DNA from: Haloterrigena salifodinae
GTDB lineage: Archaea; Halobacteriota; Halobacteria; Halobacteriales; Natrialbaceae
Reading direction: 5' to 3'
NCBI RefSeq assembly: GCF_003977755.1
Contig: NZ_RQWN01000002.1
Location: 992,001-1,056,000 of the forward strand
Length of the DNA stretch: 64,000 nt
Shown here: positions 1 through 64,000 of the stretch, piece by piece
How the letters are laid out: each line of letters starts with the position of its first letter
Position numbering within the stretch: the first letter of the stretch is position 1
Position numbers and translations under genes: made by a program
Notes under the pieces: model-generated
The model's database searches: none
Told to the model about the DNA's origin: nothing
What the model saw: only the letters and a program-made list of their open reading frames with translations

Positions 1-767
1 CCGCGGACACGCGACGGGTGGCCGCGCGCTTCCGCGAGAGCGCCGATGCCGTCGTCGTCCTCGGCGGCGACGGCACCACCCGCGACGTCGCGCTCGAGGT
101 CGGCGACGTGCCGGTCGTCTCCGTCTCGACGGGGACGAACAACGTCGTGCCGACGCCGGTCGACGGCACCGTCGCCGGAGCGGCCGCGGCCGCGGTCGCG
201 ACCGGCGCCGCGGACGCCGACACCGTAACCGATCGCCACGGTCGGATCGACGTCCGAGCGGACGACGTCAACGGCGAGAAGCGTCTCACCGGACTGGCAG
301 CGGTCGAGATCACGGACCGATCGTTCGTCGGCACACGGGCTGTCATCGACCCGTCCGAACTGGTCGGCGGCGTCGTCTCGCGGGCGCACCCGAGCGACAT
401 CGGCCTCGGGAGCGTCGCCGGCTGTCTCGAGCCGCTGGCGCCCGACGCGCCGGGCGGGGTCGCGCTCCGCCTCGACGACCCCGAGGCGACGCCGCGGTCG
501 GTCTCGGCGATCGTCGCGCCCGGGATGACGGCGACGATCGGAATCGAGGAGCGCGAACGCCTGGACTGGAACGAGCCGGCGACCTTCGACGTGTCTGACG
601 GCGTCGTCGGCGCGGACGGCGAGCGCGAACTCGAGGTTGTGGACGCGACGGTCGAGATGACGCCAACCACCGACGGGCCGCGACTCGTAGACGCTGACGC
701 CGCGCTCGGCGCCGCCGTCGAGGCGGGCGCGCTGGTCCGCGAGGGTCCGCTGCTCGAGGAGCGGTAG
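1..767 (+). CDS. ATP-NAD kinase / AcoX-like protein, 5' end missing
   Basis: The reading frame is open from base 3 with no stop, so the gene begins upstream and only the C-terminal part, about 250 residues, is seen. The visible motif VVLGGDGTTRDVA is the GGDG nucleotide-binding signature of the ATP-NAD kinase/diacylglycerol-kinase fold, followed by VSTGTNN, which fits the AcoX-type branch (family knowledge). AcoX-like genes often sit beside acetoin or 2-oxoacid dehydrogenase genes, and here the gene converges on an E2-like lipoyl protein, which supports that reading. The substrate is not known; true NAD kinase activity is not implied. The two genes end 12 bases apart. The GTG at 18 is probably internal. 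Confidence 0.75.
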   Translation, partial: ADTRRVAARFRESADAVVVLGGDGTTRDVALEVGDVPVVSVSTGTNNVVPTPVDGTVAGAAAAAVATGAADADTVTDRHGRIDVRADDVNGEKRLTGLAAVEITDRSFVGTRAVIDPSELVGGVVSRAHPSDIGLGSVAGCLEPLAPDAPGGVALRLDDPEATPRSVSAIVAPGMTATIGIEERERLDWNEPATFDVSDGVVGADGERELEVVDATVEMTPTTDGPRLVDADAALGAAVEAGALVREGPLLEER

Positions 768-779
768 CGACTTCCGTTT

Positions 780-2255
780 TTACTCACGGCCGCGGTACGA
801 CCCGAGGACGAGTTCCGACGCCCGCTCGGCCCGGTCGAACAGTCGCTCGAGGAACGCGGCTGCCTCGTTGCCGCCGATCGCTCGCGCGTCGTAGGTCAGC
901 GTCGCGACCACGAGCGGCCGGAGGCGCACGTCGTCGCTGTTCGGAACGGCCCGCTGGCTGGTCGGATCGACCTCGAGGGTCGCGACGGACGGCGGATTGA
1001 CGAGTCGCCCGTCCGCCTCGGTCTCGGCGGCGTTGGCGACGGTGAACGTGGCCCGCTCGTCGGAGGTGGCGGCGTCCGCGTCGTCGCCGTCGACCGTCCG
1101 CCGCGCCTCGACGATCTCCGTCAGCGAGCGGTTTCGAGCGTCCGGGACGACCACGGAGACCGGCCCGTCGTCGCTCCCGGCGACGAGCGCGACGTTCTGC
1201 GTCTCTCGGACCTGATGGGTCGATTCCGCGTACGTTCCGTTCAGAACTGGATGGTCGGCGAGCGTCGCCGAGGCGAGAACGACCAGCAGGTCGGTCATCG
1301 TGACCTCGTCTTCGAAGGCGGTCCGCACCGCTTCGGTCGCCTCGAACAGCGCGTTTGCGGCCGCCGGCGCGGCGACGGCCGTCGTCCGATGGTACCGATC
1401 CGTCAGCGGATCTCCGGGTTCGATTCGGCGGACGCCGGCGACGTCGGTCGGTTCCGTCGAAATCTCGACGTCGGCCTCACGCTCGGCTTCGGCGCTGGTG
1501 GTTCCGGGCTCCGGCGCCGACTCGGCCGCCGCCTCCACGTCGGCTTCGGTGATCGATCCCATCGGTCCCGTTCCTCCGACCGTCGTCAGATCGACCTCGA
1601 GTTCCGCCGCCCGTTTCCTCGCACGCGGCGAGGCCTTGATCTCCTCGCCGTCCGTCGCGTCGGCTGCAGTCGGCCCCGCATCCGTCGCTTCGGCGGCCGA
1701 TTCCGCCGCGGCCTCGACGTCCTCTTCGGTGATCGACCCCATTGGGCCCGTCCCCTCGACCGCCGTCAGATCGACCTCGAGTTCCTCCGCGCGTTTTCGC
1801 GCGCGCGGAGACGCTTTGAGGTCCTCGGGCGCCCCGCCCGACCCGCCGCTGGAGGGTTGCGCGGCGGCCGCGTCGCCGCCGTCGGTGGCGTTCGCCTCGG
1901 ACGTCGCGGCCGCGTCTGACGCCGCGCCGGCGTCCGGACCGGCGGCCGCCGCGATCTCGGGCGCCTCCTCCTCGAGGCCGGCCTCGGCGTCGGCCCGCAG
2001 GTCCGAGATGTCGGCATCCGGCGACGCCAGGATGCCAATCGGTGTCCCGGGCGGTACCTCCTCGCCCTCTTCGACGTAGACGTGCCGGAGGGACCCGTCC
2101 TCGCGGGCGTCGACCTCGCCGATGCTCTTCTCCGACTCGACCTCGACGAGGACGTCCCCTTCGTCGACGGTCTCCCCTTCGTCGACGGTCCACTCGAGGA
2201 CGATCCCGCGTTCCATCTCGAGTCCCAGCTTCGGCATCTTGATAACGTATCCCAT
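780..2255 (-). CDS. Lipoyl-domain E2-like protein of a 2-oxoacid dehydrogenase, degenerate acyltransferase site
   Basis: Protein of 491 residues built like a dihydrolipoamide acyltransferase: a lipoyl domain at 1-80 with the lipoylated lysine in ESEKS (Lys43), an Ala/Asp/Gly-rich linker, two nearly identical E3/E1-binding domains at 147-183 and 207-243 (each starts KASPRARKRA), and a C-terminal acyltransferase-like domain at about 280-491. Normal E2 enzymes end with an HRxxDG catalytic motif; here the place is taken by ARAIGG (457-462), so the catalytic His and Asp are both replaced. It may be a structural or lipoyl-carrier subunit rather than a working transferase (inference). The start chosen is MGYVIKMPKL at 2255, where the lipoyl fold begins; an ATG six codons upstream is possible. 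Confidence 0.82.
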   Translation of the reverse strand: MGYVIKMPKLGLEMERGIVLEWTVDEGETVDEGDVLVEVESEKSIGEVDAREDGSLRHVYVEEGEEVPPGTPIGILASPDADISDLRADAEAGLEEEAPEIAAAAGPDAGAASDAAATSEANATDGGDAAAAQPSSGGSGGAPEDLKASPRARKRAEELEVDLTAVEGTGPMGSITEEDVEAAAESAAEATDAGPTAADATDGEEIKASPRARKRAAELEVDLTTVGGTGPMGSITEADVEAAAESAPEPGTTSAEAEREADVEISTEPTDVAGVRRIEPGDPLTDRYHRTTAVAAPAAANALFEATEAVRTAFEDEVTMTDLLVVLASATLADHPVLNGTYAESTHQVRETQNVALVAGSDDGPVSVVVPDARNRSLTEIVEARRTVDGDDADAATSDERATFTVANAAETEADGRLVNPPSVATLEVDPTSQRAVPNSDDVRLRPLVVATLTYDARAIGGNEAAAFLERLFDRAERASELVLGSYRGRE

Positions 2256-2332
2256 GATACCGGTACGCATCACATCCCGTTACTAAAGCGTATCTCCCGT
2301 CCCGCGGTTTCGGGCGGCGAGGGGGTCGGCCG

Positions 2333-3271
2333 TCAGCGGACCGCGCCCCGGACCGCCGCGCCGACCTCGTCGATCGCTTCCCGCGCGCGGTCGAGTTCCG
2401 GATCGTCGAGCATCGGCAGGAATCCGTGGATCATCTCGTCGTACTCGAGGTGCCGAGCGGAAACGCCGGCGTCCGCCAACCGGTCAGCGAACGCGCGGCC
2501 GTCGTCTCGGACCGGGTCGAAGCCGGCGGTCACGACCAGCGACGACGGCATCCCCTCGAGGTCCGCCCGGAGCGGTGACGCGTAGGGGTGGCGCCCGTCC
2601 AGTTCGCCCCGGAGGTAGCCCCGCCAGAACCGCTTCATGTCCTCGCGGGTGAGGAAGTACCCTTGCGCGTTCTCCTCGTAGGAGTCCGTGTCGAACGCGT
2701 AGTTCGTGGGCGGATAGAGAAGCGTCTGGTAGTCGATCACCGGGCCGTCTCGGTCGCGGGCGAGCAGCGCCACGCCCGCAGCGAGCGTGCCGCCTGCGCT
2801 CTCGCCGCAGGTGGCGAGTCCCTCCGTCGTCGCATCGATCGCCGTCCGGTTGTTCGTGACCCACCGCGTCGCCGCGTAACAGTCCTCGAGCGCCGCCGGA
2901 AACCGGTGTTCAGGTGCGAGTCGGTAGTCGACAGCGACTACGACGCAGTCCGTCGCGTTCGTGAGCGCCCGACAGAGTCCGTCGTGGGTCTCGAGGTCGC
3001 CGAGGATCCAGCCCCCGCCGTGGTAGAACACCAGCGGCGGAAACGGCCCGTCGCCCGACGGCGCGTAGATCCGAATCGGAATCTCGCCGGCCGGGCCGGG
3101 CACCGTCCGGTCGGTCACCGAGCCGACGGCGTCGGCCGATTCGTCGGAGACAGTGAGTTCGCGATACGTCTCCCGCGCTTCCTCGAGCGAGAGGCGATAG
3201 AGCGGCGGGAGTCCCCGGTCCGACAGTTCGTGGAGGAACGCTTCCACCTGGGAATCGAGCGATACTGACAT
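2333..3271 (-). CDS. Alpha/beta hydrolase, hormone-sensitive-lipase type esterase
   Basis: Protein of 312 residues with the marks of family IV (HSL) esterases: the oxyanion-hole motif HGGGW at 84-88, nucleophile elbow GESAGG with Ser158, acid residue in DPVRDD (about Asp252) and catalytic His in IHGF (about His282). It should hydrolyse short acyl or aryl esters in the cytoplasm; the natural substrate cannot be told. No signal peptide is visible. It reads in the same direction as the E2-like gene, 77 bases before that gene's start, so the two could share a transcript. The start MSVSLD was preferred to an ATG five codons upstream because the hydrophilic N-terminus typical of the family begins there. 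Confidence 0.85.
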   Translation of the reverse strand: MSVSLDSQVEAFLHELSDRGLPPLYRLSLEEARETYRELTVSDESADAVGSVTDRTVPGPAGEIPIRIYAPSGDGPFPPLVFYHGGGWILGDLETHDGLCRALTNATDCVVVAVDYRLAPEHRFPAALEDCYAATRWVTNNRTAIDATTEGLATCGESAGGTLAAGVALLARDRDGPVIDYQTLLYPPTNYAFDTDSYEENAQGYFLTREDMKRFWRGYLRGELDGRHPYASPLRADLEGMPSSLVVTAGFDPVRDDGRAFADRLADAGVSARHLEYDEMIHGFLPMLDDPELDRAREAIDEVGAAVRGAVR

Positions 3272-3570
3272 GGTATCGCACACCAATCACTCGCGTCCGT
3301 ATAATTCCACCTCCGGTTTCACGCGAACCCTCTGTTACTGGTTTTGACAGCAAGCGCGTTAATATCTCATCTTATGATCGCTAAATTATATTTAAAATTA
3401 TTAATCATGCTCGACTTTGGCTGATTTCCCGTGGGAATCGAGTAGGGCAATGAGATAAAATGGATGGTTGTTCATTCCTCACGATAGATCTATGGCAATG
3501 TATAGCAAAGGCTTTAGGTCACGTAGAGCAAAATCCTGGTACGGTCGGCCCACCGGCCACTGATTTCACT
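3272..3570. promoter_or_regulatory. AT-rich divergent promoter region between the esterase and porA
   Basis: About 300 bases without a convincing gene. The stretch 3355-3410 is strikingly AT-rich for this genome (ttaatatctc, aaattatatttaaaattatt), and a TATA-like aaggctttagg lies near 3507, about 60 bases before the porA ATG. Both flanking genes read away from it. An in-frame ATG at 3460 would lengthen PorA by 37 residues that do not resemble the family, so it was not used. Confidence 0.5.
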
Positions 3571-5472
3571 ATGAGCGACGAACTTATCTGGCGAATCGCG
3601 GGCGGTTCCGGCGACGGAATCGACTCGACGAGCCAGAACTTTGCCAAGGCGCTAATGCGCTCGGGGCTCGACGTATTCACGCATCGTCACTATCCGTCGC
3701 GAATCCGCGGCGGCCACACCTACGTCGAGATCCGAGCCGCGGATCGGGAGGTACAGTCACGGGGAGACGGGTACAACTTCCTGCTGTCACTGGGCGACTC
3801 GTTCGCTCGAAACCCGCAGGAGGAGGCTTACTACGGCAACGAGGAGATCAAGCCCCTCTCGGAGAACTTAGACGAACTCCGCGAAGGCGGAATCATCGTC
3901 TACGACGAGGGGCTGATCAGCGAGGAGGACGTCGAGGCCGTCAACCTCCACGAGCGCGCAGAGGAGAACGACTGGCACGTCTTCCCAGTTGATCTGCGAG
4001 GGCTCGCCAAGGAGCACGGCCGCGAGGTCATGCGCAACACCGCCGGCGTGGGTGTGACGGCGGCGCTGCTGGACATGGACCTCGAGCACATCGAGGACCT
4101 GATGTCCGATGCTATGGGCGGCGATATCCTCGAGGCGAACCTCGAGATCCTCCACGAGGCCTACGAGATGACGAAGGAGGACCACGACTTCGAACACGAC
4201 CTGCGCGTGCCCGAGGGCTCCCACGAGACCGAGCAGGCGCTGCTGTCGGGTTCGAACGCGATCGCCTACGGTGCCATCGACGCCGGCTGCCGGTTCATCG
4301 CCGGCTACCCGATGACGCCGTGGACGGACGTGTTCACCATCCTCAGCCAGAACTTCCCCGACATGGGCGGAGTCTCTGAACAGGTCGAGGACGAGATCGC
4401 CGCGGCCGCGCTCGCGGTCGGCGCGAGCCACGCCGGCGTCAAGGCCATGTCCGGGTCGTCCGGGGGTGGCTTCGCGCTGATGAGCGAACCGCTCGGCCTC
4501 GCGGAGATGACCGAGACGCCGCTAGTCCTGATCGAGGCGATGCGCGCGGGTCCCTCGACGGGGATGCCGACGAAGCCCGAACAGGCCGACCTGGAGCACG
4601 TCCTCTACACGAGCCAGGGCGACTCCCAGCGCGTCGTCTTCGCGCCCGGGAACATCGAGGAGGCCTACGAGCAGACGCGACTGGCCTTCGAGATCGCCTG
4701 GGACTACCAGATCCCGGCGATCATCATCTACGACCAGAAGCTCTCCGGCGAGAACACCAACGTCGACGTCGAGTTCTTCGACCGCGATCCCCAGCCGGAT
4801 CTCGGTTCGACGCTGACCGAGGAAGAGCTCCGGGAGGCCGCTCACGACAACTCCGGGAAGTTCAAGCGGTTCAACCACGAGGACGCCGAGAACGGCGTCG
4901 CGCAGCGCTCGATCCCCGGCCAGAAGGGCGGGCGCTACCTCGCGACGGGTAACGAGCACAGCCCCGTCGGGCACATCAGCGAGGACCCCGACAACCGCGT
5001 CGCCCAGATGGAGCGTCGCCTCGAGAAACTCGAGTCGATCCGCGCGGAGCTCGACGAAGAGCGGGACTCGACCCAGACCTACTACGGTCCGGACGACGCC
5101 GACTACGGCATCATCACCTGGGGCTCCTCCCAGGGTGCCGTCTCGGAGGCCATCGAGCGCCTGAATGCGCAAGGTCACTCGGTAAAAGGGATCAGCGTCT
5201 CCGACATGATGCCCTTCGCCGAGAAGGAAGTGACGGAGTTCCTCGAGAGCGTCGACGAAGCGATGGTCGTCGAGATGAACGCCACCGCGCAGTTCCGCGG
5301 CCTGATCCAGAAGGAACTGGGCCGGTTCGGCGACAAGATGACCAGCCTGCTGAAGTTCAACGGCAATCCCTTCGAGCCCGCCGAGATCGTCGAGGGCTAC
5401 GAGGTTAACCTCGCCGACGAGGACCGTCAGCCAACCGCACAGGTACGAATCGAACCCGCTGCAGGTGACTAA
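3571..5472 (+). CDS. porA: 2-oxoacid (pyruvate):ferredoxin oxidoreductase, fused gamma-alpha subunit
   Basis: Protein of 633 residues. The N-terminal third (WRIAGGSGDGIDSTSQNFAK onward, with RIRGGHTYVEIR) is the gamma domain; from about 220 the alpha (pyrimidine-binding) domain follows, with AGYPMTPWTD and SGSSGGGFALMSE. Halobacterial enzymes of this type have two subunits (alpha fused to gamma, plus beta) and oxidatively decarboxylate pyruvate or 2-oxoglutarate to acyl-CoA, reducing a plant-type ferredoxin. The sizes of 633 and 311 residues fit the pyruvate enzyme better than the smaller 2-oxoglutarate one; this assignment rests on memory of subunit lengths. It is co-transcribed with the beta subunit, whose ATG comes 3 bases after this stop. 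Confidence 0.85.
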   Translation: MSDELIWRIAGGSGDGIDSTSQNFAKALMRSGLDVFTHRHYPSRIRGGHTYVEIRAADREVQSRGDGYNFLLSLGDSFARNPQEEAYYGNEEIKPLSENLDELREGGIIVYDEGLISEEDVEAVNLHERAEENDWHVFPVDLRGLAKEHGREVMRNTAGVGVTAALLDMDLEHIEDLMSDAMGGDILEANLEILHEAYEMTKEDHDFEHDLRVPEGSHETEQALLSGSNAIAYGAIDAGCRFIAGYPMTPWTDVFTILSQNFPDMGGVSEQVEDEIAAAALAVGASHAGVKAMSGSSGGGFALMSEPLGLAEMTETPLVLIEAMRAGPSTGMPTKPEQADLEHVLYTSQGDSQRVVFAPGNIEEAYEQTRLAFEIAWDYQIPAIIIYDQKLSGENTNVDVEFFDRDPQPDLGSTLTEEELREAAHDNSGKFKRFNHEDAENGVAQRSIPGQKGGRYLATGNEHSPVGHISEDPDNRVAQMERRLEKLESIRAELDEERDSTQTYYGPDDADYGIITWGSSQGAVSEAIERLNAQGHSVKGISVSDMMPFAEKEVTEFLESVDEAMVVEMNATAQFRGLIQKELGRFGDKMTSLLKFNGNPFEPAEIVEGYEVNLADEDRQPTAQVRIEPAAGD

Positions 5473-5475
5473 CCA

Positions 5476-6411
5476 ATGAGTGCATTCAACGCGATCGGTG
5501 AGGAACGCGAGATCGACCGGGACGAGTACACCCCCGGTGTCGAACCGCAGCCGACCTGGTGTCCGGGCTGTGGCGACTTCGGCGTCCTGAAGTCGCTGAA
5601 ACAGGCGCTTCCCGAGGCCGGGAAGACCCCCGAAGAGGTGCTGACTGTCACCGGGATCGGCTGTTCCGGCAAGCTGAACAGCTACCTGGACACGTACGGC
5701 TTCCACACGATCCACGGCCGCTCGCTGCCCGTCGCCCGGGCCGCGAAGCTCGCCAACCCCGAACTCGAGGTCATCGCCGCCGGCGGTGACGGCGACGGTT
5801 ACGGGATCGGCGGCAACCACTTCATCCACACGGCCCGCGAGAACCACGACATCACGTACATCGTGTTCAACAACGAGATCTTCGGGCTGACGAAGGGCCA
5901 GACCTCGCCTACCAGTCCGAAGGGCCACAAGTCCAAGACCCAGCCCTCGGGGAGCGCGAAGACGCCGCTGCGACCGCTGTCGACGTCGCTGAACGCCGGC
6001 GCGAGCTACATCGCTCGCACCGCCGCGGTCAACCCGAACCAGGCCAAGGAGATCATCAAGGAAGCAATCGAACATGATGGCTTCGCGCACGTCGACTTCC
6101 TGACCCAGTGTCCGACCTGGAACAAGGACGCCCGCCAGTACGTCCCCTACGTCGACGTCCAGGAGTCCGACGACTACGACTTCGACGTCAACGACCGCGC
6201 GGAAGCCGCCGAGATGATGCGCGAGACCGAGGACGTCCTCAACGAGGGCACCGTCCTGACGGGACGGTACTACGTCGAGGACGACCGACCCTCCTACTCT
6301 CAGGAGAAACACGCCGTCGGCGAGATGCCCGACCAGCCGCTGGCCGAGCGCTACTTCGACGACGACGCCGAGTGGGAGCGCAGCTACGACCTGCTCGAGC
6401 GCCACACGTAA
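5476..6411 (+). CDS. porB: 2-oxoacid (pyruvate):ferredoxin oxidoreductase, beta subunit
   Basis: Protein of 311 residues carrying thiamine diphosphate and the Fe-S cluster ligands. CPGCGD (Cys29, Cys32) and IGCSGK (Cys63) are the N-terminal cysteine ligands; GGDGDGYGIGGNH (103-115) followed by NNEIFGLTKGQ (132-142) is the thiamine diphosphate/Mg motif. It completes the two-subunit enzyme with PorA, directly upstream, and the tiny gap suggests translational coupling. Pyruvate versus 2-oxoglutarate specificity is not proven by sequence alone. A T-run at 6456-6461 may end the transcript. Confidence 0.87.
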   Translation: MSAFNAIGEEREIDRDEYTPGVEPQPTWCPGCGDFGVLKSLKQALPEAGKTPEEVLTVTGIGCSGKLNSYLDTYGFHTIHGRSLPVARAAKLANPELEVIAAGGDGDGYGIGGNHFIHTARENHDITYIVFNNEIFGLTKGQTSPTSPKGHKSKTQPSGSAKTPLRPLSTSLNAGASYIARTAAVNPNQAKEIIKEAIEHDGFAHVDFLTQCPTWNKDARQYVPYVDVQESDDYDFDVNDRAEAAEMMRETEDVLNEGTVLTGRYYVEDDRPSYSQEKHAVGEMPDQPLAERYFDDDAEWERSYDLLERHT

Positions 6412-6455
6412 CGACGTTCCCGCGATCAGGGACGCCGTTCGTACCGATTTCGCCG

Positions 6456-6461
6456 TTTTTT
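6456..6461 (+). terminator. T-run downstream of porAB
   Basis: Six consecutive T residues 45 bases after the porB stop, inside the short convergent gap before the next gene. Archaeal RNA polymerase often terminates at T-runs; no strong hairpin precedes it. Confidence 0.4.
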
Positions 6462-6492
6462 CGCGGTTCGCTTCGACCGTCGCGAGCGTCCG

Positions 6493-7656
6493 CTATTCGC
6501 AGTCGTCGTCGATCGACTCGGCGACCGACAGCGCCGTCTCGCGCTCGACCGACGCGGTCGCGAAGACGACGTACGTCCGCTCGCCGCAGGGCCACTCGAC
6601 GGTCGTCCCGAGATCGCTCTCGGCGACGGTCCCGGACGCGCCGTTGACGGTGACCGCCTCGCCGGCGACGTCGAACGGTCGGGGGCCGTTGCAGGCGCCG
6701 ACCCGGATTGACTCGCCGACGCTCTCGTCGCCGGCGTACCTGACCGAGACCTCCCGCAGGTCGTCCGCGTACGGGTAGTCGGCGACGGCGGCCGTCGCGC
6801 GAGCGAAGCGCTCCGGCAGGCAAGTCGGTTCCGTCATCGTAACGCCTGCGTCGGCTTCCGCGTCCGCGAGCGCGTCGTACTGGTCGAGGTAGGGGAAGAC
6901 GTGTTCCTCGACGAGGGCGTCGTCCGGCGGATCGAACGCGAACGGGTCGTCCGAGACCGGCTCGTTCAGTTCGAGCGACGTGTAGATCGCGTCGAAATCG
7001 ACCGCGTCCGTTTCGACCACCTGTTTGACCGGGAACAGCGTCTCTCGGTCGAACCAGACGTCGATCCGCTCGACGGTCTCCTGTAGCTCCGTCGTCTCGC
7101 GCTCTTCCGTCTCGAGCGGGATCACGAACTCCGTGTTGCCGGCGAGGACGCTGATCGAACGCTCGACGGCCTTGTCCGGCGGCGGATCGAACCGGACCTG
7201 GTAGACGTCTCTGCCGTCGAGCGTCGTCTCCTCGCGCACCTTCGCCTCGAGTTGGTCGAAGTACGTCGTCGTCTCGCCGTAGATGTACTCGATGTGACTC
7301 TCGCCGCTCATCTCGGAGTCCAGCACCGCGATGCGGTTTCGCTCGAGGTCGTGAAACCAGGCCCGCTCCCCGTCGTCGACGTTCCGAAAGGTGGCGTCGT
7401 CGGTGGTCCCTTCGACGTACGTCTCGCCGCTGGCGCGGGCCGTGACCTCGTCTACGGTGACGGTCGTCGTCCCGTCGCGGTCGAACGTCGCCTCGACGGT
7501 GCCGGTCATCGTCTCCGGCCGATCGAGGTCGCCCAGTTGGCGTTCGAGTTCCGCGGCCGTCGTCGCGTCGGCGCCGCGAAGGCGGAGACAGCCCGCCGTC
7601 GCGACCGGTATCGCACCGACCCCGAGCGCGACGAACTCCCGGCGTGTCTGTCGCAT
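6493..7656 (-). CDS. Exported lipoprotein with LolA-like repeat domain
   Basis: Protein of 387 residues. The N-terminus MRQTRREFVALG...ATAGC combines a twin-arginine motif with a lipobox, so it is probably exported by Tat and lipid-anchored at Cys23, as many haloarchaeal lipoproteins are. The body shows a domain like the outer-membrane-lipoprotein-carrier/RseB fold (MTGTVEATFDRDG... VWFDRETLFPVKQVVE, about 50-260), followed by a C-terminal domain of about 100 residues with TCLPERFA and WPCGERTYVV. The function is unknown. It converges on porB and lies upstream of no obvious partner. Confidence 0.7.
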   Translation of the reverse strand: MRQTRREFVALGVGAIPVATAGCLRLRGADATTAAELERQLGDLDRPETMTGTVEATFDRDGTTTVTVDEVTARASGETYVEGTTDDATFRNVDDGERAWFHDLERNRIAVLDSEMSGESHIEYIYGETTTYFDQLEAKVREETTLDGRDVYQVRFDPPPDKAVERSISVLAGNTEFVIPLETEERETTELQETVERIDVWFDRETLFPVKQVVETDAVDFDAIYTSLELNEPVSDDPFAFDPPDDALVEEHVFPYLDQYDALADAEADAGVTMTEPTCLPERFARATAAVADYPYADDLREVSVRYAGDESVGESIRVGACNGPRPFDVAGEAVTVNGASGTVAESDLGTTVEWPCGERTYVVFATASVERETALSVAESIDDDCE

Positions 7657-7734
7657 ATATCATGCCCGCCGCCGATCTGTTAAATCAATTGTTGTTCGGC
7701 CGATACACCGGCGAGGCTAACTCAGGCGGCGGAC

Positions 7735-8055
7735 TCAGTCTCGACTCTGCGCACCGAACCCGCGGGCGAACAGTTTCGAGAGGTAGCTCAGGCCGAGCAA
7801 CGCGACGAGGAGGCCGCCGAGCGCGTACGGATGGAAGCCGTAGAGAAGTTCCCGAATCGAGTAGGCGACGACCAGCAGGCCCATGAGTAGGGCCGTAGCG
7901 CCGACCCACCGGGAGGCGTAGGCGGGATCGACCGACTCGTCGTAGTCAGAGTGGAGGTCGGCCCGTCCGCGGGCAGCGATCAGATAACCGAGAAACAGGA
8001 TTGCGAGACCACAGAGCAGCCAGACCGCGCCGCTGACGTGATTGGCGTCGACCAT
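7735..8055 (-). CDS. Small membrane protein of unknown function
   Basis: Protein of 106 residues from MVDANHVSGAVW, with about three hydrophobic segments (AVWLLCGLAILFLGYLIAA; WVGATALLMGLLVVAYSI; ALGGLLVALLGLSYL) and a short Arg-rich tail. The longer frame upstream (to 8196) is rich in Arg and looks like non-coding translation, so the ATG at 8055 was taken. It is divergent to the Lrp regulator gene. No family was recognised. Confidence 0.6.
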   Translation of the reverse strand: MVDANHVSGAVWLLCGLAILFLGYLIAARGRADLHSDYDESVDPAYASRWVGATALLMGLLVVAYSIRELLYGFHPYALGGLLVALLGLSYLSKLFARGFGAQSRD

Positions 8056-8174
8056 GACGGGATACCGACACTCCGGCCACCGTGAGAATAAGTCCGGCGG
8101 TCCGGCCGTCGGACGCCCGAAACGTCCGTCTCGAGGGCGTTTTCCCCTGCGTACCGGTCGTTTTCGTATACAAA

Positions 8175-8184
8175 AGATATTTTT
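8175..8184 (+). promoter_or_regulatory. TATA-like box of the Lrp-family gene
   Basis: The sequence agatattttt lies 24-33 bases before the ATG at 8208, the spacing expected for a leaderless haloarchaeal transcript. Confidence 0.5.
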
Positions 8185-8207
8185 CCGTCGGAGCAAAAGA
8201 GACTATC

Positions 8208-8636
8208 ATGAGTACACAGGCTACGGAAGATCGCATCCTCGAGGTGTTAGAGGAGGATGCACAGGCATCCTACGCCGAGATCGCCGAGCGGGCGGATGTC
8301 TCGAAACCGACCGTTCGAAAGTACATCAACCAGCTTGAGGAGGACGGCGTCATCGTCGGCTACTCGGCCGACATCGACCCGAAAAAGCTCTCGAGCAAGA
8401 CGATCGCGATGGTGGGGTTCGACGTCTCGAGCGAACGCTACGTCGAGGCGACGAAGGCGCTGAAGGACTTAGACGAGGTCGAGGCGCTGTACAGCTCCAG
8501 CGGCGATCACATGCTGATGGCCGAGGTCCGGGCCGCAGATGGCGACGCGCTGGGCGAGATCATCTCCGACCAGCTACTCGAGATCGACGGCGTCACCGCG
8601 GCACATCCCTCTTTCCTCCAGGAACGACTGAAGTAG
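8208..8636 (+). CDS. Lrp/AsnC-family transcriptional regulator
   Basis: Protein of 142 residues: an N-terminal helix-turn-helix (ILEVLEEDAQASYAEIAERA, then VSKPTVRKYINQLEEDGVI) and a C-terminal RAM (ligand-binding) domain with KTIAMVGFDVSSERY and the YSSSGDHMLMAEV strand. Such proteins form octamers and sense amino acids or other metabolites. The target genes cannot be told; the divergent membrane protein gene is the nearest candidate. The ATG at 8208 was chosen over an upstream ATG at 8082 because the family fold begins at once and a TATA-like box sits at the right distance. Confidence 0.85.
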   Translation: MSTQATEDRILEVLEEDAQASYAEIAERADVSKPTVRKYINQLEEDGVIVGYSADIDPKKLSSKTIAMVGFDVSSERYVEATKALKDLDEVEALYSSSGDHMLMAEVRAADGDALGEIISDQLLEIDGVTAAHPSFLQERLK

Positions 8637-8756
8637 TCCGTCCGAACGGCGTCCCCCTCCGACGCCCGAGCGGACGATGTGGGTGGGGTACGTTCGGTCC
8701 GTCCGGCCGGTCGTTTGGCCGTCCCGTTTTCCCGTCGGCCGGCGTAGTCGGGAGCG

Positions 8757-9254
8757 ATGGCGACCTACGAACGCCGGACGACGATCGACGCGCCGCTCGC
8801 GGACGTCTGGGCGTTTCACTCGCGCGTCGAGGGCCTCGAGGCGGCGACGCCCGACTGGATGAACCTGCGCGTCGAGGTGATCCTCGGCCCCGACGGCGAA
8901 CGTGATCCGGAGATACTCGAAACCGGGACCGAACTCGCGCTGTCGATACGCCCCTTCGGCGTCGGGCCGCGCCAGCACTGGACGTCGCTGATCACGGATC
9001 GCGAGCGCGGCGACGGCAGCGCCTCCTTCCGCGACGAGATGATCCGCGGTCCGTTCGACCGCTGGGAACACACCCACTCGTTTTTCGCTGACGGCGAGCG
9101 GACGGTGCTCCGGGATCGCGTCGCGTACGAACTCCCGGGCAGCAACGTCGCCGGCGTCGGCCGTCTCACCGACGTCGCCACGCCGTTCTCGACGGTCGGC
9201 TTCGAGGCCATGTTCCGCAAACGGCATCGATTGACGAAGGCGCGTCTCGAGTGA
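8757..9254 (+). CDS. SRPBCC (START/Bet v1-like) superfamily protein
   Basis: Protein of 165 residues. It begins YERRTTIDAPLADVWAFHSRVEG, the standard opening of polyketide-cyclase/SRPBCC proteins, and has FRDEMIRGPFDRWEHTHSF and LRDRVAYELPGS, typical of the subgroup found in bacteria and haloarchaea and often annotated as a ligand-binding or cell-division-inhibitor-like protein. It probably binds a small hydrophobic ligand in the cytoplasm; no catalytic residue can be named. It stands alone between the Lrp gene and the NosL-like gene. Confidence 0.75.
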   Translation: MATYERRTTIDAPLADVWAFHSRVEGLEAATPDWMNLRVEVILGPDGERDPEILETGTELALSIRPFGVGPRQHWTSLITDRERGDGSASFRDEMIRGPFDRWEHTHSFFADGERTVLRDRVAYELPGSNVAGVGRLTDVATPFSTVGFEAMFRKRHRLTKARLE

Positions 9255-9388
9255 GAGTGCGACACGGATTCGAGTGAGGTGGGTGCAATCCGGCTTCTCT
9301 GCGGTCGACTCTCCGAGTTCGCGGGACCGATTCAATAGTTCGGCGATCGAACCACGCTCGTTTTGGCCGTCGCGGCGGTAGTCGGTGT

Positions 9389-9976
9389 ATGAACGGACCG
9401 AACCGTCGACCCCTCGAGCGACGGCGGCTACTCGGCCTCCTCGGGGCCGGCCTCCTCGCGGGGGGCGCCGGCTGTCTGGGCGGGGACGAGGGCGGCGCCG
9501 ACGAGGAGGACGACGAGCGGACGGTCGATCCGATCCTCGAACACCCAGGCGACGAACCCGTCGCGTTCACCGACGAGCAGAACTGCCCGATCTGCAATAT
9601 GACGCCGGCGGACTACCCCAACTGGCACGGACAGGTCGCCCACGAGGACGGGACGGGAGCCGCCTTCGATACGCCGGGCTGTCTGTTCGCCTATCTCGTC
9701 ATCACGACGTCCGACTCGCCCGTCGCCGGCGCCTGGACCGCCGACTTCGAGACGGGCGACCTCGTCGACGCGACCGAGGCGCACTTCGTGCTTATTACCG
9801 ACGAAACTGCGGTCGACGATCCGATGAAGATCAACCCGCGGAGCTTTGCCAACCGGGACGACGCCGTCGCCTTCCTCGAGGAGTACGACGCCGAAGACCT
9901 GACCGAGGAGGACATCGTCGGGTTCGACGAGATCGACCGCGAGACGGCCGAGATCTATCGCGGAAATCGCATGTGA
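9389..9976 (+). CDS. NosL-like copper-binding lipoprotein
   Basis: Protein of 195 residues. The leader has RRRLLGLLGAGLLAGGAGC (Tat-like with lipobox), then an acidic linker, then the NosL core: CPICNM, GTGAAFDTPGCLFAY and the PMKINPRSFANRDDAVAFLEEYDAED region (two pieces of one conserved block). NosL carries Cu(I) for nitrous-oxide reductase maturation in bacteria; CPICNM supplies the metal ligands. No nos genes are in this window, so here it may serve copper handling in general (inference). It is followed by a convergent DMT transporter 24 bases away. Confidence 0.85.
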   Translation: MNGPNRRPLERRRLLGLLGAGLLAGGAGCLGGDEGGADEEDDERTVDPILEHPGDEPVAFTDEQNCPICNMTPADYPNWHGQVAHEDGTGAAFDTPGCLFAYLVITTSDSPVAGAWTADFETGDLVDATEAHFVLITDETAVDDPMKINPRSFANRDDAVAFLEEYDAEDLTEEDIVGFDEIDRETAEIYRGNRM

Positions 9977-10000
9977 GCGTCGGCCTCTCGGCCCGTCCCG

Positions 10001-10870
10001 TTAACTTCGCCGCTGGATCACGATGACGCCGACGACGACCAGCAGACCGCCAAGCACCGTCATCGCCGTCACCGGTTCGCCGAGCACCGCCGCGCCGAGG
10101 ACGACGGCGACCGCCGGTTCGGCCGTGCTGATGATGCTCGCCCTGCTCGCCCCGATTTTCGGCAGGCCGGCGTAGAGGAGGCTGATCGGAATCGCCGTCG
10201 AGAACATCGCGAGCGCGGTCAGCACGATCCACGCGGTCGTCTCGGTCGCCGCCGGCACCGCGAACGTCCCCCGCGCCGCGCCGATCGCGAGAAACAGGAG
10301 CCCCGACGCCGGCAATACGTGGGCCGTCAGCACCTGCGGATCTACCGACTTGAGGACGCGCTCGCTGCCCAGCATGTAGCCCGCGTAGCAGATCGCTGAG
10401 CCGAGCACGATGACCACGCCCCGCGGATCGGCGCCGGCGGAATCCGCGCCGACGACCAGCGCCACGCCGCCGAGCGAGAGACAGAGCGCCGCGACGAGGG
10501 GCCCGCTGATCCGGTCGGGCGACGTAACGAGCGTGACGGCGACGACGATCGCGGGAAACGTAAAGAGGACGATCGCAACCAGTCCCGCGGTGAGATGCTC
10601 GAGTCCCCAGAAGTAGAAGCCGCTCATGCCGCCGTAGCCGCCGATTCCGAGGAGGGCCGCCCAGCCGATAAATCGTCCGCTGAGAAGGTTCTGGCGCCCC
10701 TGTATTGCAAGCAGGCCCCAGAGAACCGCCGACGCGATGGCGAACCGAAACGCGAGAATCGTCGGAATCGAGAGACCGACGTCGCCGCCGAGCGTCCCGA
10801 AGATGCCGACGGTTCCGAACCCGACGGCTGACGCGAGCACGTAACCGATCCCGACCGTCCGCTCGTCCAT
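10001..10870 (-). CDS. DMT-superfamily (EamA) transporter
   Basis: Protein of 289 residues, almost entirely hydrophobic, with about ten membrane segments arranged as two EamA repeats (first about 8-140, second about 150-289; the second holds ASRASIISTAEPAVAVVLGA, the usual EamA signature near the end). Such proteins export or exchange metabolites such as amino acids; the substrate is unknown. The start MDERTVGIGYVLAS fits the family. It converges with the NosL-like gene. Confidence 0.85.
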   Translation of the reverse strand: MDERTVGIGYVLASAVGFGTVGIFGTLGGDVGLSIPTILAFRFAIASAVLWGLLAIQGRQNLLSGRFIGWAALLGIGGYGGMSGFYFWGLEHLTAGLVAIVLFTFPAIVVAVTLVTSPDRISGPLVAALCLSLGGVALVVGADSAGADPRGVVIVLGSAICYAGYMLGSERVLKSVDPQVLTAHVLPASGLLFLAIGAARGTFAVPAATETTAWIVLTALAMFSTAIPISLLYAGLPKIGASRASIISTAEPAVAVVLGAAVLGEPVTAMTVLGGLLVVVGVIVIQRRS

Positions 10871-10933
10871 ATTCTCACGAGACTTACTCGAACGTATAGC
10901 GTCGGCGATTCGGGCCGTCTACTGGGTGTGATT

Positions 10934-10952
10934 ACCGCCCACGGCGGGCGGT
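10934..10952. repeat. Short inverted repeat between two minus-strand genes
   Basis: The sequence accgcccacggcgggcggt has a 7-base perfect stem around a 5-base loop. It lies downstream of the winged-helix gene and upstream of the DMT gene, so it may be a terminator or a regulatory site; nothing decides this. The remaining DNA from 10871 to 11141 shows no gene. Confidence 0.35.
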
Positions 10953-11141
10953 TTCGGAATCGGTTTGAGCGCCCGCGGAAACAGCGCCGACGTGAACCGG
11001 TCGGAGCTCGAGGCGACGGCTCGATCGCACCACTGCCGCGGGCATCGCGGTCGCCGTCGTCCTCTCGGGAATCTATCTGACGACCGTCGAGCGGGACAGC
11101 CGCGGCGCTACGGATCGGGCGTAACGGCGTCCGAGAAAACG

Positions 11142-11357
11142 TTACTCCGAGAGCGTCGTGAGATACTGTCGGCCGTCCTCGGTGATCGTGTAGACGCCGC
11201 CCGAGACCTGTCGCACGTGGCCATTCGACTGGAGATCGTAACACACCTGCGTCACCGTCACCGGATGCTCGTCGAGCGTCGCCGCCAGCGTCCCCACTTC
11301 GACCGCGCCGCGCTCGTCGAGCACCCGTAAGAGCCCTCGACTCGAGCAGTTGGTCAT
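11142..11357 (-). CDS. Small winged-helix DNA-binding protein
   Basis: Protein of 71 residues from MTNCSSRGLL. It is a single winged-helix: RVLDERGAVEVGTLAATLDE, then VTVTQVCYDLQSNGHVRQV and a wing GGVYTITEDGRQYL. Such mini-MarR/PadR-like proteins are common haloarchaeal regulators, but the target is unknown. The longer frame upstream runs through AT-rich intergenic DNA (ataaccacgtataacgg, probably its promoter), so the ATG at 11357 was taken. Confidence 0.7.
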   Translation of the reverse strand: MTNCSSRGLLRVLDERGAVEVGTLAATLDEHPVTVTQVCYDLQSNGHVRQVSGGVYTITEDGRQYLTTLSE

Positions 11358-11804
11358 TGTATAACCACGTATAACGGAGATATATAAAATAGTAGTTTCG
11401 GTACTGGGTACGAGGAATACAATATCAATAAGAATGATAAATAGTCGGCTCGACGGACGGGCTGTCGAGAGCTGTGACGACATCGTTGGAGTCGAGACGG
11501 CCAACACTCGTGCGTTCCGTGTCCTACCGGACGTCGCGGCCTCACGGCCCGGTCGTTCGGCGACGCGAACTACACGATTGACCAATTGTGGGTCGCTCTC
11601 GGCGAGGGCGCACTGTCAATAACAGCCGTGCCCTCGAGACCGACGCACCGGCCCCCTCGAGCGCGGTCGACGGCCGTCCCACTGGCGCGGGCGACATTCT
11701 AGGGTGTCGCAGTACCTTCATTTAGTACCAATATTCTGAGTAGTAACGATTGGGGTCAGATAACGACCGCTTTCGTGCGATTTTCGATCCGTTGAGCGGC
11801 CACA
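11358..11804. other. Intergenic region, no supported gene
   Basis: About 450 bases with no convincing reading frame. The left end (11358-11450) is AT-rich and holds the promoter of the small winged-helix gene; the rest has mixed GC with no repeat or RNA gene recognised. Confidence 0.4.
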
Positions 11805-11814
11805 GTTTATAAAC
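11805..11814 (+). promoter_or_regulatory. TATA-like box of the transducer gene
   Basis: The perfect palindrome gtttataaac lies 35-44 bases before the ATG at 11849, which predicts a short leader of roughly 10 bases. Confidence 0.55.
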
Positions 11815-11848
11815 GGTACCGAGATATGTTCTCCAAACGAGAATCACC

Positions 11849-13168
11849 ATGGCGATTGAGACAGGAACTCCCCCCAGCATCGAACCCGGAGCGGACGACG
11901 ACGCGGCCGCCTTCTGGCGAGGCGCGTTCACCGGCCTTATCGACGTGTTTCCGGAGCCGGCGTTCGCCGTCGACGGATCCGGCTACATCACCCGGTGGAA
12001 CGACGGCGTCGAGGATATCACCGGCTATCCGGCCAGCGACGTCGTGGGGAAACACGCGTACGACGTCTTCGGGACTGAAGGCGAGGACGAGACCCTCGCC
12101 GAAGAGGTCATCCGGACCGGACGCCCGATCCGGGAGGAATCGATCCGGGCGGCCGAGAGCGCCGACGGCGATACGGTACACGCCCGTGCGCTCGGCATCC
12201 CGATCACGAGCGAGGACGGCGACGTCGTCGGCGCCGTCGAGGTCCTCACCCGCGTGACGACGCTGATCGAACAACAAGAGCGGATCAAGCAGCTTCAAGA
12301 ACAGATGAGCGACGAGGTCGAGGGCGCCGTCGCGGAACTGCGGGACGCGGCGACGAACATGGCCGAGAACTCCCAGGAGATCAGTGAGTCCGCCGAGGAG
12401 CAGTCCGACAGCCTCTCCGAGGTACAAGGCGAGGTGTCGACGTTCAGCGCGTCCGTCGAGGAGATCGCCTCCAGCGCGGAGGAGGTCAGCAGTCAGAGCG
12501 AGCAGGCCAAGTCCCTCGCCGAGGAGTCGGCCGACACCGCCCAGGAAACCCTCGAGACGATGGACGAGGTCGCCGCGGAGGCCGACAGCGTCGCCGACGA
12601 CGCGGGCCAGTTGGCCGGCCGGATCGACGAGATCGACGAGATCGTCGAGATCATCAACAACATCGCCGACCAGACCAACCTGCTCGCGCTCAACGCCAAC
12701 ATCGAGGCGGCCCGCGCCGACGGCTCCGGGAACGGCTTCGCCGTCGTCGCAAACGAGATCAAGGGCCTGGCGGAGCAGTCCAAAGAGCGCGCCGACGAGA
12801 TCGAAGCCATCGTCGCCGAGATCCGCGAGACGGCGCTAGACACGGTCGACAGCGTCGAGACGACCAACGAGGAGATCGCCACCGTCGTGACGGAAATCGA
12901 GGCCGTCGTCGAGAATCAGGAAACCATCCGCAGCGCGATCCAGGAGACCAACGAGGGGATCACGGACATCGCCGCTGCGACGGACCAACAGGCCGCGAGT
13001 TCGGAGGAGATCACCGGCATGATCGACTCGGTCGCCGAGCAGAGCGACGAGGTCACGGCCGCGGTACAGAGCATCGCGGCCGCCACCGAAGAGCAGACGA
13101 TGATGGTCGAGAACATCGAAGACAGTATCGAGGCCCTCGAGCGGGACATCGAGGACGTTCTCAACTGA
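11849..13168 (+). CDS. Soluble methyl-accepting chemotaxis transducer with PAS domain (Htr type)
   Basis: Protein of 439 residues with no membrane segment. A PAS domain spans about 33-140 (FPEPAFAVDGSGYITRWNDG); then a coiled-coil signalling domain with the conserved hairpin tip at about 267-303 (EIINNIADQTNLLALNANIE, then GNGFAVVANEIKGLAEQS), which binds CheA/CheW. There is no HAMP domain. Glu/Gln pairs flanking the tip are possible methylation sites. It should sense a cytoplasmic cue, perhaps redox or a bound ligand via PAS; no haem-binding residue can be assigned. No che genes are nearby, as is common for haloarchaeal transducers. Confidence 0.88.
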   Translation: MAIETGTPPSIEPGADDDAAAFWRGAFTGLIDVFPEPAFAVDGSGYITRWNDGVEDITGYPASDVVGKHAYDVFGTEGEDETLAEEVIRTGRPIREESIRAAESADGDTVHARALGIPITSEDGDVVGAVEVLTRVTTLIEQQERIKQLQEQMSDEVEGAVAELRDAATNMAENSQEISESAEEQSDSLSEVQGEVSTFSASVEEIASSAEEVSSQSEQAKSLAEESADTAQETLETMDEVAAEADSVADDAGQLAGRIDEIDEIVEIINNIADQTNLLALNANIEAARADGSGNGFAVVANEIKGLAEQSKERADEIEAIVAEIRETALDTVDSVETTNEEIATVVTEIEAVVENQETIRSAIQETNEGITDIAAATDQQAASSEEITGMIDSVAEQSDEVTAAVQSIAAATEEQTMMVENIEDSIEALERDIEDVLN

Positions 13169-13230
13169 CCGGCCCGCTCGCGTTTCGCGGTCGACGTGCC
13201 GCCGGTCGGACAACCCCTGACGACTGCCCG

Positions 13231-13839
13231 TTACTCCTCGAGCGTCGGATACGACTGAGTGCCGTCCCGGGAATTGCGCGCGACCAGCGTCGCCACCGCG
13301 GCCGTCCCGCCCGCGACGGGCCGCCGCCGCTCCGCGTAGGCGAGAATCGTCAGGTCGAGACACGCCCGCAGGAGGTCGTTCGATCGGTACCGGAAGCGCT
13401 CGCTCGAGGGGCCGACCTCGACCGGATCGGAAGAGCGGAGGTGGTGTTCGTAAATGAGGACGCCGCCGGGCGCCAGCGCGTCCTTGAGATCGGGCAGGCG
13501 CTCGAGCGCGGCGAAGAAGCTCACGGTGAGCACGTCGTATTCGTCGGTCGGGAGTTCGACGTCGGCCAGGTCTGCTCGCCGCCAGTTCACCTCGAGGCCG
13601 CGCTCGTCGGCTCGGTCTCGCGCCCGCTCGATCGCCGCGTCGGAGATGTCGATCGCGTCGACCTCGTACCCGTGCTCGGCGAGAAAGAGCGCGTTCCGTC
13701 CGGTCCCGGTCGCGACGTCGAGCGCGCGCCCCTCGGGCAGCGTGGCGATCCGCCGCTCGAGTACCGGAATCGGCTTGTCGGGGAGTTCGAACTCGACGTC
13801 GCCGTACCGCTCGTTCCACCGCTCGCGCTCGTCAGTCAT
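13231..13839 (-). CDS. Class I SAM-dependent methyltransferase (TehB-like)
   Basis: Protein of 202 residues. Motif I is LDVATGTGRNALFLAEHGY, followed by VDAIDIS (motif II acid) and YDVLTVSFF/LPDLKDALAPGGVLIYEHH, the usual class I order. The small size and the opening WNERYGD resemble TehB/thiopurine-type methyltransferases. The acceptor is unknown. The ATG at 13839 (MTDERERW) was chosen because a much longer in-frame extension overlaps the divergent thioredoxin-like gene. Confidence 0.78.
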   Translation of the reverse strand: MTDERERWNERYGDVEFELPDKPIPVLERRIATLPEGRALDVATGTGRNALFLAEHGYEVDAIDISDAAIERARDRADERGLEVNWRRADLADVELPTDEYDVLTVSFFAALERLPDLKDALAPGGVLIYEHHLRSSDPVEVGPSSERFRYRSNDLLRACLDLTILAYAERRRPVAGGTAAVATLVARNSRDGTQSYPTLEE

Positions 13840-13965
13840 GGCTTCTACGACGGGCGTGTGACAGTTGTCTGTGGCGGTCTCGAGGAGGCGTTGCCGGCAG
13901 TGAACTCTTCTTTCGTCGCTTCGTACGGCCGGCCGTGCGGTCCCCGCCACACGGGGGCTGAGTCG

Positions 13966-14604
13966 ATGAACAGGCGCGAACTCCTCGCCGGCCTCGGAAG
14001 CGCGGGCGCCCTCGCCGGCGCCGGGACCCTGCTGCGAGTCGGACCGCCGTCGTTCGGCGCCGACGGCCCGGAGATGAGCGACGGCGACGAGTCCCTCGAG
14101 GTGGAGACGATCGACGCGCGCGGAAGCGAGGCGGGAACGGTCCGCGTTCCGACCGACGCGGTCGTGCTCGTCACGTTTTTCGTCACCGGCTGCGGCAACT
14201 GTCAGGCGCAGATCCCTGAACTCGCCGCCGCCCGCGATCGGCTCCGCGAGCGACGCGGCGACGCCGTCCGATTCGTCGCGGCCACCTACCAGCGCTCCGA
14301 GACGCTGTCGCCGGCCGCGCTCCGCGAGTGGTGGGCGACCCACGGCGGCGACTGGGCCGTCGGCTACGATGCCGGACTGGCCGAGGCCTACGGCGTCGTC
14401 GGCTACCCGACCACGATCCTCGTCGATCCGAACGGCGAGAAACGGTGGCATGAGACTGCCGTCCTCGATCACGAAACGATCGTCCGGGACGTCGACGCCG
14501 AACTCGAGGCCAGGGATTCCGACGGTGACCGTGGGGAGGAGGATCCGTCCGACGAAACGACCGGCGAGTCGACGGCGTCGCGCATCGACGTTTCGGGGCC
14601 GTAA
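13966..14604 (+). CDS. TlpA-like exported thioredoxin-fold protein
   Basis: Protein of 212 residues. An N-terminal MNRRELLAGLGSAGALAGAG is a Tat-like signal or anchor. The thioredoxin fold follows, with active site CGNC (Cys76, Cys79) in VTFFVTGCGNCQAQIPEL and the cis-Pro region VVGYPTTILVDPNG, and an acidic tail. TlpA/ResA-type proteins reduce disulfides outside the membrane, for example during cytochrome c assembly; no cytochrome gene is in view. It is divergent to the methyltransferase gene. Confidence 0.82.
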   Translation: MNRRELLAGLGSAGALAGAGTLLRVGPPSFGADGPEMSDGDESLEVETIDARGSEAGTVRVPTDAVVLVTFFVTGCGNCQAQIPELAAARDRLRERRGDAVRFVAATYQRSETLSPAALREWWATHGGDWAVGYDAGLAEAYGVVGYPTTILVDPNGEKRWHETAVLDHETIVRDVDAELEARDSDGDRGEEDPSDETTGESTASRIDVSGP

Positions 14605-14751
14605 CGGGGCTACTGGCGCGGTTTTCCGTCGGAGTGCATCGTCGACGTCGCGTACTGGACAGCGAAGCGGTCCCGTCCTCGTTCCAATTGTCTCTGATAC
14701 TGATAGGCAAAGATTTACGACTGCTTCCGACCCAGTAATACGGGATCACAG

Positions 14752-16083
14752 ATGATTCTCATCATCGGTGCCGGGAGCGTCGGATCGAATTTGGCCGCTG
14801 ACCTCGCGGAATCCAATGATGTAGTTGTCATCGACCGCGATGCGGATCTGGTCGATGAGCTTCGTTCACAACACGATGTGACCGGGGTCGTCGGCGACGG
14901 TCGTTCGGCATCGACGCTCCGGGAGGCTGGCATCGATCGGGCGGAGATCGTCGTCGCGAGCACCGACAACGACGCGGCGAACGTCATGGTCTGCAACGCG
15001 GCCAAGCAGGCCGGTGATCCCCACACCATCGCCCGCGTCAAGGAAGTCGGGTTGTTCGAGACCTGGCAGTCGCTCGACGAGGGACTCGGCGTCGATACGA
15101 TGCTGTGTATCGACAAGCTCGCCGCCGAAGCCGTCGTTCGGACGATCGCGCTTCCAGGCGCCCACGCCGTCGATACCTTCGCCGACGACCAGGTGGAGGT
15201 CGCCGAGTTCGAAATCGGAGAGGACACGCCGATAACCGGCCAGAGCGTCGCGGAAGCCGACCGGTACGCGTCGACGACGTTCGCGGCGATCCTCCGAGAC
15301 GACGACGTCATCATCCCGACCGGGGAGACCGTGATCCAGTCGGGGGATTGCGTCGTCGTGATCGGCAGTCTCGCCAGCATCAGCCGCTTCGCGGAGGACG
15401 TTTCCGCCCAGCCGCCGTTGAAATCCGAAGACGACATCGTGGTCGTCGGCGGCGACGTGCTGGGCTACCAGATCGCACAGCAGTTCGAGGCCCGGGGCTG
15501 GACGCCGGAAATCGTCGAGCGCGATCCGGAGCAGGCGACGCAGTTGACGACCCGACTCCGAAGCTCGTCGGTCGCGGAGACCGACGTGACGAACATCGGC
15601 GGCTTCAACCCCAACGTGTTAACGGGCGCCGATCTGGTCGTCGGCACGGTCGACGATAACACGAACTACCTCCTGGCGCAGTTGGCCAGGGAGTTCGACG
15701 TCGCCAGAACCGCGGCCGTCGTCGACAACCCCGAGGTCGTCGACCTCTTCGAGGAAACCGGCCTCGACGTGATTGTCCATCCCGAGGACATCATCGTCAG
15801 CGATATCCTCCGGACCATTTACGAGCCGGGACCGGAGGAAGTCAGCGTCCTTGGACACGACGACGCCGAAGTGCTCGAGGTCGTCGTCGACTCGGAGAGC
15901 GCCCTCGCCGGGAAAGCCCTCCGGGACGTTACCGACCAGCTTCCGTCCGGGATCGTGATCGGCGCGATCGTCCGCAACGAGCAGCTGCAGATCCCGCGGG
16001 GCAACAAGATCATTCAAACCGGCGATCGGGTCATCGCGTTCGTCGACGCTTCCGTCGCCGCCGAGGTCGCCGAACTGATCTGA
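14752..16083 (+). CDS. trkA: Trk potassium uptake regulatory subunit TrkA
   Basis: Protein of 443 residues with two tandem RCK (TrkA-N plus TrkA-C) units. The first Rossmann fold opens MILIIGAGSVGSNLAADL with VVIDRD, the second has VVGGDVLGYQIAQQFEARG (about 231 on); TrkA-C domains lie at about 140-220 and 360-443. TrkA binds NAD(H)/ATP on the cytoplasmic face of the K+ transporter TrkH and gates it, central to the salt-in strategy of haloarchaea. No trkH is in the window. Confidence 0.9.
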   Translation: MILIIGAGSVGSNLAADLAESNDVVVIDRDADLVDELRSQHDVTGVVGDGRSASTLREAGIDRAEIVVASTDNDAANVMVCNAAKQAGDPHTIARVKEVGLFETWQSLDEGLGVDTMLCIDKLAAEAVVRTIALPGAHAVDTFADDQVEVAEFEIGEDTPITGQSVAEADRYASTTFAAILRDDDVIIPTGETVIQSGDCVVVIGSLASISRFAEDVSAQPPLKSEDDIVVVGGDVLGYQIAQQFEARGWTPEIVERDPEQATQLTTRLRSSSVAETDVTNIGGFNPNVLTGADLVVGTVDDNTNYLLAQLAREFDVARTAAVVDNPEVVDLFEETGLDVIVHPEDIIVSDILRTIYEPGPEEVSVLGHDDAEVLEVVVDSESALAGKALRDVTDQLPSGIVIGAIVRNEQLQIPRGNKIIQTGDRVIAFVDASVAAEVAELI

Positions 16084-16168
16084 CCGGAGAAACCGTCTCT
16101 GTTCGCGACGCCCACGTCAGCAACGACGTGTGCGATTCAGCGCTATTTCGAACCCGCTGCTGGCGAGC

Positions 16169-19100
16169 TTAGGAGTCGCCGCCGAATCGAGTGAACAGCC
16201 CGGAGAGCGACTCCGTCAGGGACGATCGACCGCCGCCGAGCGCCGCGACACCGTCGTCGACCAGCCACAGCGTCGCGCTCGAGACGGCCAGTTCCGTCGC
16301 GGTCGCCTCGCGCTCGAGTCGCCAGCGCCGGCGTCCGTCGCCGGCCGTCAGCGCGAGCAGCCGCCCGTCGTCGGTACCCAGATAGACCGCCTCGCCGACG
16401 ACCGCGGGCCCCGTCGTTGCCGTCCCGACGTCGACCCGCCAGCGCTCGGTGCCGCGGGCCGTCTCGACGGCGTAGAGGCTCCCGTCGGAACTGGCCGCGT
16501 AGGCGGTGCCGTCGGCGCTCGAGACCGCCGGCGGCGTCTCGATCCGCGCCCCGGTGTCGAACCGGAACCGCCGCGAGCCGTCGGCGTTCGACAGCGCCAG
16601 CAGCGTCTCGCCGCTGGTGACGTAGACCGTCCCGTCGGCGACCGCCGGCGGCGCGCCGATGGGTGCCTCGAAGGTGCGTTCCCAGCGTCGGCTCCCGTCG
16701 GCCGTCGCGAGCGAGTGCAGTCGATCGCCGGTGGCGACGTAGACCGCATCGTCGGCGACCGTCGGCCCGGAGCACTCGCCCTCGAGGGCGGCCGTCCAGA
16801 CCGGGCGACCGTTCTCGGCGTCGATCGCATGGAGATCGTCGCTACAGGCGTAGACGACGCCGTCGGCGACGACCGGCGACGTCTCGACGCGACCGTCGGT
16901 CTGGTAGCGCCACTCGCGCTCGCCGCTCTCGGCGTCGATCGCGTAGACGGCGCCGTCCGCGCTGCCGACGTAGACCGCGCCATCGGCGACCGCGGGCGCG
17001 GCCCGGACCGGGCCGCCAGTCTCGAACCGCCAGCGCTCGCGCCCGTCCTCGAGGGCCAGCGCGGCGACGCTGCCGTCGTCGCGGCCGACGGCGACCGTCT
17101 CGCCGACCACCGCCGGCGCGGCGCCGGGCGCGGCGTCCTCGGGGTCGTCGCGCCAACGTTCGGCCGGTCGCCGCCCGAGCGAACTCCCGTCGGTGACGCG
17201 ACCGACGCGGGACGGGCCGGCGCGCGCCATCGGCCAGCCCGCGGCGTCGCCGTCGCCGGAGTCCGGCAGCGCGTCGGTGGCGTCCGCGAGCCGCGTCGTC
17301 GCCTCCTCCGCGGCCGTCGCGACGGCCGGAACGGGATCGTCGGCCAGCGGTTCGACATCCGGTTTCGCCGCCGTCGCCTCGAGGGCCGCCAACGTCCGGA
17401 CGGCTCGAGCGCGCACCCGGCCGTCGGGATCGGCGAGGCGCGACTCGAGGACCGGGACGGGGTTCCGATCGGCGTCCTCGAACGGCGAGTCATCGTCTGA
17501 TTCGGCGCACGCGGCCAGCGCGCCGGCGGCCGCCGCCCGGACGTCGGCGTCGGAGTCCTCGAGCGCTGCGAGCAGCGCTGGCACCGCGTCCGCGAAGCCG
17601 GACGGATCGTCGTCGGCCATCGTCTCGAGGACCCGGCCGGCGGTGACGCGGACAACGGGGCCGTCGGCCTCGAGTCCGCCAGCGATTTTCCCGATCCCGG
17701 TCGGCCGGAGCGTCGCCGACTCGTCGGCCAGCACGGCCAGCGCGAGGACGGCGAGGCCGGCGACCCACGGCTCCGCGTCCAGCCGGTCGCCCATCCCCGA
17801 GAGCTGGGTGTTGATCCCGTCGGTGTGGGTCGGCGTCTCGCCGCCGGCCGCCAGCGAGGCGGCGTCGAGCAGTCGGTCGTCGACTGCCTCGAGTTCGGAT
17901 TCCAACGCGCTTCCGTCGTCGTGGCCGGTGACCGCGAGGGTGCCGAGCGCGAGCGCGGCGTAGCCCCGGACCGCCTCGTCGTCAGCCTCTCCGTCCCCAT
18001 TTCGTCCGGTATCTCCCGCCCGCTCCACGAGCAGGTCGGCCAGTCGGTCCCGCTCGGCGGCCGCGTCGTCGGGCGCCGTCGCCGCAAGCCGGGCGATCTC
18101 CTCGACGATCGCGCGTCGGTCCCCGTCGGCGTCGAGCCGATCGACCAGCGCCCCGGTGACGGTGCTGGCGTCGCCGCCGTCCGCCGCGACGACCGTCGTC
18201 AGCGCGCGCAGGAGCGCCGGCGCGTCGGCCTCGCCCGGCGCGAACCGCTCGAGCAGCGACGAGGCGGCCGCGGCGACCGGTTCCGAATTCCGCTGTGCGA
18301 CGTCCCCGAGCGCGGCGGCGACGGCAGCCGACCGACCGTCGTCGCCCGACAGCGACTCGAGGACCACGTCGGTCGACGTCGGCTCGACGTCTGCGTCCGC
18401 CGCGAGTGTCGTCTCGAGTGCGTCCAGCGCTGCGACGCGAACGGCCGGCGTCGGATCGACAAGCAACTCACGGAGCGCTTCGACGACGGCTTCGGCCTCT
18501 GCCCCGGACTCGAGGCCGAGCGTGGCGAGGGCCTCGCAGGCGGCGACGCGGACCCACTCTGTCTCGGCCGTCGTCTCCGCGACGGCCAGCGACAGTGTCG
18601 GCCGACAGTCGTCGTCGCCGGTGTCGGATGCGATTTCGGCGAGGGTCCGGCGAACGGTCCGTCGAACGGAACGATCCGGGTCGTCCAGCGCCGCCAGCAA
18701 CGAGACCAACACGTCGTCCTCGCGGACGTCGTCGGGAGTCGACGCCGCGACCCGCGAGAGGACGATCGCCGCGTTGTTCCGAACCGTCGCGTCCTCGTCG
18801 GCGCTCTGCGCTTCGCCCCCGAGCCGTTCTGCCAGCGGGCCGACGGCGCCGCGAACCGCGAGCGGGCGCTCGGCCGCGACGGTCACGAGATCGCGCGTCG
18901 CGGCCCGCCGAACGGCGGCCGCGTCGTCGTCGAGCCGCCGGGTTAGTGACCGGACCGCCGGGTGGGCGTCGGCGGTCGCCGACCGCGCGATGTCGGCGAT
19001 GCCGCGGGCCGCGTACCCCTGAACCCACTCGTCGCCCTCGTCTGAGGCGTTCTCCGCCTCGCCCTCGAGGGCCTCGAGGAGCGCGGAAACGTCAGTCCCC

Positions 19101-20557
19101 TCGGCGCGCGTCTCGCGTACGAGCGCGGCCAGCGCGTCGGTCGCAGGCCGGCGGACCGGTTCGTGGGGGTCGTCGATCCGATCCGCGAGGGCGGGGACGA
19201 CCGGGCCGATCGCGTCCGGCGAGGATGCCGCTACGGCGGCGATCGCCCGGACCGCATCGAGGCGAACGCTCTTGTCGTCGGCGTCAGCGACGGCGGCCAG
19301 TTCGGTCACGACGGGTTCGACCGCGTCTGGTTGCGTGTCTGCGACAGCCGCGATCGCCGTGACGCCGTGACGCTGAACCGGTTCGACGTCCGTCTCCAGC
19401 CGTCGGGCCAGCGGGCGGACAGCGTCGGTGATCGCGGTCGGGCGCTCCGCCGCAACCGACGCGAGCGTCCCGGCGGCGTCCGTCCGAACGGTCTCGAGCG
19501 GGTCGTCGAGCCGGGCGACGAGCGCGGCGGTCGCCGACGCGACGCCGGCAGGTTCGGCCGCCGCGATTTCGCGCAGCGCGCCGACGCACTCGCGGCGGAT
19601 CGCCGCCGCGTCGTCGAGTCGATCCGCGAGTCGATCGACGGCATCGACGACCGCCCCGGGTCGATCGGTCGCGATCGACTCGAGGGCGAGGGCGGCGTCG
19701 TGACGGATCCCTTCTCGATCGTCCGCGAGGTGGGCGGCGATCGGATCGACCGCGTCGGCGACGGCCACCGGCGAATCGTCAGCGATCGCTCGAAGCGCTT
19801 CCATCGCGTAGCCGCCGATCGATCCGGCGGCGGCGGACGCGGTCGCACCGTCCTGGACGTCCATCTCGTCCTCGAGTCGATCGACCAGCGCCGGGACGGC
19901 CTCGAGGACCGCGTCGGGAGCGGCCGTCGCGACCGCCGCGAGAACCGCCGTCGCGTTCTCGCGGACGGCGGCCGTCCCGTCGTCGGCCGCGGCGGCGACG
20001 TCGTCGACGACGGCGACGACTCGTTCGGGCTGGGCGTCGGCGACGGCCGCGAGCGCGTCGGTCGTCCGAACCCTGACCCGCTCGTTCCCGTCGGTCGCGT
20101 AGCGCCCGAGCGCCTCGATCGAGTCGGCGACTGCTGCGGGAGCTTCGGCCGCGACGGCCGCGAGCGCGTCGGCCGCGTTCGCGCGGACGGTCGCATTCGC
20201 GGCTTCGCCGCTCGTACTCGAGGCGCTCCGCGCCTCGCTCTCCAGCCGGTCGGTCAGTGCGGGGATCGACTCGCGAACGGCGCCGGGATGGTCGGCCGCG
20301 ACGGCGGACAGCGCGGCGGCGGCGTGGGATCTGATCGACGGCTCGTCCTCGAGGCGGTCGGTCAGCGACGGGACGGCCGAGCGAACATCCACCGGCCGCT
20401 CGGCGGCCTTCGTGGCGAGCGTGCGCGCGGCGTACTCCCGAACGTCGGGATCGTCGGCCGCGAGGAACTCCTCGAGTTGATCGATCCCGACGGTGACTTC
20501 GATCCCGTCGCCCCCTCCAATTCCCGGTCCGTCAGCGATTTCGTCGGGTCCTGACAT
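16169..20557 (-). CDS. Giant HEAT-repeat protein with C-terminal PQQ-like beta-propeller
   Basis: Protein of about 1462 residues. Residues 1 to about 1100 are a long series of HEAT repeats of roughly 38-42 residues, each with phrases such as VRENATAVLAAVA, followed by a PQQ-like propeller (about 1105-1462) with recurring blades such as VYVGSADGAVYAIDAESGE. No signal peptide or membrane segment is visible. HEAT arrays bind proteins and the propeller may bind protein or sugar; function unknown. The start MSGPDEIADG at 20557 was preferred to an ATG 19 codons earlier. It converges with trkA. Confidence 0.78.
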   Translation of the reverse strand: MSGPDEIADGPGIGGGDGIEVTVGIDQLEEFLAADDPDVREYAARTLATKAAERPVDVRSAVPSLTDRLEDEPSIRSHAAAALSAVAADHPGAVRESIPALTDRLESEARSASSTSGEAANATVRANAADALAAVAAEAPAAVADSIEALGRYATDGNERVRVRTTDALAAVADAQPERVVAVVDDVAAAADDGTAAVRENATAVLAAVATAAPDAVLEAVPALVDRLEDEMDVQDGATASAAAGSIGGYAMEALRAIADDSPVAVADAVDPIAAHLADDREGIRHDAALALESIATDRPGAVVDAVDRLADRLDDAAAIRRECVGALREIAAAEPAGVASATAALVARLDDPLETVRTDAAGTLASVAAERPTAITDAVRPLARRLETDVEPVQRHGVTAIAAVADTQPDAVEPVVTELAAVADADDKSVRLDAVRAIAAVAASSPDAIGPVVPALADRIDDPHEPVRRPATDALAALVRETRAEGTDVSALLEALEGEAENASDEGDEWVQGYAARGIADIARSATADAHPAVRSLTRRLDDDAAAVRRAATRDLVTVAAERPLAVRGAVGPLAERLGGEAQSADEDATVRNNAAIVLSRVAASTPDDVREDDVLVSLLAALDDPDRSVRRTVRRTLAEIASDTGDDDCRPTLSLAVAETTAETEWVRVAACEALATLGLESGAEAEAVVEALRELLVDPTPAVRVAALDALETTLAADADVEPTSTDVVLESLSGDDGRSAAVAAALGDVAQRNSEPVAAAASSLLERFAPGEADAPALLRALTTVVAADGGDASTVTGALVDRLDADGDRRAIVEEIARLAATAPDDAAAERDRLADLLVERAGDTGRNGDGEADDEAVRGYAALALGTLAVTGHDDGSALESELEAVDDRLLDAASLAAGGETPTHTDGINTQLSGMGDRLDAEPWVAGLAVLALAVLADESATLRPTGIGKIAGGLEADGPVVRVTAGRVLETMADDDPSGFADAVPALLAALEDSDADVRAAAAGALAACAESDDDSPFEDADRNPVPVLESRLADPDGRVRARAVRTLAALEATAAKPDVEPLADDPVPAVATAAEEATTRLADATDALPDSGDGDAAGWPMARAGPSRVGRVTDGSSLGRRPAERWRDDPEDAAPGAAPAVVGETVAVGRDDGSVAALALEDGRERWRFETGGPVRAAPAVADGAVYVGSADGAVYAIDAESGEREWRYQTDGRVETSPVVADGVVYACSDDLHAIDAENGRPVWTAALEGECSGPTVADDAVYVATGDRLHSLATADGSRRWERTFEAPIGAPPAVADGTVYVTSGETLLALSNADGSRRFRFDTGARIETPPAVSSADGTAYAASSDGSLYAVETARGTERWRVDVGTATTGPAVVGEAVYLGTDDGRLLALTAGDGRRRWRLEREATATELAVSSATLWLVDDGVAALGGGRSSLTESLSGLFTRFGGDS

Positions 20558-20749
20558 GCTGTGAGGTGCGACGCCCGACGGCGTCACGAGGGTGATACTG
20601 ACATATGCGAACACACTTAGTTAATTCTACTCCCGGAAGGGGCCGATTCAACAGTCTGTGAGCGCGCCTCTCCGAACGCGTCCCGCTCAAGTACTGGGGC
20701 GAGAGGCGCTCTCGGCGGGAATACGAACGGTCGAAAAGCGGCTCCGATC

Positions 20750-23230
20750 CTACGCCTTCGCCTGCCAGGTTCGGACCCGGTCGGCGCTGACGCCGTCAAC
20801 GTCCTCGGCGACCGCGTCCGGATCGGCCTCGGTCAGATCGTCCAGGCTCTCGATGCCCGCGTCGGCGAGTTTCTCGACGGTCTTGGCGCCGACGCCGTCC
20901 AGCGCCTCGAGGTCGGAGCCGGAGTCGCTCTCGCGGGCCTGGAACTCCTGGTAGTTACAGATTGGACAGCCCAGCTCCCAGGGGTCGTCGCCGCTGTGGA
21001 CGACGAGTTCGGGCAGGTCGTGTTCGTCGCAGCGCTCGTCGGTCACCTCGATATCGCCGCGCCGGGGCAGCGGCAGCGAGTACTCGCAGTCGGGATAGCG
21101 CGTACAGCCGACGAGCCGCGAGCCGCTCTCGAGGGTTTTGACGGCGAGTTCGCCGTCGTGTTCGTCTCCGCAGTCCGGACAAGTACCCAGCACGGGACCC
21201 TCGCCGGCGTCTTCGGCCTTACAGAGCGGGCAGCCGTGGACGAACGTCTGGCGGCCGGCGAGCATCTTGACCTCGTTTAAGCCGTGTTCCTCGCACTCGT
21301 TCTCTAAGATCAGCGGCTTGCCCGTCGAGGGCAGCGGCAGCGTGTTCTCGCAGTCCGGATAGCCGTCGCAGCCGACGAAGTAGGAGCCGTGGCGGCTGCG
21401 CCGAACGAGCAGGTCCTCGCCGCACTCGGGGCAGGGCCCCAGTCGCTTGTCGTCCTTGAGCGACTTGCGGAGGTGGTCACCGATCTCGTCGCGCGAGTCG
21501 GCGAGGTTCGCGAAGATCTCCTCGAGCATCTCACGGGACTCGTCGGTGACGTCGTCCAGCGTCGCCTCGCCGCTGGCGATGGCGTCCATGTCCTGTTCGA
21601 GCTGGGCCGTCATCTCCTCGCTGACGACGCGGTCGGCGTAGTTCTCGGCCGCGTCGACGACGGCCATCGCGAGCTTGGTCGGCCGCGGCGGATCGCTCTC
21701 GATGTAGCCCCGGTCGTACAGCTTCTCCAAGGTGTTGTGGCGGGTCGACTTCGTCCCGATCCCCATGTCTTCCATGGTCTCGATGAGCCGCGACTGGCCG
21801 TAGCGTCGGGGCGGCTGGGTCTCCTTCTCCTCGAGTTCGACGTCGGTCAGCGCGAGCTCCTCGCCCTCGGCGACATCGGGGACGTAGTTCTCGGACGTGC
21901 TGAAGTAGGGGTAGACGTCGTGGTAGCCGGGCTCGACGAGGCGCTTGCCGTTGGACTTGAGCCGGTAGTCGTCGACCTCGGTGACGACCTTGAGGTGCTC
22001 CCAGACGGCCGCGTCGGCGACGGTCGCGTAGAACCGCCGGACGACGAGCTCGAAGACCTCCCACTCGTCGTCGGAGACGTCCCCGCGGGTCGGAATCTCG
22101 CCGGTCGGGTGGATCGGCGGGTGGTCGGTCGTCTCCTCGTCGCCCTCGGTAGGGACGATCTCGTCGGCCTCGAGGAGGTCCTCGGCCGAGTCGCCGAGCG
22201 TCGGGTGGCCGACGAAGTCATCGAGCAGTTCCTCGGGATCGAGGTCGTCGGGGTAGACGGTGTTGTCCGTCCGCGGGTAGGTGATGTAGCCGGCGGTGTA
22301 GAGGTCCTCGGCGATCGACATCGCCCGCTTGGCGGAGTAGCCGAGGGCGCCGGCCGCGCGGATGAACTGGGTTGTGTTGAACGGCTCGGGCGGCGTGTCC
22401 GTCCGCGTCCGGCGGTTGACGTCGACGACAGTCGCCGAATCGCGCTCGGCCAGCGTCTCGTAGACCTCGTCGGCGACGGCTTCCTCCCAGACGCGCTCGG
22501 CCTCGTTGTCGTCCTCGTCGCGGTAGAAGTACTGGGCCTCGAACGTGGTCTCGTCCTTGGTCAAGTCGCCGAACAGCTCCCAGTAGGTCTCGGGATCGAA
22601 CGCCTGGATCTCGCGCTCGCGGTCGACGATCAGCTTCAGCGTCGGCGACTGCACTCGCCCGACCGAGATGAAGTCGTTGCCGAGCTGGCCCGCCGACAGC
22701 GAGAGGAAGCGAGTCAGCGCGGCGCCCCAGATCAGGTCGATGATCTGGCGGGCCTCGCCCGCGGCCGCCAGATCGAAGTCGAGGTCGTCCGGATCGTCGA
22801 AAGCGCTTTGAACCTCGTTTTCCGTGATCGAGGAGAACCGAACGCGGCGGATAGGGACCTCCTCGTCGACGTCGCGGACGATGTCGTAGGCCTCCTTGCC
22901 GATGAGTTCGCCCTCGCGGTCGTAGTCGGTCGCGATGGTGACGCGGGTGGCCTTGCGCGCGAGGATGCGCAGCGTCGCGACGATGTTCTCCTTCGTCGCC
23001 GTCTTCTCGACGTTCGCGTCGATGAGTTCGACGGGTTCGACGTCGCGCCAGTCTGAGTACTCGTCCGGGAAGTCGACGCCGACGACGTGGCCCGACAGCC
23101 CCACGCAGCGCTTGCCGCCCCACTCGTAGACGTTGACGCCGTTCTCGCGACTCGAGTCGTAGGTGCCGCCGGAAAGGATGTCGGCGATCCGTCGCGCGGC
23201 GTTGTCCTTCTCCGTGATTATCAGCTCCAC
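20750..23230 (-). CDS. topA: DNA topoisomerase I (type IA)
   Basis: Protein of 826 residues. The Toprim domain (1-150) has the acidic triad in DYDREGE (102-108); the catalytic tyrosine is Tyr318 in GYITYPRTDN. The C-terminal third has several four-cysteine zinc ribbons (CPECGEDLL, CPLCKA, CPDCGDEH, CPICNY) and ends in a helix-hairpin-helix (LDGVGAKTVEKLADAG). It relaxes negatively supercoiled DNA and passes single strands. The start is GTG, preceded by a strong ribosome-binding site GGAGGTGA, unusual in a genome where many genes look leaderless. Confidence 0.93.
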   Translation of the reverse strand: MELIITEKDNAARRIADILSGGTYDSSRENGVNVYEWGGKRCVGLSGHVVGVDFPDEYSDWRDVEPVELIDANVEKTATKENIVATLRILARKATRVTIATDYDREGELIGKEAYDIVRDVDEEVPIRRVRFSSITENEVQSAFDDPDDLDFDLAAAGEARQIIDLIWGAALTRFLSLSAGQLGNDFISVGRVQSPTLKLIVDREREIQAFDPETYWELFGDLTKDETTFEAQYFYRDEDDNEAERVWEEAVADEVYETLAERDSATVVDVNRRTRTDTPPEPFNTTQFIRAAGALGYSAKRAMSIAEDLYTAGYITYPRTDNTVYPDDLDPEELLDDFVGHPTLGDSAEDLLEADEIVPTEGDEETTDHPPIHPTGEIPTRGDVSDDEWEVFELVVRRFYATVADAAVWEHLKVVTEVDDYRLKSNGKRLVEPGYHDVYPYFSTSENYVPDVAEGEELALTDVELEEKETQPPRRYGQSRLIETMEDMGIGTKSTRHNTLEKLYDRGYIESDPPRPTKLAMAVVDAAENYADRVVSEEMTAQLEQDMDAIASGEATLDDVTDESREMLEEIFANLADSRDEIGDHLRKSLKDDKRLGPCPECGEDLLVRRSRHGSYFVGCDGYPDCENTLPLPSTGKPLILENECEEHGLNEVKMLAGRQTFVHGCPLCKAEDAGEGPVLGTCPDCGDEHDGELAVKTLESGSRLVGCTRYPDCEYSLPLPRRGDIEVTDERCDEHDLPELVVHSGDDPWELGCPICNYQEFQARESDSGSDLEALDGVGAKTVEKLADAGIESLDDLTEADPDAVAEDVDGVSADRVRTWQAKA

Positions 23231-23557
23231 GACGGCTCACCTCCTCGAGCGATCGGTTCCGGTACGGACGGGCGAGTGTCCTGCATCGTCGCTCGCTACG
23301 ACCGAGGATCTGATAACGCTTTCGCCGAAAACCGACCGACAGCGCGGGTGTGCGTGCGGTGTGCGCGGTCGTGCGGTCGCGTGTGCGCGAGGTGTCCGCG
23401 GGGACGCGACCACTCGAGGAGTACGTTCCACTCCGCCGCGTGGGCCGATCGCTCGGCCCCTGTAACCGTCTGCAAAAGCCGCTCGGTGGAGTCGGTCGGT
23501 GTTCGGGCAGTCACCGATACCGACACCGACGACGGTGCTCGATTCGCGAGCGAGCGG
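23231..23557. other. Intergenic region upstream of topA with alternating purine-pyrimidine runs
   Basis: About 330 bases without a supported gene, upstream of topA and downstream of the GH97 gene. It holds three G-C/G-T alternating runs (23348-23358, 23359-23367, 23378-23389) that favour Z-DNA, about 120-160 bases before the topA start. The ribosome-binding site of topA lies at its left edge. Confidence 0.5.
23237..23244 (-). promoter_or_regulatory. Strong ribosome-binding site of topA
   Basis: Read on the minus strand the sequence is GGAGGTGA, 6 bases before the GTG start; it decides that start. Confidence 0.7.
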
Positions 23558-26500
23558 TCACAACGGGACGAACGGGAGCGTCGCCAGCGAGTCCGCGTCG
23601 TACGCGAGCGCCTCGGACTGGTCGACGTCCGGCGGCGTCAGGAGGTCGATGATTCGCGGCGCGTTCTCGACCGCGTCTTCGCGTGCACCGCCGAAGACGT
23701 AGCCCTCGGCCTCGACGTCGACGTCGCGGAACGTCCCGCGGTCCTCGGAGCCGACTACGGGGACGACCTCGGCGTTCGCGATGTCAACGCCGAGCGCGTC
23801 CTTCTCGATGGAGAGAACGGCCGTATCGCTCTCGAAGTCGACGATAGTCGCCGGCGATCCGAGGTCGGTCCCGGCCGCGTCGACGACGCTCGAGCCGAAG
23901 CCGCTGGCGGCGACGCGGTAGTGCCAGTCGGCGTCGAACGCGGCGGTGACCTCCAGGTCGCCGAGTTCGGTGGACCGACCGCCGTCCACGGACGGATCTC
24001 GGAGATAGACCGCGAAGTAGTGGGGCGAGAACTCCCCGCCGAAGGTGTCGTAGAGCTCCTCGACTTCGAAGGCGAACCGATACGCGTCGTCGGCCTCGTA
24101 GACGGCGAACGAGCGCAGGTCGAACGCGCCCTCCCGGAAGTCGTCGCTGGTCGGGTAGGTGTACTCGCCGGGGCCGCGGTCGTCGCCGGCCGGGTCGTCG
24201 AACTCGGCGACGAGGTCGCCGGGAGCGACGGTGACCGTTTCGGACGCGAGGGCGGTCCCGTCGTCCGGATCGCGTAAGATGACGTCGTACGTGCCGATCG
24301 ACGTGATCGCGTAGCCGAGGGAGACGGTCTCGTCGGTCGCTCCGGGCGAGAGTCGGACGTTGTCGACGGTCTCGCGCTCGCCGTCGACCTCGATCGCGAC
24401 CGTGGTCCCGCCGACGAAATCGCCGTCGTTCGAGCCGGTCGCCGCGATGAACGGTTCGCCGAGCCCCGCCTGGTCGTCGATCTCGTAGCGCACGTCCTGT
24501 GCGGGGCGCTCGTAGGTCGGGAGCTCCTTGCGTTCCTCGCCCGTCGCGGGACGGAGTCGGATCGCCGTTCCGCCGCTGCGGGCCATCGACGCGAGGATCG
24601 TCGCACTCGGATCGACGACGGCCTCGTCGATCCTGACGGCCTCGGTATCGGCCTCGTAGCCGCCGCCGAGGCCGTCCGAGTAGATCTCGGCGACGTATTT
24701 CGGTCCTTTGGGACCGTTGACGCCGCCGTTCCCGTTCCCGTTGCCGTTGCCGTTACCGTTCGTCCCGGAGTTCCCCGGCGCGAGGAACTCGAGCGGCACG
24801 TCGACTGCGCGGCCGCCCTCGTCGGTCATCGCGCCGACGTACCACTCCTCGCCCTTCCGGCGGGCGGTGACGACGTAGTCGCCGATCTCGCTATCGACGA
24901 CGTTCGTCTCGTCCCAGCCGGCCGCGGGAACGCTCTCGATGAACTCGAATGCGGGTTTCGCGTCGAAGTTCTCGTTCTCGGGAGTGTACCCCTCGTACTC
25001 GGCCGGGACCGGAGACGGCGCGTCGGGCTCGCTGACGCCGATCGTGTTGAGGTTGAAACCGCCGACGTCGCCCTCGAACGCCTCGCCCGAATCGTCGTAC
25101 TGCAGTTCGATCGCGATCTCGTTGTCGCCGTCCTCGAGATCGACCTCCGTCGTGAAGACCTCCCACTGGTCCCAGTAGCCGGTGAAGGCGGGGTTGATGG
25201 TCGTCGTCTGGCCGTTGACGCGCAGCGTCGCCTGGGTTTCGCCGGCCTCGACGACTCGTTTGGCGTTGTCCTCGGGGGCCGCCGCGTACCGGAGATGGAG
25301 TTCGTGCGTGCCCGCGTCGGCGTCTTCGACGGTGAAGGAGACCGACGACCCCGACGGAACGCGGTTCGGATCGACCGCGACGTAGTTCGTCCCGAAGGCG
25401 TTTCGCCACTCGTCTAGCGTGACGAAGCCGTCGATGTCGCCCGAGGCGGCCTGTAGGCACTCGCCGACCTCGAGGGTCTCGTCGACGTAGGCCTCGACGC
25501 GGTCGGCAACCATCTGCAGCCCGCTCAGGTAGTTCGGGTAGAGGGCGAGCTGTTTCGCCCGCGTTGTCTGGATTTGCCCGCCCCGCTCGTCGTTGAAGGT
25601 GATGTCGAAGATGCCCGGCTGGTAGCTGACCGGTCCAGCCAGGTTCCGGGTAAACGGCAGCGTGACGTGGTGGTCCGGAGCGACGTCGGCGCTCAACTGC
25701 TCGAAGCCGTCGTACTCCTGGGCCTTGACGACCTCGCGGTTGGCGACGTTGGGGTAGGTCCGGATCTCGCCGGTCGGCTTGATCCCCTCGTGGATCTCGA
25801 GCAGTTGGCGGTTCGCCGCAGCGGCCTCAATGACCAGCCGGTGGTGGTTGACCGCGAGCTGGTTGTGCTGGTTGTGCGTCGGCTCGGCGCCGTCGCCCTC
25901 GATTCCCAGCCCCGGATCGGAGACGTAGCCGTTCTTGATCGAGTGAATGCCGACGTCCTCGTACTGCTGGAAGATGTCGTCGTTCAGGATCTGGCCCTCG
26001 TAGTGGGGCAGCGCGCCCGCGGTCTCGTTGTGGATCGTCATCTCCACGTCGGACTCGAGCGAGCGCCCGAAGTCGGTCACCTCGTGCACGTCAAAGTCCG
26101 GATAGGAGTCGTCGACGCCGAACTCGAGTCCGGTGCCGTCGCCGGGGTAGGTGTCCCAGCCCTCGTTCCACCCCTCGACGAGGACGCTGTCGAGACCGTT
26201 CTCCGCCGCGAAGTTCATGTAACGCTTCATCCGTTCGGTCCGAGCGCCGTGGACGTATCCCGCCGCGTCCTCGGGACTCTCGAACGAGTCGTCCGGACGG
26301 TACTCCCAGTTTGCGGAGCCGGCGATCATCGTCCACCAGATGCCGACGTACTTGCGCGGTTTGATCCAGTCGGTGTCTGGCTCGCCGTCGACGGTCGGCA
26401 TGGCCGATTCCTTCAGTTCGGCGCTCAACAGCGGGATCAGCTCCGACTCGATCAGGTCGCCCGGCCGGCGGCCGATCTGGATCGTCCGCCACGGCGTCGC

Positions 26501-27409
26501 GTTCGGGAGTTCCAGCGACGCCTTCGTGCCGTCTGGCAGCGGCGTGAGCTCCGTGACGAGCTCCGTCCCGCCCTCGTCCGATCGCGGCGCGAGCGTCGCG
26601 GCCGCGTAGTCCTCGAGGTCCGCCTCGTGAACGCTCAGGTAGACGTCGCCGTCGCCGGCCTCGACCGTCAGCGGCGTGTGCGCGCCGTTCCGCATCGGCG
26701 TGCCCGTGGGTCGAGTCTCCCGCGAGCCACCGGGAATCTCGCTGAGCGGCGTCTCCTCGTACTCCTGTTCGAACCGGGGGTTGGTGACTTCGTTTCGGAT
26801 CCACCAGGCGGTGTCGTCGTCGGCGAACGCGAACGCGGTGTTCTCCGACGTGAGGACGGCCCGCCCGCTGTTGCTCGCGAAACTGTCGCCGAACACGACC
26901 CGGAGACCGACCCCGTCGTCGAAGACGCGGACCTCGAGGTTCGCCGATCGGCCCGGTTCGGCCGTCTCCTCGAGCCCGATCACGAGCGCGTTGTACTCGG
27001 CGCTCACGCTGTCGTACGCGCCCCAGACGGGCTCCCAGACCTCCGTTTCCGACGTGTGTTCGCTCCCGGTGACCGCGACGTCGGAACCGGTCGTGCCGTC
27101 CGCGCTCGCCCCGAACGAGGGCTGGTTTCGGAAGTCGAATCCGATCGGTGACGGCTCGAGATAGGTCGTGCCGTCGATTGCCACCGCGTAGCGCGGGGTC
27201 CCGTCGGAGACGTCGACGGTCACCTCGACGGTGCCGTCCGGCGAACTGACGCACCGGACGGCGCGGTCGTCTCCGTTCGCGACTCGCGCCGCCGCCTCCT
27301 CGGGGACGGCTCGCGTGTACGCTGCCGCGGCCGCGAGTCCCGTTACACCGCCGAGGAACCGGCGGCGACTCGAATGAGAGAACGATTGTTGTAAATGTTC
27401 TTCAGGCAT
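23558..27409 (-). CDS. Exported glycoside hydrolase family 97 protein with extra sugar-binding modules
   Basis: Protein of 1283 residues. A Tat signal (SSRRRFLGGVTGLAAAAAY) begins it. Residues about 45-330 match the GH97 N-terminal beta domain; the catalytic barrel follows with WNEGW (about 413), HNETAG (about 458) and RTYPN followed by AQEYDG (about 548-570), placed like the catalytic glutamates of alpha-glucosidase-type GH97 enzymes. A CBM6/35-like insert lies at about 656-796, an NGNGNG linker at about 885, and a glucodextranase-C-like domain at about 1057-1283. It probably cleaves alpha-glucosides outside the cell. The start at 27409 puts the twin arginines 15 residues in. Confidence 0.82.
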   Translation of the reverse strand: MPEEHLQQSFSHSSRRRFLGGVTGLAAAAAYTRAVPEEAAARVANGDDRAVRCVSSPDGTVEVTVDVSDGTPRYAVAIDGTTYLEPSPIGFDFRNQPSFGASADGTTGSDVAVTGSEHTSETEVWEPVWGAYDSVSAEYNALVIGLEETAEPGRSANLEVRVFDDGVGLRVVFGDSFASNSGRAVLTSENTAFAFADDDTAWWIRNEVTNPRFEQEYEETPLSEIPGGSRETRPTGTPMRNGAHTPLTVEAGDGDVYLSVHEADLEDYAAATLAPRSDEGGTELVTELTPLPDGTKASLELPNATPWRTIQIGRRPGDLIESELIPLLSAELKESAMPTVDGEPDTDWIKPRKYVGIWWTMIAGSANWEYRPDDSFESPEDAAGYVHGARTERMKRYMNFAAENGLDSVLVEGWNEGWDTYPGDGTGLEFGVDDSYPDFDVHEVTDFGRSLESDVEMTIHNETAGALPHYEGQILNDDIFQQYEDVGIHSIKNGYVSDPGLGIEGDGAEPTHNQHNQLAVNHHRLVIEAAAANRQLLEIHEGIKPTGEIRTYPNVANREVVKAQEYDGFEQLSADVAPDHHVTLPFTRNLAGPVSYQPGIFDITFNDERGGQIQTTRAKQLALYPNYLSGLQMVADRVEAYVDETLEVGECLQAASGDIDGFVTLDEWRNAFGTNYVAVDPNRVPSGSSVSFTVEDADAGTHELHLRYAAAPEDNAKRVVEAGETQATLRVNGQTTTINPAFTGYWDQWEVFTTEVDLEDGDNEIAIELQYDDSGEAFEGDVGGFNLNTIGVSEPDAPSPVPAEYEGYTPENENFDAKPAFEFIESVPAAGWDETNVVDSEIGDYVVTARRKGEEWYVGAMTDEGGRAVDVPLEFLAPGNSGTNGNGNGNGNGNGGVNGPKGPKYVAEIYSDGLGGGYEADTEAVRIDEAVVDPSATILASMARSGGTAIRLRPATGEERKELPTYERPAQDVRYEIDDQAGLGEPFIAATGSNDGDFVGGTTVAIEVDGERETVDNVRLSPGATDETVSLGYAITSIGTYDVILRDPDDGTALASETVTVAPGDLVAEFDDPAGDDRGPGEYTYPTSDDFREGAFDLRSFAVYEADDAYRFAFEVEELYDTFGGEFSPHYFAVYLRDPSVDGGRSTELGDLEVTAAFDADWHYRVAASGFGSSVVDAAGTDLGSPATIVDFESDTAVLSIEKDALGVDIANAEVVPVVGSEDRGTFRDVDVEAEGYVFGGAREDAVENAPRIIDLLTPPDVDQSEALAYDADSLATLPFVPL

Positions 27410-27602
27410 CCAAATAGTGCCTGTCACACCCTCGCACATAAATGTAAGGGACATTCACAACAACCGTACTCCATATTTCGACCCGCGAATCCGAACCGTT
27501 TCGAACCGCGGACGGTCGAGTTCCGGCCTCATAGAGTCGGCAACCCGTTCGCGGGAGGCGAGCCCTTTTCACTCGAGCGAGCGAGACTCGCACGGAGAGA
27601 CA

Positions 27603-29102
27603 GTGGCAGAGACAGACTCGCAACCGGAGCGCAAGCGCGTCGACATGACGACGGGGGCGATCCCCCCGAAGCTCGCCCGCCTCGCGTGGCCGCTGGTCCT
27701 GGGGAACCTCCTCCAGACCGTCTACAACCTCGCGGACATGTTCTGGGTCGGCCGCGTCAGCAGCGACGCCGTCGCCGCCGTCTCGCTGATGTTTCCCCTC
27801 TCGTGGCTGTTCGTCTCGACGGCGATCGGGATCACGGCGGCGACCATCGCCCTGGTCTCCCAGTACGTCGGCTCCGGGAACGACCGGATGGCTGACCGCG
27901 TGGTCGCCCAGACGATCCTGCTGACGCTGGCGGTCTCGAGCGTCCTTGCCGCGGCCGGCCTGCTCTTTCGCCGCCCGCTGCTCGAGCTGATCGGCGCCCG
28001 CGGGCCGGTGTTCGCCGAGGCGCTGGCGTACATCGAGGTCATCTTCCTCGCCTTACCGCTGACGTTCCTCTTCTTTGCGTTCCGGTCGTCCCTGCAGGGC
28101 GCGGGCGACACGAAGACGGCGATGTGGCTCGTCGTCGTCTCGGCCGGCGTCAACGTCGTCCTCGACCCGTTCCTCATCCTCGGCTGGGGGCCGTTCCCGG
28201 CATGGGGAACCCGCGGCGCCGGCGTCGCGACGTTCTGCTCCCGCGGGCTGGCCGCCGCCGCAGGGATCTACATTCTGCTCGACGGGGGCTTCGGCGTTCG
28301 CCTCCGACTCGAGGATCTCGCGCCTGACGTCGACGTTCTGAAGCAACTCGTGGACGTCGGCGCCCCGTCGACGGTTGACGGCTGGGCGCGCAGTTTCGCC
28401 TCGGTCGCGATGGCCGGACTGGTCGCTCGCTTCGGCGCGACGCCGACCGCAGCCTACGGAATCGGCGTCCGGTTGATGTCCGTGACGTGGGCGGTCGCCG
28501 GCGCCGTCGGCAACGCGACCGCGACCGGCGTCGGTCAGAACCTCGGCGCGGAGACGCCCGAGCGAGCGGCGGCCGTCGCTCGGACCGCGACCGCGGGAAC
28601 GATGGTCGTGATCGGCGCCGTCGCCGCGGTCCTGATCGCGTTTCCGGCCCAAGCCATGCGGCTCTTCGTCGCCGACCCCGACGTGATCGCCGAGGGCGTC
28701 GTCTTCCTGCGAATCATGGCGCCGTTCTGGACCCTCTTCGCGGGCGTTATGGTCGTCCAGGGCGCTTTCCGCGGCGCCGGCAACACCCGCGAGGCGATGG
28801 TGCTCTCGTTCCTCTCGCGGTGGATCTTTCGGGTCCCCGTCGCGCTCGTGCTGGCGTTCGCGTGGACGGTGACCGTTCCCGTCCTCGGGCTCGAGATCGG
28901 CGGACTCGACTGGGGCGTCGAAGGCATCTGGTGGGCGTACTCGTTCGGGATGGTCGCCTCGTTCGTCGTCGCCATCGTCTGGTTCCGGCTGGGAACGTGG
29001 CGCGAGGGCGTCATCGACGACGAGGAGGACGGATCCGACGAGGCCGCGACTCGAAACGAACCAGCGACGGGTGAGAGCGATCCGGAGCTGACCGACGACT
29101 GA
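27603..29102 (+). CDS. MATE-family multidrug/metabolite efflux transporter
   Basis: Protein of about 499 residues with twelve membrane segments in two MATE repeats: LARLAWPLVLGNLLQTVYNL with ADMFWVGRVS opens the first, and WARSFASVAMAGLVARFGA the second. It exports drugs or metabolites in exchange for Na+ or H+. The GTG at 27603 was chosen: a TATA-like ccttttcac lies near 27563. ATG 27645 (MTTGAIPPKLARL) is the alternative; an ATG at 27417 overlaps the divergent GH97 promoter and gives an unlikely hydrophilic leader. Confidence 0.83.
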   Translation: MAETDSQPERKRVDMTTGAIPPKLARLAWPLVLGNLLQTVYNLADMFWVGRVSSDAVAAVSLMFPLSWLFVSTAIGITAATIALVSQYVGSGNDRMADRVVAQTILLTLAVSSVLAAAGLLFRRPLLELIGARGPVFAEALAYIEVIFLALPLTFLFFAFRSSLQGAGDTKTAMWLVVVSAGVNVVLDPFLILGWGPFPAWGTRGAGVATFCSRGLAAAAGIYILLDGGFGVRLRLEDLAPDVDVLKQLVDVGAPSTVDGWARSFASVAMAGLVARFGATPTAAYGIGVRLMSVTWAVAGAVGNATATGVGQNLGAETPERAAAVARTATAGTMVVIGAVAAVLIAFPAQAMRLFVADPDVIAEGVVFLRIMAPFWTLFAGVMVVQGAFRGAGNTREAMVLSFLSRWIFRVPVALVLAFAWTVTVPVLGLEIGGLDWGVEGIWWAYSFGMVASFVVAIVWFRLGTWREGVIDDEEDGSDEAATRNEPATGESDPELTDD

Positions 29103-29448
29103 GACCGTTCGAGACGAATGCGGAGCGTCAGGGAGCCACCATCCTGTATCGCACGCATCTCCCGCTACTGGAAGAAACGTGTGTCCTACTTGGAAACGAC
29201 CCGGAGCGAGGAACCTCGAGAGCTACTGGCCGAGTGCGGAATCGACCCGCTCATCTCGAGGAAGTCCGGACGGTCCGTAGACGACACGAGAATGGCGATC
29301 GAGAAGAAACCGCGACGATCCTCCGTAACCCACCCGGCCGTCAGCGTTCGGTGAACTGAGGCGACGGCAGCCCCGATCTCCACGATTAATCACTGAAATT
29401 CGCTCGTAACACGTCTGCAAACTGAATATTCGTGGCCTCATCACGATA
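29103..29448. other. Intergenic region before thi4, no supported gene
   Basis: About 350 bases. A short frame at 29118-29354 has no recognisable content and poor composition. The 3' end holds the thi4 promoter and the inverted repeat listed separately. Confidence 0.35.
29430..29446. promoter_or_regulatory. Candidate operator: 5-7-5 inverted repeat upstream of thi4
   Basis: tcgtg-gcctcat-cacga lies directly before the TATA-like sequence of thi4. Because a ThiR-type regulator is encoded 5 kb away and ThiR is known to control thiamine genes, this is a candidate binding site. The link is inference only. Confidence 0.3.
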
Positions 29449-29449
29449 G

Positions 29450-29459
29450 ACTTTTCACC
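29450..29459 (+). promoter_or_regulatory. TATA-like box of thi4
   Basis: The sequence acttttcacc lies about 24-33 bases before the ATG at 29483, as expected for a leaderless transcript. Confidence 0.45.
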
Positions 29460-29482
29460 ACACGGTGCTACCACCAAGTTGT

Positions 29483-30415
29483 ATGAGCGAATTCGAGCAG
29501 TTCAGTCAGGTGGGAGAGGCAGACGTTACCCGCGCGATCGGACAGGAGTGGACCGAGGAGTTCATGGACTTCTCGGACAGCGACGTCATCATCGTGGGCG
29601 GCGGGCCCTCGGGACTGACGGCCGCGAAGGAACTCTCCGAGCGCGGCGTCAAGACGATGGTCGTCGAGAAGAACAACTACCTCGGGGGCGGCTTCTGGCT
29701 CGGCGGCTTCCTGATGAACAAGGTCACTGTCCGCGACCCCGCCCAGCAGATCCTCGACGAACTCGACGTCTCCCACAAGGAGTCACAGGACAGCGAGGAC
29801 CTCTACGTCGCCAACGGTCCGGAGGCCTGTTCCGGCCTCATCAAGGCCGCCTGTGACGCGGGCGCGAAGATGCAGAACATGACCGAGTTCACGGACATCG
29901 TCATCCGCGAGGACCACCGCGTCGGCGGCATCGTCATGAACTGGACGCCGGTCCACGCGCTGCCCCGCGAGATCACCTGCGTCGACCCGATCGCGGTCGA
30001 GGCCGACCTCGTCATCGACGCGACCGGTCACGAGGCGATGGCCGTCAAGAAACTCGACGAGCGCGGCGTCCTCGACGCGCCGGGTATCGGCGACGCCGAG
30101 GCGGCCGCCACCGGCATGGACAGCACCGACGACGACACGTACGGCGCACCCGGCCACGACTCGCCCGGCCACGACTCCATGTGGGTCGGCAAGTCCGAAG
30201 ACGCCGTCGTCGAGCACACCGGTCTCGTCCACGACGGTCTGATCGCGACTGGGATGGCCACCGCGACGACCTACGGCCTCCCGCGCATGGGCCCGACCTT
30301 CGGCGCCATGCTCGTCTCCGGCAAGCGCGCCGCCCAGGTCGCGCTCGACGAACTCGAGGTCGACGCCGAACCGGTCGACATCACCTCGCGCGCGGCGACG
30401 CCGGCCGACGACTAA
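29483..30415 (+). CDS. thi4: Thi4 thiazole synthase (ADP-thiazole biosynthesis)
   Basis: Protein of 310 residues. The FAD/NAD-binding fold is plain ([20 protein letters not shown] at about 34-53), with [20 protein letters not shown] typical of Thi4. The conserved cysteine of the yeast/halophile branch is present (Cys166 in PREITCVDP); in Haloferax volcanii the equivalent Cys165 is essential. The product is the adenylated thiazole precursor of thiamine, made from NAD+, glycine and sulfur. A ThiR-type regulator lies 5 kb downstream. The ATG at 29483 was chosen over one six codons earlier because of the TATA spacing. Confidence 0.92.
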
Positions 30416-30565
30416 GCACCGAGACCACTCGTTCTTTTCAGCCCCGTGAAGCGGCCCCGCCGTCAGCCTGTAGCTCACTGTCGGTCAGTGTGGAACTCGT
30501 TTCACGGGCGGCTCTCGGCGAGGCGCGGCGATGCTATCTCTCGATCACACGGAGCAGACAGCCGT

Positions 30566-32296
30566 TCAACCGGTGGTCGCGGCCGGCACCGGTTCGATCT
30601 CGGTCACCTCGAACCGGGCACCGCCGGGTTCTCCGTCGGTCACCGACAGGGACCAGCCGTGTGCGGTGGCGATCGACTTGACGACCGCCAGTCCGATACC
30701 CGTCCCTTCGTCACGCGTGGAATAGCCGTACTCGAAGACGCGATCGCGATCGTCGGCCGGAATCCCCGGTCCGTCGTCGGAGACGTACACGCCGGCACCC
30801 GTCTCCGTCTCGAGCGGCCCGACGCGGACCGTCTCGGCGCCGTGGTCGACGGCGTTGCGAAACAGATTCTCGAACAGCGATCGGAGACGCGACGGATCCG
30901 CACGGATTCGGACGGGATCGATGTCGTTCTCGAGGGTCGCCACGCCGGTATCGCTGGTCCCCCACGCGTCGTCGACGACCGAGCGGAGCGCGACGGCTTC
31001 CTGCTGGTCGATCGCTGCCTCCTCCCGAGTGAGCGTTAGCAGGTCTCCGATCGTTTCCTCGATTCGCTCGAGAGCGGTCATCGTCTCGCGGACGTGGTCG
31101 ACCTCGCCGGTCTCGAGAGCTAACTCCGCGTACCCGGTAGCGACGGAGACGGGGTTTCGCAAGTCGTGCGAGAGGACACTTGCGAACCGCTCGAGCTGCT
31201 GCGTCCGGTGTTCCAGTTCTTGTGCGTGGCGCTCGAGTTCAGTGACGTCGCGAACGATCAGCGCGTAGCCGCGGGGCTCACCACCGCTCGAGATTTCGGT
31301 CGTGTCGATTCGCAGTGTTCGAGTCTCTCCATCGATTGAGACGTGAAGGCGCTCGGCAAACGGCGACTCGAGCGGTTCGTCGGACGACTGGATGCTAGCG
31401 TCTCCCCCGTCGTCGGCGGCTCGCGGCTCCGGAACGACCATTGACGGATACGCGTCGTCGAGACACTGCCCGAGACAGTCCTCGAGCGCCGGAAAGAGTT
31501 CGGCCGCCGTCCGGTTGAAGTCAACGACGGTCCGGTTCGCGTCGACCACGAGGACCGCGTCCCCGAGGGACTCGAATAGCCGATCCCGCGCGAGCGGCGC
31601 GACTGCGAACGACTGGTTTTTGAACAGTCCGATGGCAATGATTCCGCTGAAGATTCCCGCGCCGAAGACACCGTACGGGAATCGCGCCACCGGGAGCGCG
31701 TCTGTCTGGGTGAGATACGCAAAGAAGATGATCGGTCCCATTCCGGCGAGGACAGCGCCCGTTTGTAACCGAGCCGTTCGACGCGAAAAGAGAAACTGTC
31801 GAAAGAGCAGCGCGAGCGTCGTGAGTGCGTAAAGATGCGTCAACGCGCCGAGTCGCAGAAGGCCCGTCGTCTCGGCGACGACCAGCTGCGGAAACGGCTC
31901 CAACTCGAGGCCGAACCCGGTAGCTAACAGTCCGTGGACGGGGTTCGTAAGGACCAGTCCGCCGGGAACGACGACGCTGGTGCCGAGGGCGAGCCACACC
32001 GGCGGCGTCAGCCAGTACTCTCTGCCGGTGTAGTAAACGGCGAAGACGAACCAGATGACCGGGAGGACGATCACCAGTGCGTACCACGAGTGCCACCAGA
32101 ACGCCTTCAGCGACTGGCTCGAACTCAGTAGTTGGCCGGCCGCACACGTAACCATCACGGCGTGTGCCACCTGCAGGACGATCATCACGCTTCCGGCCCG
32201 GTCGCGGGTCCGGCGTCGGATCCACCATACGACGCCCAGCGAGATGACGAAGGTGAGTGCGAGCCCGACGAGGTGGGCGGTGTAGATCGCGGTCAT
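30566..32296 (-). CDS. Sensor histidine kinase with 7TM N-terminus and PAS domain
   Basis: Protein of 576 residues. About seven hydrophobic segments at 1-215 match the 7TM histidine-kinase N-terminal domain; a PAS domain follows (LGDAVLVVDANRTVVDFNRT, about 230-345). The HisKA domain has the phospho-acceptor in LSHDLRNPVSVA, and HATPase_c has FRNAVDHG, VSDDGPGIPADDRDRVFEYG and GTGIGLAVVKSIATAHGW. It autophosphorylates and passes phosphate to an unknown response regulator; none is adjacent. The ATG at 32296 was taken because a TATA-like gaaaatac sits 22-29 bases before it and the membrane domain begins there; a start 14 codons earlier is possible. Confidence 0.85.
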   Translation of the reverse strand: MTAIYTAHLVGLALTFVISLGVVWWIRRRTRDRAGSVMIVLQVAHAVMVTCAAGQLLSSSQSLKAFWWHSWYALVIVLPVIWFVFAVYYTGREYWLTPPVWLALGTSVVVPGGLVLTNPVHGLLATGFGLELEPFPQLVVAETTGLLRLGALTHLYALTTLALLFRQFLFSRRTARLQTGAVLAGMGPIIFFAYLTQTDALPVARFPYGVFGAGIFSGIIAIGLFKNQSFAVAPLARDRLFESLGDAVLVVDANRTVVDFNRTAAELFPALEDCLGQCLDDAYPSMVVPEPRAADDGGDASIQSSDEPLESPFAERLHVSIDGETRTLRIDTTEISSGGEPRGYALIVRDVTELERHAQELEHRTQQLERFASVLSHDLRNPVSVATGYAELALETGEVDHVRETMTALERIEETIGDLLTLTREEAAIDQQEAVALRSVVDDAWGTSDTGVATLENDIDPVRIRADPSRLRSLFENLFRNAVDHGAETVRVGPLETETGAGVYVSDDGPGIPADDRDRVFEYGYSTRDEGTGIGLAVVKSIATAHGWSLSVTDGEPGGARFEVTEIEPVPAATTG

Positions 32297-32317
32297 CGTA
32301 TTGTCGTTCGGCGGATC

Positions 32318-32325
32318 GAAAATAC
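32318..32325 (-). promoter_or_regulatory. TATA-like box of the 7TM histidine kinase gene
   Basis: Read on the minus strand this is gtattttc, 22-29 bases before the ATG at 32296; it decides that start over an upstream ATG. Confidence 0.45.
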
Positions 32326-32446
32326 CCTTTGCGGCCACGACGGCGGAACGGCGCGTTCCTGACAGTCGCTACTCGCGTGGCCCTCCCGCCGCCCGGAACA
32401 TCGATCGACCGTAACTGTTTCAGTGAGTGGTACCACCAATTCATAC

Positions 32447-33220
32447 ATGGTCGAGCGAGTCATCTGCTATCGAACGCCCTCGACGGTCGCTGACGTCGAC
32501 GCAGTTTCCGAGTGGCTGGACGAGCGAACCGACACCGACGTGACCGTTCGGGACCGGTTCCTCGACGTCCGCCGGAGCGACGACCTCGCCGAGCGGTTCG
32601 CCGAGGCGCGAGTCCCCTCCCCCTACGAGCGGGAAACCGGCAACACGATGCTCGGAACGATCCGCTACGAGGAACGGGCCCTCGAGCACCCCGAGCGCGA
32701 GGGCGGCGTCCTCTACGACGGCGCGCAGATCCAGCGGGCGCTCAACAGCGCGCTTCCGGCGGCCGAACGGGACCTCGAGACGCTCCACGTCGCGATTCTG
32801 GACCGCGCGATCGGCACCTGGGGCGACCACGACGGCCGCTGGCACAAGCGCGTGACCGTCCCCGGCCAGCCCGCGCTGGTATCGGTGCCGGGACTCTACG
32901 AGGCACCCGCCAAGCCAGAGGAATACTACAAGGAGAAACAGCGTCACGCGCTCCTCGCCGGCGACGCGCCGCCACGGGAGGTCCTCGAGAACCAGGTCGA
33001 GGGCGAGTTCCTGGTCGAAAACGATCCGCGAACGACGGACGCGCTGAAGGGGTACGTCCTGCAGGCGTACCACTACCTCGAGACGGGCGAGGCCTTCTGC
33101 GATCAGGAGGGCTGTCGGCTCTTCAACGCCCACTACCACGAGGATCTGATCGAGGCGCAGTTGCGCGAGCCGGCGTTCTGCACGGCACACGCCCGCCTGT
33201 ACGAACAGCGAGAGGCGTGA
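32447..33220 (+). CDS. Conserved haloarchaeal metallopeptidase-like protein lacking HExxH
   Basis: Protein of 257 residues, a haloarchaeal family I recognise only as an uncharacterised putative metallopeptidase. The C-terminus has CDQEGCRL (Cys218, Cys223) and FCTAH (Cys245, His248), close to the structural zinc motif of archaemetzincins (M54: C-x4-C-x-M ... C-x2-C). The catalytic HExxHxxGxxH that should come just before is replaced by AYHYLETGEAF; only its Gly (214) fits. It may be an inactive relative that keeps one zinc site (inference). It is divergent from the sensor kinase gene; the thioesterase follows 90 bases later on the same strand. Confidence 0.7.
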   Translation: MVERVICYRTPSTVADVDAVSEWLDERTDTDVTVRDRFLDVRRSDDLAERFAEARVPSPYERETGNTMLGTIRYEERALEHPEREGGVLYDGAQIQRALNSALPAAERDLETLHVAILDRAIGTWGDHDGRWHKRVTVPGQPALVSVPGLYEAPAKPEEYYKEKQRHALLAGDAPPREVLENQVEGEFLVENDPRTTDALKGYVLQAYHYLETGEAFCDQEGCRLFNAHYHEDLIEAQLREPAFCTAHARLYEQREA

Positions 33221-33310
33221 GCGGCCGTCCCGCTACGAAGCGCGGGAGCGCCACTCGGCATTGCCAGAACCGCAGTCCTCTTTTGTGACAGCCGACTCCG
33301 ACAACGTACA

Positions 33311-33721
33311 ATGAGTGCTCCGTTTACCGTCGCGGTTCCCGTCCGGTATCGCGATCTCGATCCGCTGGACCACGTCAATCACGCCGTCTTCGCGACCTAC
33401 CTCGAGATCGCGCGCACCGACTACCTGGAATCGGTCGTCGACATCCCCGCCGAGGATATCTCCTTCGTCATCGCGAACCTCGAGATCGACTACGAGCGGC
33501 CGATTGTCAAGGGCGACGACCCCGAGGTCTCCCTCCGCGTCTCGCGTCTGGGCGACTCGAGTTGCACGATGATCTACGAGATCCGCGTCGGCGACGACGT
33601 CGCTGCGACGGCGGAGACGACCATGGTCCACATCGATTCCGAGACGAAACGACCCGCGCCGTTCCCCGACGAGATCCGCGAGCCGATCGCGGCGTACGAG
33701 GGCCTCGAGACGACGGCCTGA
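33311..33721 (+). CDS. Hotdog-fold acyl-CoA thioesterase
   Basis: Protein of 136 residues. The opening VRYRDLDPLDHVNHAVFATY is the signature of 4-hydroxybenzoyl-CoA/YbgC-type thioesterases, with the catalytic Asp in the DxxDHVNH motif, and ISFVIANLEIDYERPIVKGD follows as usual. It should cleave acyl-CoA esters in the cytoplasm; the substrate is unknown. It may be transcribed with the metallopeptidase-like gene, 90 bases upstream. A T-run at 33751-33756 follows it. Confidence 0.87.
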   Translation: MSAPFTVAVPVRYRDLDPLDHVNHAVFATYLEIARTDYLESVVDIPAEDISFVIANLEIDYERPIVKGDDPEVSLRVSRLGDSSCTMIYEIRVGDDVAATAETTMVHIDSETKRPAPFPDEIREPIAAYEGLETTA

Positions 33722-33750
33722 GTCGACCTGCAACACGCGCGACGCTGTCC

Positions 33751-33756
33751 TTTTTT
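33751..33756 (+). terminator. T-run after the thioesterase gene
   Basis: Six T residues 30 bases after the stop, in the convergent gap; it overlaps the stop codon of the opposing methyltransferase gene. Confidence 0.4.
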
Positions 33757-34468
33757 ATTCGAGTTTCCCACCGGTCAGTCGTACGACCCCGAAGACGTGG
33801 CGTTCGTCGGCGACGGCCGTCGACCGCTCGCGGAGGCGCGCGTGGGCAGTCCGAATCTTCTCGTCCAGTCTGCGGTGTGGGTCGTCCTCGTAGCGCAGCT
33901 TCGTCGTCGGCGGCGTCGAGAGGACGACGATCGCCCGGAAGACCGCATTGACCGCCGGCGCGTACCACTCGCGGCTCGAGGTGGCGTTGGCAAGGAAGAC
34001 GTGACCGCCGGGGCCGACGCGGTCGCACCAGTCGTCGACCGCGCCTGCGGGATCGGCGAGCATGCCGACGACGAACGTCGCGAGGATCGCGTCGACGTCC
34101 GACTCAGCGGCCAGCGGCGGTTGCGTCGCATCGCCTCGAACCACGTGGACGTTGTCGTACTCGGCCGTCAGCTCCCGGGCCCGCTCGAGCACCGGCCCGG
34201 TGAAATCGACCCCGACGACGGTTCCCTCGGGGCCGACCCGCTCGCGCAGGTACGGGAGGTTCGCGCCCGTCCCACAGCCCATCTCGACGACGGTGTCTCC
34301 GGGCTCGAGTCGGCAGGCGGCGGCCCCGCGCCGTCGCAGCTTCGGGATACCGGGGGTTCGACGCGCGACGAGATCGTAGAGGTAGGCCCAGCGGCCGTAG
34401 AACTCCTGTGCGCTCTCGGCGTCGGTCTCCGCGCGCAGCCTTCGGAGCCGCGAGCGCAGGCCCGCCAT
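33755..34468 (-). CDS. Class I SAM-dependent methyltransferase
   Basis: Protein of 237 residues. Before the fold comes YGRWAYLYDLVARRTPGI, found in UbiE/quinone-type and related methyltransferases; motif I is VVEMGCGTGANLPYLRERVG, with VVGVDFTGPVLERA and RVGPGGHVFLAN. The acceptor is not known. Its start lies one base after the stop of the ThiR-type gene, so the two are very likely translated from one message; whether the enzyme has anything to do with thiamine is unclear. Confidence 0.82.
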   Translation of the reverse strand: MAGLRSRLRRLRAETDAESAQEFYGRWAYLYDLVARRTPGIPKLRRRGAAACRLEPGDTVVEMGCGTGANLPYLRERVGPEGTVVGVDFTGPVLERARELTAEYDNVHVVRGDATQPPLAAESDVDAILATFVVGMLADPAGAVDDWCDRVGPGGHVFLANATSSREWYAPAVNAVFRAIVVLSTPPTTKLRYEDDPHRRLDEKIRTAHARLRERSTAVADERHVFGVVRLTGGKLE

Positions 34469-34469
34469 C

Positions 34470-35369
34470 TCAGATCAACGAGCGAACCGTGTCCGCGACC
34501 GATTCGGCGTCCGGTCCCAGCACGTAGATCAGCGGCTCGATTCCCATGCCGCCGGTCTGGTAGAGCACCGTCGCCTCGGGTTCGTCCTCGATCGCGGCGC
34601 CCACGCTCGAGGCGACGTCGCTGGATTCGTCGAACTCCGCGGTCACGTGGCCCTGCTCGGTCAGTTCGGAGAGGAGGTCCGGCTCGTAGCGAATGTTGAT
34701 CGCCGACGACGCGTCCGCGCCGTGCTCGCGCGCGGCCAGCAGGACGCTCGCGACGTGTTCGGAGACGCCGAACTCGGGGTCGGACGGCACCGTCGCCTGC
34801 CCCTTGACGTCGAAGATCCGGCCGGGGACGCCGGCGACGTCGTCGACGTCGTCCGCGTCGGGCGTGCAGGCGACCAGATTGGCGCCGACCGCCGGGATCA
34901 GGGTCGTGAAGCCGCCCGCGTTCTCGAGGATGCGCAGCCCGCGGCGCAGCGACGAGAGGACGCGTTCGCTGGTCCGCAGGTCGTTCTCGGGGTCGTGGAC
35001 GCGAAAGCTCGCGCCGTGGTCGGCGAGTTCCGGGACGGCGTCCTCGTGGAGCTGAGCCAGGAGATCCCCGCCGCTCTCGAGGTCGCGAACGAGGATTTCG
35101 ATCTCGATCAGCGCCTGGACGGGCGTGACGTCGCCGGCCGCGAGCCCGTCGGCGAGTTCGGAGACGAGCGCCTCGACGCGCTCGTCGTCGGCGATGCGGT
35201 CGTTGGTGGTGACGTCACCGTGGGCGTACTTCGAGACGGCGCTCTGGCTGATGCCGAGCACGTCGGCGACCTCGCTTTGGGTGAGCCCGCGGTCGCGGAG
35301 TTCCCCGGCGAGCAGCGACCGTATCGTCGGGAGGAACTCGTCCACGACGATTTCTTCGACGAATTGCAT
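34470..35369 (-). CDS. thiR: ThiR-type thiamine regulator: helix-turn-helix plus ThiN domain
   Basis: Protein of 299 residues. An XRE-like helix-turn-helix lies at about 25-52 (RGLTQSEVADVLGISQSAVS), and residues about 115-299 match the ThiN thiamine-phosphate synthase domain (GFTTLIPAVGANLVACTPDA; ASSAINIRYEPDLL; GGMGIEPLIYVLG). This architecture is that of ThiR, an archaeal repressor of thiamine biosynthesis and transport genes that senses a thiamine phosphate through a non-catalytic ThiN domain (established for the family). thi4, 5 kb away, is the natural target in this window. It forms an operon with the methyltransferase gene. Confidence 0.85.
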   Translation of the reverse strand: MQFVEEIVVDEFLPTIRSLLAGELRDRGLTQSEVADVLGISQSAVSKYAHGDVTTNDRIADDERVEALVSELADGLAAGDVTPVQALIEIEILVRDLESGGDLLAQLHEDAVPELADHGASFRVHDPENDLRTSERVLSSLRRGLRILENAGGFTTLIPAVGANLVACTPDADDVDDVAGVPGRIFDVKGQATVPSDPEFGVSEHVASVLLAAREHGADASSAINIRYEPDLLSELTEQGHVTAEFDESSDVASSVGAAIEDEPEATVLYQTGGMGIEPLIYVLGPDAESVADTVRSLI

Positions 35370-35748
35370 TTGCGATCCCTATGTCCGCCGGCGGAATAAC
35401 TTGTGGGTCACGAACCCGGTATGCGCCTGTGAGACACGGAACGACCACAGAACGGTGACTGGTCCACTGCGGTGGCGCACGCTGTGCCGCGGTGAACATG
35501 CGAGGCGCGAGGGAACCGAGCGCCTCGAGAAACGAGCGGGGAACGAAGTGACCCGCGAGTTACTGGTGAACCGCGGTACAGCGTGCGAGGGATGAGTGAG
35601 TGAACGGAGAGAACGAGCGAATCGGCTGGGGAGGGTGTGGCAATCCCCGTTGCCACGATAGCAGGGGTTCTCATGGCGGTGATTTCACCGATACGACGGA
35701 CGGGCCGCTCTCTATCGGTATCGCACGGAATACAGTATCGAACCCGAA
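35370..35748. other. Intergenic region holding interspersed repeat copy A
   Basis: About 380 bases between two minus-strand genes. The right half contains repeat copy A (35581-35674); the left end holds the thiR promoter. A frame at 35408-35674 exists but is made largely of the repeat and is not believed. Confidence 0.45.
35581..35674 (+). repeat. Interspersed repeat, copy A
   Basis: This stretch shares gtgcgagggatgagt (35583-35597), gagcgaatcgg and ttgccacgat with two other places in the window. It includes tggcaatccccgttgcca, a 6-base inverted repeat that could form a hairpin. It has no coding capacity. The function is unknown; such short degenerate repeats resemble REP- or MITE-type elements. 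Confidence 0.6.
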
Positions 35749-36348
35749 CTACTTACGCTCGAGTTGGTCGCCGCCGAACTCGTGGTCGCTCTGGATCCGG
35801 GAGGCCTGCGGGCCGTCCTGGTCCTGGTACTTCGAGCCGCGCTCGCTGCCGTACGGTCGCTCCGCCTCGGTCTTCAGTTCGGTGAACGTCAGCTGGGAGA
35901 TCCGCATCCCGGGCGTGAGCGCGACGGGCGCGGTGCCGAGGTTCGACAGCTCGAGGGTGATCTGACCGCGGTAGCCGGGATCGCACAGCCCCGCCGTCGC
36001 GTGGACGACCACGGCGAGGCGACCCAGGGACGACCGGCCCTCGACGTGGGCGATCAGGTCCGGCGGGATCTCGACGCGCTCGTGAGTGGTTCCGAGCACG
36101 AAGTCGCCGGGATGCAGGATGAAGTCGTCGCCGTCCTCGACGATAGTCTCGGTGACGTACTCGTCGACCTCCTGTTCCGAATTCGGATGAATGCAGGGGA
36201 TGTTCGTCCGCTGGAACTCGAGGAACTCCTGGCCGAGTCGGAGGTCGATGCTCGCGGGCTGGATCTGCAACTCGGGGTCGTCGAGGGGGTCGACGACGAG
36301 GTCGCCGGCCTCGAGTCGCTCGAGGATGTCCGCGTCGGAGAGGATCAT
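35749..36348 (-). CDS. dcd: dCTP deaminase
   Basis: Protein of 199 residues. It has the trimeric dUTPase-like fold with [14 protein letters not shown] near the N-terminus, [20 protein letters not shown] (active-site region, including the catalytic Glu in EGRSSLGR), and [13 protein letters not shown]. The C-terminal [13 protein letters not shown] resembles the lid that closes over the nucleotide. It converts dCTP to dUTP (some archaeal members go on to dUMP) for dTTP synthesis. The ATG at 36348 (MILSDADIL) is the family's usual start; an upstream in-frame extension is not conserved in character. Confidence 0.92.
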
Positions 36349-36511
36349 ATCGAGTAGGGGCGTCCCACGGGTTCCTAAATCACCCGATCCGATTCGGCGG
36401 CTGCCGGACGAGTGACGGAAATCCGAAGTGTTTCGATTCAGTACAGCTACAAGTATACTTTCTCGATCGCGGCCCGAATCAATTAGTAGGTGGTGCCCCG
36501 AACAAGTTTCC

Positions 36512-37327
36512 ATGGAGGGGAAACAGGAGCGGTTCAACGGCGATGCACGGATCTTGCATCAGCGAGCGGTCAGAATCCCGCTTCCCGACGACGAGGCCGA
36601 GCGAGTCTTTCACGAGAACATGCGAACCATCGCGGAGGCCCACGAGCGGAAGGCGGACCTGCTCGCCGATCCGGATGTCCCGTTGCTCACCGCCTACGAG
36701 GAGGAGTACGCACACGCCGCCGAGAGTTTCGAGCGGCGACTGCGACAGATTGCGGGCGACGACTACGAGGAGGTCGCGATGGCGTACTTTCGTGGCGACC
36801 GCGACGACCGGGTCGCGAAGATCGCCGCGTACTACGTCGAGGGGGGGTGGCGGGTCCAGCAGTGGGCCACCGTCACGGAGATGGTGTACGCCCCGCTGAT
36901 CCTTCGCTATCCAGACAGTTTCACGGTGAACGTTCGCTTCGCCGGTGGCTACACCACATCGGCGGCGATCTACTACGAGTCGCCGGAACACTGCTCGGAG
37001 GAGTTGGCCGACGAACACGCCGAGACGTACTACGAGGAGAGCCAGTACACGCAGCGACAGGCGGCGGAGTACGCCCGGGGGACCGCGGACCTCATTCGCG
37101 AGGAGTTCCTGGATCCCGACGAGACTCCCTTCGAGGAACGCAAGTACGGCGGCGTGGCCTTGGCGGGGGGACGACAGGGATCGGTCTTCTCGGAGATCTC
37201 CAAGCGCGTCGCGCCCGATCCCGACCGGTTCTCCGAGTCGGTTTCGAAACCGACGCTCGTCGAAACAGGACCGGAGGCCCGGCGAACCGAGTGCGAGCTC
37301 GGCCTCGAGCGAGAGATCGTCCGCTGA
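36512..37327 (+). CDS. Uncharacterised protein, family not recognised
   Basis: Protein of 271 residues, acidic and without membrane segments or a signal peptide. I do not recognise the family. Visible features are a helical N-terminal half ([20 protein letters not shown], then [20 protein letters not shown]), a middle beta region with [20 protein letters not shown], and a helical tail. The composition is normal for the genome, so it is a real gene. It stands divergent from dcd and 44 bases before pth2, which might put it in one transcript with that gene. Confidence 0.6.
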
Positions 37328-37371
37328 TCGCGATAGTCAGGGCTAAAGGCGTTCCCGTCCTTTCCTCGGCC

Positions 37372-37710
37372 ATGAAACAGGCCATCGTCGCCCGCACGGA
37401 CATCGGCATGGGACAGGGAAAACTCGCCGCGCAGGTCGCCCACGCGTCGCTGTCGGCCTACGAAAAGGCGGACGAACAGCTTCGAAATCAGTGGAAACAG
37501 GGCGGGCAGAAGAAGGTCGTCCTGAAAGGCGAGAGCGAGCGCCAACTCCACGAGCTCGCCGCGATCGCCGACAGCGAGGGCGTCCCCAACGCGACCGTGC
37601 GGGACGCGGGCCACACGCAACTCGAGCCCGGAACGGTCACGGCGCTGGCCGTCGGTCCGGCGGGAGATGACCGCGTCGACAGCGTCACGGGCGAACTCTC
37701 CCTATTCTGA
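37372..37710 (+). CDS. pth2: Peptidyl-tRNA hydrolase, archaeal/eukaryotic type
   Basis: Protein of 112 residues. It opens [21 protein letters not shown], with [12 protein letters not shown] and the [10 protein letters not shown] and [11 protein letters not shown] motifs of Pth2. It frees tRNA from peptidyl-tRNA that has dropped off the ribosome. The length equals the usual size of the family. The tRNA-modifying gene truD lies 0.7 kb downstream on the same strand, a common haloarchaeal neighbourhood. Confidence 0.93.
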
Positions 37711-37798
37711 GCGCGATCGACGGCGCGGCGTCTGCAGATCGTTTCAACTGACATACACCAGTAAATTCTTCCCTTCGGGCGAAATCATACAAAATACA

Positions 37799-38056
37799 AT
37801 GTCAGTTATCTCGACGGAAGACGAAGGCAAGTTCCTGATGGACGTCAGAGGCGAGCAGATTGGCATCGTCACCGAGATCGATCCCGTCGAACAGGTCGCG
37901 TACGTCGACCCCGATCCGAGCCTGACGGAAGCGTGGGTCCAGAGCCTCGGCCGCGGCGACGCCAACGAGGACGACCTCGAGGTCCCGGCCGAGAGCATCG
38001 AGACGATCACCGACTCGGAGGTCCGCGTCGACGCCGACCTCAGTAGCGAGGCCTGA
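37799..38056 (+). CDS. Small PRC-barrel-like protein
   Basis: Protein of 85 residues, very acidic. GKFLMDVRGEQIGIVTEID resembles the first strands of a PRC-barrel, a small beta fold found in haloarchaeal proteins and in RimM/photosystem subunits. No other domain is present, and the function is unknown. AT-rich DNA just upstream (gaaatcatacaaaatacaatg) looks like a leaderless promoter. It lies between pth2 and the convergent small membrane protein. Confidence 0.65.
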   Translation: MSVISTEDEGKFLMDVRGEQIGIVTEIDPVEQVAYVDPDPSLTEAWVQSLGRGDANEDDLEVPAESIETITDSEVRVDADLSSEA

Positions 38057-38066
38057 GACACGACGC

Positions 38067-38312
38067 TTAGAGCGCCAGCCAGAGCGCCGCGCCGACCAGC
38101 ACCACCGAGACGACGATCGCGCCGACGCGAGCCGTTCGCTCCTCGATCGGTCCGTCGAGAGACGTAAGCGCCAGGAAGTACACCGGAACGAGGGCGATAC
38201 CGAGCAGGAATCCGATGCCGGGAAGCTCGCCCCTAATGAGCGCCAAGATCACGATCCCGGCGACCATACTGACCCACAGCTTGAGCGGCCAACGAGGATC
38301 AGCCGTCTCCAT
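38067..38312 (-). CDS. Small two- or three-helix membrane protein
   Basis: Protein of 81 residues from [13 protein letters not shown]. Hydrophobic segments: [30 protein letters not shown] and [19 protein letters not shown]. The family is not recognised. An in-frame extension upstream overlaps the truD promoter and is not believed. Confidence 0.55.
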
Positions 38313-38409
38313 ACTCTCCAGTTCGGTCAACCAGTTGATAACTGATTCGGTCGCGTCGGTGGTCGTTCCTGGGCCCGGCTCCGAGACGGCGCGACCGCGA
38401 GAACGAACC

Positions 38410-38419
38410 GATTTATCCC
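38410..38419 (+). promoter_or_regulatory. TATA-like box of truD
   Basis: gatttatccc lies 27-36 bases before the ATG at 38446, the leaderless spacing. Confidence 0.5.
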
Positions 38420-38445
38420 CGGCCGTCCAAGCGCCGCCATCCAGC

Positions 38446-39825
38446 ATGCGCCCGGCACATCCAACGGAGCAGGCCGTCGGCATGGAGCACTACCTCACCG
38501 ATACCGACGGCGTCGGCGGCCGCCTGCGAGCGGACGACGACCACTTCCGCGTGCGCGAACGCGAGCGGTTCGACACCGAACCCGTCGATGCGCCGACGGA
38601 CGCCTACCCCTACCTCGTCGTTCGCGCGACGCTGTCGGGCTGGGACACCAACGACTTCGCCGGCCGGCTCTCGGACGCGCTCGGCGTCTCCCGCGAGCGG
38701 GTCAACTGGGCCGGGACGAAGGACAAGTACGCGGTCACCACGCAGCTGTTCTCGATCTACGGCGCCAACCCCGAGGACCTCCCCGACGTCCGCGGCGCCG
38801 ACATCGAGGTCGTCGGCCGCGCGGGCCGGTCGCTCGAGTTCGGCGACCTCGCGGGCAACGAGTTCGAACTGGTCGTCAGCGACCCCGACGACCCCCAGCG
38901 CGCGACCGGGATCACGGACGAATTACACGCCTTCGGCGGTCTCGAGAACGGGGCCGACGAGACGGATGACGACGCGGCCGACGACGAGACGACCGTCTCG
39001 ATCGGCGTCCCCAACTTCTTCGGCCAGCAGCGCTTTGGCAGCCGCCGCCCGGTCACCCACGAGGTCGGCCTCGAGATCGTCCGCGGCGACTGGGCCGGCG
39101 CGGTGATGGCCTACCTCGGGAACCCCACCGACGCAGAGCCCGAGTCCACGCAGGAGGCCCGCGCGTTCGTCGAGGAGACCCGCGACTGGCAGGAAGCCCT
39201 CGAGCGCTTTCCCAATCGCCTGCGCTACGAGCGGTCGCTCTGTCATGGGCTCGCCGAGGTCGACGACGATCCCGAACCCGAGGACTACCGCGCGACCCTC
39301 GAGCGCCTGCCGTCGAATCTCCAGCGACTGTTCGTCCACGCCGCCCAGTCGTACGCGTTCAACCTGATGCTCTCCGAGCGCCTCGAGCGCGGGCTGCCGT
39401 TCGACGAACCCGTCGCGGGAGACGTGGCCTGCTTCGCCGACACCGACGCGCCAGCGGGGCTCGAACTGCCTGACACCGACCGCCTCCAGCGGGTCACCGA
39501 CCGTCGCGTGCGCTCGGTCCGGCGCCACTGCGAGCGCGGCCGGGCGTTCGTCACGGCACCGCTCGTGGGCACCGAGACGGATCTGGCCGACGGCGAGCAG
39601 GGCGAGATCGAACGCGCCGTCCTCGACGAACTGGACCTCGAGCCCGCCGACTTCGATCTGCCGGGCGAGTTTTACTCGAGCGGCACTCGGCGCGCGATTC
39701 TGGTTCGGACAACCCTCGAACTCGAGACCGAGCCGTTGACGCTCTCCTTCGGTCTGCCGAAGGGATCGTACGCGACGGTCCTCCTTCGGGAGTACCTGAA
39801 GGTCGATCCGGTCGACCTGGGATGA
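38446..39825 (+). CDS. truD: tRNA pseudouridine synthase D (TruD)
   Basis: Protein of 459 residues. The catalytic Asp is Asp93 in [13 protein letters not shown], and [20 protein letters not shown] follows, the two best-known TruD motifs. A TRUD-specific insertion domain lies in the middle (about 215-400). It makes pseudouridine at position 13 of tRNA (archaeal members may also act at 35). An acidic stretch ([17 protein letters not shown]) before the FFGQ motif is a halophile-type insertion. The ATG at 38446 is supported by a TATA-like box; a frame further upstream overlaps the opposite small gene. Confidence 0.93.
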
Positions 39826-39862
39826 GGCGGGGGTTTTTGAGTCCCTGTGGCGAAGTGAATCT

Positions 39863-40252
39863 ATGACTTCGGGAGGCCACGGATTCGTCGCGGATCGGAA
39901 CGATCGCGACGACCAACGCGACCGCGATGACGACGCCACCGGACGGGGAACCGGCGTCGTCGGAACGAGCGGGGACCGCGAACTCGTCGACTGGCGAAAA
40001 CTGGCGGTCGACGGGACGACGGTGTACGAACTCGAGTACGATCAACCGGCCCCGGAGCCGACGGCCCGCACGCCGACGTTCGGGCCGACCAGCGGCGGGA
40101 CGGTGCCCTGCCGCGAGCAGTCGGTTCGACTGCCCGACGGCGAGCGGCTCCCCGCGACCGAAGCGGCCTTCGAGGCCGAGGGGACGACGCTGCGCGTCCG
40201 TCGCGAGGAGCCGTCGATCCTCGCCCGCCTCCGCCGGTTCGTTCCGTGGTAA
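39863..40252 (+). CDS. Small protein of unknown function
   Basis: Protein of 129 residues. The N-terminal 35 residues are Asp/Arg/Gly-rich and probably disordered; the rest holds VDWRKLAVDGTTVYELEYDQ and GTTLRVRREEPSILARLRRF. No membrane segment or known domain is seen. Base composition and frame use look coding. It follows truD by 37 bases on the same strand and could share its transcript. Confidence 0.5.
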   Translation: MTSGGHGFVADRNDRDDQRDRDDDATGRGTGVVGTSGDRELVDWRKLAVDGTTVYELEYDQPAPEPTARTPTFGPTSGGTVPCREQSVRLPDGERLPATEAAFEAEGTTLRVRREEPSILARLRRFVPW

Positions 40253-40262
40253 CGTCCGGTTC

Positions 40263-40799
40263 TCACGCGAGCGCGTCCCGGAGGACAATGCCGAAACCGG
40301 CAGCGCCGACGCAGAGCGAAATCAGGCCGCCGATCCCCGTCAGCGCGAGCGCACCGTTGATGGCTGCGGCGACGAGCAACGGCGTCAGCCAGCCGTCGTC
40401 GCGGCCGACCAGCCGCTCGGCGATGGCAAGGTAGCCGATGGCGGCGCCGACCGACCACACCAGGTAGGCGGCGAGGCCGAGCGGAATCGCGACGAAGATG
40501 CCGACGATGGTGATGACCAGCAGGAGTGTCAGGAGGCCGAGGGCGAGCAGCGAGAGGATTCCATAGAGGAAGCCGCCGATTGGGTCCTCGAGCACGGCGG
40601 CCATCATCCGCTCCGTGTACGCGGGGGCGATCGCGACCAGAATCGCGCCGACGACCAGCGTCGTCAGGAACGCGACGACCGCGCCGCTGACGAGGCCGGT
40701 TGGCGCACCGATGTCGACGTCGACTCCTGGGTTCGGATTTGCCTGTGCGATCGAGACGACCATCGAAACGGACTGAACGAAGTCGATCATGCGTTCCAT
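40263..40799 (-). CDS. Membrane protein of unknown function
   Basis: Protein of 178 residues with four to five membrane segments (VVAFLTTLVVGAILVAIAPA, then GILSLLALGLLTLLLVITIV and GIFVAIPLGLAAYLVW, then a C-terminal pair, VAAAINGALALTGIGGLISL and a final short helix). A short polar stretch with PNPGVDVDIG precedes the first. It resembles the membrane part of bactofilin-associated proteins, but this is weak. It converges with the preceding small gene, 10 bases apart. Confidence 0.6.
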   Translation of the reverse strand: MERMIDFVQSVSMVVSIAQANPNPGVDVDIGAPTGLVSGAVVAFLTTLVVGAILVAIAPAYTERMMAAVLEDPIGGFLYGILSLLALGLLTLLLVITIVGIFVAIPLGLAAYLVWSVGAAIGYLAIAERLVGRDDGWLTPLLVAAAINGALALTGIGGLISLCVGAAGFGIVLRDALA

Positions 40800-40965
40800 A
40801 GGACGGCCTCGAGGGTAAATTGGCGCGTTCTATCAGCGCGTGCGAACGCCGCTCCCGGCGGCGGATTTCGGCGGGGCGGCGACCGGCGCTCGCGACGAGT
40901 GCGACCCGAGAGGGTGCAGCGACGACCGCTACTAGGCTTTTGTCCGCTCGAGTCCTACGGACCCC

Positions 40966-41475
40966 ATGCGCAGAACATCCGCGCGAAGTACGCGACTGCA
41001 ACGGGAGATCGACGAGCTCGTCGCCCGGGGGTGGACGATCGAGGAGGAGGCGCCCGACCACGTGGTGATGATCGACCGGGAGTTCGGGTCGGTGGTCTCG
41101 CACCTGCTGGTCGCGATCCTGACGTTCTGGTTCTCGATGGGCGTCGGAAACGTCGTCTGGGGTGCCTACAACTACGTCGCGAACTCCCGGCGGCGCGTCC
41201 TCTGGGAGGACGGCCAAGACTGTCCGAACTGCGGCGCCAGCGCCTCGCCGGACGCCGCCTACTGCCCGGACTGCGGCGAGGAACTCTCGAGCGGACGCGA
41301 CTCGAGCGCCACCGTCGTCTGTCCCGACTGCGAGGCCGCCGTCGACACGGGATCGCGGTACTGTCCGAACTGCGGGACGAAACTCGCCGACGCGGTCGGA
41401 GAGAGGACCGACGCGGTCGACAGTGGGGCCAGCACGGTCGACGACAGGACTGACACGTTCGACACCGGTTCCTGA
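40966..41475 (+). CDS. Zinc-ribbon membrane-anchored protein
   Basis: Protein of 169 residues. An N-terminal region (LVARGWTIEEEAPDHVVMID) is followed by one membrane segment (SHLLVAILTFWFSMGVG, about 45-68) and two zinc ribbons with CPNCGAS...CPDCGEE and CPDCEAA...CPNCGTK. The tail is Asp/Ser/Thr-rich. Such 'ribbon' proteins are widespread in haloarchaea with unknown function. It is followed by surE 71 bases on, with no clear link. Confidence 0.7.
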   Translation: MRRTSARSTRLQREIDELVARGWTIEEEAPDHVVMIDREFGSVVSHLLVAILTFWFSMGVGNVVWGAYNYVANSRRRVLWEDGQDCPNCGASASPDAAYCPDCGEELSSGRDSSATVVCPDCEAAVDTGSRYCPNCGTKLADAVGERTDAVDSGASTVDDRTDTFDTGS

Positions 41476-41546
41476 GCTGCACGCGGACACGTCGTCGCGG
41501 AACCGAACCGATAGGTAGCTCGCCGTCCATGCCACGACTACGACGA

Positions 41547-42383
41547 ATGGATCCCCACGACGCGCCCCACGTCCTCCTGACGAACGACGACGGGATCGAC
41601 GCGCCCGGCATCCGGGCGCTGTACGACGCCCTGACCGAGGTCGCGACGGTGACCGTTATCGCGCCCGACCGCAACCAGAGCGCCGTCGGTCGGTCGCTCT
41701 CCTACGGGCGGACCGGTTCCGAGAGCGACGACCGCTCGATCGACCTCGAGGCCGACGGCTTCACCTCGCCAGTCCCCCACGCCGACCACGAACTCGGCTA
41801 TGCCGTCGATGGGACGCCCTGCGACTGCGCCATCGTCGGCGTCAACGCCCTCGAGCCCCGACCCGACCTCGTCGTCTCCGGCTGCAACTCCGGGGCGAAC
41901 CTCGGCGCCTACGTCTTCTCGCGGTCGGGGACCGTCAGCGCCGCCATGGAGGCCGCCTTCCTCGGGACGCCCTCGATCGCCGTCTCGATGGACACGCTGG
42001 GCATGGAGTCGGAACTCGAGCCCACGGACTTCGCCCACACCGGCGAAATCGCCGCCGCGCTCGTCGAAGGAGTACCTGGAACCGGTCTGTTCGACCGCGT
42101 CGACTACCTGAACGTCAACGTCCCGCGACCAGACGTCGAGAGCGAGGGGTTCGAACTCACCCGGCCGACGGAGGTGTACGAGATGGACGCGGCCCTCGAG
42201 AACGGGGAGTTCCAGCTCACGAATCGGCTCTGGCAGCAGATGGCCAACCGCGACATTCCCGATCCCGAGGACACGGACCGCCACGCGCTGCTCGAGGGGC
42301 AGCTCTCGGTCTCGCCGATGCGTGTCCCCTATGACGTCGTGAAAACGGACGCGGTGGCGAAGATTCTCGAGGACATTCTGTAG
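41547..42383 (+). CDS. surE: 5'/3'-nucleotidase SurE
   Basis: Protein of 278 residues. The metal site is VLLTNDDGIDAPGIRAL (Asp14, Asp15), and SGCNSGANLG gives the conserved Asn. APDRNQSAVGRSLSYG is also typical. SurE removes phosphate from 5'- and 3'-nucleoside monophosphates. It begins at ATG 41547 (MDPHDAPHV); an ATG six codons earlier gives an Arg-rich extension not expected in the family. It lies between the zinc-ribbon protein and the DUF2103 protein. Confidence 0.92.
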   Translation: MDPHDAPHVLLTNDDGIDAPGIRALYDALTEVATVTVIAPDRNQSAVGRSLSYGRTGSESDDRSIDLEADGFTSPVPHADHELGYAVDGTPCDCAIVGVNALEPRPDLVVSGCNSGANLGAYVFSRSGTVSAAMEAAFLGTPSIAVSMDTLGMESELEPTDFAHTGEIAAALVEGVPGTGLFDRVDYLNVNVPRPDVESEGFELTRPTEVYEMDAALENGEFQLTNRLWQQMANRDIPDPEDTDRHALLEGQLSVSPMRVPYDVVKTDAVAKILEDIL

Positions 42384-42481
42384 CGGCCGCCGGGTCGCAG
42401 AACGAGGGAGTGCGGAGCGGTACCGGCGATGCGACCGTCACCGGAAGCGGGTCGTGGACCGGATTGGTCGAAAACGCGCCT

Positions 42482-42490
42482 GTTTTACAT
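42482..42490 (+). promoter_or_regulatory. TATA-like box of the DUF2103-type gene
   Basis: gttttacat lies 21-29 bases before the ATG at 42511 and decides that start over a longer frame. Confidence 0.45.
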
Positions 42491-42510
42491 CCCTCTCCCG
42501 AACGGTCGAT

Positions 42511-43275
42511 ATGGAGTGTCGCCACTGTGCATCGCCGCTCGAGAAACCCGGCGATTTCTGTCTCGTCTGCCGGGAAGCCAACACGGAAGCGATCGTCCTC
42601 GAGGCGGCACGCGAACGCGCGACACTGACGATGCTCGCGGCCGACGGTGACGGCGGTGACGGCGACGACGGACCGGCGAGACGGGACGACGATCCGATTC
42701 TGGGCGAGACGACGATCACTACAATGCCCGAAGACGGCGAGAACGAGGTCGTCGAACTCCGGAACTTCGCGGGGTTGATCGGTGACGAAATCCGCCGGAA
42801 ACGACCCGAAGAGGTCTACGCCGGCGGCGATCGGGCGGTGATCCAGGCCGTTCGCGAGGACATCCACCACCAGTTCTACCGCGTCGAGGACGAGGATCCC
42901 GTCGACGCCGTCCTCGAGCGACGGGGCAACCGCGCGCTGGACGTCGTCCAGACGCCGCCCGCCGAAAAGATCGGCGGCAGCCACTCGACGCTGATCGGCG
43001 GCCGGACGGGGATGCGGGCGATCCGAACCGTCGCCGGCCACCCCCACGTCAAGAAGGTCATTCCGGGTCCGATCGACGCCGGCGGGAAGGGCTCCCAATC
43101 GGGGCTTCGCGCAAAAGTTACCCGCGCCGACGACGGCGGCAACGTTCGCATGCTCCTGCGAGACGGCTCGAGCGTCCAGGAGAACCGGGTCGTCACGACC
43201 GCGCGCGATCGGGAGATGGGCGAGCGGATCCGCGAGGACCTCAACGAAGTGCTGACGGACGCCGAGTTCCAGTAG
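42511..43275 (+). CDS. DUF2103-type predicted metal-binding protein
   Basis: Protein of 254 residues. It opens MECRHCASPLEKPGDFCLVC, a four-cysteine zinc ribbon (C3, C6, C17, C20), and has GGSHSTLIGG and HPHVKKVIPGPID, the signature of DUF2103, an archaeal family of unknown function. A short insertion of Gly/Asp lies near residue 50. The protein may bind RNA or DNA, but this is inference. It follows surE on the same strand with its own TATA-like box. Confidence 0.75.
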   Translation: MECRHCASPLEKPGDFCLVCREANTEAIVLEAARERATLTMLAADGDGGDGDDGPARRDDDPILGETTITTMPEDGENEVVELRNFAGLIGDEIRRKRPEEVYAGGDRAVIQAVREDIHHQFYRVEDEDPVDAVLERRGNRALDVVQTPPAEKIGGSHSTLIGGRTGMRAIRTVAGHPHVKKVIPGPIDAGGKGSQSGLRAKVTRADDGGNVRMLLRDGSSVQENRVVTTARDREMGERIREDLNEVLTDAEFQ

Positions 43276-43465
43276 CTCGCGCCCTCGTCCGCTGCGAGCG
43301 TCCGGTATCGCCGTCGCCGTTATCGTAGTAGAGGGCTGTCGGCGGTGACGGCCGCGCCTGCGCTTGACATCTCCCGCGTAAATATTGTCACTACCTGATG
43401 GAAGAGACAGTCTCTGCTGGTTCTCGGGTCCTTATCCGACCGGGTGTAATTAGATATAATTAGCC

Positions 43466-43669
43466 ATGTTCGAGCGTCCCGACGCCGTGCTGGCTGCGAT
43501 TCCGCTGCTCGCGCTGAGTGGGCTCGCCCTCCGATCAGCCATCGCGCTGACGGGCATCGGGACGGGACTGCTGGCCGCTCCCCTCGCCCCCGTCGGCTAC
43601 CTCGCCGCGCTGTCGTTCGTCTTCCGGGAACTGCTCGCCGGGCCGGTCGCCGAGAAGGCGACGGAGTGA
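43466..43669 (+). CDS. Small two-helix membrane protein
   Basis: Protein of 67 residues with two hydrophobic segments ([19 protein letters not shown] and [19 protein letters not shown]). AT-rich gtaattagatataattag just upstream looks like a promoter. The family is not recognised. It sits between the DUF2103 gene and the L37Ae operon. Confidence 0.55.
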
Positions 43670-43744
43670 CCGCGGGCGGGGCGGACCGATCGCCGCCGGC
43701 GTGCTCGTCTCACGCGGCGCGTCGAAGCCGGCCGAACTCAACAG

Positions 43745-43753
43745 GTTTAAGAA
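43745..43753 (+). promoter_or_regulatory. TATA-like box of the L37Ae/RpoP/Pcc1 cluster
   Basis: gtttaagaa lies 26-34 bases before the ATG at 43779, leaderless spacing. Confidence 0.5.
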
Positions 43754-43778
43754 TCCGCTGCCGATAGCTAGCCCTACT

Positions 43779-44042
43779 ATGGCCAAGAAAGGAACTGTCG
43801 GTAGCGCGGGCCGATTCGGTGCACGCTACGGTCGCGTCGCCCGACGTCGCGTCAGCGAGATCGAAGACGATATGCAGAGCGCCGAGGTCGACGGCGACGA
43901 CGTCACCCGCGTCGGCACCGGCATCTGGAAGAACGAGGAGACCGGCGAGGTCTTCACCGGCGGCGCCTACCGTCCGGAGACCCCCGCCGGCCGCACCGTC
44001 AAGCGCTCGATTCGCGCAGCGCTCGCCGAGGACGACGAGTAA
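43779..44042 (+). CDS. rpl37ae: 50S ribosomal protein L37Ae (eL43) without zinc finger
   Basis: Protein of 87 residues. [20 protein letters not shown] and GTGIW...[17 protein letters not shown] match archaeal L37Ae end to end. Normal L37Ae has a C-x2-C ... C-x2-C zinc finger between these; here no cysteine is present ([33 protein letters not shown]). It is a cysteine-free version, perhaps sparing zinc (inference). It heads a cluster with rpoP (15 bases after) and pcc1, a conserved haloarchaeal arrangement. Confidence 0.9.
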
Positions 44043-44057
44043 CCCTCTCGAGCCAGT

Positions 44058-44192
44058 ATGAGTTACAAGTGCTCCCGCTGTAAACGTGACGTCCAGCTCG
44101 ACGAGTACGGTGGCGTCCGCTGTCCCTACTGTGGCCACCGCGTGCTCCTGAAAGAACGCAGCCGGGACGTCAAGGAAGTCGGCGTCCAGTAA
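44058..44192 (+). CDS. rpoP: DNA-directed RNA polymerase subunit P (Rpb12-like)
   Basis: A gene of only 44 codons: [19 protein letters not shown], then [20 protein letters not shown]. Four cysteines (C5, C8, C22, C25) form the zinc ribbon of Rpb12/RpoP, which helps hold the polymerase assembly platform. It starts 15 bases after L37Ae, and pcc1 begins 6 bases after its stop, so the three are probably one transcript. Its size makes it easy to miss. Confidence 0.93.
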
Positions 44193-44198
44193 CCGCGC

Positions 44199-44462
44199 GT
44201 GCCTTCTCACGACGCGACTCTCGAGTTCGACTACGAGACGCCGTCTCGCGCACGGCTCGTCGCCGAGAGCGTCGCCCGCGAGGTCGGCGAGATCGACGAC
44301 GACCGTTCGCAGACGACCATCGACCGCGACGGCTCGACCGTCCGCATCGATATCGACGCCGCAGACGTGATCGCCCTGCGGGCGGCGCTGAACACCTGGT
44401 TTACGCTGGTCGACGTCGCCGAACACGCGGCCGAGGCCGGCACGGCGGCCCTCGAGCCGTAA
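44199..44462 (+). CDS. pcc1: KEOPS complex subunit Pcc1
   Basis: Protein of 87 residues with a GTG start. ATLEFDYETPSRARLVAESV and VRIDIDAADVIALRAALNTW match Pcc1/CTAG, the dimeric subunit of KEOPS, which makes the t6A37 modification of tRNA reading ANN codons. The Kae1 and Bud32 subunits are not in the window. It belongs to the L37Ae-RpoP cluster. Confidence 0.85.
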   Translation: MPSHDATLEFDYETPSRARLVAESVAREVGEIDDDRSQTTIDRDGSTVRIDIDAADVIALRAALNTWFTLVDVAEHAAEAGTAALEP

Positions 44463-44538
44463 GCGCCGCGACCGGCGCCGCTATCGACGATGCAGGTGCT
44501 GGTTTTCGATTTTTGCCTGTCGGCGCCGACGCATCGGT

Positions 44539-45039
44539 ATGGCGACGGCTGACAGCCTGCGGCGGCGATTCCTGCTCGCGGGGGGAACGATCGGCTTCGG
44601 ATTCGGCGCCGTCGTCGACACCGTGATCTTCCACCTCACGTTACAGACCCACCACCTGCTGTCGGGTTACTACGATCCCTACAGTCTCGACGGCTACCGG
44701 ACGAACGTGATGTTCGACGGCCTGTTTCTGATCGCCACGCTCGCCATCACGTGCGTCGGCTTCGGACTGCTCTGGCGCGTGGTCAACGGCACGGACCGAC
44801 GCTTCTCGACGACATATCTGCTCGGCTCGGTCCTCGTCGGTGCGGGCGTGTTCAACGTCTACGACGGGGTCGTCGACCACTACGTGCTCGACCTGCACAA
44901 CGTCGTCCATGGGACCGAAGCGTGGAACCCCCACTGGGTCGTCGTCAGCGTCATCCTGCTCGCGCTCGGGCTGGGTCTCCTGCGAGTGGCCGACGGCCCC
45001 GTCCGGCCGAGAAACACCGACGCGCGCCACCTCGAGTGA
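44539..45039 (+). CDS. DUF2243-type membrane protein
   Basis: Protein of 166 residues with four membrane segments. FGAVVDTVIFHLTLQTHHLL, then NVMFDGLFLIATLAIT and VFNVYDGVVDHYVLDLHNVV fit DUF2243, a family of bacterial and haloarchaeal integral membrane proteins with conserved His/Asp, possibly metal-binding. The function is unknown. It stands between pcc1 and prefoldin beta, which are near neighbours in many haloarchaea, so it looks inserted. Confidence 0.75.
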   Translation: MATADSLRRRFLLAGGTIGFGFGAVVDTVIFHLTLQTHHLLSGYYDPYSLDGYRTNVMFDGLFLIATLAITCVGFGLLWRVVNGTDRRFSTTYLLGSVLVGAGVFNVYDGVVDHYVLDLHNVVHGTEAWNPHWVVVSVILLALGLGLLRVADGPVRPRNTDARHLE

Positions 45040-45063
45040 GAAATCACGGCGCGTCGACCCCGC

Positions 45064-46152
45064 TTAGGCGTCCAGCGCCATCGTCACCGAATCGCCCTCG
45101 AGAAACGCGGTTTCGTACCCCTCGTGGCGCGCTACCTGCGGCGGCGTCTCGAGGTCGATCGCGAGCCCGTCGCCGCCGTCGAGGAGGGACGGATCGACGG
45201 CCGTCCGGTAGCAGTGACCGAGCATGGCGTCGATCGTCTCCTCGAGGTGTGCGCTCGCGACTCGGTCGCCGCCTCGGGAGACCGCCGCTGAGAGCGAGGC
45301 GAAGGGGAGTGGATACGCGTTGTGGGCCGTTCGCGCCGTCACCGCGAGCGCCGGCCGGTCGGTTCGGGCTCGATCCGCGTCGAGGAGCGTCGCGGCGTAC
45401 TCGACGTCGCCACTCGTCGCGCGGCCGAGTATTGCTGCTGATTCCCGATCGCGCTTGTCACTGTTCTCCGCGCCGACGGCGTGATCCATCGGCTCGAGCG
45501 CGTCGGCCTCGCCGCGGCCCTCGTCCTCGTCGATCAACCGGCGCTCGATATCGTCGATCGCGTCGGTCTCGAATGCGAAGTCGATCTCGACGCTCGTCTC
45601 GGCCCCGAGGCCGTCGGCGACGCCGCCGATCGTGTCCGTGGTCGTCGCCCCGATTCGGATCGTCGCCGTATACTGGCCGTCGCCCTCGAGCGGAACGTTG
45701 TCGCCGTAGTGGGGCCCCATCCGCTGGGAGAGCATCGGCCAGAGCGACCGCTCGTCAACCGTGGCGGTGTCATCGCTGGCGTCGGTACCGTCGTTCCGCG
45801 TCCGGATCGCCGTCCGAACCGACGCCGGAACGAACGTCCCGGTCTCGGTGTCCCGGACGGTCACCATCAGATGGACGTCGTGGCGGGAGCGGATATCTGC
45901 CCGATTGCGATCGGCGTCGGCGACGATCCAAAAGGAGTGCGGACGGGTCGCCAGCAGGGCGATCTCGCGCCCGCCGGCGGTCGCGGTCCCGTAGGTCACC
46001 ATCCCATCGGCATGGGGCGGAACGTAGACGCCCTCGGGCGGATCGACGACGAGTTCGCGCCAGGCGTCCTCCCGGCGAAACGTCTCGAGGCAGCCGGCGG
46101 ACAGCCCCGCGAGGAGAGCGCCGCCGGTCGAGAGCGCCGTGCGCCGTCGCAT
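45064..46152 (-). CDS. Exported lipoprotein with iron-transport (P19/Tp34)-like domain
   Basis: Protein of 362 residues. MRRRTALSTGGALLAGLSAGC is a Tat-like leader with a lipobox (Cys21). A beta-rich region with YVPPHADGMVTYGTATAGGR and HDVHLMVTVRDTETGTFVPA looks like the P19/Tp34 periplasmic iron-uptake fold of bacteria, with a second similar half (about 225-362). Conserved His and Met are present, so metal binding is plausible but unproven. It converges on the DUF2243 gene and is divergent to prefoldin beta. Confidence 0.65.
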   Translation of the reverse strand: MRRRTALSTGGALLAGLSAGCLETFRREDAWRELVVDPPEGVYVPPHADGMVTYGTATAGGREIALLATRPHSFWIVADADRNRADIRSRHDVHLMVTVRDTETGTFVPASVRTAIRTRNDGTDASDDTATVDERSLWPMLSQRMGPHYGDNVPLEGDGQYTATIRIGATTTDTIGGVADGLGAETSVEIDFAFETDAIDDIERRLIDEDEGRGEADALEPMDHAVGAENSDKRDRESAAILGRATSGDVEYAATLLDADRARTDRPALAVTARTAHNAYPLPFASLSAAVSRGGDRVASAHLEETIDAMLGHCYRTAVDPSLLDGGDGLAIDLETPPQVARHEGYETAFLEGDSVTMALDA

Positions 46153-46228
46153 CGCCCGTTCAACGCCGTCGCGACGGATAGTCGTGGGGGCTGCTGGTGC
46201 CGACTTTCCGGTCGATGACAAAGCTTGG

Positions 46229-46237
46229 CTTTATCAG
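46229..46237 (+). promoter_or_regulatory. TATA-like box of prefoldin beta
   Basis: ctttatcag lies 23-31 bases before the ATG at 46260, leaderless spacing. Confidence 0.5.
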
Positions 46238-46259
46238 TCCGGAGGGCGACGGTCGAGGT

Positions 46260-46661
46260 ATGCAGGGTAATCTGCCGCCGGAAGCACAAGAGAAAATCGA
46301 ACAGCTTCAGGACCTTCAGGAGACCGCACAGCAGGTCGCCGTCCAGAAGCAGGAAGCCGAATCGAACCTTACCGAAGCCGAGAACGCCCTCGAGGAGCTC
46401 GACGAGATTGACGCCGAGACGCCGATGTACCGCAAGGTCGGCGAACTGCTCGTCGAGACCGAGTACGACGAGGCCGAGGAGGACCTCGACGAGAAGGTCG
46501 ACTCCCTCGAGATCCGACTCGAGACCCTCGAGAAGCAGGAAGAGCGCGTCCAGGATCAGTTCGAGGAGCTCCAGGACGAGCTCGAGGAACTGCTCGGCGG
46601 CGCCGGCGGCGGCATGGGCGGCCCGGCCGGCCCGGGCGGCCCGGGCGCAGGCGGCGCATAA
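46260..46661 (+). CDS. pfdB: Prefoldin subunit beta
   Basis: Protein of 133 residues. Two long coiled-coil arms (about 5-45 and 65-110) flank a short beta hairpin ([19 protein letters not shown]), the prefoldin beta layout, and a Gly/Pro-rich tail ends it. Prefoldin captures unfolded proteins and hands them to the thermosome. The next gene begins with no gap at all, so translation is coupled. Confidence 0.93.
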
Positions 46662-46916
46662 ATGTCGACCGGCGAACCGACCGACGAGGAGGTCGTGCAG
46701 ACGGCCTCCGACGCTGCGGAAGGCTACGTCTTCTCGCAGTACAAGCAATCGGCAGTGCGTGATCTCGACGTCACCGTCACCTTCGAGGACGGCGTCCTCG
46801 AGGTCGACGTCTATCTGAACGCGCCCGGAGGTCCGGACGATCCCGACCCCGAACGGGTCGCCGACGACGCCGCGCTCGTCGCGCGGGACGCCGTCGACGA
46901 ACTGTTCGGCGAGTAA
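46662..46916 (+). CDS. DUF3194-type protein
   Basis: Protein of 84 residues. TDEEVVQTASDAAEGYVFSQ and VTFEDGVLEVDVYLNAPG match DUF3194, a short archaeal family regularly encoded beside prefoldin beta. It may be a Pcc1-like fold protein (weak inference). The ATG directly follows the pfdB stop. Confidence 0.8.
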   Translation: MSTGEPTDEEVVQTASDAAEGYVFSQYKQSAVRDLDVTVTFEDGVLEVDVYLNAPGGPDDPDPERVADDAALVARDAVDELFGE

Positions 46917-47298
46917 CGGTCGAAACCGACCCCCTTCTCGATTGCTCTCTCGACGGTGAGCAACGGGTATAGCGGTTGACCGCCGGTTGCAGCCGATATG
47001 GTACGGGTATCACGTCTCGTCCGAGACGGAACTGGTATCCGCGCGACTACTCGAGTCAGCGACTCGAGACGACTAGGCCCGCGCCGATGACCCAGCCGGG
47101 TGTCGAGGCCATGCCGTCTTTGTCCTCCCATCCGTTCTCGCGGAGGCCTCGAGAGTCCGGAACACGACTACGAGAGAACACGCCGGTGAGGATCCTCGAG
47201 ACTGTCGCAGCTAGCGGATGATAGCGAAACCGACAGATGAATGACTGAGCGGTAGAGAACCGGTAGCCGGATCGACCGACGAGACGGCTCGAGTTGCC
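46917..47298. other. Intergenic region with small inverted repeats
   Basis: About 380 bases between convergent genes. It contains gtctcg-tc-cgagac (47014-47027) and the perfect ctcgagtc-agc-gactcgag (47050-47068). No reading frame here is convincing and no RNA gene is recognised. Confidence 0.4.
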
Positions 47299-47853
47299 CT
47301 ACCGAGACTCGCAGATCTCGAGGAAGTTCTCGAAGATTTCGTCGCCTTCCTCAGTGTGGGCGACCTCCGGGTGCCACTGGACGCCGTAGAGGTCGCGGTC
47401 GGTGTCGCTCATCGCCTCGACGCCGCAGACGTCGCTCTTGGCGGTGAGTTCGAATCCGTCGGGCAGTTCCTTGACCTCGTCGGCGTGGCTTGCCCAGACG
47501 CGGGTTTCCGGATGGAGCGACCCGGTCAGCGGGTCGTCGTCATCGACGATCTCGACGTTCACGTCGGCGTACCCGCCGTACTCGCCGCCACCGACGCGGC
47601 CGTTGAGCTCCTCGGCGATCAGTTGCATCCCCAGGCAGATACCGAGTACCGGTACGCCCGCCTCGAGGTAGTCGGCGGAACGGCCGATCCGGTCCATGTC
47701 GGGGCCGCCGGAGAGGACAACGCCGTCGGCGTCGACGTCTTCGGGCGGTGTCTCGTTGTCGATTAACTCCGTATCGACGCCGAGGTCGCGAAGGGCCCGG
47801 CGCTCTAAGTGGGTGAACTGTCCGTGGTTGTCCACCACGACGATCTTCGTCAT
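47299..47853 (-). CDS. guaAA: GMP synthase, glutamine amidotransferase subunit
   Basis: Protein of 184 residues. The class I glutaminase triad is visible: Cys73 in GICLGMQ and His/Glu in VQWHPEV. SGGPDMDRIG is also typical. Archaea often encode GMP synthase as two proteins; this is the subunit that frees ammonia from glutamine for the XMP-to-GMP step. The synthetase subunit is not in the window. The ATG at 47853 gives the family's normal length. Confidence 0.92.
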   Translation of the reverse strand: MTKIVVVDNHGQFTHLERRALRDLGVDTELIDNETPPEDVDADGVVLSGGPDMDRIGRSADYLEAGVPVLGICLGMQLIAEELNGRVGGGEYGGYADVNVEIVDDDDPLTGSLHPETRVWASHADEVKELPDGFELTAKSDVCGVEAMSDTDRDLYGVQWHPEVAHTEEGDEIFENFLEICESR

Positions 47854-48053
47854 TGGAGGGTCCTAGCCAGTCACCCGGTAAAAACGGTCCGGAAACCATT
47901 GTCGCCGCGCGCCGGTCGCCGTCTGTGCACTTATTCGCTACCACGCACCTTTCCAATTTACTTTCTCGGAATGTAACGGTGTTCCGTGCATCTTATCGAC
48001 AGAATAGACCAAGAATAGGAATCATCCAACCACCGTATAGTACGATACCAAAA

Positions 48054-48066
48054 CATTCATACATAC
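48054..48066 (+). promoter_or_regulatory. AT-rich TATA-like region before the 57-residue gene
   Basis: cattcatacatac lies 20-32 bases before the ATG at 48086. Further upstream (47940-48050) the DNA is AT-rich and also serves as the divergent promoter of guaAA. Confidence 0.4.
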
Positions 48067-48085
48067 TCCTGAGGTATCGTGTACT

Positions 48086-48259
48086 ATGACACTCGAGGCC
48101 GGATCGGTCGGAAGTGAGTCGGCGACCGACGGCGATGTCGTCGCCGCGATCGACGAGATCGACGGTCAGCCGCACCTCGTGATCGCCGATATCGGACGGG
48201 ACGACGTCTGGCTCTCGATGACCGAGGAGAACGCCGCCTCGCTGGACGAGTGGCGATAG
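48086..48259 (+). CDS. Short acidic haloarchaeal protein
   Basis: A gene of 57 codons: MTLEAGSVGSESATDGDVVA, then AAIDEIDGQPHLVIADIGRD and VWLSMTEENAASLDEWR (overlapping pieces of one protein). It is rich in Asp and Glu, with a short hydrophobic strand in PHLVIADI. I do not recognise the family with certainty. It has its own promoter-like sequence and a normal halophilic composition, so it is probably real. It is divergent from guaAA. Confidence 0.6.
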   Translation: MTLEAGSVGSESATDGDVVAAIDEIDGQPHLVIADIGRDDVWLSMTEENAASLDEWR

Positions 48260-48367
48260 CGCCACACCGCGGGTTTGCTGTCCCGATGGCGGTATCCGGT
48301 TCGCAACTAACAGCAACCGGTTCCGGGTTCCGGTACGCTTATACGCGTCTCACGGAACGATACCAGT

Positions 48368-48505
48368 ATGGCAATCAATCTCAGTGAGTTCGATCATCCG
48401 GCGTGGCTCACCGCGGCCGGCGCGGGTCTCGGGTATCTGCTGATCCTCGCCGTGTTCACGGTCGCCCTGTTTGTCGTGCCGTACGTCGTCTTCACGGCGC
48501 TATAG
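48368..48505 (+). CDS. Very short single-helix membrane protein
   Basis: A gene of 45 codons: MAINLSEFDHPAWLTAAGAG, then LGYLLILAVFTVALFVVPYV and VFTAL. It has one long membrane segment after an amphipathic start. A TATA-like acgcttatacg lies about 25-30 bases upstream. Short membrane peptides of this kind are common and poorly known in haloarchaea. Confidence 0.55.
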   Translation: MAINLSEFDHPAWLTAAGAGLGYLLILAVFTVALFVVPYVVFTAL

Positions 48506-48674
48506 TCGGTCCGCGTCCGGATGCGGACTCGCACGAGTACTTTCGCTTTGCCGTTCCGGGTGGGCGTTGTCTCTTCCGCTTCGAGCCGATAGCGCGGCGC
48601 TCGAGGCGAAGTGTGTCCGAGTAACCCTCTGAACGCGGCGCTCTCGAGCGGTGAAAACGGAGAGAGAAACTCGT

Positions 48675-49892
48675 CTAGGCGAAGGTCTTCGAGACGTCCT
48701 CGGTTTCGCTCGAGTCGGCTTGGACCTTGTCCCAGGCGCTGTGGAAGTCCTCCATGCGGATTTCCGTGCGGTCGTCGCGGATGGCGAACATGCCGGCCTC
48801 GGTACAGATGGCCTTGATGTCGGCCCCGGAGGCCTCCTCGACTTCCTCGGCCAGCGCTTCAAACTCGACGTCGTCGGCGACGTTCATGCCGCGGGTGTGG
48901 ATCTTGAAGATGATCTCCCGCCCCTCGGCGTCGGGCTTGGGGACCTCGATGAGTCGGTCGAACCGACCGGGCCGGAGGATCGCGCGGTCGAGCATGTCGA
49001 AGCGGTTGGTGGCGGCGATGATACGGATCTCGCCACGTTCTTCGAAGCCGTCCATCTCCGAGAGGAGCTGCATCATGGTCCGCTGGACCTCGGCGTCGCC
49101 GGAGGTCTTGGACTCGGTCCGCTTGGCGGCGATAGCGTCGATCTCGTCGATAAAGATGACCGCGGGCTCGTGCTCGCGGGCGACGTCGAAGAGGTCGCGG
49201 ACGAGTTTTGCGCCCTCACCGATGAATTTGTGGACCAGCTCGGAGCCGGCCATCTTGATGAAGGTGGCGTTGGTCTCGTTAGCGACGGCCTTGGCGAGCA
49301 TCGTCTTGCCCGTCCCCGGCGGGCCGTAGAGCAGAACGCCGCTCGGGGGTTCGATCCCGACGTCGTCGAACATCTCGGGCTTTTCGAGGGGCATTTCGAC
49401 GGTCTCGCGGACCTCCTGCATCTGCTCCTCGAGGCCGCCGATATCCTCGTAGCTGACCTCGGGGCTCTCGGTGACTTCCATCACGCGAGCGCGGACGTCG
49501 GTCTCGTTCGAGAGCGTCTTGACGATCGACAGCGAGTTGTTGACGGCAACTCGGTCGTCGGGTCCGAGGTCCTCTCGCATCTCCTCGGTGACCTCCGTCA
49601 GCGCCTCCTGGTTGTTCCCGTGCTGTTTGATAATGACGCCCTCGTCCGTGGTCTCCTGGACGGTGGCGACGAACAGCGGCGACTGCTTGAGTTTCTTGTT
49701 CTCGTGGGTCAGTCGCTCGAGTTTCTGCTGGTACTTGTTGTTCTCGGCGTTCGCATCGAGGAGCTTGTCACGCATCTCCTCGTTTTGCGACTCGAGGACC
49801 TCCAGCCGTTCCTCGAGCGCCTGGATCTTCTCCTGTTGGGACGCCTCGTCCTCGTCGTATGGGAGGTCGACGTCGTCCACAGTGTCGCTCAT
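48675..49892 (-). CDS. pan: Proteasome-activating nucleotidase (PAN)
   Basis: Protein of 405 residues. A coiled coil (about 18-70) and an OB fold (about 73-130) precede the AAA+ ATPase domain: Walker A GPPGTGKT (190-197), Walker B VIFIDEID, sensor ATNRFD and arginine fingers RPGRFDR. It forms a hexamer that unfolds proteins, including SAMP-tagged ones, for the 20S proteasome. The usual HbYX C-terminus that opens the 20S gate is not there; the protein ends SKTFA. The ATG at 49892 gives the family's normal N-terminus. Confidence 0.93.
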   Translation of the reverse strand: MSDTVDDVDLPYDEDEASQQEKIQALEERLEVLESQNEEMRDKLLDANAENNKYQQKLERLTHENKKLKQSPLFVATVQETTDEGVIIKQHGNNQEALTEVTEEMREDLGPDDRVAVNNSLSIVKTLSNETDVRARVMEVTESPEVSYEDIGGLEEQMQEVRETVEMPLEKPEMFDDVGIEPPSGVLLYGPPGTGKTMLAKAVANETNATFIKMAGSELVHKFIGEGAKLVRDLFDVAREHEPAVIFIDEIDAIAAKRTESKTSGDAEVQRTMMQLLSEMDGFEERGEIRIIAATNRFDMLDRAILRPGRFDRLIEVPKPDAEGREIIFKIHTRGMNVADDVEFEALAEEVEEASGADIKAICTEAGMFAIRDDRTEIRMEDFHSAWDKVQADSSETEDVSKTFA

Positions 49893-50015
49893 CACCCGAC
49901 CTTTGGGGGCTGGTTCATAAGAGGCTTCGGGTAGGTACACTCGTCTCGGAATATGAACGGCGCGCATTTTTTGAAACAGAAAATATTATCAGCCTGTATT
50001 CGAAACGGGAAGGTG

Positions 50016-50285
50016 ATGAGCGCTTCAGAATCGCTTCGACAGGAGCCCGAGGAGCGGGGAACGTGGGACGACGTCAGAGAGCTTCCGCCGAGTGCCAAAC
50101 TCGTCGCGAAGGTCCTCGAGTACAACGACACGATGACCCAACAGCAGATCGCCGACGAGACGCTGCTGCCCTCCCGAACGGTGCGGTACGCCCTGAACCG
50201 CCTCGAGGAGGAGAACGTCATCGACTCCCGGTTCTCGTTTTCCGACGCCCGCAAGCGTCTGTACAGCCTCGAGATCGAATCCTAA
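50016..50285 (+). CDS. Winged-helix (MarR/TrmB-like) regulator
   Basis: Protein of 89 residues. A winged helix lies at about 27-85: LPPSAKLVAKVLEYNDTMTQ, then QQIADETLLPSRTVRYALNR and LEEENVIDSRFSFSDARKRL. A TATA-like aaaatattatc is 26-36 bases upstream, and ggaaggtg before the ATG gives a ribosome-binding site. The target is unknown; the divergent pan gene is nearest. Confidence 0.8.
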   Translation: MSASESLRQEPEERGTWDDVRELPPSAKLVAKVLEYNDTMTQQQIADETLLPSRTVRYALNRLEEENVIDSRFSFSDARKRLYSLEIES

Positions 50286-50560
50286 GTCGGAATCGAATCT
50301 CCTTACTGCTCGACTATCAGCGCGTCACCGATTATCGCTTCGCTTTCAATTCTCTCGTCGCTGCTCGCGACGAGTGCGTCAGTCGACGTCTGACGGCCCT
50401 TGGTGTTCGTCCGGACTGGAACGGTTGCGTTCGGAGTAGCTATCTGCGGTGGTGCGCGCTGTCGATCGTGTCTGAACGGAGAGCAGACCGATCGACGACG
50501 CCGTACGAGGTCTTCGTGAGCGTAGCGAGCGAAGGCTTGGCGGACGCTTCGCGTCTGCCA

Positions 50561-50637
50561 GTGGATGAATGAGCGACGAGAGGAGTGAGCGAATCGGTTG
50601 GGTGGGTGTGGAAACCCCTGTTGCCACGATGGCAGAA
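50561..50637 (+). repeat. Interspersed repeat, copy B
   Basis: Shares gagcgaatcgg (50587-50597) and ttgccacgat (50621-50630) with copy A at 35.6 kb, at nearly the same spacing (34 versus 35 bases). Confidence 0.6.
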
Positions 50638-50690
50638 GTGAGTGGGACGAAGTGAATGGGTGTAGCTTCGATGAAACGTAGCGTCCTGCT

Positions 50691-50771
50691 GATCCTGGCA
50701 ACCGGGGATCGCCACGCCCACCCCACCCGATTCGTTCGGTCGCTTTGCTCCCTCACTCATCCCTCGCACGG
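50691..50771 (-). repeat. Interspersed repeat, copy C, inverted
   Basis: Read on the minus strand it carries gtgcgagggatgagt (50754-50768), identical over 15 bases with copy A, then gaacgaatcgg and ttgccaggat. It faces copy B and could form a long imperfect stem with it. Confidence 0.6.
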
Positions 50772-50953
50772 TGTTATCGTCCGGCCTCACTCCCGTTCGG
50801 TCGGACGAAAGCGCGCGCCACCGCACCCCTGCACTACTCCGTCTCCGGTGAATCACACTCCAACTCCTCCCCTGTCTCCCCGAGCGAACTGTCGCGTTCA
50901 CTTTCACGTCGGTCACGGAACCCCTTTAGGGAGCGCCTACCAACGACTGTGCA

Positions 50954-52342
50954 ATGACGCGGGTTATCCATACGGGCGATACCCACATCGGGTATCAGCA
51001 ATACAACTCTCCACAGCGCCGCGAGGACTTCCTCGAGGCCTTTCGCTCGGTCGTCGAGGACGCGGTCGCCGACGGCGTCGACGCCGTGGTCCACGCCGGC
51101 GACCTCTTTCACGACCGACGGCCGAGCCTGGTCGACCTCCAGGGCACCGTCGAAATTCTGCGCACGCTCGACGACGCCGACATTCCCTTTCTGGCCGTCG
51201 TCGGCAACCACGAGTCGAAACGCGACGCCCAGTGGCTCGACCTCTTCGCGGATCTCGGACTGGCGACCCGCCTCGGCGCCGACCCCGAGATCGTCGGCGA
51301 CGTCGCCCTCTACGGTCTCGATTTCGTTCCCCGTTCGCGCCGCGACGATCTCGAGTACGCGTTCGAGCCGATCCCCGACGCTGCCGAGCACGCGACGCTG
51401 GTGACCCACGGCCTCTTCGAGCCCTTCGCCCACGCCGACTGGGACACCGAAGAAGTGCTCGAGGAGTCGACAGTCGACTTCGATGCCGTCCTGCTTGGCG
51501 ACAACCACAAACCCGACACCGCGGAGGTCATGGATACCTGGGTCACCTACTGCGGGTCGACCGAGCGCGCGAGCGCCAGCGAACGGGAGGACCGGGGCTA
51601 CAACCTCGTGGACTTCGACGAGGACGGCGGCGTCGCGATCAGCCGCCGCGGGCTCGCGGACACCCGCGAGTTCGTCTTCGTCGACGTCGAACTCGAGGCC
51701 GGCGAGGGCGTCGACCGCGTCCAGGAGCGAGTTCGCCAGCACGACCTCGAGGACGCCGTCGTCGTCGTCACCGTCGAGGGCGAGGGGAAGCCGATCACCC
51801 CCGCGACGATCGAGGAGGCCGCCATCGATCGCGGTGCGATGGTCGCCCGGGTCAACGACCGCCGGGAACTACCCGACGAGGACGAAGAGGTCTCCGTCAG
51901 CTTCGCCGACCCCGATGCGGCGGTCCGCGAGCGCGTCCGAGAACTGGGACTCAGTGACGCTGCCCGGAGCATCGACAAGACCGTCCGCGATGACGATCTG
52001 GTCGACTCGAACGTCCGCGAGACCGTCGAGCGCCGCGTTCGCGACCTGCTCGAGGACGACGAGTCGGCGTTTGATCCCGCGCCCGAACGCGCCCCCGAGG
52101 ACGAGGACGTGACGACTGTCGCGGACGAACTGGCCGGCGACGACGCGAGCGGCGATCCCTCGGCGGCCGCCGATGCGGAATCGGTGGCCGCGAACGGCGG
52201 TGAAGCCGCAGCGACAGCCGACGACGAACCCGAGGCCGCCGAAGCCGAAACGGAATCCGCGCCCGCGGATGAGGACTCGAGCGATGAACCGACGGACGAC
52301 TCAGTCGACGCCGACACCGCTTCGCTGGGTGATTTCGCGTGA
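50954..52342 (+). CDS. mre11: DNA double-strand break repair nuclease Mre11
   Basis: Protein of 462 residues. The metallophosphatase motifs are HTGDTHIGY, HAGDLFHD, GNHE, THGLF and GDNHKP. From about 370 the protein becomes an Asp/Glu/Ala-rich acidic tail. With Rad50 it processes broken DNA ends; in Haloferax the pair is known to restrain homologous recombination. rad50 begins with a GTG that overlaps this gene's TGA (gtga), so the two are translationally coupled. Confidence 0.93.
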   Translation: MTRVIHTGDTHIGYQQYNSPQRREDFLEAFRSVVEDAVADGVDAVVHAGDLFHDRRPSLVDLQGTVEILRTLDDADIPFLAVVGNHESKRDAQWLDLFADLGLATRLGADPEIVGDVALYGLDFVPRSRRDDLEYAFEPIPDAAEHATLVTHGLFEPFAHADWDTEEVLEESTVDFDAVLLGDNHKPDTAEVMDTWVTYCGSTERASASEREDRGYNLVDFDEDGGVAISRRGLADTREFVFVDVELEAGEGVDRVQERVRQHDLEDAVVVVTVEGEGKPITPATIEEAAIDRGAMVARVNDRRELPDEDEEVSVSFADPDAAVRERVRELGLSDAARSIDKTVRDDDLVDSNVRETVERRVRDLLEDDESAFDPAPERAPEDEDVTTVADELAGDDASGDPSAAADAESVAANGGEAAATADDEPEAAEAETESAPADEDSSDEPTDDSVDADTASLGDFA

Positions 52343-55029
52343 GGGTCGACCGCGTCCGCCTGCTGAACTTCAAGTGCTACGGTGAGGCCGACCTCGGCTT
52401 GGAGCGGGGCGTCACCGTCGTCCACGGCGTCAACGGCAGCGGGAAGTCGACGCTGCTCGAGGCCGTCTTCTTTGCGCTCTACGGCTCGAAGGCCTTAGAC
52501 GACCGCACCTTAGACGACGTGATCACGACCGGCGAGGAGGAGTCCGAGATCGAACTCTGGTTCACCCACGACAGCCGGGAGTACCACGTCGAGCGCCGCC
52601 TGAAGCTCCGCGGCGACCGCGCGACGACCACGAAGTGCGTCCTCGAGATGCCGACCGAGACGGTCGAGGGGGCCCGCGACGTCCGTCGGGAAGTCACGGA
52701 ACTCCTGCGGATGGACGCCGAAGCGTTCGTCAACTGCGCGTACGTCCGCCAGGGCGAGGTCAACAAGCTCATCCACGCTTCGCCGAGCGACCGCCAGGAC
52801 ATGATCGACGACCTCCTCCAGCTAGGCGCGCTCGAGGAGTACCGCGAGCGGGCCAGCGACGCCCGCCTCGGCGTCAAGACCGTCCTCGACGGCCAGCGGG
52901 AGGTCCTCGAGGACCTCCGCAAACAGGTCGAGCAGAAGGAAGCGAAGGATCTCCACGAGCGACTCAACGGGCTCGAGTCCCGCCGAACCGACGTCCGAGA
53001 GGAGATCGACCGCTTCGAGGAGCAACGCGAACAGGCCAGACAGACCCTCGAGACGGCCGCGGACGTCCTCGAGCGCCACGAGGAGACCCGCGAGGAGATC
53101 GAGCGACTCGACGAGGAGATCGAGGACCTGCGGTCGAAGGTTTCTGAAACTGAACGGAAGCGCGAGAACGCGAAAGACGAGATTCGGGATCTCGAATCCC
53201 AACGTGAGGAACTCGCCGACGAACGCGAGGAGTTGCTGGCCGAGGTCAACCTCGAGGACGCCGAGAATGGTACCGGCGACGAGGCCGTCGAAGACCGAAT
53301 CGAGGACCTCGAGGCCCGCGACGAGGACCTCCGAGACGAACTCGAGGAAGTCCGCGTCGCGATCACCGAGACTAACGGCGAGATCGAACGGCTCCGCGAG
53401 GAGGCCGACGACCTCGAGGCCCAGGCGGAACAGGCTCGAGCGGACGCCGACGATCTCGAGTCGAAACTCGAGGCCGACGAGGAGGCCATCACGGACCGCG
53501 AAGGGAAACTCGAGGAACTCGACGAACAGATTGAGGCGGCGCGCGAACGGTTCGCGGACGCGCCGGTCGACTTCGGCGACGCGGCCGAGCACCTCGAGTC
53601 CCTCGAGCGCGAACGCGACGAGTTAACCGACGAGATCGGCGACGTCACGGCCGACATTCGGACCGTCGAGAATGCCATCGAGGAGGGCGAACGCCTCCTC
53701 GAGGAAGGAAAGTGTCCAGAGTGTGGCCAGCCCGTCGAGGACTCGCCCCACGTCGACGTCTTAGAAGAGAAACGCGAGGAACGCGACGAGCTCGGGGAAC
53801 GACGGGACGACCTCGAGGCCGAGCACGACGAGCTCGACGATCGGATTGACCGCGCCGAGGACCTCCGCGAGGCCGAGCGCCGCGTCGACCGCCTCGCGGA
53901 GAACCGTGAGAACATCGAGCAGTTGCTCGCAGAGAAACGCGAGACCCTCGAGGAGCGCCGGGAACAGCGCGATCGGCTCCGCGAGGAGGCCGCGGCGTAC
54001 GAGGACGAGGCCGCGGAGAAACGCGCGCAAGCGGACGATCTCGAGGAGGAGATAGCCGACCACCGCAGCGAACTCGGCGCGATCAACACCGAGCGCGGCG
54101 AGATCAAGGCGTCGCTCGAGTCGCTGCGCCGTATCGCCGAGATCGACGACGAGCGGGCGGAGCTCGCCGCCGAGATCGAGAATCGACGGGAGCGCCGTGA
54201 CGACTGGCAAACGATGAACGACGAACGCCGCGAGACGCTCTCGAGCAAACGCGAGCGCAAGCGCGACCTCGAGTCGGAGTTCGACGAGGAACGCATCGAG
54301 ACGGCCCGCGGGGACAAGGAAAACGCCGAACAGTACATCGCGAAGGTCGACGACAAACTCGAGGAACTCGAGGAGACGCGCACCGAGATCCAGAACGCCA
54401 TCGGCGCCGCCGAACGGGAACTCGAGGAGCTCGAAGAGCTTCGGGACCGCCTCGAGGCGATCGAGGAGCGCTGCGAGCGCCTCGAGTCGCTGTACGACGA
54501 GGCCGAGACGCTGCAGGCGACCTACGCGGACCTGCGGGCGGAACTGCGCCAACGCAACGTCGAGACCCTCGAGCGACTGCTCAACGAAACGTTCGATCTG
54601 GTCTACCAGAACGATTCCTACGCGGGGATCGACCTCGACGGCGAGTACCGGCTGACGGTCTACCAGAAGGACGGCGAGGCCTTAGAGCCCGAACAGCTCT
54701 CCGGCGGCGAACGAGCGCTCTTCAATCTCAGCCTGCGGTGTGCCATCTACCGACTGCTTGCGGAGGGCGTCGAGGGATCGGCGCCGATGCCGCCGCTGAT
54801 CTTGGACGAGCCGACGGTCTTCCTCGACTCGGGCCACGTCACGCAACTCGTCTCGCTGGTCGAATCGATGCGGGATCTGGGCGTCGAGCAGATCGTCGTC
54901 GTCAGCCACGACGAGGAACTCGTCGGCGCGGCCGACTCGCTGGTCCGCGTCGAGAAAGACGCCACGTCGAACCGCTCGCGACTCGAGCGCGGCGAACCGC
55001 CGGAGATCGAACTGCTCGCGTCGGACTGA
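52339..55029 (+). CDS. rad50: DNA double-strand break repair ATPase Rad50
   Basis: Protein of 896 residues. Walker A is VNGSGKST (31-38); the zinc hook CPEC (Cys459, Cys462) sits between two long Glu/Arg coiled coils (about 170-440 and 480-740); the ABC signature LSGGERALFNLSL and Walker B LILDEPTVFLD follow. The zinc hook joins two Rad50 molecules, tethering DNA ends. The GTG start overlaps the mre11 stop by four bases. Confidence 0.94.
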   Translation: MRVDRVRLLNFKCYGEADLGLERGVTVVHGVNGSGKSTLLEAVFFALYGSKALDDRTLDDVITTGEEESEIELWFTHDSREYHVERRLKLRGDRATTTKCVLEMPTETVEGARDVRREVTELLRMDAEAFVNCAYVRQGEVNKLIHASPSDRQDMIDDLLQLGALEEYRERASDARLGVKTVLDGQREVLEDLRKQVEQKEAKDLHERLNGLESRRTDVREEIDRFEEQREQARQTLETAADVLERHEETREEIERLDEEIEDLRSKVSETERKRENAKDEIRDLESQREELADEREELLAEVNLEDAENGTGDEAVEDRIEDLEARDEDLRDELEEVRVAITETNGEIERLREEADDLEAQAEQARADADDLESKLEADEEAITDREGKLEELDEQIEAARERFADAPVDFGDAAEHLESLERERDELTDEIGDVTADIRTVENAIEEGERLLEEGKCPECGQPVEDSPHVDVLEEKREERDELGERRDDLEAEHDELDDRIDRAEDLREAERRVDRLAENRENIEQLLAEKRETLEERREQRDRLREEAAAYEDEAAEKRAQADDLEEEIADHRSELGAINTERGEIKASLESLRRIAEIDDERAELAAEIENRRERRDDWQTMNDERRETLSSKRERKRDLESEFDEERIETARGDKENAEQYIAKVDDKLEELEETRTEIQNAIGAAERELEELEELRDRLEAIEERCERLESLYDEAETLQATYADLRAELRQRNVETLERLLNETFDLVYQNDSYAGIDLDGEYRLTVYQKDGEALEPEQLSGGERALFNLSLRCAIYRLLAEGVEGSAPMPPLILDEPTVFLDSGHVTQLVSLVESMRDLGVEQIVVVSHDEELVGAADSLVRVEKDATSNRSRLERGEPPEIELLASD

Positions 55030-55112
55030 GGCGCGGCGTCACGGACGCTTCCGAGCCGCGGCGCCCGAGGCGGAAGCGGCGCTCACCAAAACAAACCCGA
55101 CTCCTTCCCTCG

Positions 55113-55601
55113 TTACGACGCGCTGTCGGGCGCCTCGCTCGAGGCGGCGCTCGAGGGCTCGACCGCGTCCTCGGCCTCGTCGATCGCGCCGATGGCCTCG
55201 AGCGCGCGTCGACACTCGGCGGTGACCCGATAGCCGCGCTCGCCGGCGACCTTCGTCTCGGCGAGCAGTCCCACGGACGTCAGCACCGTCAGCCGGCCGT
55301 GGAGGTCGCTCTCGCAGAAGGCGTCGGCGTCGAGGATCGTTTTGACCCCCAGGGGCCCCCGCTCGGCGAGTTCGATCAGGAGTCCGAGGGTCGCCTCGTC
55401 GTGGACCGTCGTCAGCAGCGTCCGCACCGGCCCGGAAACGGTCCGGGCGGCCGTCTCGAGGGGCGACTCATCGACATCCTCGAGGCGGTCGTTCTGGACG
55501 TAACACTCGTTGCCGTTCTGTGGATCGCGCACCAGGCTCGCGTGTTCGGATCGCTTGAGAAGCAGGTATCGTTTGCCGGTGTCGTCTTGGACGGATTTCA
55601 T
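55113..55601 (-). CDS. Winged-helix-like haloarchaeal protein
   Basis: Protein of 162 residues. MKSVQDDTGKRYLLLKRSEH and SLVRDPQNGNECYVQNDRLE form a beta-rich N-terminus; a winged helix follows (LLIELAERGPLGVKTILDAD, then LHGRLTVLTSVGLLAETKVA). The Ala/Ser/Glu-rich tail is probably disordered. The architecture suggests a DNA-binding or signalling role; the exact family is not known to me. It converges with rad50. The ATG at 55601 avoids an Arg-rich extension. Confidence 0.65.
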   Translation of the reverse strand: MKSVQDDTGKRYLLLKRSEHASLVRDPQNGNECYVQNDRLEDVDESPLETAARTVSGPVRTLLTTVHDEATLGLLIELAERGPLGVKTILDADAFCESDLHGRLTVLTSVGLLAETKVAGERGYRVTAECRRALEAIGAIDEAEDAVEPSSAASSEAPDSAS

Positions 55602-55685
55602 GATCGATCGGTATCGCCCGGTGGCTGGTGTTGGGAGAGCCCGCCTCAAGTAGTTTCGGCTATGTGCACGGATGACAATAGAGCG

Positions 55686-56165
55686 TTAGGTATCGTCGTT
55701 CGTTTCGGGAGCCGTCGCGACGCCGGCGTCGCTCGAGGTGTCGGGCCCCGGTTCGTCGTCGTTGGCGTCGATGTATCGTTGATAGTGGCGATACCGGCGC
55801 ACGGTAAAGACGGTACAGGCGAGTCCGATCACGAAGAGTATGCCGGCGGTTCTCGTCGCGCCCTCGAAGACGAGAAACAGCGCGGCAAGCGCGTACGTGA
55901 GCACCGCCCCGTTGACGAAGAGCACCATTGCCCAGAAGGTTTCGCGTAGCTCCGTCGGGACGTCGGCCTCGTCGGTCGAAACCTCCGGTTCAGCGGGCTC
56001 GACGGACTCCTCGGACTCGAAATCTTCACGAATATCCGACCAGAACCCGCCGCCCGCGTCCTCGGACGACACCTGAGGAATCGTGAAGGAATCGCTCTCG
56101 GGATCGCGAAACTCCTCTTCCGGATCGTACTCGTCGCGTTCGTCGTCGGGCCGGTCGGATCCCAC
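55686..56165 (-). CDS. Acidic protein with two membrane helices
   Basis: Protein of 159 residues. The first 75 residues are acidic and probably disordered (DDERDEYDPEEEFRDPESDS); two membrane segments follow (FWAMVLFVNGAVLTYALAAL, then GILFVIGLACTVFTVRRY), then an acidic tail. No family assignment is safe. It reads in the same direction as the winged-helix-like gene, 84 bases before it. Confidence 0.6.
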   Translation of the reverse strand: MGSDRPDDERDEYDPEEEFRDPESDSFTIPQVSSEDAGGGFWSDIREDFESEESVEPAEPEVSTDEADVPTELRETFWAMVLFVNGAVLTYALAALFLVFEGATRTAGILFVIGLACTVFTVRRYRHYQRYIDANDDEPGPDTSSDAGVATAPETNDDT

Positions 56166-56246
56166 ACGTCAACGGTGGAGCAGCCAGCAAAAAAGGGTTC
56201 GCGTTCGGAGCGATCGGTCGGGCGGCGCGGGCGGGAGCGGAGTCCG

Positions 56247-56429
56247 TCAGGCCAGTTCGGACAGCGTGAGGGTTCGAGAAGTCTCCACCCACGCGAGCGG
56301 GTTCTCGGCGTCGTAGAAGACGACACCGTCGTCCGTCTCGTAGGACTCGATCGTCGCGGTGCCCTCGGGCTGGCTACGCGGCTCGCTTCGATCCGTCGTG
56401 TCGTCTGCGTTGGTGGACACTTCGATCAC
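56247..56429 (-). CDS. Small acidic protein of unknown function
   Basis: Protein of 60 residues. ATIESYETDDGVVFYDAENP and LAWVETSRTLTLSELA suggest a small beta fold. It is acidic in the halophilic way and reads opposite to polB. It resembles small proteins often annotated in haloarchaea without function. Confidence 0.55.
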   Translation of the reverse strand: MIEVSTNADDTTDRSEPRSQPEGTATIESYETDDGVVFYDAENPLAWVETSRTLTLSELA

Positions 56430-56527
56430 CTGACTTCATGGTAAGTGTTACCACATTATATGTCTTGTTGCTCTTGCAAAACTGCGAGACGCGCTCGGGG
56501 AGACGACGGTCGACCGAAGTGTGGGGG

Positions 56528-56536
56528 TTTTTATCC
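56528..56536 (+). promoter_or_regulatory. TATA-like box of polB
   Basis: tttttatcc lies 23-31 bases before the ATG at 56559; it decides that start over an upstream in-frame ATG at 56445. Confidence 0.55.
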
Positions 56537-56558
56537 GGCGACTGCCAACCCCGACACC

Positions 56559-59297
56559 ATGACTGAGGCGGGCCAATCCGGACTCGCGGACTTCGGCGGC
56601 GAGTCCGACGACGCGGACGAGCGGCCGGAGGAAGAGGCGGTTGCCGTCGCCGGCAACGGCGGCTCGAGCGCCGCCGAGGTAATCGACGTAATCGAGGAGA
56701 CCCTGCCCGAACCGCAGGGCGAACTCGAGCTCGCGGTGATGCAGGTCGATTACACCATTGCGGGCTACGGCGACGAGGAGCGGCCGATCATGCACGTCTT
56801 CGGACGCACGCCCGACGGCGAGCTGGAGCACGTACAGATCGTCGGCTTCCAGCCGTACTTTTACGCGCCGACGGACAGCCTCGAGCAACCGCCCGAGGAG
56901 CAGTACGACCGGCTGACGGGCAGTCGAGAGGTCGGCGAGGACGGCGAGCCCTACGAGAGTATCCGAGGGGAGAAACTCACCAAGATCTTCGGCCAGACGC
57001 CACGGGACGTCGGGCAGATCCGTGACGACTTCGAACACTACGAGGCCGACATCCTCTTTCCCAACCGGTTCCTGATCGACAAGGACATCCGTAGCGGGAT
57101 GCGGGTCCCCGAACGCCGCGCCGACGACGACTCGCTCGTGGTTCCCCACGACGAGGTCGAGGCCGTCGACGTCGACGCCGAGCCGCGCGTCAACACGTTC
57201 GACATCGAGGTCGACGACCGCTCGGGCTTCCCCGAGGACGGCGAGGAGCCGATCGTCTGTCTCACCAGCCACGACTCCTACCGCGACGAGTACATCATGT
57301 GGCTCTACGAGGCCCCGATCGGCGACGGCCCGATCCCCGAGGAAATCGAGAACTACGATCCGATCGAGGGCGAGATCGACCACGAGGTCCGCGCCTTCGA
57401 GGACGAGGAAGCGATGCTCGAGACCTTCATTGACTACATCGAGGAGACCGATCCCGACGCCCTCACGGGCTGGAACTTTGAGGACTTCGACGCGCCGTAC
57501 TTCCTCGACCGCCTCGAAGAGGTCGACGGCCCCCACCACGACTACGACCTCTCGATCGATCGCCTCTCGCGGGTCGACGAGGTCTGGCGCAGCAACTGGG
57601 GCGGCCCCGACATCAAGGGCCGGGTCGTCTTCGACCTGCTCTACGGCTACCAGCGGATGGTCTTCTCCGAGCTGGATTCGTACCGCCTCGACGCGGTCGG
57701 CGAGGCCGAACTCGGCGTGGGGAAGGAACGGTACGCCGGCGACATCGGCGACCTCTGGGAGGACGACCCCACGAAACTGCTCGAGTACAACCTCCGGGAC
57801 GTCGAACTCTGTGTCGAACTCGACCGCCAGCAGGAGATCATCCCCTTCTGGGACGAGGTACGTTCCTTTGTCGGCTGTAAGTTAGAGGACGCACCGACGC
57901 CCGGCGACGCGGTCGACATGTACGTCCTCCACGAGGCCTACGGCCGCTTCGCCCTCCCCTCGAAGGGCCAGCAGGAGGCCGGCGAGGAGTACGAGGGCGG
58001 CGCCGTCTTCGAGCCGATCACAGGCGTCAAGGAGAACGTCACCGTGCTCGACCTGAAGTCGCTGTACCCGATGTGCATGACGACGATCAACGCCTCGCCG
58101 GAGACGAAGGTCGACCCCGAGGAGTACGACGGCGAGACCTACGTCGCGCCGATCGGCGACGACGAGATTCACTTCCGGAAGGAACCCGACGGCGTCATGC
58201 GCGAGATGATCACGGAACTGCTCGCCGAGCGCGAGGAGAAGAAGTCGCTGCGAAACGAGTACGAGCCGGGGAGCCTCGAGTACGAGCAGTACGACCGCCA
58301 GCAGGGTGCGGTGAAGGTCATCATGAACTCGCTGTACGGCGTCTCCGGTTGGGAGCAGTTCCGGCTCTACGACAAGGAGGCGGCGTCTGCGATCACCGCG
58401 ACCGGTCGCGAGGTGATCGAGTTCACGGAGACCGCGGCGAACGAACTCGACTTCCAGGTCACCTACGGCGACACCGACAGCGTCATGCTCGAGTTGGGCC
58501 CCGACGTCTCGACGGAGGAGGCCATCGAGCAATCGTTCGAGATCGAGGAGCACATCAACGGACGCTACGACGACTTCGCGCGCGAAGATTTGAACGCGGA
58601 GGCCCACCGCTTCCAGATCGAGTTCGAGAAGCTCTACCGGCGGTTCTTCCAGGCGGGCAAGAAGAAACGCTACGCCGGCCACATCGTCTGGAAGGAGGGC
58701 AAGGACGTCAACGACATCGACATCGTCGGCTTCGAGTACCAGCGCTCGGACATCGCCCCGATTACCAAGGAAGTCCAACACCGGGTCATCGAGATGATCG
58801 TCCGCGAGGGCGACGTCGAAGGGGCGAAGGAGTACGTCAACGGGATCATCGAGGACGTCCGCACGGGCGACATCTCTCTCGAGGAGATCGCCATCCCGGG
58901 CGGGATCGGCAAGCGCCTCGACAACTACGACACCGACACCGCGCAGGTCCGCGGGGCGAAGTACGCGAACCTGCTGTTGGGTACTAACTTCCAGCGCGGG
59001 AGCAAGCCCAAGCGCCTCTACCTCGACCGCGTCGATCCCGCCTTCTTCCGCCGGATGGAGAGCGACGAGGGATTCGACCCCCAGCGCGATCCCCTCTACG
59101 GCGCCTTCAAGCGCGACCCCGACGTGATCTGCTTCGAGTACGAGGATCAGATCCCGCCGGAGTTCGAAGTCGGCTACGACAAGATGCTCGAGAAGACCCT
59201 GAAGGGGCCGATCTCACGGATCCTCGAGGCGCTGGACGTCTCGTGGAACGAAGTGAAAAGCGGTCAGGAGCAGCAAGGTCTCGATCAATACTGGTAG
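56559..59297 (+). CDS. polB: Family B DNA polymerase, without intein
   Basis: Protein of 912 residues. The 3'-5' exonuclease has FDIEVDD and TGWNFEDFDAPYF; the polymerase motifs are DLKSLYPMC (A), KVIMNSLYGVSG (B) and YGDTDSVM (C). It ends QQGLDQYW, a PIP box for binding the sliding clamp. This is the main replicative or repair polymerase of family B. Many haloarchaeal polB genes carry inteins at motifs A, B or C; here all three sites are empty. A lower-GC HNH nuclease gene follows 238 bases later. Confidence 0.94.
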   Translation: MTEAGQSGLADFGGESDDADERPEEEAVAVAGNGGSSAAEVIDVIEETLPEPQGELELAVMQVDYTIAGYGDEERPIMHVFGRTPDGELEHVQIVGFQPYFYAPTDSLEQPPEEQYDRLTGSREVGEDGEPYESIRGEKLTKIFGQTPRDVGQIRDDFEHYEADILFPNRFLIDKDIRSGMRVPERRADDDSLVVPHDEVEAVDVDAEPRVNTFDIEVDDRSGFPEDGEEPIVCLTSHDSYRDEYIMWLYEAPIGDGPIPEEIENYDPIEGEIDHEVRAFEDEEAMLETFIDYIEETDPDALTGWNFEDFDAPYFLDRLEEVDGPHHDYDLSIDRLSRVDEVWRSNWGGPDIKGRVVFDLLYGYQRMVFSELDSYRLDAVGEAELGVGKERYAGDIGDLWEDDPTKLLEYNLRDVELCVELDRQQEIIPFWDEVRSFVGCKLEDAPTPGDAVDMYVLHEAYGRFALPSKGQQEAGEEYEGGAVFEPITGVKENVTVLDLKSLYPMCMTTINASPETKVDPEEYDGETYVAPIGDDEIHFRKEPDGVMREMITELLAEREEKKSLRNEYEPGSLEYEQYDRQQGAVKVIMNSLYGVSGWEQFRLYDKEAASAITATGREVIEFTETAANELDFQVTYGDTDSVMLELGPDVSTEEAIEQSFEIEEHINGRYDDFAREDLNAEAHRFQIEFEKLYRRFFQAGKKKRYAGHIVWKEGKDVNDIDIVGFEYQRSDIAPITKEVQHRVIEMIVREGDVEGAKEYVNGIIEDVRTGDISLEEIAIPGGIGKRLDNYDTDTAQVRGAKYANLLLGTNFQRGSKPKRLYLDRVDPAFFRRMESDEGFDPQRDPLYGAFKRDPDVICFEYEDQIPPEFEVGYDKMLEKTLKGPISRILEALDVSWNEVKSGQEQQGLDQYW

Positions 59298-59327
59298 CTC
59301 TGGCCGACAAAGAGCCTCGTCTCTTCT

Positions 59328-59407
59328 CTATAGTACAATTGAAACGATTTACACACCGATCGCACAGCCGTCGTGCGGTCGGGTGTGCATTGACTTTCAT
59401 ACTATAG
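59328..59407. repeat. Long imperfect hairpin between polB and the HNH gene
   Basis: The outer arms are ctatagta (59328-59335) and tactatag (59400-59407). The inner stem is cacaccgatcgcac paired with gtgcggtcgggtgtg (one bulge, one G-T pair) around the loop agccgtc. At 80 bases with outer and inner arms it could be a terminator, a MITE-like relic or an RNA structure. Confidence 0.55.
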
Positions 59408-59534
59408 TAGGCGTGTTTTGCTGTTCACAGTTTGCACTTTGTAAGGGGGATAGATAGACATCGATCCAACTATTAATCTGTTTTGACAAGTGTCCATATG
59501 AGAAAATTAGCCGGATAAGTGAGTGGAACTAAGA

Positions 59535-60332
59535 ATGCCTGAAAAAGTCACTATTCCGACCGAAACGCTCCGTCACTGGTACCACAACGAGGAAATGACG
59601 CTCTCGGAGATCGCTGACGAGGTCGGTTGTTCGATGACGACCGTTTATAATCGAATGGAAGAACACGGTATCGACCGTCGGACGGCGAACCAGGATGTCG
59701 AAACACATGAAGTCCACTGTGAATACTGTGGGACTCAGAAGGAGATACCACCCTGTCAGTACGAACAGTCGGAACGCTTCTTCTGCGATAACCAATGCCA
59801 GGGTGAATTCTTGAAAGAGACCGGACGCGTTAGTGGAGAAAATAGTCCATGGTGGAAGGGGAAGGAGTCAGTAGAGTGCTCGAATTGTGGTACGACGAAG
59901 GCCGTGTATCCGAGTCGTCTGGAAACGAAGTCAAAACATTTCTGCGATATCAGTTGTTACGCAGAGTGGCAATCTCAGAACCGCCGCGGCGAGAACCATC
60001 ATCAGTGGGACCCCGACTCCCAAACGCAGTTTTACACTGGTAATTGGAAGAATGTTCGTCGGCGCGTGCGAGAACGAGACAACAATACGTGCCAATTGTG
60101 CGGAGTTGATTCGGATGTGATCGGCCGAAACCCAGATGTTCATCATATCTGCCCTATTCGTACCTTCGATGATCCGTCCAATGCCCATACAATGGATAAT
60201 TTGATACAACTCTGTCGTCTTTGCCATACATTCATGGAGCGTCTGCCGGAAAGTCAGCAGAGAGCGCTCTTAGAGGGAGATGTTCCGATACTTGGGGGAG
60301 ATATCGGAAGACGAATACGCGGAGTGAATTGA
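59535..60332 (+). CDS. HNH endonuclease with helix-turn-helix and zinc ribbons, probable mobile gene
   Basis: Protein of 265 residues, visibly lower in GC than its neighbours. A helix-turn-helix lies at 18-50 (MTLSEIADEVGCSMTTVYNR); zinc ribbons at C62/C65/C84/C88 and C115/C118/C137/C141; GENxxxW motifs of homing-nuclease type at 101-107 and 152-158; and an HNH domain at 180-235 with CQLC, HH (203-204), Asn222 and CRLC. It should cut or nick DNA. It sits alone between polB and sufC. The ATG at 59535 was chosen; the ATG at 59523 is possible. Confidence 0.83.
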   Translation: MPEKVTIPTETLRHWYHNEEMTLSEIADEVGCSMTTVYNRMEEHGIDRRTANQDVETHEVHCEYCGTQKEIPPCQYEQSERFFCDNQCQGEFLKETGRVSGENSPWWKGKESVECSNCGTTKAVYPSRLETKSKHFCDISCYAEWQSQNRRGENHHQWDPDSQTQFYTGNWKNVRRRVRERDNNTCQLCGVDSDVIGRNPDVHHICPIRTFDDPSNAHTMDNLIQLCRLCHTFMERLPESQQRALLEGDVPILGGDIGRRIRGVN

Positions 60333-60458
60333 TGAAGTTTTCCGTTACGCCATCACAGTTCCCGATAGAGTAACTTATTTTTGCGTTGTGGAACAGTATC
60401 CAAATGGATACGAAACCGTTATCAGTCATACGCCCCACTCTTCGGACGAGCGAATACT

Positions 60459-61367
60459 ATGGCACGTCTCGAACTATCCAACCTGCACGCGGAAGTGGCG
60501 GAGGGCGACGAGAAAATTCTCGAGGGCGTCGATCTCGAAGTCGAGTCCGGCGAGATTCACGCCCTGATGGGGCCCAACGGCTCCGGGAAGTCGACGACCG
60601 CGAAGGTCATTGCCGGTCACCCCGCCTACGAGGTCACTGAGGGCGAGGTTCTGCTCCACCTCGAGGACGAGGAGTTCGGTGAGGACATCGAGATCGACGA
60701 GGACCAGCGCACCTGGAACCTGCTGGACTTAGAGCCCAACGAGCGCGCCGCGCTCGGCATCTTCCTCGGCTTCCAGTATCCGGCCGAGATCGAGGGCGTC
60801 ACGATGACGAACTTCCTCCGCACGGCGCTGAACGCCAAGATCGAGGAGCGCGAGGAGCTCTTCGAGGAAGAGGAAGGCGAAGACGTCGAAGAAGAGGATG
60901 AAGGCTTCGAGTCCTCGCCGATGGAAGGCCCCGCGGACGAGGGCGAGGTCGGCGTCGCCGAGTTCCAGCAGATCCTCCAGGAGAAGATGGAGCAACTGGA
61001 CATGGATGAGAAGTTCGCCCAGCGCTACCTCAACGCCGGCTTCTCCGGCGGGGAGAAAAAGCAGAACGAAGTGCTGCAGGCCGCCATCCTCGAGCCCTCG
61101 GTCGCCGTCCTCGACGAGATTGACTCCGGGCTCGACATCGACCGACTACAGGACGTCTCGGAGGGCATCAACGCCCTGCGCGACGAGCAGGGTACTGGTA
61201 TCCTCCAGATCACCCACTACCAGCGCATCCTCGACTACGTCGAGCCCGATCACGTCCACGTGATGCTCGACGGCCAGATCGCCAAGAGCGGCGGTCCCGA
61301 GCTCGCCGAGAAGCTCGAGGACAAGGGGTACGACTGGGTCCGCGAAGACGTCTACGGCACCGCGTAA
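60459..61367 (+). CDS. sufC: Fe-S cluster assembly ATPase SufC
   Basis: Protein of 302 residues. Walker A is GPNGSGKS (38-45), the signature FSGGEKKQNEV (about 194-204), then VAVLDEIDSGLDID (Walker B). A very acidic insertion (about 131-165, with EEEEGEDVEEEDEGFES) separates Q-loop and signature and is absent from bacterial SufC; it is probably a halophilic addition. SufC drives the SufBCD scaffold that builds Fe-S clusters. sufB begins 61 bases later. A start 26 codons earlier exists but is not family-like. Confidence 0.93.
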   Translation: MARLELSNLHAEVAEGDEKILEGVDLEVESGEIHALMGPNGSGKSTTAKVIAGHPAYEVTEGEVLLHLEDEEFGEDIEIDEDQRTWNLLDLEPNERAALGIFLGFQYPAEIEGVTMTNFLRTALNAKIEEREELFEEEEGEDVEEEDEGFESSPMEGPADEGEVGVAEFQQILQEKMEQLDMDEKFAQRYLNAGFSGGEKKQNEVLQAAILEPSVAVLDEIDSGLDIDRLQDVSEGINALRDEQGTGILQITHYQRILDYVEPDHVHVMLDGQIAKSGGPELAEKLEDKGYDWVREDVYGTA

Positions 61368-61428
61368 CCGGATTCGACTAGAACAACCGTAATAACGCTA
61401 CAGCCGTAACCATAAACCACATCAACCA

Positions 61429-62859
61429 ATGAGTTCCGATCAAGACCACCTAAAAGAGACAGACACTGAGGCCCGGTTCGAGTTCAAGAAAGAGGAGAAC
61501 TCCGCGGTCAAATCCGACAAAGGCCTGACCGAGGAGGTCATCCGCATGATCTCCGAAGACAAGGACGAGCCCGACTGGATGCTCGAGCGACGCCTCCGCG
61601 CGCTCGAGCAGTACCAAAACATGCCGATGCCGTCGGACTGGCCCGGCATGCCGGACCTCTCCGAACTGGATGTCGAGGAGATCATCCCCTACATCCGCCC
61701 AGACGTCGACAAGCGCGAAGGCGTTGACGACTGGACGGAGCTGCCCGACGAGATCAAGGACACGTTCGACAAACTGGGCATTCCGGAAGCCGAGAAGAAC
61801 GCCCTCTCGGGCGTCGGCGCCCAGTACGAGTCCGAAGTCGTCTACCAGAACATGCAGGAGCAGTGGGAGGAGAAAGGCGTCATCTTCTGTAACATGGATG
61901 AGGCCGTCCGGGAGCACCCCGAGCTCGTCAAAGAGCACTTCATGACGACCTGCGTGCCGCCGAGCGACAACAAGTTCGCCGCGCTGCACGGGGCCGTCTG
62001 GTCCGGCGGGTCGTTCGTCTACGTTCCAGAAGACGTCACCGTCGAGATGCCCGTTCAGGCCTACTTCCGCATGAACTCGGAAGGGATGGGGCAGTTCGAG
62101 CACACGCTCATCATCGCCGAGGAAGGCTCCGAGGTCCACTACATCGAGGGCTGTTCCGCGCCCAAATACGGGACCCACAACCTCCACTCCGGCGGCGTCG
62201 AGGTCTTCGTGGGCGAGGACGCTCACGTTCAGTACTCGACCGTGCAGAACTGGTCGAAGAACACCTTCAACCTGAACACCAAGCGTGCCATCTGCGAGGA
62301 GAACGGCACGATGGAGTGGGTTTCGGGCAGCATGGGCTCGAAAGTGACCATGCTCTACCCGTGTACCATCCTCAAGGGTCGCGGCTCGACCGACACCCAT
62401 ATCACCATCGCCCTAGCGGGCGAGGGCCAGGACATCGACACCGGCGCGAAGGTCTACCACAACGCGCCCGACACGAGCTCGACCATCGAGTCCAAGTCGA
62501 TCTCCAAGGACGGCGGCCGCACCAACTACCGCGGCCTCGTCCACATCGCCGACGGTGCCGAGAACGCCTCGACCGCCGTCGAGTGTGACGCCCTGATGTT
62601 CGACAACGAGTCGACCTCGGACACCATGCCGTACATGGAGATCGAGGAGTCGAAGGTCGACGTCGCTCACGAGGCGACCGTCGGCAAGATCGGTGATGAA
62701 GATATCTTCTACCTCCAGTCGCGCGGACTGGACGACGACGACGCCAAGAAGATGATCGTCGCCGGCTTCATCGAGCCGATCACGGAGGAACTGCCGATCG
62801 AATATGCGGTCGAACTCAACCGCCTCATCGAACTCGAGATGGAGGGTAGCCTCGGATAA
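61429..62859 (+). CDS. sufB: Fe-S cluster scaffold protein SufB
   Basis: Protein of 476 residues. KLGIPEAEKNALSGVGAQYE, NKFAALHGAVWSGGSFVYVP and GSKVTMLYPCTILKGRGSTD are SufB family blocks; the beta-helix core runs from about 160 to 430. SufB holds the nascent Fe-S cluster in the SufBC2D complex. It lies between sufC and sufD on the same strand and is surely co-transcribed with sufD, whose ATG comes one base after this stop. Confidence 0.95.
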   Translation: MSSDQDHLKETDTEARFEFKKEENSAVKSDKGLTEEVIRMISEDKDEPDWMLERRLRALEQYQNMPMPSDWPGMPDLSELDVEEIIPYIRPDVDKREGVDDWTELPDEIKDTFDKLGIPEAEKNALSGVGAQYESEVVYQNMQEQWEEKGVIFCNMDEAVREHPELVKEHFMTTCVPPSDNKFAALHGAVWSGGSFVYVPEDVTVEMPVQAYFRMNSEGMGQFEHTLIIAEEGSEVHYIEGCSAPKYGTHNLHSGGVEVFVGEDAHVQYSTVQNWSKNTFNLNTKRAICEENGTMEWVSGSMGSKVTMLYPCTILKGRGSTDTHITIALAGEGQDIDTGAKVYHNAPDTSSTIESKSISKDGGRTNYRGLVHIADGAENASTAVECDALMFDNESTSDTMPYMEIEESKVDVAHEATVGKIGDEDIFYLQSRGLDDDDAKKMIVAGFIEPITEELPIEYAVELNRLIELEMEGSLG

Positions 62860-62860
62860 T

Positions 62861-64000
62861 ATGAGCGCAGGAACACAGGTACACGCCAATCTAACGGAAG
62901 AACAGGTGCGCGAAATCAGCGGCGACCTCGACGAGCCCGAGTGGCTCCTCGAGACCCGTCTCGAGGCCCTCGAGGCGCTCGAAGAGCTCGACATGCCGGA
63001 CGTCATTCGGACGCCGGGTCGGGACTGGACGAATCTCTACGAACTCGACTTCGAGTCGCTGGTGGATCCGCTGAACGCGGCCGAGGACAAGGATCAAGTT
63101 GGTCCCGAGGAAGCCGACGTGCTCTCGTGGACTGATGCCGTCGATGAGCACGAAGAGCTCCTCAAGGAGCACTTCGGTAGCATCGTCGATCCCCAGGAGA
63201 ACTACCTAACGGCGCTCTCGACGGCGCTGTTTAGCACCGGGACGGTCATCTACGTCCCCGAAGGCGTCGACGCCGAGGACGTGACCATCCGGACCGAGCA
63301 GAACTCCCGCTCGCTGTTCAACTACACGCTCGTCGTCACCGAGGAGTCGTCCTCGGTCACGATCTTAGAGCGACAGTCGACCGGCGAGGAAGCCGAGGAG
63401 CAGTACTACAGCGGCGTCGTCGAAGTCGCCGCCGGCGAGAACAGCTACGTCCAGTACGGCAGCCTTCAAAATCTCTCGGAGGAGGCCTACAACTTCACCG
63501 TCAAGCGCGGCGTCGCCGACACCTACGCCACGATCGATTGGATCGAGGGCAACCTCGGAACGCAGCTAACCAAAACCGAGGTCTCGACGACGCTCAGCGG
63601 CGACTCCTCGGAGACCCAGATCGTCGGTGCCTTCTACGGTCACAACGACCAGCACTTCGATCTCGACGCGAAGGTCTGGCACCGCGCCGAGCACACGACC
63701 GCCGACCTCGTCACCCGCGGCGTCACCGACGACGTCGCCCGCTCGGTCTACGAGGGCGTCCAGGACGTCGGCGCCGACGCGTGGGACACCAGCTCCTACC
63801 AGCGCGAGAACACGCTCATGCTCAGCGACGAGAGCGAGGCCGACGCCTCCCCGAAGCTGATCATCAACAACCACGACACCGAGGCCAGCCACTCCGCAAC
63901 GGTCGGCCAGATCGACCAGGAGGACCTGTTCTACATGACCTCCCGCGGTGTCGACCCCCGCGCGGCCCGCAACATGCTCGTTGAGGGCTTCTTCGTGCCC
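62861..64000 (+). CDS. sufD: Fe-S cluster assembly protein SufD, 3' end cut by the window
   Basis: The first 380 residues of SufD are present and the gene runs off the window in frame. LSTALFSTGTVIYVPEGVDA, QYGSLQNLSEEAYNFTVKRG and GQIDQEDLFYMTSRGVDPRA mark the family, paralogous to SufB. SufD pairs with SufB and helps iron entry. The gap to sufB is a single base. Confidence 0.93.
   Translation, partial: MSAGTQVHANLTEEQVREISGDLDEPEWLLETRLEALEALEELDMPDVIRTPGRDWTNLYELDFESLVDPLNAAEDKDQVGPEEADVLSWTDAVDEHEELLKEHFGSIVDPQENYLTALSTALFSTGTVIYVPEGVDAEDVTIRTEQNSRSLFNYTLVVTEESSSVTILERQSTGEEAEEQYYSGVVEVAAGENSYVQYGSLQNLSEEAYNFTVKRGVADTYATIDWIEGNLGTQLTKTEVSTTLSGDSSETQIVGAFYGHNDQHFDLDAKVWHRAEHTTADLVTRGVTDDVARSVYEGVQDVGADAWDTSSYQRENTLMLSDESEADASPKLIINNHDTEASHSATVGQIDQEDLFYMTSRGVDPRAARNMLVEGFFVP

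Follow-up and report, generated by a model that had tools for sequence, protein, structure and literature searches.

In the window, that is, the whole 64,000-nucleotide stretch of DNA analysed here, the gap between polB and sufC is occupied by a gene for a putative free-standing HNH homing-type endonuclease, which is found at this place in few lineages of Natrialbaceae. This reading is favoured, with a probability of about 60%. The gene is accompanied by an apparent exchange of the 3' tip of polB, and it is this polymerase tip swap linked to an HNH gene that is new here. The features of the locus, in coordinates of the window, are as follows.

56559..59297, + strand: polB, DNA polymerase B of 912 aa, intein-free, the left neighbour (tblastn collinearity with relatives).
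59271..59297, + strand: putative exchanged end of polB, a PIP-box-like stretch of the codons for QQGLDQYW plus the stop, common to HNH carriers of three genera (88-genome census, segment identities).
59328..59407, no strand assigned: 80-bp palindrome of a MITE-like dispersed family (80–86 bp), probable core 59331–59404.
59535..60332, + strand: gene of the free-standing HNH endonuclease, 265 aa, low GC3 (ORF, Pfam HNH, PHROG 8446, dN/dS).
59580..59675, + strand: helix-turn-helix-like segment of the HNH protein, residues about 16–47 (several sub-threshold Pfam matches).
60090..60230, + strand: HNH nuclease domain, residues 186–232 (Pfam PF01844 above cutoff; alignment; VHHI, DNLIQLC and CH motifs intact).
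60333..60370, + strand: right junction, where carrier-specific sequence stops and the conserved sufC promoter region starts (comparison of filled and empty sites).
60459..61367, + strand: sufC, the right neighbour, intact, with conserved upstream sequence preserved.

The HNH gene is a gene of its own between the complete reading frames of polB and sufC, outside any intron or intein. An alternative GTG start at 59523 would give a protein of 269 aa. A composition count showed a GC content of 0.503 and a GC3 of 0.53, versus a GC content of 0.61–0.66 and a GC3 of 0.86–0.91 in rad50, polB, sufC and sufB of the same window, and the difference from both neighbours noted in the initial annotation is thus real. 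A GC content as low as that of the HNH gene was found in just 1% of 798-nt segments.

Among the protein features claimed previously, the HNH domain (the Pfam match at residues 186–232 exceeds its cutoff), two GENxxxW motifs and two four-cysteine clusters, the latter two features read directly in the sequence, are present, while the helix-turn-helix is represented just by sub-threshold matches, all Pfam models at residues ~16–47 scoring below their cutoffs. The residues of the nuclease motif are retained in every aligned member of the HNH alignment. Residues 9–242 match the profile of PHROG 8446 (phage HNH endonuclease) with an E-value of 7.4e-37, and the sequence of the C-terminal part matches that of the HNH endonuclease 5h0m, for which a structure is solved. 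The dN/dS ratio of 0.05–0.08 indicates that selection has kept the protein; the gene, judging from its sequence, is intact and under purifying selection. A structure prediction for the HNH protein, made from two sequences, had a mean pLDDT of 37 and was not used.

Comparison of the polB–sufC gaps across relatives, a check suggested in the initial annotation, revealed insertion-free sites and located the ends of the insertion. Among 125 genomes of Natrialbaceae, an intact HNH gene is present in three, namely, the genome of the window (G000), its sister species G003 (93%) and Natronorubrum texcoconense G009 (81%), and a decayed copy is present in one, Natronolimnohabitans innermongolicus (G025). 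All four copies sit in the polB–sufC gap and nowhere else in these 125 genomes, and an order-wide search of 392 genomes found no carrier beyond the same three intact copies. In the genus of the window, the gene is absent from four of six species; the HNH-free gap is about 180–240 bp in most congeners, with 195–196 bp in G002, G004 and G005. The picture of an old resident gene, i.e., the same gene in all relatives, with normal GC content and no boundary, was not observed.

Two loci of this comparison have other peculiarities. In the HNH-free congener G001, the gap is 826 bp long with no HNH match, and the polB tip, QTGLGNFM, is unlike that of its other HNH-free congeners. In G025, polB and the HNH remnant are ~5.5 kb apart, and the extra DNA between them contains transposase-like sequence.

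In the tree of rad50, sufB and sufC, G000 is grouped with G003, and G009 and G025 are placed apart, which gives at least three carrier lineages. Silent divergence of the HNH gene between genera (dS 1.8) is above that of the flanking genes (0.27–0.53), which argues against recent transfer between the sampled lineages; by this measure, the gene is not younger than its flanks. A gene younger than its flanks is typical of recent homing and is not strictly required for a free-standing homing endonuclease. Independent gains from a diverse pool and long-kept alleles are both possible sources of the high dS, to which a different silent rate in the low-GC gene may add.

The 3' end of polB was read in 88 genomes. 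The tip EQQGLDQYW is present in all four HNH carriers and in none of 14 sampled HNH-free congeners; in most of these, the tip is QKGLDSFM or QTGLGNFM. Across genera, carriers share 94% identity in the last 24 nt of polB, versus 48–54% for a carrier compared with congeners of its own, and the carrier set ranks first of 300 genus-matched sets of four genomes in tip contrast. Upward of ~45 nt before the stop, segment identities revealed no consistent carrier-specific similarity of polB. On the right side, similarity between filled and empty sites resumes immediately ahead of the conserved sufC promoter sequence. Taken together, the pattern of tip identity and the convergence on the right side indicate that the exchanged DNA starts within polB, about 8 codons ahead of the stop codon, and ends shortly ahead of the sufC promoter; both neighbours stay intact. 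This places the left boundary of the HNH insertion within the polB coding sequence.

W-type polB tips, some of them sharing the last five codons, also occur without the HNH gene in genera g3 and g11 and in some genomes of g9. The proposal that a W-type tip is unique to carriers was rejected, since related tips were found without the gene; within this sample, only carriers have the complete QQGLDQYW, and the shorter W-type likeness is not confined to them. HNH-free W-type tips may be where the carrier tip came from, or they may mark HNH copies that have since been lost, and they call for caution in reading the polB tip as a flank exchanged alongside the HNH gene. The association of the HNH gene with the polB tip appears strong, with three independent lineages only, i.e., few events, behind it. 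Both types of tip are taken here to be PIP boxes (PCNA-binding motifs), so contact with PCNA was probably kept, and the polymerase with the new tip probably retains its C-terminal function.

A second carrier-shared patch of polB, at about −276 to −213 nt, was rejected as a candidate: it represents two polB haplotypes, present in HNH-free genomes too. In the part of polB that lies ~96 to 66 codons ahead of its stop (window 59010–59099), FFRRMESEEGFDPQ-type and FFERLEAEEGFDAR-type haplotypes occur side by side in each of the genera g1 and g5, independently of the HNH gene, which suggests recombination within polB.

The intact HNH domain, the separate gene and the patchy presence with empty alleles, all found at this locus, are features by which homing endonucleases are recognised. 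Intronless homing predicts the features seen at this locus, namely, a nuclease gene that is intact, patchily distributed and confined to one site beside a conserved gene, with a flank replaced, and the life style of the relatives (haloviruses and the aminotransferase-linked group) fits it as well. In intronless homing of phages, repair after the cut copies the nuclease gene, and donor sequence replaces the flank of the recipient; recipients are assumed to become resistant in this way (PMC2988022; PMC12724721). At the locus analysed, the nuclease would cut or nick an HNH-free chromosome at or near the 3' end of polB or in the gap, and the break would be repaired from an HNH-bearing chromosome, with polB on one side and the suf promoter and operon on the other providing the homology. 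Such repair would copy in the HNH gene along with the donor polB tip QQGLDQYW and would remove the tip and the old gap of the recipient, biasing inheritance toward the HNH allele. A more specific form of this mechanism can be put forward only tentatively, namely, that a homing cassette targets the PIP-box codons of polB and swaps in a differently coded, functional PIP box spared by its nuclease, which would leave the host chromosome immune and the polymerase working. The earlier suggestion of a homing endonuclease was borne out as regards a free-standing, intact nuclease and an insertion lacking in most relatives, and homing itself stays a probable explanation. Counting against it are the lack of recent transfer, the W-type tips without HNH and the lack of a tip swap in the aminotransferase-linked relatives.

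An old allele passed on by descent is an unlikely alternative on account of the losses that it requires. In that case, an ancestor would have had both the HNH gene and the polB tip, most descendants would have lost both by recombination with empty alleles, and there would be no homing today. The between-genus divergence of the HNH gene, not lower than that of the flanking genes, the common inheritance in the sister pair G000/G003 and the decay visible in G025 agree with descent, but many independent losses would be needed, each restoring a congener-like polB tip, as is seen in 14 of 14 sampled HNH-free congeners. It is quite improbable that the gene derives from a halovirus, was brought by ordinary homologous recombination and is kept for another function, e.g., defence against viruses or mating partners. 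A defence role explains neither why the gene keeps to one site nor why a particular polB tip goes along with it, and the only neighbours of the HNH gene are polB and suf genes; what speaks for such a role are the relatives in haloviruses and plasmids, purifying selection and a weak similarity to ZorE, the HNH nuclease of Zorya systems. Assignment of the protein to ZorE (Zorya type II) was rejected, its score being 26.4 bits versus the curated cutoff of 600. In the search for a viral or plasmid donor, no close copy was found, and the best full-length match is 35% identical.

The candidate homing endonuclease is a new representative of the haloviral and haloarchaeal group of free-standing HNH proteins. 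The halovirus proteins of PHROG 8446, namely, HCTV-1 gp70, HVTV-1 gp109 and gp111, and HCTV-5 gp108 and gp111, resemble it in the cysteine clusters and HNH, in the free-standing position between conserved genes and in the profile family, and the N-terminal segment of the window protein is found in some of them. They differ in being viral, located away from chromosomal polB (around terminase and portal genes, or among que genes), and at most about 35% identical to the window protein. Similar to the window HNH gene, T4 SegF, SegG and MobE are encoded by intergenic, patchily distributed nuclease genes beside a conserved gene, and the donor flank replaces the recipient flank (PMC2988022), as it probably does at the window locus. 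They belong to a phage and are mostly GIY-YIG nucleases, and their cutting and biased inheritance were demonstrated in T4; for the window gene, both are predicted.

Haloarchaeal aminotransferase-linked HNH proteins, which contain a C2H2 zinc finger, zinc ribbons and HNH, are ~45–50% identical to the window protein in its C-terminal half. They share with it a related HNH, cysteine clusters and a position behind a conserved gene, at ~100 bp; they differ in that the C2H2 finger replaces the helix-turn-helix, in being far commoner and in the unchanged tip of the host gene. Extension of the tip swap to these relatives was rejected, no swap having been seen. A second free-standing HNH gene of this related group, decayed, lies behind an aminotransferase gene outside the window in the same genome (contig C2:661554–662774); the group is widespread at that site in Natrialbaceae, and in other genomes it is decayed or absent.

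The polB inteins with LAGLIDADG nucleases, as in polB of Haloferax volcanii, are likewise homing elements at haloarchaeal polB, but they lie in coding sequence, are spliced out, belong to another nuclease family and occupy different polB sites (PMC3024317, PMC4071816). The position of the HNH gene directly behind a polB lacking an intein, as described initially, was upheld, polB of the window being collinear in tblastn with intein-free relatives over its 912 aa. The suggested tie to polB inteins was not: a polB intein is present at one HNH locus (G025, with the decayed copy) and absent from the others.

The long inverted repeat upstream of the HNH gene is also real, its DNA fold having an energy of −18 kcal/mol versus −7.8 ± 2.1 for shuffled sequences (z −4.8). 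It is absent from the same place in G003, G009 and G025, where the HNH gene or its remnant is present, so among the four carriers only the window copy has a hairpin. Relatives of 80–86 bp are dispersed in 30 of 61 genomes; in one genome, the end motif was found 36 times in forward and 37 times in reverse orientation, with no occurrence of a control pattern, and about three recognisable copies are present in the genome of the window. The core is flanked by TA at 59329–59330 and 59405–59406. The empty site of G003 is TCTTTAGTAGG, versus TCTCTA/TAG...CTA/TAGTAGG in the window, with one substitution adjoining; the comparison is consistent with insertion of the hairpin at a TA and duplication of that TA. 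In G025 (C84:74446–74620), the palindromic repeat forms a tandem pair with a spacer of 3 bases.

A short palindrome with inverted ends and many dispersed copies corresponds to a MITE, and the hairpin is best described from these comparisons as a MITE-like repeat insertion, independent of the HNH gene. TA duplication and a preference for CTAG are traits of IS630/mariner-like elements, and the hairpin may be of such origin. No pair of opposite ends ~1 kb apart, as for an autonomous transposon, was detected in the two genomes searched, nor was a transposase moving the repeat; a search of RNA families gave no Rfam match at the hairpin. That the HNH gene and the hairpin form one mobile element, as the initial annotation had allowed, has a negligible probability: the two adjoin in the window, but the repeat is a dispersed family with relatives at many other sites, the HNH locus lacks it in three carriers, and the locus of G003 already contradicts a single element.

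Free-standing homing endonucleases are known chiefly from phages, and a search of the open-access literature found no description of one beside an archaeal chromosomal housekeeping gene. The polB–sufC locus is polymorphic in nature, closely related species having either a filled or an empty allele, and the nuclease gene comes with a visible exchange of the polymerase tip that probably binds PCNA. It thereby becomes testable whether an HNH gene drives itself through populations of haloarchaea and takes part of a conserved gene along.

Just upstream of sufC, an inverted repeat, GTATCC-NNNN-GGATAC (window 60396–60411), is conserved in most of the Natrialbaceae genomes read there, and it is possibly a regulator site for the suf operon.
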